From IMG/VR virus record IMGVR_UViG_3300031208_000188, positions 1 to 22,875 of that record: 22,875 nucleotides of DNA; one strand, 5' to 3'. This document shows, in pieces, positions 1 through 22,875 of this stretch. A model generated the notes under the pieces. That model had not been told where the DNA came from. It saw only the letters and a program-made list of their open reading frames with translations, and searched no databases. Positions within the stretch are counted from its first letter, which is position 1. Every line of letters starts with the position of its first letter. The position numbers and the translations under genes were made by a program. Source of the DNA: a virus.

Positions 1-30
1 GTCAACCATGTCAACTTGTTTTTGCGGTAT

Positions 31-1149
31 TTAATCTACTACAATTTCTAGTATTGCAGCTGGCTGGTTAATTAATGTTTTTGGCATAGACGATACTGTT
101 TTAGTGGTGCTTTGTGAGTATTTGCCTGTCATTTCAACATCTTGGGTACATTCGGTTAAAAAACTTGCAATCGCTGCTTCTACTCCTGCTCGGTTTACGA
201 GCTTGGGTGTGCTTTCAAGATGCATTGCTATTATGCCAGCAGCGACCGGACACGCTGCGCTAGTACCACTTGCTGTTTGTGTTCCGTTGTTGTTGTAGTC
301 TGCTACTATACCGTTATGTCCAGGGGCCCATACGTCTGTGCCTTGATTATAATTACTATAACTAGCTGGCCTAAGAACAAGTACATTGGTATTTACTCGC
401 TCAAGAGCAGATACTCCGATAACAATGTCGTTGCCTGCTGGGAATCTAGCAGCAGACTCGTTGCTATTGCCAGTAGAAGCTAAGCACACAATGCCATTGT
501 CAATTAATGCGGCAATTGCTCTTTTGTAGGCTGTTTGAGCAAGACTGCTAAAACTCATTGACAGTATAGAAGGACGGTTGGCTGCTTTGTTAAGATGGTG
601 CGTTAGTATAACGTCTAGTGCTTTAATAGAATTTGAGTATTTAAAATCAAATCTTACGTTAACGATTGTTACTTCTTTAGCAACACCGTGTTCTTTTCCG
701 CCTGCACATCCTGCACACATTGTTCCGTGTTCTGGTGACCTAACGTCACCACCGACTGCTAGATCATCAAAACTCCAAAGATTAACAACACGGTTTTCAA
801 ACTCTGGGTGTGTATAGTTAACACCTGAGTCCATGATGTACAAGTCTACACCTTTGCCTGTTTTATCATAATGATACTGTCCTGGTGTTCTTGATAGTGC
901 AGGTAAAAACCAATTACGGGGTGATTGTTGCACCTTATAACTTGATGAAGACTCGTTGTCTACTTCTGCGTAGCCATCTTCTTCTACATCTATAACGCCT
1001 GCGACTTCTTTTAGTGTGTTAATGCTGGAATTACTTTCTACGATAAGTAGGTTATGCAAGGAACCAGGCTCGCCTACTTTTGTACAAACTTCTAGCAGTG
1101 CCTTGCAAACAGCAACACTGCCGTCAGTTGTTATAATGTATGTGGTCAT
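31..1149 (-). CDS. Subtilisin-like serine protease (peptidase S8)
   Basis: A 372-residue protein with the complete S8 catalytic set in order: Asp107 in IMDSGVNYTHPEF, His141 in HGTMCAG, oxyanion-hole Asn228 in STGNSNES and Ser297 in GTSAACPVAAG. The first roughly 90 residues precede the catalytic core and could be an I9-like propeptide. There is no signal peptide or membrane segment, so it should act in the cytoplasm or in the virion rather than by host secretion. The ATG has a GAGG Shine-Dalgarno about 8 nt upstream. It follows the prepilin gene, and an AATAAATA motif resembling a T4 late promoter lies in the gap. Maturation of phage structural proteins or host-protein cleavage are both possible; the substrate is unknown. 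The fold and activity are clear. Confidence 0.93.
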   Translation of the reverse strand: MTTYIITTDGSVAVCKALLEVCTKVGEPGSLHNLLIVESNSSINTLKEVAGVIDVEEDGYAEVDNESSSSYKVQQSPRNWFLPALSRTPGQYHYDKTGKGVDLYIMDSGVNYTHPEFENRVVNLWSFDDLAVGGDVRSPEHGTMCAGCAGGKEHGVAKEVTIVNVRFDFKYSNSIKALDVILTHHLNKAANRPSILSMSFSSLAQTAYKRAIAALIDNGIVCLASTGNSNESAARFPAGNDIVIGVSALERVNTNVLVLRPASYSNYNQGTDVWAPGHNGIVADYNNNGTQTASGTSAACPVAAGIIAMHLESTPKLVNRAGVEAAIASFLTECTQDVEMTGKYSQSTTKTVSSMPKTLINQPAAILEIVVD

Positions 1150-1186
1150 CGGTGTATCCTCTTTTGTAATTCTTCTGTTACGAAAT

Positions 1187-1194
1187 TATTTATT
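1187..1194 (-). promoter_or_regulatory. Late-promoter-like AATAAATA upstream of protease gene
   Basis: On the minus strand the sequence reads AATAAATA, one base from the T4 late consensus TATAAATA, about 38 nt upstream of the protease ATG. It overlaps one copy of a 14-base direct repeat. This is a motif match only. Confidence 0.3.
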
Positions 1195-1224
1195 CCATGT
1201 ATTTAATAAGTATTCCATGTATTT
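1191..1224. repeat. 14-bp direct repeat at the end of the prepilin gene
   Basis: TATTCCATGTATTT occurs at 1191-1204 and again at 1211-1224, a 20-base offset. One copy encodes the last residues of the prepilin and the other lies just past its stop codon. It may be a slippage duplication that shifted the end of the gene, or a paired binding site. Confidence 0.7.
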
Positions 1225-1469
1225 TCGTATGCAGGACTAGATTCTGAACTATTGCCGCAGCTGACTCCACGTCCGTTTTCGTCGATGATCTGCGCAGGAC
1301 TGTTGCCGGTCGTAAACTTAACTCCGTCAATACATTGCGTGTGCTTTTGCTCAGGAGTTGTAGGATTGTTATGCTCTTGATAAGCCGGAATAGCAATTGT
1401 TGCTAAGATGAGAATAATAGCAATAACAATCATTAACTCAATTAGTGTAAACCCGCGGTGCTTGTTCAT
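1203..1469 (-). CDS. Very short type IV prepilin-like protein
   Basis: An 88-residue protein opening MNKHRGFTLIELMIV, a textbook class III (type IV prepilin) signal. It has a short basic leader, the prepilin peptidase site G6/F7, Glu at mature position 5, and a hydrophobic N-terminal helix to about residue 30. The mature part is only about 82 residues against roughly 140-170 for a usual major pilin. It has two cysteines (46 and 71) that could form the pilin disulfide. The start is chosen at 1469 because the prepilin leader begins there and because ATGA overlaps the stop of the preceding membrane-protein gene. A pilin is unusual in a phage. It would need a host prepilin peptidase and pilus assembly system. 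It could be a minor pilin or pseudopilin-like decoy that alters host pili. Confidence 0.85.
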   Translation of the reverse strand: MNKHRGFTLIELMIVIAIILILATIAIPAYQEHNNPTTPEQKHTQCIDGVKFTTGNSPAQIIDENGRGVSCGNSSESSPAYENTWNTY

Positions 1470-1834
1470 TTTACGCCCTTGGTGTAGCTGGAGTTGTCTT
1501 CCCATTCTTCGTCCGTTACTGTGTAATCTTTGCGTGTTCGATCTTCAATAACTAGGTCAGTGCGTTCTTGTTCTTGTTGCTTGATTAATTTAATTTGATA
1601 GCTTTCTTGACTCGCATCAAACGTTTGATGCTTGTACGAAATACTAGTACTGGACGCAGTCATAACAAGTGCTATTAGTATAAAAACACCAAGGTACCAA
1701 AGGTTGTTTTTGTAGACTGACTTACCCTTAAATTCTTTAAACTGCTTCATTACTGCACTGATTGCAACCCAAGCAAATAAACCAAACAATAGTTTAGGCA
1801 CAAACGTTTGCGCGAAAGCAATTACATATTCCAT
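1466..1834 (-). CDS. Small protein with two membrane helices, coupled to the prepilin
   Basis: 122 residues with two hydrophobic segments, about residues 12-30 (FVPKLLFGLFAWVAISAVM) and 46-63 (WYLGVFILIALVMTAS), joined by a basic loop. A hydrophilic, charged C-terminal half rich in Glu, Lys and Gln may be helical. The start has an AAGGA ribosome site. Its stop overlaps the prepilin start as ATGA, so the two are probably translationally coupled and may work together at the inner membrane. I do not recognise the family. Positive residues in the inter-helix loop suggest that the loop faces the cytoplasm. Confidence 0.75.
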   Translation of the reverse strand: MEYVIAFAQTFVPKLLFGLFAWVAISAVMKQFKEFKGKSVYKNNLWYLGVFILIALVMTASSTSISYKHQTFDASQESYQIKLIKQQEQERTDLVIEDRTRKDYTVTDEEWEDNSSYTKGVK

Positions 1835-1860
1835 TTTATAATCCTTAATAACAAAGAGTG

Positions 1861-1885
1861 TGCTAGGGGAACAAGTCCCCTAGCA
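1861..1885 (-). terminator. Strong hairpin between SPFH gene and membrane-protein gene
   Basis: A perfect 10-bp stem TGCTAGGGGA / TCCCCTAGCA with a 5-nt loop lies 8 nt after the SPFH stop codon. On the minus strand it is followed by CACTCTTTGTTATT, which is only weakly U-rich, so it is a poor classical terminator. It may be a partial terminator, a processing site or a 3'-end stabiliser. Confidence 0.55.
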
Positions 1886-1892
1886 ATTGAGT

Positions 1893-2783
1893 TTACTTGC
1901 CTAGTAGCATTTGGCCTGCTACTGTACTAATCATTTCTGCTGGCATGAACACCTTGTTGCTGGAGTTTGCCATTGCTTCCATTACTTGGAAGCTTTTGTA
2001 TACTTTGTACTCTTCTGTCATTGACTCGCCCATAATCTTGTTAACTTGTGCTTCGGCCTCGGCTTTCTCAACGTCAATTTTCCGCAGCATGGTTTGTTCT
2101 TGTAGTTTGCGATCAAGTTGTACCTTGCTGATCTCAAGCTGTGCAGCTTCCTGGTTGATCATCTCACGCCGCTCTGCTGCGTTTTCTTGCGCTTTTACAA
2201 TAATTGTTGGGTATGCAAGGTCTGCAATGCCAATATAGCGTACCATAAACGGAGTTCGTTCTGCGATGCTCTTAGATAGGCGTTCTGATAGCTGTGCGTT
2301 AATGGCCTCACGTGAGCTTGCAATTTCTGCAATAGTGTACTGTGATAGGAACTCCCGTGCCTCGGCTCGGATGATATCTCGAGCGTAGGTCATATATACT
2401 TTTTCTAGCGGAATCATATACATACGCTCGCTATTGCCCATTGGCGCCGGCTGCACTTTATTAAACACCTGCTCGAAGTCTTTAGACGCAAGTGACATCG
2501 TTGCCCGGATCTCGAACGTCATTAGCAGTTTGTCTTGCGGCATAAACAGGTCCATGCTTTCTTTAAAGCTGCGGTCGCTAGCGTCAAGTACAACTAGCTT
2601 GTCACAGTATGCCCAACACATATCAAGCCGGAATTTGGAAGTTGGAATAATATTTTCTTTATATCCTGACTGAGACATAACTTTTGCAACTTGCGCAGGC
2701 CCCACTTCTACAACTTGGCCACAGCCTACCATTGCGAGTGTAACTGCCATTACGGCAAATAGTTTTAGCATTGTCTTTTTCAT
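1893..2783 (-). CDS. SPFH / band-7 (prohibitin-like) lipoprotein
   Basis: 296 residues. The N-terminus MKKTMLKLFAVMAVTLAMVGC is a lipoprotein signal peptide with Cys21 as the predicted lipidated residue. The body looks like an SPFH domain (about residues 25-200), followed by an Ala/Glu/Lys/Gln-rich helical region (about 190-250) typical of SPFH coiled-coil oligomerisation. These proteins form large ring or cage assemblies on membranes. The lipobox would place this one in the periplasm, anchored to a membrane. It precedes the two-TM protein and the prepilin, suggesting an envelope-modifying group. A sigma-70-like promoter lies upstream at 2848-2875 and a strong hairpin follows. The precise role, perhaps superinfection exclusion or protease control as with HflKC, is not shown by the sequence. 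Confidence 0.85.
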   Translation of the reverse strand: MKKTMLKLFAVMAVTLAMVGCGQVVEVGPAQVAKVMSQSGYKENIIPTSKFRLDMCWAYCDKLVVLDASDRSFKESMDLFMPQDKLLMTFEIRATMSLASKDFEQVFNKVQPAPMGNSERMYMIPLEKVYMTYARDIIRAEAREFLSQYTIAEIASSREAINAQLSERLSKSIAERTPFMVRYIGIADLAYPTIIVKAQENAAERREMINQEAAQLEISKVQLDRKLQEQTMLRKIDVEKAEAEAQVNKIMGESMTEEYKVYKSFQVMEAMANSSNKVFMPAEMISTVAGQMLLGK

Positions 2784-2847
2784 TGTATTACCTTTGGGTT
2801 CGTTTAAGTTTAAGTTTTTAAAGTAGCTTCTTGCTACAACAAGTACT

Positions 2848-2875
2848 ACTTTACAGCCTTTTAGCTTAGTGTCAA
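2848..2875 (-). promoter_or_regulatory. Sigma-70-like promoter for the SPFH gene
   Basis: Minus-strand TTGACA (2870-2875), 16-nt spacer and TAAAGT (2848-2853), a 4/6 match at -10, in the intergenic gap 65-92 nt upstream of the SPFH start. The predicted leader contains a small GTAGC / GCTAC hairpin. Confidence 0.5.
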
Positions 2876-2878
2876 CTG

Positions 2879-3895
2879 CTATTTTGCAGTTAACGATTCT
2901 TTATGCTCAGTGTAGTCAAAGAATCCGTCGTAAACGTTTACGATAAACTGTTCCCAGTACTTACGGTTAACGCTTTCAGGCAGTACTACAATGGCTGCCA
3001 GCCGTTCAACTTTTGCAATTACGTCCTCTAACGCAGGTTGCACAGTAGCAGTAAAGTCTAATTTACCTTGCTTGACAGCAAGAACGAACTCACGATACTT
3101 TAACGGGTATTTTAAGTCCCCAGTTTCGTAGATCTCTAGTAACTGATAAGCGGCGCGCAGAGCATGACTTAGTGCCTTCCAGTCGACGCCTTCGTTGGTT
3201 TTTGCCAATTGGGCGCGGTGACCGTATGCGTCATATTTTTTCTGAAGTGAATCCACAACATAGGATATTTTAGTAGTAAAGTCATACTTGGCGTCACACA
3301 CTTCTACAATTTTCTTGTTAACGAACTTACTACCTTTATAGAAGCCGGGCTTGACTGCTACTTTGCCAGGATGATCTTCTGCGACACACTGAAGATGAAA
3401 CTCTAACATCGGGGTTTCGTCCATTCTGGCTTCGGGGTTAACAAGTAATACGCTGTGTAGCACTGTTAACACATCTTCCATGGACTTGAGTCTTGAACCT
3501 TTTACACCGTACTTAGATGCTTGCTTGCGACAGTAGCCTAAAAACGCCTTCATGTTCTTGGTGTAGAACAAGTGACGATTTGCCACCAATGCCTCCCATA
3601 CAGGGCTGCTTGACATAAGATGTGCGTCGTCACAGTGGAGCATGTCTATCGCAACCGTGTCTCCGTCACACGCCATTTTGATGAATTTTTGTAGACTAAA
3701 GTAAACTGTATCTACGTCTTCACTGGAGTTCTTTTGGTGTGCATCGCCTGTGCTGTGTCGGATTTCGTGACTGGCTGTCATAGTCACCATTTCGTCCAGC
3801 GTGGGCAAGAACACGCCCTTGTAGTCCATGTCACTGTTTTCGGTGTTCAACCCGTATAAGTGACTGCCGTGTACCATTTCACATAGTTTGTTCAT
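2879..3895 (-). CDS. RlaP-type predicted nucleotidyltransferase
   Basis: 338 residues. The N-terminus carries the minimal-nucleotidyltransferase signature, GSHLYGLNTENSDMDYKG at residues 10-27: GS motif Gly10-Ser11, then the metal-binding pair Asp22 and Asp24 in SDMDYKG. The pattern and length fit the RlaP/YcgL-type family (Pfam RlaP, PF10127), seen in many phages. The substrate is unknown; transfer of a nucleotide to RNA or protein is the general expectation. The C-terminal half is helical and looks family specific. The start overlaps the stop of the preceding membrane-protein gene as ATGA. Confidence 0.88.
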   Translation of the reverse strand: MNKLCEMVHGSHLYGLNTENSDMDYKGVFLPTLDEMVTMTASHEIRHSTGDAHQKNSSEDVDTVYFSLQKFIKMACDGDTVAIDMLHCDDAHLMSSSPVWEALVANRHLFYTKNMKAFLGYCRKQASKYGVKGSRLKSMEDVLTVLHSVLLVNPEARMDETPMLEFHLQCVAEDHPGKVAVKPGFYKGSKFVNKKIVEVCDAKYDFTTKISYVVDSLQKKYDAYGHRAQLAKTNEGVDWKALSHALRAAYQLLEIYETGDLKYPLKYREFVLAVKQGKLDFTATVQPALEDVIAKVERLAAIVVLPESVNRKYWEQFIVNVYDGFFDYTEHKESLTAK

Positions 3896-4089
3896 TGTTT
3901 CTCCTCTTGGGGGGCGTATTTGTTAATCTCAGAGCAAGTAAAAACTTCTTTGCCCACGTAAAATTTTCCTAGCTTGCGGCAATCGTCTGCTACTGTTAAG
4001 TGTGCTTCAATCCAGGCTTTGCGATGACCGCTCGAAAAGCCGAGTACGTAGCCTATTACTATACAGCCTAGCATTAAAAAGAATTCCAT
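3892..4089 (-). CDS. Small single-TM protein
   Basis: 65 residues with one N-terminal hydrophobic segment (FFLMLGCIVIGYVLGFSSG, about residues 3-21) followed by a charged, soluble tail containing two cysteines. It is a probable N-anchored inner-membrane protein. Its stop overlaps the nucleotidyltransferase start as ATGA, which argues that it is a real, coupled gene. The family is not recognised. Confidence 0.65.
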   Translation of the reverse strand: MEFFLMLGCIVIGYVLGFSSGHRKAWIEAHLTVADDCRKLGKFYVGKEVFTCSEINKYAPQEEKQ

Positions 4090-4096
4090 ATTGTTC

Positions 4097-4438
4097 TCAC
4101 TGTGGAAAAATGCGTGTTTCCCACTTGTCGCCGTAAACTGAATTTACTACTGCGCGACAAGCTGCTATTTCTGGGGTGTGTCCTGTGCCAACACCGTACG
4201 GCTTCCAGCATTGCGACTGCCACATACCGTCTGCTGTTGGCGATAGTTCTACCCTACGACTAACAATATAACGCCATAACTTGGTTATGTCAACCGACGG
4301 TCGAAAAGGATGCCATTCGTCCACTAGTCCTTCCTGTATTACTCCCTGCATAGAAGAGTACCTAACGTCAATATCAAGTGCCGTACAAAACGCAACATCT
4401 AGCTCAGTACCTGTTAACTCGTCGGTTAGTGTTTTCAT
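4097..4438 (-). CDS. NinX-like phage protein (DUF2591)
   Basis: 113 residues. It starts MKTLTDELTGTELDVAFC, close to the start of lambdoid NinX (a Lys-Thr-x-x-LTG-x-x-LD-x-AVA pattern). It keeps the family's middle Trp/Tyr-rich strand pattern (WQSQCWKPYGVG) and an Ala-Arg-containing helix (EIAACRAVVNSVYGD) near the C-terminus. NinX/DUF2591 proteins are small phage proteins of unknown function. An internal sigma-70-like promoter (4265-4293) lies inside the gene. Confidence 0.75.
   Translation of the reverse strand: MKTLTDELTGTELDVAFCTALDIDVRYSSMQGVIQEGLVDEWHPFRPSVDITKLWRYIVSRRVELSPTADGMWQSQCWKPYGVGTGHTPEIAACRAVVNSVYGDKWETRIFPQ
4265..4293 (-). promoter_or_regulatory. Intragenic sigma-70-like promoter within the NinX-like gene
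   Basis: Minus-strand TTGACA (4288-4293), exactly 17 nt, then TATATT (4265-4270, 5/6). It would transcribe the small TM protein and nucleotidyltransferase genes. Its coding context lowers confidence. Confidence 0.45.
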
Positions 4439-4444
4439 ATTAGT

Positions 4445-4777
4445 TTACTCTTTTAGAAAATAAGTACCGCGGAAATATTCACAGTGCTCTTTCACGAATG
4501 GAAGAAACGGTTCGTCGGGCAGTATAACGACGCAACCAGTAGCATGATCTACGCCGTGACTGACAACCACGCTACCGGCTCGCTCAACAATATTGTTGTT
4601 TTCATCATACTCGTCTTCGGGGATTCTATAAGAAATAACTTCTACGTCAGTATGCATAAACTGCTCTCTAGTAATAGTATTATTACACAGTATGCAGTCA
4701 ACGGACGTAGATGTCAAGAGAATTTTCTTTTTGGAGCCTATTAACCGATGCCAAAACGTCGTCTGTATTGTGACCAC
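4445..4777 (-). CDS. Hypothetical protein, uncertain start
   Basis: Up to 110 residues if read from a GTG at 4777, which overlaps the repeat-protein gene by 37 nt and has no clear ribosome site. A TTG at 4717, behind an A-rich AAAGAAAA stretch and just after the upstream stop, would give 90 residues. An ATG in QFMHTDVEV would give about 70. The protein contains a CxxC pair (DCILCNN), a conserved-looking stretch SVVVSHGVDHATGCVVILPD, and an aromatic C-terminus. The reading frame appears real because it fills the gap between two genes. I do not recognise it. Confidence 0.6.
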   Translation of the reverse strand: MVTIQTTFWHRLIGSKKKILLTSTSVDCILCNNTITREQFMHTDVEVISYRIPEDEYDENNNIVERAGSVVVSHGVDHATGCVVILPDEPFLPFVKEHCEYFRGTYFLKE

Positions 4778-6477
4778 AGTCTAGCGTTAGTGTGTATAGC
4801 ATCCTCGCCATCTAAAAATTGGTCATCCAGTACTTCTGTAGCATACTCGTATGCTGCATCAGCATCTGCTGCAATAGCATCTTCACCAGGCGGCCATTCG
4901 TCTTCGATTACATCTCGAGCGTATATTACTGCGCCGGCAGCGTCTTGGGCAATAGCAGCTTCGCCTGCTGGCCAAGCTTGGCCGAGTACTTCAGCAGCAT
5001 ACATCGCTGCGTCGTATCCATCTAGTGCAATAGCATCTTCACCAGGTTTCCACCGCCCTTGTATTACAAGTCTTGCGTACTGATAAGACGCAAACGACTT
5101 GGTGGCAATTGCAGCTTCACCAGGTGGCCATCTATCTGGTTTGTTTTTTCCTTTATTCAATACCTCAATGGCGTACCTACTCGATGCAGAAGGGTCTTGT
5201 GCGATAGCATCTTCGCCAGGCGGCCACGCTCCTTTTATTATATTGCGAGCATAGTTTAGCGCTGTATCGGCATCTGCTGCAATTGCAGCTTCACCAGGCG
5301 GCCAAGCCTTGTTAAGTACATCACGTGCATATATCAAAGAGCCGTTGCTGTGTTGAGCAATAGCAGCTTCTCCTTCGGGCCACCTAACTGGTCGTTCTTT
5401 GTCTTTGTTAATAACATCCAGTGCATAAATTGCTGCTCCTAGACCGTCTTCGGCAATAGCAGCTTCTCCTTCGGGCCACGGACCTTTAATTATTCGACGT
5501 GCATACGCAGAAGCCAATGCTCCTCTAGTAGCTATATAAGCAAGTGCTTGTTCAGTAGGGTGTAGCATATTGCTCATTGATTGATTGGGAGGTAGGTCTT
5601 TTTCCATTATCTTAACCGTCTTTACGGTAACACCTTTTAAAAATTTAATAGCAGAAGCAGCGGAGGTAGCAACTAGCGTTTGTATTTGTTGGTCTACCTC
5701 CACTGGTCCGTTGACTTCGTGTAGTATATAAAAATATTCTTCTATTGAAGTCTCGTCTTTAACGGCCAGCATCATTGTTTCGATTTTTGCACTTCGTCTC
5801 GGGCTTCCCATCCGTCTTAGCTTTCTAATGTAGTCTTGTAAATTCTGTAAGGTAGCCTTCATGTCGTCTCGACTAGCAGTGGCTTTTTGACCAACTTCTG
5901 TCTTGCCGCCAACCATTTCGATGTACTTGTTGCTGTTTAGGCCTGTTTGCTTATTAAATTGAGCAGACGACAACGATTCATCTTGTTGATCAAAGTATTC
6001 TGTTCTTTTATTTGGGCTAACAGCCATAGCCCACATGGCTCCATCTGACTGACGGAAGAAATAAATTAGTGTAATACTACTGTCACGAAAGTATTGTTCG
6101 AAATATGATCGAGTAGGTTTGGTTGTACACCAATCGCTTTTCTTACCATGGAAACAACTGGCATCTTTGTCTAGTGGCACTACAATCAACCACTGACTAG
6201 AATCTTCTAATACGTGACTTTCGCCTTTCTTTGTGCGCTTGTCTTGTTCTGAAGAACTGGGTCTCTCGTCTATGGCTGTCACGTACTCAGCAAATGCAGA
6301 CCACCCCTGTTTGCCCCACCAATCAATATTGCGTTCTTGACCAGATATACGATTTGCATTTACTAGCTTTTTGAACACGTCGAAGGCAGATGCTACTTCT
6401 GTAGGATCTGCCTCTTGGCTAAATTTTTGTTGTACTTCTTTGAAGCCCTCGTTTAACTTAAACTCGGTATATCTCAT
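4741..6477 (-). CDS. Large protein with nine to ten W-P-x-G-E helical repeats
   Basis: 578 residues. The N-terminal half (to about 300) has a globular part with DWCTTKP (116-122) and YFEQYFRDSSITLIYFFR (125-142), a WC...Y...LIYFF pattern seen in other phage proteins of unknown role. From about residue 305 to the end run about ten repeats of 26-34 residues with consensus W-P-x-G-E-x-A-I-A-x-D-x-x-x-A-x-x-Y-A-x-x-V-(I/L). Each repeat is probably a helix pair in a solenoid. Two repeats carry the same extended linker (NKDKERPVR and NKGKNKPDR) three units apart, so the array is built from triplets. The last unit is degenerate (FLDGEDAIHTN). A perfect T4-type late motif lies 23 nt upstream. A scaffold or protein-binding role is inference. 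Confidence 0.85.
   Translation of the reverse strand: MRYTEFKLNEGFKEVQQKFSQEADPTEVASAFDVFKKLVNANRISGQERNIDWWGKQGWSAFAEYVTAIDERPSSSEQDKRTKKGESHVLEDSSQWLIVVPLDKDASCFHGKKSDWCTTKPTRSYFEQYFRDSSITLIYFFRQSDGAMWAMAVSPNKRTEYFDQQDESLSSAQFNKQTGLNSNKYIEMVGGKTEVGQKATASRDDMKATLQNLQDYIRKLRRMGSPRRSAKIETMMLAVKDETSIEEYFYILHEVNGPVEVDQQIQTLVATSAASAIKFLKGVTVKTVKIMEKDLPPNQSMSNMLHPTEQALAYIATRGALASAYARRIIKGPWPEGEAAIAEDGLGAAIYALDVINKDKERPVRWPEGEAAIAQHSNGSLIYARDVLNKAWPPGEAAIAADADTALNYARNIIKGAWPPGEDAIAQDPSASSRYAIEVLNKGKNKPDRWPPGEAAIATKSFASYQYARLVIQGRWKPGEDAIALDGYDAAMYAAEVLGQAWPAGEAAIAQDAAGAVIYARDVIEDEWPPGEDAIAADADAAYEYATEVLDDQFLDGEDAIHTNARLWSQYRRRFGIG
4744..5565 (-). repeat. Coding repeat array (about 10 units, 78-102 bp each)
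   Basis: The DNA for the helical repeats shows recurring blocks such as GCAGCTTCACCAGGCGGCCA and its variants on the plus strand at about 78-bp spacing, with two longer units of about 96-102 bp. The units are diverged, so the array is old or under diversifying selection. Confidence 0.85.
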
Positions 6478-6499
6478 AATAGATCCTGTCTGGTTCTAT

Positions 6500-6507
6500 T
6501 ATTTATA
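6500..6507 (-). promoter_or_regulatory. Perfect T4-type late promoter motif for repeat protein
   Basis: Minus strand reads TATAAATA, identical to the T4 late promoter consensus (recognised by the gp55/gp33/gp45 system in T4). It lies in a short intergenic gap 23 nt upstream of the repeat-protein ATG. Initiation would be expected a few bases further on. Confidence 0.6.
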
Positions 6508-6520
6508 TAGAAAAGTCGTG

Positions 6521-6552
6521 CATCTCTAGGGGGCGTGTTACACCCCCTCTAG
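6521..6552 (-). terminator. G/C-rich hairpin spanning the stop codon of the 84-residue gene
   Basis: Minus-strand AGGGGGTG - TAA - CACGCCCCCT forms a stem with five G:C pairs plus flanking pairs. The TAA stop of the upstream gene sits in the loop. The downstream sequence is only weakly U-rich (CGACTTTTC). It separates a gene under a sigma-70-like promoter from one under a late-type promoter. Confidence 0.5.
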
Positions 6553-6792
6553 CACAGATATTGCTTCGCGGATTGCTGAGCGTAGGTCATCGTTTTCGTC
6601 TTCGTCGAAATTCTTTCGTACAATGCGAGTGTCTTCGTCGTAGTAAGAGTCTATAGTGCCGTTGTCTACTGCCGCCACAAATCTCTTAACAATCTCTGCC
6701 ACTGTATTACGGTCAAGGATTTCTGTACGTTGTGCTTCGACGGCTAGTTCGCTGTTGCTTAGTGAGCCTAACATTGCTGGGTTAAATATCAT
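6538..6792 (-). CDS. Small acidic hypothetical protein
   Basis: 84 residues, acidic, apparently all-helical (SNSELAVEAQRTEILDR, DRNTVAEIVKRFVAAVDN) with a DEDENDD patch before a final helix. It is the first gene after a consensus sigma-70 promoter and ends in a hairpin, so it may be a single-gene or early transcript. The family is not recognised. The ribosome site is weak (ACAAGAT). Confidence 0.65.
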   Translation of the reverse strand: MIFNPAMLGSLSNSELAVEAQRTEILDRNTVAEIVKRFVAAVDNGTIDSYYDEDTRIVRKNFDEDENDDLRSAIREAISVLEGV

Positions 6793-6826
6793 ATCTTGTG
6801 CTCGTAAGTTAGTTTATGTTAACTAC

Positions 6827-6855
6827 ATTATACGGTCATAGTAGAGCATTGTCAA
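6827..6855 (-). promoter_or_regulatory. Consensus sigma-70 promoter
   Basis: Minus-strand TTGACA (6850-6855), exactly 17 nt, TATAAT (6827-6832): an exact match to both hexamers and to the optimal spacing. It lies in the gap upstream of the 84-residue acidic gene, giving a leader of about 30 nt. Confidence 0.85.
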
Positions 6856-6858
6856 GTG

Positions 6859-7209
6859 TTATTTTTCGAAAAGTATCACGTGAGTTGCCCAGTCTGGAGG
6901 ATCGGAGATAAAAGCACAGATGTCAGATACTCGACTTTCTGTTCCGTAACAAGCGTCAATGTCGTCAACAGTAAAGTCATCTAATTCTCGTATTAACTCC
7001 CAATCTTGTAACGTGAGTATGTCCTCTTTATAAATGTAGTCAGGTATATCTCGACTAATTTCTGTAAGAGTAGACAACAAATACAAGTCCCATAGGTTGT
7101 CGCGTAGCACTTGCGCAAATTCAGCGTCTAACGGACGCATTTCTTCAGCAAACTCCACTAGCTTGTTGCGGATTACGTCCTCTTGTTGTATGCTTGGTCT
7201 TTGAGCCAT
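6859..7209 (-). CDS. Hypothetical acidic protein
   Basis: 116 residues from the ATG at 7209, chosen over an in-frame ATG at 7233 because GGAG lies 7 nt before it. The protein is acidic and helix-rich (EFAEEMRPLDAEFAQVLRD; WELIRELDDFTVDDID) and ends in a hydrophobic, Trp-containing tail (PPDWATHVILFEK). It overlaps the preceding gene by 37 nt. The neighbours are small accessory genes. I do not recognise the family. Confidence 0.65.
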   Translation of the reverse strand: MAQRPSIQQEDVIRNKLVEFAEEMRPLDAEFAQVLRDNLWDLYLLSTLTEISRDIPDYIYKEDILTLQDWELIRELDDFTVDDIDACYGTESRVSDICAFISDPPDWATHVILFEK

Positions 7210-7484
7210 TCTTGTATCTCCGTTCCACTCCACATTTTACACAAATCTGCCGGAAACCTTAGGTCTTCGATAGTCTGCGCCTGAATCTCTTTGAGTATGT
7301 CTGCACCTTTTGTTCGGTGTACTTCTAGTATCTTCTTTAGCTCAGCAACGGTCTCCCAGTCACCATGTTTCTCAGTGAGATACTCACTCTTGTATATTAA
7401 GGTATCTTGATATTCTATGATAGCCTCGTTTAGTGCCACAGTTAATGCTAGGTTAGCAGCTTCTAGTTCGCTTGGTGTTTTCAT
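7173..7484 (-). CDS. Hypothetical helical protein
   Basis: 103 residues, predicted mostly alpha-helical, with an N-terminal Glu/Ala/Leu-rich helix (SELEAANLALTVALNEAI), a central Lys/Glu segment and a short basic end. It probably forms a coiled coil or helical bundle. Its end overlaps the next gene. No family is recognised. Confidence 0.6.
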   Translation of the reverse strand: MKTPSELEAANLALTVALNEAIIEYQDTLIYKSEYLTEKHGDWETVAELKKILEVHRTKGADILKEIQAQTIEDLRFPADLCKMWSGTEIQEWLKDQAYNKRT

Positions 7485-7497
7485 TTGTGTTGTCCTG

Positions 7498-7707
7498 TTA
7501 ACTTATGTATTCGTCAGTAACGCCGCTGTTCCATCGACTAATTGCTTGGTCGGCGCTGCTGCCGTATACTGTCCTGCCACATCCGCAGTTATGTATTTGA
7601 CAGCATACATTCCACTCAGTGCGCTCTCTGTTCAACGGATACACACTGTCTATTCTGTCTAGTTCAGTGTCTTTGCTACACACGCACAGTTTAAGTTTCT
7701 CTGTCAT
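7498..7707 (-). CDS. Lar-like restriction-alleviation / zinc-ribbon protein
   Basis: 69 residues with the layout of Lar-type proteins: an N-terminal KLCVC pair, a central WNVCCQIHNCGCG cysteine cluster after a Trp, then SSADQAISRWN, matching the family's closing Ser-x-x-x-AI-x-x-WN. Family members in Rac and other phages reduce restriction by type I enzymes, though many homologues are uncharacterised. The cysteines probably bind zinc. Its start overlaps the stop of the macro-domain gene as ATGA. Confidence 0.72.
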   Translation of the reverse strand: MTEKLKLCVCSKDTELDRIDSVYPLNRERTEWNVCCQIHNCGCGRTVYGSSADQAISRWNSGVTDEYIS

Positions 7708-8189
7708 TTTTCAAACACTACTACGTTAACGTCCGGGAGTTCGTTGTCGTATCGGTCTGCAATGTCATTAAGCACACTCATAAATTCAGTTTTGTCCAGT
7801 GAGTTGAAGCCAATGTGTTCAACGCCCATTACGTGCCCGCTTTCGATATTTGAAATAATCTCAACCAAAGCATCGTTTACACTTGCCCAATGTATAGCAT
7901 CGCACCCGGCGGCTGGGTAAGTGTATGAACAGTAGAGATTAAATATGTCTACTGCGTGACCAGCAAACTCATAGCCGCCGCTAGTCCATGATCCTAACTT
8001 ATTAATATCGCCGTAGCTGGATCCGTCAACGTCTACAACTAATATATTGTTGTCAGTTAACTGCCTGAGACTATCAGACACGGGTCCAATCATTTTGTGA
8101 AAACAGTTACACCCGTGGACAATAACGTTAACTTCTTTGTTGCTGACTAATTCTTTTACGCTTTTTTTGGTAACTGCAATATTGATCAT
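7704..8189 (-). CDS. Macro-domain (ADP-ribose binding) protein
   Basis: 161 residues. VNVIVHGCNCFHKMIGPVSD near residues 20-39 resembles the macro-domain first strand and loop (I-x-H-x-x-N-x-x). YPAAGCDAIHWASVNDALVE resembles the later Y-P-x-A-G segment and helix before VEHIGFNSLD (the I-G-x-G-x-x-G-like region). Macro domains bind or hydrolyse ADP-ribose derivatives, and phages carry them as ADP-ribose-1''-phosphatase-like or anti-defence factors. Here they could reverse ADP-ribosylation or NAD-derived signalling. The glycine loop is degenerate, so activity is uncertain. It is coupled by ATGA to the Lar-like gene. Confidence 0.75.
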   Translation of the reverse strand: MINIAVTKKSVKELVSNKEVNVIVHGCNCFHKMIGPVSDSLRQLTDNNILVVDVDGSSYGDINKLGSWTSGGYEFAGHAVDIFNLYCSYTYPAAGCDAIHWASVNDALVEIISNIESGHVMGVEHIGFNSLDKTEFMSVLNDIADRYDNELPDVNVVVFEK

Positions 8190-8222
8190 ATATTACTCCT
8201 AGGGCTCGTTATTGTTAAGAGT

Positions 8223-8426
8223 TCACTGCTCCCCTGGCCATATTACTACGTCAGCTTTACCAGTAAACACCATAAGTGCTAACTTGAGCCTATTACGCAG
8301 TCCGTACATGCCTAAATGTCTAGCAGGAACCCATTGCCCACTAGAGTGCTCACTTAGGGTTTCTGGGTCTGTTCCTGCCTCTACAATAGCGTCTAGCGTA
8401 TAAAGCACCGGCGCGCTATCAAGCAT
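8223..8426 (-). CDS. Small conserved phage protein (FTGKADVVIWPG type)
   Basis: 67 residues. Its second half, WVPARHLGMYGLRNRLKLA then VFTGKADVVIWPGEQ, matches a small protein I recall as common in marine T4-like phages, but I know of no function. It overlaps the end of clpP by 8 nt. The Arg-rich amphipathic helix followed by a beta stretch suggests a small folded domain. Confidence 0.65.
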   Translation of the reverse strand: MLDSAPVLYTLDAIVEAGTDPETLSEHSSGQWVPARHLGMYGLRNRLKLALMVFTGKADVVIWPGEQ

Positions 8427-9045
8427 CTTTACGCTCTACTACTTTGTCAGCAAGTCCGGCATCAACTGCTTCCTGTGCATTATAAAAAGTATCAAACTTC
8501 ATTAGCTCGTACAGCTCGTCGTAGTCCTTACCTTTGCTGTTGTGTTTAACATACAGTTCTGTAAGGCGTTTGTTGACCTTACGAGATTCTTCATAGTGAC
8601 GTCGAGCGTCTTCAAACTCAAGCTCTTGTACATGGACACTGCCTTTGGTGCCCGGAGTACCTGAACTAACGCGGTGAATCATAGTGCGTGACTCCGGCAG
8701 TACCACACGCTTGCCTGCTGTGCCTGCCTGTGCTAGAAAGCTGCCCATGCTACAGGCCTGACCCATGACAATTGTACGTACATCACTCTTGATGAACTGC
8801 ATTGTATCATATATTGCTAGTCCAGCAGTTACTTCTCCACCACCACTATTGATATAAACACTGATTTCTTTGTCAGGGTTGTCTGCTTCTAGAAACAGCA
8901 ATTGAGCAACAATCGAGTGAGCCATCTCTGTATGGATACCACCGTTGATCATTACGATTCGATCCTGTAGCAGCCTACTGAAAATATCGTAAGATCGTTC
9001 GCCGGCTGCTGTTTTTTCAATTACAAAAGGTACTAGGTTGCTCAT
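8419..9045 (-). CDS. clpP: ClpP-like serine protease subunit
   Basis: 208 residues, the normal ClpP length. All catalytic residues are present: Ser99 in GQACSMGSF, His124 in MIHR and Asp185 in MKFDTFYNAQEAV. The oligomer-forming head and handle sequences (VYINSGGGEVTAGLAIYDTM) match bacterial ClpP. The start ATG immediately follows the preceding stop (TAAATG). ClpP needs a ClpX or ClpA partner, and none is encoded in this window, so it presumably joins host ATPases or another phage gene outside. With phage ClpS and tmRNA nearby, it fits a role in degrading tagged or N-degron proteins. Alternatively it could act as a prohead-type protease, but the ClpP motif match is strong. Confidence 0.92.
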   Translation of the reverse strand: MSNLVPFVIEKTAAGERSYDIFSRLLQDRIVMINGGIHTEMAHSIVAQLLFLEADNPDKEISVYINSGGGEVTAGLAIYDTMQFIKSDVRTIVMGQACSMGSFLAQAGTAGKRVVLPESRTMIHRVSSGTPGTKGSVHVQELEFEDARRHYEESRKVNKRLTELYVKHNSKGKDYDELYELMKFDTFYNAQEAVDAGLADKVVERKDA

Positions 9046-9306
9046 TTATTTCTCCGTTAAATTAGTTTTATTTTTCAGCATGGATTGAAATGCTAGGTTT
9101 TCTACTAGCAGCTTACACAAGGTTGCCATTGCAACAATAGCCCTATCGTCTTCGTTGATGCTAGTAAGCTGCTGTATAACCTTGTCTGCCATTGCGTCAA
9201 TAGCTTGCTCTTTTGTTATGTCAAGTGCAGTCCAATCAATATTGTCAGCAAAGACAGCTTCTTCTCTTGTTAGTCGAGCCAGCTGTGATGTAGCATTGTC
9301 TTGCAT
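9046..9306 (-). CDS. Small protein, paralogue of the 77-residue gene at 10750-10983
   Basis: 86 residues, acidic and helical. The pattern IDW-x-x-L-x-I-x-x-x-x-A-x-x-x-MA and a later KLLVEN is shared with the gene at 10750-10983, so the two are diverged duplicates. It abuts clpP (TAAATG) and begins at the last base of the previous gene (TAATG). Function unknown. Confidence 0.7.
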   Translation of the reverse strand: MQDNATSQLARLTREEAVFADNIDWTALDITKEQAIDAMADKVIQQLTSINEDDRAIVAMATLCKLLVENLAFQSMLKNKTNLTEK

Positions 9307-9521
9307 TAGTGTACTGTCCTTGCTAGTTCGTTTGTATCGTCATCATCATAGAAGTCGATGTCGTAGTATTGTTCTAATATTTCTACAATAGCCTCAGGCA
9401 CACTTTCTTCATCATGTGCTTCTGGAATGTATACACCTTTCAACTCGCCACCGGGCCCGATAACTAACGCCCAGTCATCGTCTTCTAAGTTGTCTGTAAG
9501 TGTGCTCTTTTCAGTAGACAT
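9306..9521 (-). CDS. Acidic hypothetical protein
   Basis: 71 residues and strongly acidic, including the run DIDFYDDDD near the C-terminus. WALVIGPGGELKGVYIPE suggests a small beta hairpin. A clear AAGGA ribosome site precedes the ATG, and the stop shares a base with the next start. Not recognised. Confidence 0.62.
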   Translation of the reverse strand: MSTEKSTLTDNLEDDDWALVIGPGGELKGVYIPEAHDEESVPEAIVEILEQYYDIDFYDDDDTNELARTVH

Positions 9522-9532
9522 AGCGTTAATCC

Positions 9533-9685
9533 TTAAGAATAAATTATGCTGTTGGGAACTTCCATTCCTTTTCTAGTAAATTCTTTTGCTCTCTTAACTT
9601 GTGCAGTCTGTGATAGTCGACTGGTCGACAAGTGCTCTTTCCATGCCCTAAACAACTTTGCTTTACTTTTATCGCGTTTAGACAT
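9533..9685 (-). CDS. Small basic protein
   Basis: A 50-residue ORF filling the otherwise empty gap between two genes. It starts MSKRDKSKAKLFRAWKEHL and ends EVPNSIIYS, and is rich in Lys and Arg. It stops 12 nt before the next start, whose AAGGA ribosome site follows directly. A weak AGGTGT lies about 5 nt upstream of its ATG. A nucleic-acid-binding role is possible from charge alone. Confidence 0.6.
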   Translation of the reverse strand: MSKRDKSKAKLFRAWKEHLSTSRLSQTAQVKRAKEFTRKGMEVPNSIIYS

Positions 9686-9705
9686 ACGTTACACCTATTG
9701 TTAGA

Positions 9706-10173
9706 TTATTCTTCTTTAGCCCATTTTCTGTTTTGCAGCCCTTGTTTTTTAAGCCAACTGTCGAGTAATACTTTTTCTTTTTTGTAAGCTTCTTTTTCCC
9801 AAGGTTGCTGCCAATAGCTTATTCTGTAGTTTATCCATCTCCCACACCATCTGTACTTGCGCTTAATTGGACTGTAGTATAATTCTCCTCGAGCGTATTG
9901 TTTTACGTGTACCATTTCATGAGCAACAGTTTCTAGCACCAAACGCAGGTTGTTTGTTCGGTCTACTTCAATTATAAAGTCTCTAGGACGATCTAATCTA
10001 GGACCGTCAGCATAGGCCATGCAATAACCATGCGCTACCGACGGTATTGCTATAAGTTTTACTATAACTTCTAAAGACTTTAATCTTGGTGCTAGTTGCT
10101 GTGCACAGAATTCAACCATACTAGTAACTCGTCGCTTCTGTGACGCAGTGCCACCTATTACAATGACCAACAT
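9706..10173 (-). CDS. HExxH zinc metallopeptidase-like protein
   Basis: 155 residues. HEMVHVKQYARGEL (residues about 85-98) is an HExxH zincin helix preceded by a hydrophobic strand (NLRLVLETVA). A downstream QQPWEKEAY supplies a likely third ligand Glu, as in SprT-like and related minigluzincins. The rest is basic with many Trp and Tyr (YRWCGRWINYRISYW). It is probably a soluble zinc protease, perhaps acting on DNA-protein crosslinks or structural proteins; the substrate is unknown. It sits 3 nt after the previous stop, in the clpP-containing run of small genes. Confidence 0.78.
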   Translation of the reverse strand: MLVIVIGGTASQKRRVTSMVEFCAQQLAPRLKSLEVIVKLIAIPSVAHGYCMAYADGPRLDRPRDFIIEVDRTNNLRLVLETVAHEMVHVKQYARGELYYSPIKRKYRWCGRWINYRISYWQQPWEKEAYKKEKVLLDSWLKKQGLQNRKWAKEE

Positions 10174-10176
10174 TAA

Positions 10177-10554
10177 TTAGTCCTTAACTGGCATTATGAG
10201 ATCGTGTGCGATTGCAGAGATCTCATTTCCTTTTAGTCCTGCGTCATCGTCGCTTAGTCGTCCTAGCTGTCGAGCACGGCGACTTTGATATGTAAGGTTA
10301 ATAATTTTGGGCATAGACCCTGGCCCTTCCCACGCATCGTTAAGTACCTTGTTGACGTCACTCATAGGAACACGAGATAGTTTAGTAGAACTAAAGAACA
10401 TTTCCGATACAAAGTCCATTAGTGCACTTGGAATTAGGTCGTAATCAGTAATAGCCCAAGTTCCGTTAAATCCGTTGACCATGTTTGTAACATCAGTAGC
10501 TTGCTCGCTCCAGTAGTCCACAGCGTGTTGTGCAGGTGCTTTCCAGTTTTGCAT
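10177..10554 (-). CDS. Hypothetical protein
   Basis: 125 residues, mixed composition. It has Trp-rich N-terminal helices (MQNWKAPAQHAVDYWSEQA), a central SRVPMSDVNKVLNDAW segment and a basic ARQLGR stretch near the C-terminus. Tightly packed between the AbrB-like and metallopeptidase genes. No family recognised. Confidence 0.62.
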   Translation of the reverse strand: MQNWKAPAQHAVDYWSEQATDVTNMVNGFNGTWAITDYDLIPSALMDFVSEMFFSSTKLSRVPMSDVNKVLNDAWEGPGSMPKIINLTYQSRRARQLGRLSDDDAGLKGNEISAIAHDLIMPVKD

Positions 10555-10555
10555 C

Positions 10556-10750
10556 TTAGCTCTCTTTTGGTTGGTCTTCGATTTTAGTTAGTACCATGCG
10601 TCCTTCTTCAACGCTTACTTTAATTACATCGCCTTCGATCCAGCCCATACGTGCTGATACCTCAGGCGGAATATTCATTAACACATTCTTGGAGTCATTT
10701 TCATCGTCTACGAAGACGTCTTCAACTTTGTAAGTGATTACGTTGGACAT
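10556..10750 (-). CDS. AbrB/MazE-like swapped-hairpin protein
   Basis: 64 residues. NIPPEVSARMGWIEGDVIKV followed by VEEGRMVLTKI is the SpoVT-AbrB signature: a strand, a helix ending in GW, GD, then a beta hairpin. Such proteins dimerise and bind DNA as regulators or antitoxins, and T4-like marine phages often carry a version like this. No partner toxin is visible next to it. It begins at the last base of the previous gene (TAATG), so it is coupled to the 77-residue paralogue. Confidence 0.75.
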   Translation of the reverse strand: MSNVITYKVEDVFVDDENDSKNVLMNIPPEVSARMGWIEGDVIKVSVEEGRMVLTKIEDQPKES

Positions 10751-10983
10751 TACTTTTTTCCTAGCAGTTTAAGATTTAACACAAAATTCTCTACAAGTAG
10801 TTTAACAATAGTTGCACGAGTTGTCAACTCATCAATTTCCATATCAACTACACTGCTGGCCATCATAGCGTATGCTTCGTCTTCTGAGATGTTAAGCTCG
10901 CCCCAGTCTATAGGGTCTACGGACTCACCTTCCTTGGCAAGCTCAACTAACAGGTTAATTCTTTCGTCATCTATTTTAAACAT
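10750..10983 (-). CDS. Small protein, paralogue of the 86-residue gene at 9046-9306
   Basis: 77 residues. IDWGELNISEDEAYAMMASS followed by ATIVKLLVENFVLNLKLL parallels the IDWTALDITKEQAIDAMAD and CKLLVENLAF of the clpP-adjacent gene. Both are acidic and helical, so this is an in-genome duplication flanking the metallopeptidase/AbrB block. It is first in its transcript after a strong promoter at 11011-11039. Function unknown. Confidence 0.7.
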   Translation of the reverse strand: MFKIDDERINLLVELAKEGESVDPIDWGELNISEDEAYAMMASSVVDMEIDELTTRATIVKLLVENFVLNLKLLGKK

Positions 10984-11010
10984 GTTTTTCCTTTTGTGTA
11001 CGTTAAATAT

Positions 11011-11039
11011 AGTATAGTGTCAGAGTTGTTGAAAGTCAA
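11011..11039 (-). promoter_or_regulatory. Sigma-70-like promoter for the 10983-8223 gene run
   Basis: Minus-strand TTGACT (11034-11039), exactly 17 nt, TATACT (11011-11016), in the 116-nt gap after the bilin reductase gene. It would transcribe the paralogue, AbrB-like, metallopeptidase and clpP genes. An upstream TATAAACA is a one-base variant of the late motif. Confidence 0.75.
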
Positions 11040-11099
11040 GGCATTTCTTTAATTAATTTTGTTTATAGAGACTGCCGATCCAATAGCTTTTGTCTATTA

Positions 11100-11786
11100 C
11101 TACACTTTAGGGAACAGCATATCCTTACAAAATGTATCAACCTCTTCGGGCGGCAGTCCTAAGCTTTTCATTACTGCTGGGGTATGTGGATTCTTTTGCT
11201 GGTTTTCGCAGTAATAGTTTTGCGCTGTGAGACATTCGTCTGTATCGCACATATGATTGTACTGTGTGATCGCATCAAGGTACATTCTTAAATTTTCCTC
11301 TACGATGCTGATAATAGTTGCGTTTTCTTCCGGCTTTACGTTGCTAGCAGCTAGCATCTTGTCAGTAAAGATGTTGGTAGCCCATTCTGGCAGTTCTCGT
11401 TGCTTCTTAGGCACAAAGTCTTCAACACTGTCGAAATATTGCTGTATCATTGGATGGTCGGTCTTAACACTCTTAGAGAAGTCGTGAAATGCCCCAGTAA
11501 TCTTATTCTTGCCGGCAATTACGTCAAATCCAAAAATAGGAGCATCATTGTGCAGTTGCGGAAAAATACAGACATGCATCATCCAAATGCCTTTAGTGTC
11601 GCGAGCATCTACAACGTCAATGTGTGCTCGTCGTATATAATCGTTGGCCCAGACTCGATTAATCCAACCGTTTTCTGGTTGATTAAACGCAGCCAGACCG
11701 GGTTCCTCGATTTCAGTAGCAACGTTTTCAAACGCAGAGATAAAGGTATCCTTACAGTTGATTAATTGCGTCCAAATCTCGCTCAT
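11100..11786 (-). CDS. Ferredoxin-dependent bilin reductase, PcyA/PcyX-like
   Basis: 228 residues with FDBR family landmarks. GIWMMHVCIFPQLHNDAPIF, then GFDVIAGKNKITGAFHDFS, carries both residues equivalent to the catalytic His88 and Asp105 of PcyA (here His71 and Asp88). The C-terminal AQNYYCENQQKNPHTP then DMLFPKV is the conserved closing block. The fold and His/Asp pair point to a four-electron reduction of biliverdin with ferredoxin. PcyX, the PcyA-related phage enzyme known from marine metagenomes, makes phycoerythrobilin; PcyX against PcyA cannot be settled by eye. It is coupled by ATGA to the heme oxygenase gene, which supplies biliverdin. The start ATG is the overlap ATG. Host ferredoxin is presumably the donor. 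Confidence 0.85.
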   Translation of the reverse strand: MSEIWTQLINCKDTFISAFENVATEIEEPGLAAFNQPENGWINRVWANDYIRRAHIDVVDARDTKGIWMMHVCIFPQLHNDAPIFGFDVIAGKNKITGAFHDFSKSVKTDHPMIQQYFDSVEDFVPKKQRELPEWATNIFTDKMLAASNVKPEENATIISIVEENLRMYLDAITQYNHMCDTDECLTAQNYYCENQQKNPHTPAVMKSLGLPPEEVDTFCKDMLFPKV

Positions 11787-12328
11787 TTCTTTGCCTCTGC
11801 CATCTGTTGAAACATTTTAGTTGCAAAGCCAAAGCATACCTTTGCTTCGTCTGCCATACTATCGTCTATCCGCTCTCTTATTAGTAATTTTAGCTCGTCT
11901 TTGTCTCGATCAAACGTGTACATATTGCCAGCGCCGGGGACTTTTTTAGCAATCATTTGCCCACCAAATAGGTCTCCCATGTGCCTTACATATATATGCG
12001 CCATTAGTCTGTCTGCATCCTCAGAAATAGACATCAAATAGTCCATGTACTCTTTTACTACAGGTAAGAGGACAGGAAGATCGTCTGATCCTTTCATTAA
12101 GTCTTGATAGTCTTGGTATATCTTTGGGGCTCTACGCAGTTCAGGCATTCCGTCAAACAACCCGTGTACCATGCCCAGTGTCTCTAGCAGATTATATTGA
12201 GGATGCTGATTAAATAGAAACGTTGCATAGCGCTCGTTTGTCATCTTTCCAGAAAACATTTCTTTTACAAATGCCTGTCTTTCTGCATCTCTGTGTTGTA
12301 CTGCTGTTAGCTCTTTTAGGTTATTCAT
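11783..12328 (-). CDS. Heme oxygenase (biliverdin-forming)
   Basis: 181 residues. LKELTAVQHRDAER has the proximal heme ligand His (His12) with the family's LT-x-x-x-H-x-x-AE pattern. YVRHMGDLFGGQMIAKKV (113-130) is the distal helix Y-x-R-x-x-GDL-x-GGQ. It cleaves heme to biliverdin, CO and iron. It is shorter than the roughly 235-residue cyanobacterial HO1, ending soon after the final helix. Gene order clpS - this - bilin reductase, with ATGA overlaps on both sides, indicates coupled translation and a heme-to-bilin route. It could also serve iron release. The identification is solid. Confidence 0.9.
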   Translation of the reverse strand: MNNLKELTAVQHRDAERQAFVKEMFSGKMTNERYATFLFNQHPQYNLLETLGMVHGLFDGMPELRRAPKIYQDYQDLMKGSDDLPVLLPVVKEYMDYLMSISEDADRLMAHIYVRHMGDLFGGQMIAKKVPGAGNMYTFDRDKDELKLLIRERIDDSMADEAKVCFGFATKMFQQMAEAKK

Positions 12329-12633
12329 TTATCTTCTTCTATTTTGGCTACTAATGGAAAGCCGTTATCTCGGCTAATGTTAATTGTTTCAGCAATCTTT
12401 GTTTCAGCAATTTCAAAAGTATAGGTTCCTACTACGGCTGATCCTTGATTATGCACTTCCATAGTCAACGCTTCGGCAGCAGGCGTGGCGTGACGAAATA
12501 TTTCTTTTAAGATTCCTATAACCCAATCTATCGGAGTACTATCATCGTTTAGTAAGATTACCTTATACTTGTTAGGCGTTTTCTTTTTAATCTTGACTTT
12601 CTCTTTGGCGAATGGCTGTGCATTTGTAGACAT
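12325..12633 (-). CDS. clpS: ClpS-like N-degron adaptor
   Basis: 102 residues, normal ClpS length. A basic, disordered N-terminus (KEKVKIKKKTP) is followed by NKYKVILLNDDSTPIDWVIG, the core that forms the N-degron pocket, then MEVHNQGSAVVGTYTFEIAE and a C-terminal FPLVAKIEED. Key ClpS residues for the pocket and the ClpA contact (the NDD, the VHNQG His) are present. ClpS passes substrates with destabilising N-termini to ClpAP. No ClpA is in the window, so host ClpA is implied, perhaps with the phage ClpP. A strong AGGAGG lies 6 nt before the ATG. The ATGA overlap couples it to heme oxygenase. Confidence 0.93.
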   Translation of the reverse strand: MSTNAQPFAKEKVKIKKKTPNKYKVILLNDDSTPIDWVIGILKEIFRHATPAAEALTMEVHNQGSAVVGTYTFEIAETKIAETINISRDNGFPLVAKIEEDK

Positions 12634-12650
12634 TAAGTTCCTCCTGTAAG

Positions 12651-12677
12651 TAGTAGGGGCAGTTACTGCCCCTACTA
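12651..12677 (-). terminator. Perfect 12-bp hairpin between hsp20 and clpS
   Basis: TAGTAGGGGCAG - TTA - CTGCCCCTACTA is a perfect 12-bp stem with a 3-nt loop, 8 nt after the hsp20 stop. On the minus strand no U-tract follows (CTTACAGGAGG is the clpS ribosome site). It therefore resembles a processing or stabilising structure more than a classical terminator. It shares the AGGGG/CCCCT core of the hairpin at 1861-1885. Confidence 0.55.
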
Positions 12678-12685
12678 GTTTACTG

Positions 12686-13132
12686 CTATTTGTTAGCAGG
12701 ACCGGTTATTGCAATCTTTCTTGGTTGTAGCTCTGCCGGAACATCTCTATGTAAGTGTACATTGAGCATTCCTAATTCAAGACTAGCACCTACTATATCT
12801 ACGTGTTCTGCTAAACGAAATTCTCTACGGAAGTTACGCTCTGCAATACCTTTGTGTATATAATTTGGTGTTTTTTCGTCGCTAACTTTGGGCATTGCTC
12901 CTTCGATCGTTAGAACATTGCGGTCCTTGGTGATATCTAAATTATCCATAGTGAACCCGGCAACTGCAAGACTGATCATAAATTCGTCTTCGTTAATCTG
13001 CAAGATGTTGTATGGAGGATATCCCTGAGACTGACTATTAGTAAATGAACGATCTAGCTCATTAAATAGTCTGTCGAAACCGATTGAAGCTCTGTGTAGT
13101 GAAGGTAAATCTAGGGTATGTAGTCTTGTCAT
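12686..13132 (-). CDS. Small heat-shock protein (Hsp20 / IbpA-like)
   Basis: 148 residues. An N-terminal FDRLFNELDRSF is typical of IbpA-type proteins. An alpha-crystallin domain of about 90 residues follows from PPYNILQINEDEFMISLAVAG to LELGMLNVHLHRDVP, ending with the conserved A-x-LELGML-type strand and the C-terminal RKIAI anchor (I-x-I/V motif). It holds unfolded proteins as oligomers in the cytoplasm. It sits between groES and clpS, and its leader carries a GATAAATA late-like motif and a hairpin with a GCAA tetraloop. Phage Hsp20 proteins are known; a role in virion assembly or host stress control is inferred. Confidence 0.92.
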   Translation of the reverse strand: MTRLHTLDLPSLHRASIGFDRLFNELDRSFTNSQSQGYPPYNILQINEDEFMISLAVAGFTMDNLDITKDRNVLTIEGAMPKVSDEKTPNYIHKGIAERNFRREFRLAEHVDIVGASLELGMLNVHLHRDVPAELQPRKIAITGPANK

Positions 13133-13165
13133 ATTATTTCTCCTTTATTAAGCAAGATATTTTGT

Positions 13166-13188
13166 TGTGGACCCTTGCGGCATCCACA
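13166..13188 (-). other. Leader hairpin before hsp20
   Basis: TGTGGA / TCCACA form a 6-bp stem closed by an inner CC-GCAA-GG element on the minus strand, in the hsp20 leader just downstream of GATAAATA. It may act in mRNA stability or heat-responsive control. Only the pairing is visible. Confidence 0.4.
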
Positions 13189-13190
13189 TT

Positions 13191-13198
13191 TATTTATC
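13191..13198 (-). promoter_or_regulatory. Late-promoter-like GATAAATA for hsp20
   Basis: One base from TATAAATA, 59 nt upstream of the hsp20 ATG, in the groES-hsp20 gap. Confidence 0.35.
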
Positions 13199-13213
13199 AA
13201 ATATAGTTATACT

Positions 13214-13507
13214 TTACTCTAAAATAACTGCTAGTATTTGGTGCTCAACAAGTACCAAATACTCTACGTTATCGATCTTAGTCTTTATTCCTGTGCCTTT
13301 TTGGTAAGCAACAATCTCGCCCACTTCTACTAGCGGCTCAATTAGCTTACCTTCGGTAGTAGTTCTTCCAGGACCCACTGCTATTACTTCTGCTCGTTCG
13401 AGTTCGTTATCTTTAGCTACGGCGCCTGTGATAACTAAGCCTCCTGCTGTCTTTTCCTCTACCTTAGACGGTTTAACAATAACTCTGTCTTGTACTGGGG
13501 TAATCAT
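13214..13507 (-). CDS. groES: GroES-like co-chaperonin
   Basis: 97 residues, the normal GroES size. PVQDRVIVKPSKVEEKTAGG covers the first strand and the mobile loop (TAGGLVI), followed by ERAEVIAVGPG, then VEVGEIVAYQKGTGIK and the closing EYLVLVEHQILAVI, the standard order of the family. Phages carry GroES-like proteins to fold capsid proteins with host GroEL (as gp31 does in T4), but this one resembles bacterial GroES more than gp31. It lies between bS21 and hsp20. Confidence 0.93.
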   Translation of the reverse strand: MITPVQDRVIVKPSKVEEKTAGGLVITGAVAKDNELERAEVIAVGPGRTTTEGKLIEPLVEVGEIVAYQKGTGIKTKIDNVEYLVLVEHQILAVILE

Positions 13508-13516
13508 TAATTCTCC

Positions 13517-13777
13517 TTAGCTATTACCTTGGCTGGTGTTTTCGTCTATCTTGGTTTCTTTCTTGAGCCAGCGAGAACGTGCAGCAGCTTTAGCCCGCTT
13601 GCGTTTTTCACTAGGCTTGGTATAGAATTCACGCTCGCGTAGTTCTTGCAAAAGTCCAGCTTCCTGTACCTTACGCTTGAACTTGCGCAGCGCAAAGTTT
13701 ATATCACCGTTGCGAACTTCAACACTGAGTCCTTTGATTTGCAGTGATTCTTGACGCGTCTTATTATGTCTCTTCAT
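13517..13777 (-). CDS. rpsU: Ribosomal protein bS21
   Basis: 86 residues. VEVRNGDINFALRKFKRKVQ followed by GLLQELREREFYTKPSEKRK matches bS21 closely. The C-terminus RAKAAARSRW is normal, with a short extra polar tail. bS21 binds the 30S platform near the anti-Shine-Dalgarno and is among the most frequent ribosomal proteins in phage genomes. It could swap into host ribosomes and favour phage mRNAs. A GGAG ribosome site lies upstream of the chosen start, and the gene overlaps the previous one by 14 nt. An internal promoter at 13836-13865 could drive it together with groES. Confidence 0.93.
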   Translation of the reverse strand: MKRHNKTRQESLQIKGLSVEVRNGDINFALRKFKRKVQEAGLLQELREREFYTKPSEKRKRAKAAARSRWLKKETKIDENTSQGNS

Positions 13778-14162
13778 TTGTTTCTCCGGATGGTAGTAAA
13801 AACTCTAAGTTATATATTCTGTTACTACTAATATGATTATACACTGATTTGTCAGCATTAGTCAACCAGTAAGTTTTATCTTTTGCAACTATGTAAGATA
13901 GCATGTCTCTAAAGAACGGAAACGAGTTGTCGATGTCAGCGATAACAACGTCTGCGCACTTTAATGTGGTCAACATCCAGTCTAGCTCTTCCTTTACGTA
14001 TATTTCTTTGTCGTATATATAAACGTTTGCATTATCCACGTAGTGTGCTAAAAAGTTCTTTTGTAGATCTCTTAATACCTGCTGACTAGGATACAATAAC
14101 AGTATTTCATAACCGTCGTTGTATAGCTGATCGGGGTAGGTAACTATATTAATTTTGTTCAA
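13764..14162 (-). CDS. Hypothetical protein
   Basis: 132 residues, alternating beta/alpha (NKINIVTYPDQL, YEILLLYPSQQVLRDLQKN, NANVYIYDKE, CADVVIADIDNS). This suggests a small Rossmann-like or nucleoside-deoxyribosyltransferase-like fold, but no catalytic motif is evident. It has no ribosomal or chaperone features, yet leads the bS21-groES-hsp20 run. I do not recognise it. Confidence 0.65.
   Translation of the reverse strand: MNKINIVTYPDQLYNDGYEILLLYPSQQVLRDLQKNFLAHYVDNANVYIYDKEIYVKEELDWMLTTLKCADVVIADIDNSFPFFRDMLSYIVAKDKTYWLTNADKSVYNHISSNRIYNLEFLLPSGETNEET
13836..13865 (-). promoter_or_regulatory. Internal sigma-70-like promoter before bS21
   Basis: Minus-strand TTGACT (13860-13865), 18 nt, TATAAT (13836-13841, perfect -10), inside the 132-residue gene and about 60 nt before the bS21 start. 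It would allow separate expression of bS21, GroES and Hsp20. Confidence 0.55.
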
Positions 14163-14224
14163 TTCTATTCTATTGCCTCTTACATTTAGTTATCGTTGTG
14201 CTCCTCCAGGCTAGCATTAAATGA

Positions 14225-14740
14225 TTATTCCCAGCGGTAGAAAAGATGCTGGCCTATAGTTCCGGTGAACTCAAGTTCACTAACCCAATAAGGGTCAACA
14301 AAGGTTGCGTGATAATGCGTGGAGCCCTCAGTAATGCCTACAAATTTACGATGATTAATCACGTTGTATGCTATCATTTGCGCTTTTTGCCAGCTGTCTT
14401 CGTCATTAGGTGTGTCAGACTTGCCGTCACAGTACCAACTAAACTGGCACACGTTGAGTTTAACAGTGCCTCCTTCAGTTCCCATCTTACCTTGTTTAAC
14501 TACTGCGCAGATCGTGTTGGGATACCGGGTATCTTTAACTCGATTGAGTACTACATCAGCAACAGCATATTTGCCAGCAAGGTTGTCGCTTCGTGCTTCG
14601 TAATACACATTCAGTGCTAGGCACTCTTCAGCTGGAGTAATGGCAATCATAGGGTTGCCAATTAACTGACCGTTCATGCGTGTGCTCGAGTGTGCGTAGA
14701 TTGCGGTCATTGTTATTACTAGTGCGATTAAGTATTTCAT
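14225..14740 (-). CDS. SleB-like cell-wall hydrolase with signal peptide
   Basis: 171 residues. The N-terminus (MKYLIALVITMTAIYAHSS) is a signal peptide. The mature part matches the SleB/Hydrolase_2 fold: CLALNVYYEARSDNLAGK with the catalytic Glu, AVADVVLNRVKDTRYPNTIC, CQFSWYCDG, THYHATFVDPYW and a final IGQHLFYRW. Such proteins are peptidoglycan hydrolases that cut the glycan strand. In a phage this is a likely endolysin or envelope-remodelling enzyme exported by the host Sec system. The start overlaps the upstream 40-residue frame as ATGA. Confidence 0.88.
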   Translation of the reverse strand: MKYLIALVITMTAIYAHSSTRMNGQLIGNPMIAITPAEECLALNVYYEARSDNLAGKYAVADVVLNRVKDTRYPNTICAVVKQGKMGTEGGTVKLNVCQFSWYCDGKSDTPNDEDSWQKAQMIAYNVINHRKFVGITEGSTHYHATFVDPYWVSELEFTGTIGQHLFYRWE

Positions 14741-14859
14741 CGACGAATCTCCTTGATCTTTGCTTGGGCTTTGTGCGCTGCATAAAGTTGTTCGACATCT
14801 CGTCTAGGTGTCCATTCGCCAGTGTCTGTCTGCCCATACCCAGGAAACTGCCAGTTCAT
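14737..14859 (-). CDS. C-terminal half of a frameshifted gene (40-residue frame)
   Basis: The frame reads MNWQFPGYGQ then TDTGEWTPRRDVEQLYAAHK and ends KIKEIRR, overlapping the hydrolase start as ATGA. DTGEWTPRRDVEQLYAAH looks like the natural end of the protein encoded upstream, joined after WVWAD. A GACA tandem duplication at 14823-14830 separates the two frames. Its own ATG has only a weak ribosome site, so independent translation is possible but less likely. Confidence 0.5.
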   Translation of the reverse strand: MNWQFPGYGQTDTGEWTPRRDVEQLYAAHKAQAKIKEIRR

Positions 14860-15010
14860 CTTTAAAAACCTGTCGTGTTACAGTCTCTGTCTTCTTCCAC
14901 AACCAGTTTCCGGTGGTGGTAGTAACGTCTACCTCAGCTACTACTGAATGTAGCGAGTGATATTTCTTAGACTGTATGACTTCTATAATACGAAGATTTG
15001 AAATAATCAT
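14804..15010 (-). CDS. N-terminal part of a frameshifted small phage protein
   Basis: 68 residues as read, ending WVWADRHWRMDT. The first 60 residues (SVVAEVDVTTTTGNWLWKKT, TVTRQVFKDELAVSWVWAD) look like a small beta protein. Removing one copy of the GACA tandem repeat joins WVWAD to TGEWTPRRDVEQLYAAH in the overlapping frame, giving an intact 89-residue protein ending at 14737. So the present form is probably truncated by a 4-base insertion, or depends on a frameshift. Function unknown. Confidence 0.6.
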   Translation of the reverse strand: MIISNLRIIEVIQSKKYHSLHSVVAEVDVTTTTGNWLWKKTETVTRQVFKDELAVSWVWADRHWRMDT

Positions 15011-15012
15011 TT

Positions 15013-15117
15013 TTAGCGTCTCATCCGTGCAATGTCGTTTATTTCTTCGTCACTGATCACAGGAACAGCGTTAGGCCTGTTTGCGTCGACTGCCTTCTTT
15101 AGAATTGTGAAATACAT
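15013..15117 (-). pseudogene. Diverged C-terminal tail copy of the gene at 15928-16353
   Basis: A 34-residue frame (ATG at 15117 with GAGAGA upstream, stop at 15013) ending NAVPVISDEEINDIARMRR, which aligns with NAVPVINDEEIIAIRHMRR at the end of the 141-residue gene. Further upstream, TILKKAV aligns with TLIKGVA. It overlaps the 3' end of the homing endonuclease gene in another frame. It is probably a gene end stranded by endonuclease insertion; translation as a mini-protein is possible. Confidence 0.65.
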
Positions 15118-15892
15118 AATCTCTCTCGTTGCCGGTATTTGGTTGTGAATGATAATCTTCTTTACTTATTTTACAGCAATTTCCGTCTTTGTCAACCACT
15201 ACTACGCTTCCTGACAGCTTTTTCTTTGTTTCTTCGCTACACGTCTTTCCTAGGTTAGCCTGTCTTAATTTTTCTTTAGTTTCTTCGGAAACGTATTTCC
15301 CCTTGTTTGATTTGCTCATTTTTGCACGAGTTACATTGGACACCGGCCTTCCGGTTAGCCACAAAACTGCCTCGGGTCGTTCTTTGCCTTTTCTTGCTTT
15401 TGACATTTTTTCTCTAGTTTCTTGTGACGCTGTTTTACCTAGATTTGCTTGCCTCAATTTTTCTTTTGTTTCTTCACTACGCGGACTGAAGTTGCCTATT
15501 GTACTGCCTTTTATTCCCTTGTTCCACGCCAATTGTCCTTTTGTTGATGCTGACATCTTGTCTCTTGCTTCTTGGGTGTGTGGCTTATAGTTCTTACGAC
15601 CAGTGTTACCACCGTCGAGGCCATTCTCGGCTATGATGTTTGCCCATTGTTTAGACTCAACTATCTTATTATTAATAGAGAACTGCGTAGCAGCATTCTT
15701 ACAGTCCTCCGGGCATTCAAAGTAACCGAAAACCTCCGTAGTTATATTATACCCGTGTTTCTTTAGGTGAGCAATCCAGTGTTTTCCTGAACCGTAATAC
15801 CTATGGGGGTCGTTAGTAGTTTTTCCAAAATATTTAAGACCGGTGATGTTATGCGTTTTAATATATAGGTAAGTAGGATAAAAGTTTTTCAT
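15071..15892 (-). CDS. GIY-YIG homing endonuclease with NUMOD3 repeats
   Basis: 273 residues. The N-terminus TYLYIKTHNITGLKYFGKTT has the GIY-YIG strands (YLY and YFG variants), followed by the catalytic-type DPHRYYGSGKHW. From about residue 100 come repeated DNA-binding NUMOD3 motifs: TQEARDKMSASTKGQLAWNK, then SEETKEKLRQANLGKT (twice nearly identical) and EETKKKLSGS. A final KDGNCCKISKEDY segment follows. It is a free-standing homing endonuclease (Seg-like) that cleaves a related DNA site and spreads by repair. It lies between the 141-residue gene and a diverged copy of that gene's tail, marking its insertion point. There is no sign of a surrounding intron. Confidence 0.92.
   Translation of the reverse strand: MKNFYPTYLYIKTHNITGLKYFGKTTNDPHRYYGSGKHWIAHLKKHGYNITTEVFGYFECPEDCKNAATQFSINNKIVESKQWANIIAENGLDGGNTGRKNYKPHTQEARDKMSASTKGQLAWNKGIKGSTIGNFSPRSEETKEKLRQANLGKTASQETREKMSKARKGKERPEAVLWLTGRPVSNVTRAKMSKSNKGKYVSEETKEKLRQANLGKTCSEETKKKLSGSVVVVDKDGNCCKISKEDYHSQPNTGNERDYVFHNSKEGSRRKQA
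15168..15195 (-). promoter_or_regulatory. Intragenic sigma-70-like promoter near the end of the endonuclease gene
   Basis: Minus-strand TTGACA (15190-15195), 16 nt, TAAAAT (15168-15173, 5/6). It could drive the tail copy and the frameshifted gene downstream. Confidence 0.35.
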
Positions 15893-15927
15893 ACAACTAT
15901 TTATCCTATTACTAACTTACCAGTGTA

Positions 15928-16353
15928 CTATCGGCGCATGTGTCTAATAGCAATAATTTCTTCGTCATTGATTACAGGTACAGCATTGCTCTTATGCATC
16001 GTGGCCACACCTTTAATTAGCGTGCCTGTGTACATTGTAGATTCTTTTTTAAGTGCTACGCCGGGGTCTTGGTCCAGACTGGGTATGTGCTGCGTGCCGC
16101 GACGATACCTAGGTACTAGCTTGCGCTCCGCAGGCTTTGTTGGCTTTGTTGGCTTGGCCTTACCTCTACCGTGTACGTAGTCAAGGTATTCCTCAAACGA
16201 CAGGCGCTCGTTGTGACGGCCTTGCTGTTTAAGCTGTCGATTGTGCTCGGCTAGTTGATCGCCGAGCTCTTTGCGTTTTGATGCGGTGAGTTTTGTGTCT
16301 TTGGGCTTAGCAGTTCTAGTTGAACTCATCCCGCGAACAAGATGCATTGTCAT
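15928..16353 (-). CDS. Conserved small phage protein (141 residues)
   Basis: Basic N-terminus (KPKDTKLTASKRKELGDQL), a central FEEYLDYVHGRGK followed by TKPTKPAERK, then YTGTLIKGVATMHKSNAVPV and an Arg-rich ending IRHMRR. I recall similar proteins in marine T4-like phages, always of unknown function. The basic character suggests nucleic-acid binding. Its C-terminal tail has a second, diverged copy on the far side of the homing endonuclease, so this gene is the endonuclease's likely target or resident neighbour. It has the consensus sigma-70 promoter at 16384-16412. Confidence 0.72.
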   Translation of the reverse strand: MTMHLVRGMSSTRTAKPKDTKLTASKRKELGDQLAEHNRQLKQQGRHNERLSFEEYLDYVHGRGKAKPTKPTKPAERKLVPRYRRGTQHIPSLDQDPGVALKKESTMYTGTLIKGVATMHKSNAVPVINDEEIIAIRHMRR

Positions 16354-16383
16354 AATCTTTGCCTCTAGTTACAGTAAGCATAA

Positions 16384-16412
16384 ATTATAACAACAATCTG
16401 CGGGGATGTCAA
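16384..16412 (-). promoter_or_regulatory. Consensus sigma-70 promoter
   Basis: Minus-strand TTGACA (16407-16412), exactly 17 nt, TATAAT (16384-16389). Both hexamers are perfect. It is located just after the SNase-like gene and before the 141-residue gene. Confidence 0.85.
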
Positions 16413-16413
16413 C

Positions 16414-16842
16414 CTATTTTAATTTTACTGTGCCTGCCTCTAGCAGTTTTTGGCGAGCTGCTGTTATTGCCGTTTCTTTAGCACTGCCTTCTAGGTCATA
16501 TATTACAGCATGACCTTCGTCAAGCAGCATTTCTGTCAGAAACATTTCTTGTCCTTCGATTTCAAAATCGCCTAGTACTCGTCCGAACTTTCCTTGGAAC
16601 TCACAAGAATGCAGTATTAGTGAGCCAGACGCTAGTATATCTTCCACTCGCTGTTTTGCAGCAAAGCCGAACTCTTTTTCAACAAGGTCTAATGTTCTTG
16701 TTTCTGGCGAGTCTATGCCTATTAATCTAACTCGTTCGCCGATTATCCAAGAATCAAACCCTAAGTCGATGTCGACATCGACTGTGTCGCCGTCTACTAC
16801 TCTGTTTAGTTTGCATTTATATTTGTAGTTATAATCATGCAT
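16414..16842 (-). CDS. Staphylococcal-nuclease-like (thermonuclease) protein
   Basis: 142 residues. VVDGDTVDVDIDLGF with the metal-site Asp residues, VRLIGIDSPETRTLD (the Arg35/Glu43-type active-site region) and FQGKFGRVLGDF (Arg87-type) are the defining SNase motifs, all intact. It is probably a calcium-dependent nuclease that could degrade host DNA or RNA. No signal peptide is present, so a cytoplasmic site is likely. It is first after the tmRNA terminator, with a CATAAATA late-like motif 19 nt upstream and an AGGAG ribosome site. Confidence 0.88.
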   Translation of the reverse strand: MHDYNYKYKCKLNRVVDGDTVDVDIDLGFDSWIIGERVRLIGIDSPETRTLDLVEKEFGFAAKQRVEDILASGSLILHSCEFQGKFGRVLGDFEIEGQEMFLTEMLLDEGHAVIYDLEGSAKETAITAARQKLLEAGTVKLK

Positions 16843-16860
16843 TGTGCTCTCCTTATTGTA

Positions 16861-16868
16861 TATTTATG
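16861..16868 (-). promoter_or_regulatory. Late-promoter-like CATAAATA before nuclease gene
   Basis: One base from TATAAATA, immediately downstream of the tmRNA terminator and 19 nt before the nuclease ATG. Confidence 0.35.
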
Positions 16869-16873
16869 AGGCA

Positions 16874-16900
16874 TAAAAAAAGAGCGCCGAAGCGCTCTTT
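16874..16900 (-). terminator. Rho-independent terminator of the tmRNA
   Basis: Minus strand AAAGAGCGC - TTCG - GCGCTCTTT is a perfect 9-bp stem closed by a UUCG tetraloop and followed by an unbroken U-tract of seven. It is the only fully canonical intrinsic terminator in the window and follows the tmRNA coding piece. Confidence 0.9.
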
Positions 16901-16914
16901 TATCACTTTTCTGT

Positions 16915-17262
16915 TGCAGGATAGCGATATCCCCGAACTTGCTGCGGTTTAGGCAGCTAGCAGTTGATCTTCGAAAAGACCTTCTACTGTTAGTTCTGTG
17001 GTAAATGATGTTTTGTCATTTCCTAGTTTTATGCGTTTACGGCCGTCATCTACCGAGTAGCCAACATTAGTAATAGCTCCGAAAGTCGAATCTAGTACAG
17101 CCCCATCAAAAGCACACTTGCCCCTGTTCCGATAATGCCTCGGTTTGGGTAAGCTCTGCATAGCTAGTAGTGTATGCAGACACTAGCAGTGCGCTTATGG
17201 TGGAGCTGGCCGGATTTGCACCGGCGTGTTCCCGTGTTTTCCTAAGCTAGTTTACTACCATT
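16915..17262 (-). ncRNA. ssrA: Circularly permuted (two-piece) tmRNA
   Basis: In transcription order the gene has an acceptor piece first, then an intervening segment, then the coding piece. The acceptor piece (to 17198) contains a T-arm GCCGG-TGCAAAT-CCGGC and the 3' acceptor strand CAGCTCC-A-CCA. The intervening segment (17197-17105, 93 nt) includes a long-range AAGCGCACT / AGTGTGCTT pairing. The coding piece starts at 17104 with GGGGCTG and the tmRNA-typical GATTCGAC. The two acceptor strands pair over 7 bp including a G-U at the third pair, the alanine identity element. The tag frame runs 17020-16949. This permuted layout is that of alphaproteobacterial and some other ssrA genes. tmRNA rescues stalled ribosomes and tags the unfinished protein for proteolysis. 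A TATAAATA motif lies just upstream and a UUCG terminator just downstream. Ends are approximate. Confidence 0.92.
16949..17020 (-). other. tmRNA tag reading frame
   Basis: After TAG-GA (17025-17021), equivalent to the UAGUC upstream of the resume codon in E. coli, codons read AAT GAC AAA... through 23 codons to TAA at 16951-16949. The encoded tag begins NDKTSF and ends FEDQLLAA. With the alanine added from the charged tmRNA the tag would begin A-N-D, like most bacterial tags. It is about twice the E. coli length. The terminal Leu-Ala-Ala is the usual ClpX-type degron end. Confidence 0.8.
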
Positions 17263-17267
17263 AATAC

Positions 17268-17275
17268 TATTTATA
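17268..17275 (-). promoter_or_regulatory. Perfect T4-type late motif for tmRNA
   Basis: Minus-strand TATAAATA directly before the tmRNA acceptor piece, inside the end of the upstream gene's intergenic gap. It suggests that the tmRNA is made late in infection. Confidence 0.6.
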
Positions 17276-17289
17276 CTTACAGTATACAT

Positions 17290-17613
17290 TCACTCTTTGT
17301 TGCGAGCAAGCTCTTCTTTTTCTAAGTCTGCCATTACATTATGCAATGCGTGTTCGGCCATTGCGTCTTCGATATCGGCGTCAATATTGTCACGACGGTC
17401 TTCTGATCCGTCTACACTCCAAAACATATTAAGATGTCCATTATCGCGGAGCCAGCGATATCGACCAGCATCTTCAATAGCTGCATTGTACTGAGCTACT
17501 AGCTCGTACGGGTCAAACCCGTACTGCTTGATACAATTAGTCCTTTGATACTCGCTGAGCACCTTAGCTAGTTTTTCTTTAAAGTGCCAAAAATACATCT
17601 CTGCTGTAGTCAT
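17290..17613 (-). CDS. Hypothetical phage protein with DAGRYRWLRD motif
   Basis: 107 residues, helix-rich. DAGRYRWLRDNGHLNMFW resembles the dAxRYRWLR segment found in many small phage proteins of unknown role. The C-terminus is acidic and helical (IDADIEDAMAEHALHNVMA). Preceded by a strong sigma-70-like promoter (17657-17685). The stop lies just upstream of the tmRNA late motif. Confidence 0.65.
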   Translation of the reverse strand: MTTAEMYFWHFKEKLAKVLSEYQRTNCIKQYGFDPYELVAQYNAAIEDAGRYRWLRDNGHLNMFWSVDGSEDRRDNIDADIEDAMAEHALHNVMADLEKEELARNKE

Positions 17614-17656
17614 AGTGTTTTCTCTTTGTTTACAGGTTAGTTTACCCTAAGTACAA

Positions 17657-17685
17657 ATAATACTATCAGTCTATTACTTTGTCAA
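17657..17685 (-). promoter_or_regulatory. Near-consensus sigma-70 promoter
   Basis: Minus-strand TTGACA (17680-17685), exactly 17 nt, TATTAT (17657-17662, 5/6), in the gap before the 107-residue gene. Read-through could also transcribe the tmRNA early. Confidence 0.8.
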
Positions 17686-17690
17686 CTAGT

Positions 17691-18011
17691 TTATGCTTCT
17701 TTCATAAAGCTAAGGATTTCTTCAAGCGTCCATTCTTTCATTTCGGGCATGAGCTTGATTGCAACGTCGCCCTCTTTCACGTCTAACTCGCTGATATTTA
17801 AGTACAAACAAACATCTTGTTCGGTAAGCTCGTCTCCTAGCTTGTCTGCGCACCAGAGTATGCTCATCAGCACACAATTAGTAGCGTTGCGCATAACAGT
17901 AATTTCGTTCTCTAGGACGTATTTTTTGCCGATCATAAAAGCATCGTAGTAGTCTTGACTCTTTTTAGAAATCCCTTCAAAGTATTTTTGTGTTGCTACA
18001 GTTATTGCCAT
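17691..18011 (-). CDS. Hypothetical protein
   Basis: 106 residues, acidic and mostly helical (SKKSQDYYDAFMIGKKYVLE, VLMSILWCADKLGDELTEQD), with a C-terminal Leu/Glu-rich helix EEILSFMKEA. A TGTAAATA late-like motif lies 19 nt upstream. Not recognised. Confidence 0.6.
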   Translation of the reverse strand: MAITVATQKYFEGISKKSQDYYDAFMIGKKYVLENEITVMRNATNCVLMSILWCADKLGDELTEQDVCLYLNISELDVKEGDVAIKLMPEMKEWTLEEILSFMKEA

Positions 18012-18029
18012 AGTTGTATCTTCTTCCTG

Positions 18030-18037
18030 TATTTACA
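18030..18037 (-). promoter_or_regulatory. Late-promoter-like TGTAAATA
   Basis: One base from TATAAATA, 19 nt before the 106-residue gene. Confidence 0.25.
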
Positions 18038-18620
18038 ATTTTTTATCGTTTAGAATAATGTCAACAACCTGAGCCCAAGTTGTTACGCGAAAAATCTTAG
18101 GGTGGCTATACCATCGGTTATGCGGGTGATCAATGATGATCGGTTGAAGGCCAAACTCAAGACCTGCTTCAGCATTTTGGGGTTTGTCTTCGAGCCAGTA
18201 GTAGCCTGTGTTTGCGTACGGTGCTAGTGCTTTTTCTTTACTAGCGCCTTGTGACAAATATACATGCCGACTGAATGTACTAGCCCCAAAGTGTTTATCC
18301 AAGTTCATTGTGCGCAGTTGTGTGGTATTCGGGTCAGTACTCAAACTGGTGATGATGTCAAAGGTGTACCCTTGCTCCACTAGAGCTGCGATGCCTGTCT
18401 TAGCGTCTCGCAGAGGGTCTAAGAAGCCGATCCAGCTGCTATTACTAAACTCCTTCATAGTGTGTACAGCTTGCTGTTGACTCATACTCGGATACATTTC
18501 GTGTACATAGTATGTGTCTTGCCGATCCAACGGATGCTGTTCTCGTTGCGCCATCCAGCGATGAAAAGCTTCTTCCCAGTACAACATTACGCCGTCTATA
18601 TCTGATAATATCTTTTTCAT
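18033..18620 (-). CDS. HAD-superfamily phosphatase-like protein
   Basis: 195 residues with HAD motifs: motif I ILSDIDGVML (nucleophile Asp7 and acid Asp9), motif II FDIITSL (Thr/Ser), a Lys in ASKEKALAPY, and motif III YWLEDKPQNAEAGLEF. It is therefore a probable phosphohydrolase, possibly a 5'-nucleotidase or polynucleotide-phosphatase-like enzyme; the cap domain is short. It is led by a good sigma-70-like promoter (18647-18675). The substrate cannot be told from the sequence. Confidence 0.83.
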   Translation of the reverse strand: MKKILSDIDGVMLYWEEAFHRWMAQREQHPLDRQDTYYVHEMYPSMSQQQAVHTMKEFSNSSWIGFLDPLRDAKTGIAALVEQGYTFDIITSLSTDPNTTQLRTMNLDKHFGASTFSRHVYLSQGASKEKALAPYANTGYYWLEDKPQNAEAGLEFGLQPIIIDHPHNRWYSHPKIFRVTTWAQVVDIILNDKKL

Positions 18621-18646
18621 ACATTGCTCTCTTAACGTTAACTTAT

Positions 18647-18675
18647 AGTATATGTTCTCTTGTTAAAAAAGTCAA
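18647..18675 (-). promoter_or_regulatory. Sigma-70-like promoter for HAD gene
   Basis: Minus-strand TTGACT (18670-18675), exactly 17 nt, TATACT (18647-18652), between the PAAR gene end and the HAD gene. Confidence 0.75.
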
Positions 18676-18683
18676 CTATTAAT

Positions 18684-18974
18684 TTACGGACCTGCAAACA
18701 CATCAGGACTGCCGGCTGCCACAGAAGTACAGGCGGTAACTGCATCGCCAATACGTCCGAATCCTAGGTTATTTGCAAACACCGTGGGGGATCCTATAGT
18801 AATAGGAGCAGCATGCGAAGGACAAGGTGCTCCTGGTAATAAGTGCACTGTATTTACATCAGACTCTCTTGACACAGGTATGTTGTTTATAAAAACGTTA
18901 GGCGAACCAACAGCACGAACCATACCAGAACAGTGTGGTACATCTGCATCGCCTATTCTAGTTACTGCTGGCAT
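18684..18974 (-). CDS. PAAR-repeat spike-tip protein
   Basis: 96 residues built of PAAR-type beta segments: MPAVTRIGDADVPHCSGMV, GSPNVFINNIPVSR, GSPTVFANNLGFGR, and a closing AAGSPDVFAGP. His and Cys residues (HC in PHCSG, H and C in LLPGAPCPSH) are placed to bind the tip metal ion. PAAR proteins form the sharp tip of phage tail spikes and T6SS. This one would cap the central baseplate spike. It is coupled by a shared base (TAATG) to the 93-residue gene. Confidence 0.88.
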   Translation of the reverse strand: MPAVTRIGDADVPHCSGMVRAVGSPNVFINNIPVSRESDVNTVHLLPGAPCPSHAAPITIGSPTVFANNLGFGRIGDAVTACTSVAAGSPDVFAGP

Positions 18975-19255
18975 TATGTCAAAGCTCCTGTTCCGTTATA
19001 CTTATATTCCGCCATTACTGTTTTAACAGCGTCGAGATAAGTAAAAACATCTGCAAAGACGCCGGTATATGCTCCGGAGAGTGTAAACGACGAGTTTGAA
19101 TTAGTTATTAGGATCTCAGTAGCTGGCTCGCCGGCTCGAAGCACAGCAACAGTAGAGTTTATAGTGCCAGGGAGTATCGTCTGCACTCCTACCGGCAAGA
19201 TAAAGTCTACACCACTTAGTATATTGTCTGACGCTGGCAACAATTCTGTTTCCAT
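18974..19255 (-). CDS. Probable tail/baseplate-associated protein
   Basis: 93 residues, beta-rich (LSGVDFILPVGVQTILPG, TVAVLRAGEPATEILITN), with no known motif. It overlaps the PAAR gene by one base and abuts the previous one, so a baseplate link is suggested by position only. Confidence 0.6.
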   Translation of the reverse strand: METELLPASDNILSGVDFILPVGVQTILPGTINSTVAVLRAGEPATEILITNSNSSFTLSGAYTGVFADVFTYLDAVKTVMAEYKYNGTGALT

Positions 19256-19450
19256 TTATCGCTCTCTGCTCATTAGTTGGTTGAGCATAGTATTTAGCAT
19301 GGACATTTCTTCATGCTGCTGGTGTGTATGCGGGCCAGGTACTTCTTCTGGCTCGAACGCTATTAAGTGATCAAAAACGCTGAGAATATCGTCAAAGTCG
19401 GTATACTCAATTAGCCTCCCTTGATCTCTGATTACATAACGACCTTTCAT
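19256..19450 (-). CDS. Hypothetical small protein
   Basis: 64 residues. An N-terminal RYVIRDQGRLIEYTDFDDIL beta/alpha start is followed by a His-rich stretch (GPHTHQQHEEM) and a Met/Leu helix. It sits between the 95-residue and PAAR-side genes with no gaps. The His cluster might bind metal. Not recognised. Confidence 0.6.
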   Translation of the reverse strand: MKGRYVIRDQGRLIEYTDFDDILSVFDHLIAFEPEEVPGPHTHQQHEEMSMLNTMLNQLMSRER

Positions 19451-19738
19451 CTACAGCTGAATTCCGGTTGTGCCTTCTGTGTATTGCTTAGAGAAGTCCA
19501 CGTGGGTCTTGGTAATACAGGTTACTGTGTGCATGTTAATTACAGCTTTTTGATCCACACCTACGCTAAACATAAACGGGCCTAGTCCTAGACCTTGTTC
19601 CATCATAGTAATCATTCTTGGTTTTTCGATTATAACCTTGTCACTCTTTTCTTCAACAAGCCTTCCAATCATCTCCTCACCAGACGTTAGTTTAATACTA
19701 ACAACGTCACCGTTTTTATAGGGAATATCTATTAACAT
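19451..19738 (-). CDS. Small beta-barrel-like phage protein
   Basis: 95 residues. NGDVVSIKLTSGEEMIGRL, then DKVIIEKPRMITMMEQGL, resembles the strand order of Sm-like or SH3-like barrels, and I recall similar proteins near baseplate genes of marine T4-like phages. The start shares one base with the glutaredoxin stop (TAATG). Function unknown. Confidence 0.65.
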   Translation of the reverse strand: MLIDIPYKNGDVVSIKLTSGEEMIGRLVEEKSDKVIIEKPRMITMMEQGLGLGPFMFSVGVDQKAVINMHTVTCITKTHVDFSKQYTEGTTGIQL

Positions 19739-19977
19739 TATGCTTGCTTCCTTTTGTTGAAATGGTGTGCTAGTTCGGTGAACCCACCGATGAGCTCACC
19801 TTCTAAGAAAATCTGTGGTACTGTTGTTGCGCTAGGAACTGACTCTAGTAGCTGTTCTCGCGTCCATCCTTCGCCAATGGTGCGCAGTTCGTAGTCAATG
19901 CCCTTACCGTCTAATAGCGTAATTGCTCGTTGACAAAACGGGCAGCTTTCTTTACTCCATACGATTGTTTTGCTCAT
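19738..19977 (-). CDS. Glutaredoxin
   Basis: 79 residues from the ATG at 19977, chosen because GAGGT lies 8 nt upstream and because the fold begins at SKTIVWSKESCPFCQRA; an in-frame start at 20073 would add residues unlike the family. The CPFC active site, the TTVPQIFLEGELIGGF cis-Pro and GSH-binding region and the usual length are all present. It reduces disulfides and most plausibly regenerates the ribonucleotide reductase encoded just upstream. Confidence 0.92.
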   Translation of the reverse strand: MSKTIVWSKESCPFCQRAITLLDGKGIDYELRTIGEGWTREQLLESVPSATTVPQIFLEGELIGGFTELAHHFNKRKQA

Positions 19978-20350
19978 AATTAAACCTCTTTGTTTTGTTG
20001 TTTGTATTATATACCTCAGTATACAATGTCTCTGCCCCGTAAATGAAAATATTGTGTGTGCGGTTATCGTCAACTGGCGTTATATCTATTAACTCGTCGT
20101 CTTGCTTCCATACACTGTGTTTTATAGCAATCCAGTCGCTAGTGCTCTTACTAACTGCTATGTAGTATCCTTTGACTTGTGCACCGCCGTACATTGAAAC
20201 TTGTCTAGCCACATTATTATGACACTGGTTTAATATTGCGCAGGGTCTAGGAGCAATACAGACTGCAACTGCCTGGTTACACCCTAGCTCCTGCATTGCT
20301 GCTAGTAGACTAGAGTGAGTGTCGTTGGGCAGCATAGCGTCAGCTATCAT
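19952..20350 (-). CDS. Conserved hypothetical phage protein
   Basis: 132 residues. Features are a Cys/His-containing ILNQCHNNVA, a KGYYIAVSKS strand, IAIKHSVWKQDDELIDITPV and a C-terminal polar tail that overlaps the glutaredoxin gene by 26 nt. I recall this pattern (NxCHxN, HSVW, DITP) in marine T4-like phages near nrd genes, but no function. The Cys-His-Asp spacing could be a papain-like triad; this is only a guess. Confidence 0.65.
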   Translation of the reverse strand: MIADAMLPNDTHSSLLAAMQELGCNQAVAVCIAPRPCAILNQCHNNVARQVSMYGGAQVKGYYIAVSKSTSDWIAIKHSVWKQDDELIDITPVDDNRTHNIFIYGAETLYTEVYNTNNKTKRFNYEQNNRME

Positions 20351-20354
20351 AACT

Positions 20355-21458
20355 TTACAGTTCGAATCCCTTAAAGCTATCAGTGGATGCGTCCTGTTTG
20401 ATTCCGCCTATAACATACGACTGAATTTGCGTTTCTTGAGGAGCTATTTGGAGACCGGAGCTACTCAACCAGTGCTGTGTCCACGGCAGTGGGTTGGTAT
20501 TAACCGGCTGATCAAAGATTGTGCTGTAGCCTAATGCTTTTAGTCGACGGTTAGCAATGTACTCAACGTACTTATAGAGCAAAGTTTCGTTAAGACCAAT
20601 AATTGATCCGTCTTTGAACAGATACTGTGCCCAGGCCTTCTCTTCAAGTACACATACCCTCCACATTTCGTAGACATCGTCCTTGCACTCTTTGGCAATC
20701 TCTACCATCTCTGGATCGTCTTTGCCTTGTATCCACAGCTTGAGTATATGCGAGGTTAGCGCAAGGTGTTGGCTCTCGTCACGTGCTATCAACGATATAA
20801 TTTTAGCCGAACCTTCCATTAACTTGAGCTCGCCAAACGCGAAGCTGCAAGCAAAGCTCACGTAAAAACGCAGACCTTCTAGGATATTCACGTTCATCAT
20901 TGCCAAGAACAACTTCTTCTTAACGTCGCGCATACTGCCGTTGCCTTTGAAGAACCACTCGTTAGCAGCGTCAGTAAAGGTGTCATAGTACTTGGTTACA
21001 GTTTGTGCCCGAGCAATGATCTTCTCGTCGTCTAAGATTGTGTCAAACACTTCGCTGGGGTCAGCATACACATTCTTCATGATGTGGGTGTAACTGCGCG
21101 AGTGCAGGGTCTCGAAGAAGTCCCACGTTACTATTGCGCCTTCAAGCTCTGGCAAGCTAACGTAGGGCAAGAACGCCAAGCACGGGCCTCGCCCTTGTAC
21201 ACTGTCCAGCAGTGTCTGGTACTTTAGGTTGGCAGTAAAGATGTGCTTTTGTTCTGGTCTGAAGTTAGCATAATCGCCTCTGTCTTTCTGTAGACTAACT
21301 TCTTCAGGACGCCAAAAGTATCCTAGCATGGTTTGGTTTAGCTTGTCAAACACAGGGAAGCGGAACTGGTCGTATCGCTGTGTGTTTTGGTCTGCTCCAA
21401 AGAACATATTTTCTTTGGTAAAATCTACTTTGTCTCTATTAAAAACTGTCTTAGCCAT
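20355..21458 (-). CDS. nrdB: Ribonucleotide reductase class Ia beta subunit
   Basis: 367 residues, the usual NrdB length. Di-iron ligands are Asp85 (TLLDSVQ), Glu116 and His119 (FFETLHSRSYTH), Glu194 (NILEGLRFY), Glu228 and His231 (ARDESQHLA). Tyr123 is in the position of the radical Tyr122 of E. coli. The C-terminal acidic end (STDSFKGFEL) is the usual tail that docks onto NrdA. With NrdA and glutaredoxin next door it makes dNTPs for phage DNA synthesis. A separate promoter lies at 21479-21507. Confidence 0.96.
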   Translation of the reverse strand: MAKTVFNRDKVDFTKENMFFGADQNTQRYDQFRFPVFDKLNQTMLGYFWRPEEVSLQKDRGDYANFRPEQKHIFTANLKYQTLLDSVQGRGPCLAFLPYVSLPELEGAIVTWDFFETLHSRSYTHIMKNVYADPSEVFDTILDDEKIIARAQTVTKYYDTFTDAANEWFFKGNGSMRDVKKKLFLAMMNVNILEGLRFYVSFACSFAFGELKLMEGSAKIISLIARDESQHLALTSHILKLWIQGKDDPEMVEIAKECKDDVYEMWRVCVLEEKAWAQYLFKDGSIIGLNETLLYKYVEYIANRRLKALGYSTIFDQPVNTNPLPWTQHWLSSSGLQIAPQETQIQSYVIGGIKQDASTDSFKGFEL

Positions 21459-21478
21459 TTTATCTTCCTTATCGTTCT

Positions 21479-21507
21479 ATAATACAATCAAACACTTAGC
21501 ATGTCAA
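21479..21507 (-). promoter_or_regulatory. Near-consensus sigma-70 promoter for nrdB
   Basis: Minus-strand TTGACA (21502-21507), exactly 17 nt, TATTAT (21479-21484, 5/6), in the nrdA-nrdB gap. The -35 lies just inside the gap before the nrdA stop. Confidence 0.8.
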
Positions 21508-21509
21508 CC

Positions 21510-22875
21510 TTAAATGCTACAGGCCGGGCAATCCTCTTCGTCATCGTCGTTGGGCATGATTGCAGAGTAACTAGTGTGCATAGGATCTATAGCACCTTGA
21601 GCATCGTGTATGTAGTCGCGTACCCCGGTATCTACTAGAGTAGGTGTACTTGCTCCTACGCGCTGCGATGTTAGTTGTTCAGTGTCATCTTGCTCGCTAG
21701 GATCAGTCTTGTAATCATATGTGTTCAAATAGTAGCTAGTCTTCCAACCTAATTTATACGTGGTTAGCAGGTCTTTCATTATCACACTCATTGGCACTTC
21801 GTTGTTCTCAAACTGCGTGGGGTTGTAGCTCCAGTTACCTGATATGCCTTGATCAAAGAACTTCTGCATTGATGCAACGACGTTGATATAGCCTTCGTTG
21901 CTGGGCATATCCCATAGCAAGGTATAGTGATTCTTTAAGCTCTGGTACTGAGGTACAATTTGCTTGAGTGGTCCTTTTTTGCTCTTCTTGACACTGAGGA
22001 AGCCACGTGGCGGTTCAATACCATTGGTTGCGTTTGACACAACAGACGAACTCTCACTAGGCATCTGTGCGCTTAGTGTGCTATGTCTTAGCCCGTGTTC
22101 TACGATGTCTGCGCGTAATGACTCCCAGTCATAGTTCAGTGTGTTTGGAACAATAGCATCAAGGTCTTTCTTGTAGGTGTCAATAGGCAGAATACCGTCT
22201 GCATACTTAGTAGCAGCAAAGCCTGTGCAAGCGCCGCGCTCCTTGGCTAATCCATTGCTGGCTTTAAGCAAGTAGTACTGGAATGCTTCACTTAGGTCAT
22301 GCGTTAGCTTCCATGCTTCTGAGTCACTATATTGTACTTTACGCTTGGCAAGGAAGTGGGCCAAGCCAATAAAGCCTACACCTAATGAACGTCGCGCTTT
22401 TGTAGACAATTCTGCTGCTAGAATAGGGTAGTTCTGATAGTCGATAATTTCTTCTAGAGCACGAACAGCAAGATCGCAGAGGTCTTCTAGGTCTTCTAGG
22501 CTCTTGATGATGCCCACGTTGATTGCGCTGAGAATACATAGTGCAATCTCACCCGCTGGGTCGTCAATGTGATTCATTGGTTTTGTCGGTAATGTAATTT
22601 CTTGGCACAGGTTGCTCATATAGATGGTATCTTTGAACGAGCTGTGTGTGTTGGCGTGATCAACATTCATGATATAGATGCGACCGGTCTCAGTTCGCTC
22701 TTTAAGCAATTCGCCAAACAGTTTCATAGCAGGAATACGTGACTTCTTAATACTAGTAGCTCGCTCATACTTTTCGTAAAGCGTTTTAAATTTGTCAGCA
22801 TCACCAAAGTAGGCTTCGTATAGGTCAGGTACATCGTGCGGAGAAAACAGTGTAATGTCTTCGTTCTTTAGCAAG
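21510..22875 (-). CDS. nrdA: Ribonucleotide reductase class Ia alpha subunit (C-terminal part)
   Basis: At least 454 residues of NrdA; the gene runs off the right edge, so its true start is not seen. Visible family landmarks are ITLFSPHDVPDLYEAYFG, the active-site block SNLCQEITLPT (N437-C439-E441 equivalents), GEIALCILSAINVG (C462), ATNGIEPPRGFLSVKKSKKG, and the radical-transfer YY in KTSYYLNTYDYK. The tail ends DCPACSI, placing the paired cysteines that accept electrons from thioredoxin or glutaredoxin four residues apart at the extreme C-terminus. This fits the glutaredoxin encoded nearby. Nothing suggests a split or intron in this portion. Confidence 0.95.
   Translation of the reverse strand, partial: LLKNEDITLFSPHDVPDLYEAYFGDADKFKTLYEKYERATSIKKSRIPAMKLFGELLKERTETGRIYIMNVDHANTHSSFKDTIYMSNLCQEITLPTKPMNHIDDPAGEIALCILSAINVGIIKSLEDLEDLCDLAVRALEEIIDYQNYPILAAELSTKARRSLGVGFIGLAHFLAKRKVQYSDSEAWKLTHDLSEAFQYYLLKASNGLAKERGACTGFAATKYADGILPIDTYKKDLDAIVPNTLNYDWESLRADIVEHGLRHSTLSAQMPSESSSVVSNATNGIEPPRGFLSVKKSKKGPLKQIVPQYQSLKNHYTLLWDMPSNEGYINVVASMQKFFDQGISGNWSYNPTQFENNEVPMSVIMKDLLTTYKLGWKTSYYLNTYDYKTDPSEQDDTEQLTSQRVGASTPTLVDTGVRDYIHDAQGAIDPMHTSYSAIMPNDDDEEDCPACSI

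Follow-up and report, generated by a model that had tools for sequence, protein, structure and literature searches.

A further circularly permuted tmRNA gene of the phage type, with an unusually long tag, in a virus record

Two-piece, circularly permuted tmRNA genes have been described in phages on several occasions. One survey classed 53 of 133 distinct phage tmRNA structures as two-piece, almost all of these being aquatic, and the permuted tmRNA of methylophage Melnitz has been published, where it was reported together with a glutamine riboswitch (PMC9004378). The Rfam model of the permuted form, RF04321 (tmRNA_permuted), is described in PMC11915505. Pelagibacter phage Mosig EXVC030M, a T4-type marine phage placed in Kyanoviridae, carries an annotated permuted SsrA (RF04321, 93.6 bits) with an acceptor-first layout, a G3-U70 pair and a tag of 9 residues (GEDNFALAA). 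Permuted genes are also recognised by RF04321 in Stenotrophomonas phage vB_SmaM_Bhz51 (118.5 bits), Pseudomonas phage SM1 (118.6 bits) and Xanthomonas phage Rb1 (103.4 bits), whose tags have 12-14 residues and in none of which SmpB was found. The SM1 (L095, 1470-1769) and Rb1 (L096, 1506-1811) genes are unannotated in the deposited records.

The window analysed here, a virus record of 22,875 bases, contains a circularly permuted, two-piece tmRNA gene on its minus strand, at approximately 17262-16872. The locus is matched by RF04321 with 85.5 bits (E 2e-15; 17259-16949, model positions 1-213 of 213), the gathering threshold being 47 bits, and by RF01849 (alpha_tmRNA) with 55.5 bits at 17313-16899, over the full model and above the gathering threshold of 50 bits. 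With a margin of 5.5 bits, alpha_tmRNA was the sole subfamily model over threshold at the locus, unlike in vB_SmaM_Bhz51 and SM1, which match beta_tmRNA. These two scores bear out the first-pass annotation, which had read the locus as a phage-encoded, circularly permuted tmRNA. The RF04321 score lies near the bottom of the range of phage permuted tmRNAs (60-151 bits in the others tested). Searching the INPHARED phages with the locus by blastn gave no match, and relatives were therefore sought with covariance models, sequence patterns and a neighbour protein; as a search probe, the SNase neighbour found no relatives. In L084 and L085, which are the nearest relatives and do not differ over the stretch compared, the same tmRNA gene scores 87.8 bits. 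ARAGORN reported nothing at the tmRNA locus in the window, nor in L085. The window locus is thus a real permuted tmRNA gene and a well-supported further example of the published phage type, rather than a novelty, since many phages are already known to carry such genes. It adds a permuted tmRNA lineage which ARAGORN-based phage surveys would miss. The glutamine riboswitch sets Melnitz apart, as no riboswitch family reached threshold in the window.

The layout is permuted in that the acceptor 3' strand and its CCA precede the coding piece, from which 93 nt separate them; all parts are on the minus strand. The acceptor piece (17198-17262, from the RF04321 alignment, the 5' end being approximate) is made up of the 5' strand of P2, the T-arm GCCGG-TGCAAAT-CCGGC (17209-17225, from the sequence and the comparison with L085), the acceptor stem 3' strand CAGCTCC (17202-17208), the discriminator A (17201) and an encoded CCA (17200-17198). 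The intervening segment occupies 17105-17197 and is predicted from the fold to be absent from the mature RNA. The coding piece (16905-17104, delimited by RF04321, alpha_tmRNA and the L085 comparison, with an approximate 3' end) begins with the acceptor 5' strand GGGGCTG (17104-17098), after which come the D-loop segment TACTAGATTCGAC, the 3' strand of P2, the tag frame and the 3' box CGGGG...CCTGCAACAGAA (16909-16935). The same box is found in the alpha_tmRNA model as well as in other permuted tmRNAs of viruses, and its conserved GCAACAGAA is included in the alpha_tmRNA match. All seven acceptor pairs (17208-17202 with 17104-17098) are intact, and the third of them is the alanine identity pair G3-U70, which is present in the sequence along with the CCA end. 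Layout and G3-U70 are as in Mosig, whereas acceptor pair 5 is C-G in the window and G-C in Mosig. The first-pass annotation had placed the end of the acceptor piece at 17198, the 93-nt segment, the GGGGCTG start at 17104 and the tag frame correctly, and the seven-pair helix with a G-U third pair that it had described is confirmed by sequence and fold.

The tag frame (16949-17023) encodes GNDKTSFTTELTVEGLFEDQLLAA followed by a TAA stop codon, with GGA as the predicted resume codon, a choice made through alignment with other permuted tmRNAs. The tag has 24 residues, ends in LAA (a hydrophobic C-terminus) and is unusually long: those of other viral and phage permuted genes readable by ARAGORN have 9-14 residues, with one of 28, and the tags of Mosig and of the three phages with gammaproteobacterial hosts described above are likewise shorter.

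At the downstream end, the predicted UUCG terminator was found as an intrinsic terminator (16872-16901, minus strand) of the form AAAAGAGCGC-UUCG-GCGCUCUUUU followed by U, with its hairpin stem at 16878-16901. Upstream of the gene lies TATAAATA (17268-17275, minus strand), an octamer resembling T4-type late promoters, for which the counterpart in L085 is AATAAATA. The earlier claim that the gene has its own late-type promoter stands in part. A single TATAAATA octamer is not beyond chance, but the coding strand of the window has six copies of the heptamer ATAAATA and the other strand none, and five of the six precede a gene start by no more than 60 nt, the highest value among 21 letter permutations. 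In L085 the strand bias is 5 to 0 and the upstream excess is weaker (two of five). As strand bias and placement upstream of gene starts both favour a late-type promoter, it is plausible that TATAAATA acts as a T4-type late promoter of the tmRNA gene.

None of 100 shuffled sequences folds as well as the 398-nt precursor (z -4.77). The acceptor piece folded with the intervening segment gives z -3.65, and the segment is predicted to prolong the acceptor helix into a single long hairpin. The base of this hairpin is retained in L085, where the segment has 46 nt instead of 93. The coding piece shows a single difference between the window and L085 over about 200 bases, compared with 73% DNA identity in the flanking protein genes and 36% differing four-fold degenerate sites in the twelve genes common to both. 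In this pair, the intervening segment is freely variable and the mature RNA almost fixed. The T-loop is TGCAAAT in the window and GGCAGTA in L085, the remainder of the acceptor piece being unchanged, and both types are present among other viral permuted tmRNAs. Since Hsp20 is also nearly unchanged between the two (98% identical), the near-identity of the coding piece could partly come from a recent exchange that involved parts of this region.

Many viral contigs carry permuted tmRNA genes. A scan of viral contigs with the pattern CTCCACCA...GGGGCTG...TTCGAC returned 81 stretches, a few of which resemble chance matches without a T-stem, and a second scan, in which the fifth acceptor position was not C and position 68 was left free, returned at least 120. 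For the count of acceptor pair 5-68, only distinct cases with a T-stem, which is an independent criterion, were kept. Among the matches listed, this pair was standard in all 131 such cases, with position 68 free, and was of three types (C-G in 43, G-C in 48 and A-T in 40); the two acceptor strands, whose covariation the first-pass annotation had proposed as a check, do covary. P2 was not recovered by RNAalifold on the joined pieces, and cognate and shuffled pairings were therefore compared. Over 46 distinct loci, the P2 strands pair better with their own partner (mean -16.6 versus -13.5 kcal/mol when shuffled), and none of 5000 shuffles reached the cognate mean, a statistic that ignores the relatedness of the loci.

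It is thus very probable that the phage has here a functional, circularly permuted ssrA gene, this function being predicted from the sequence. The steps that lie beyond the gene anatomy are proposed by analogy with known permuted tmRNAs. The precursor would be transcribed from the minus strand, guided by the signals present there, and would end at the UUCG hairpin. Host tRNA-processing enzymes would presumably cut out the intervening segment, as in known permuted tmRNAs, and the two pieces would remain joined through the acceptor and P2 helices, which is consistent with the fold and the covariation. The host alanyl-tRNA synthetase would attach alanine via G3-U70. Searches of the window, L084, L085 and the other records, most of which, including the window and L085, are fragments, revealed no SmpB, and host SmpB would therefore be used to bring the tmRNA to ribosomes that have stalled at the end of a broken message. 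The ribosome would then append GNDKTSFTTELTVEGLFEDQLLAA and, because this tag ends in LAA, the product should be routed to Clp proteases. During infection, ribosomes may in this way be kept usable while host messages undergo degradation. The question is raised why many phages bring a ribosome-rescue RNA without SmpB, and some of them with Clp proteins.

An ORF of 70 codons (16949-17161, minus strand) lies over the coding piece, and its frame, open throughout, would allow the locus to be read as a protein gene with a secondary resemblance to tmRNA. The chance of this seems close to nil: the covariance-model scores favour tmRNA, the ORF has no Pfam family match, and its start is inside the intervening segment, where the corresponding frame of L085 has an upstream stop and no such start codon. 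The loss of this start in L085 shows that no conserved protein is encoded here and is the reason for rejecting the protein-coding reading; the gene call, which the first-pass annotation had suspected of covering and hiding the locus, is spurious. A different objection is that the gene may be a decaying tmRNA or a decoy, either an ssrA captured from a host or a mimic of tRNA which binds SmpB or the synthetase without ribosome rescue. There is a precedent in the tag-less tmRNA form of mycobacteriophage DS6A, which was suggested to be a decoy (PMC4131195), and the low covariance score, the silence of ARAGORN and a T-loop that differs in type from that of the nearest relative would all fit. However, the tag frame, the stop codon, the 3' box and the seven acceptor pairs are all intact, the two T-loop types both occur in other viral permuted tmRNAs, and the coding piece has hardly changed since the split from L085; we regard a decoy or a decaying gene as improbable.

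A further proposal extends the functional-ssrA explanation rather than competing with it. The tmRNA might be part of a phage tagging-degradation module with the phage's own ClpP and ClpS, in which the distinctive long tag would go with a phage-altered Clp protease. The window encodes a ClpS adaptor (12325-12633, minus strand; PF02617, E 4.5e-26) with its active-site residues kept, and a ClpP-type serine protease (8419-9045, minus strand; PF00574, E 2.9e-59), the S, H and D residues of which align with those of E. coli ClpP. The ClpP, ClpS, GroES and Hsp20 genes are at most 9 kb from the tmRNA, in an order identical in L085, whereas the Mosig tmRNA is beside a late-transcription accessory gene and has no Clp genes nearby. 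Among the 30 records searched, ClpS was present in six and ClpP in seven, and tmRNA, ClpS and ClpP occurred together in the window, L084, L085, G025 and G029, with ClpX and ClpA in addition in G025; as these counts have no tmRNA-free comparison set, the co-occurrence is a lead only. On the other hand, most tmRNA-bearing records, many of them fragments, are without ClpP or ClpS, no Clp ATPase was found in L084 and L085, and phage ClpP-fold proteins are usually named head maturation proteases. Moreover, E. coli ClpS diverts ClpAP from SsrA-tagged proteins. Such a module therefore appears doubtful, although it would leave the prediction of a functional ssrA gene as it is. G025 (IMGVR_UViG_3300017565_000001, 424,529 bp) is a jumbo phage contig with a T4-type portal and terminase (L071 / L190-L194). 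It carries a permuted tmRNA with the tag ANDNVYAAAA and encodes a ClpX with a zinc domain, ClpA, ClpS, ClpP and an IF3-like protein; SmpB was looked for in this contig and not found.

As to the phage itself, NrdB shares 65% identity with its counterpart in T4-type cyanophages. A two-gene pigment cassette with overlapping genes (11100-12328) encodes a heme oxygenase and a ferredoxin-dependent bilin reductase closest to PcyX (PDB 5owg, E 1e-77). Mosig likewise has a heme oxygenase and a bilin reductase, the latter 51% identical to that of the window. psbA was not found in the fragments. Among the T4-type marine phages, the window phage leans to the pelagiphages, and the likeness of the heme oxygenase and PcyX-like reductase to those of a SAR11 phage is a suggestive host hint only. 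GroES, used as a host probe, was not informative, with identities of 38-51% spread over many phyla, and the exact D-loop/acceptor pattern had no near-identical copy in bacterial genomes, so that no bacterial source was found. The first-pass annotation had proposed an alphaproteobacterial source or host. In its favour, the alpha_tmRNA model is matched in full, including the 3' GCAACAGAA box, but its threshold is exceeded by only 5.5 bits, and the window gene differs from the alpha_tmRNA of Alphaproteobacteria in its long tag and phage location. The permuted form by itself does not identify the host, since it is also found in the Stenotrophomonas, Pseudomonas and Xanthomonas phages, which are isolates and have gammaproteobacterial hosts.

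Some other genes were noted in passing. A NUMOD3 protein, probably a homing endonuclease, is encoded near the tmRNA (15071-15892), and in L085 an ORF between nrdA and nrdB (3588-4643), with repeats similar to those of the NUMOD3 protein, is also a probable homing endonuclease. The window further encodes a subtilase-family protease (31-1149), an RlaP-type RNA-repair nucleotidyltransferase (2879-3895) and, on the minus strand (1203-1505), an ORF whose N-terminus (GFTLIELMIVIAIILILATIAIPAY) resembles that of type IV pilins, an odd feature for a phage.
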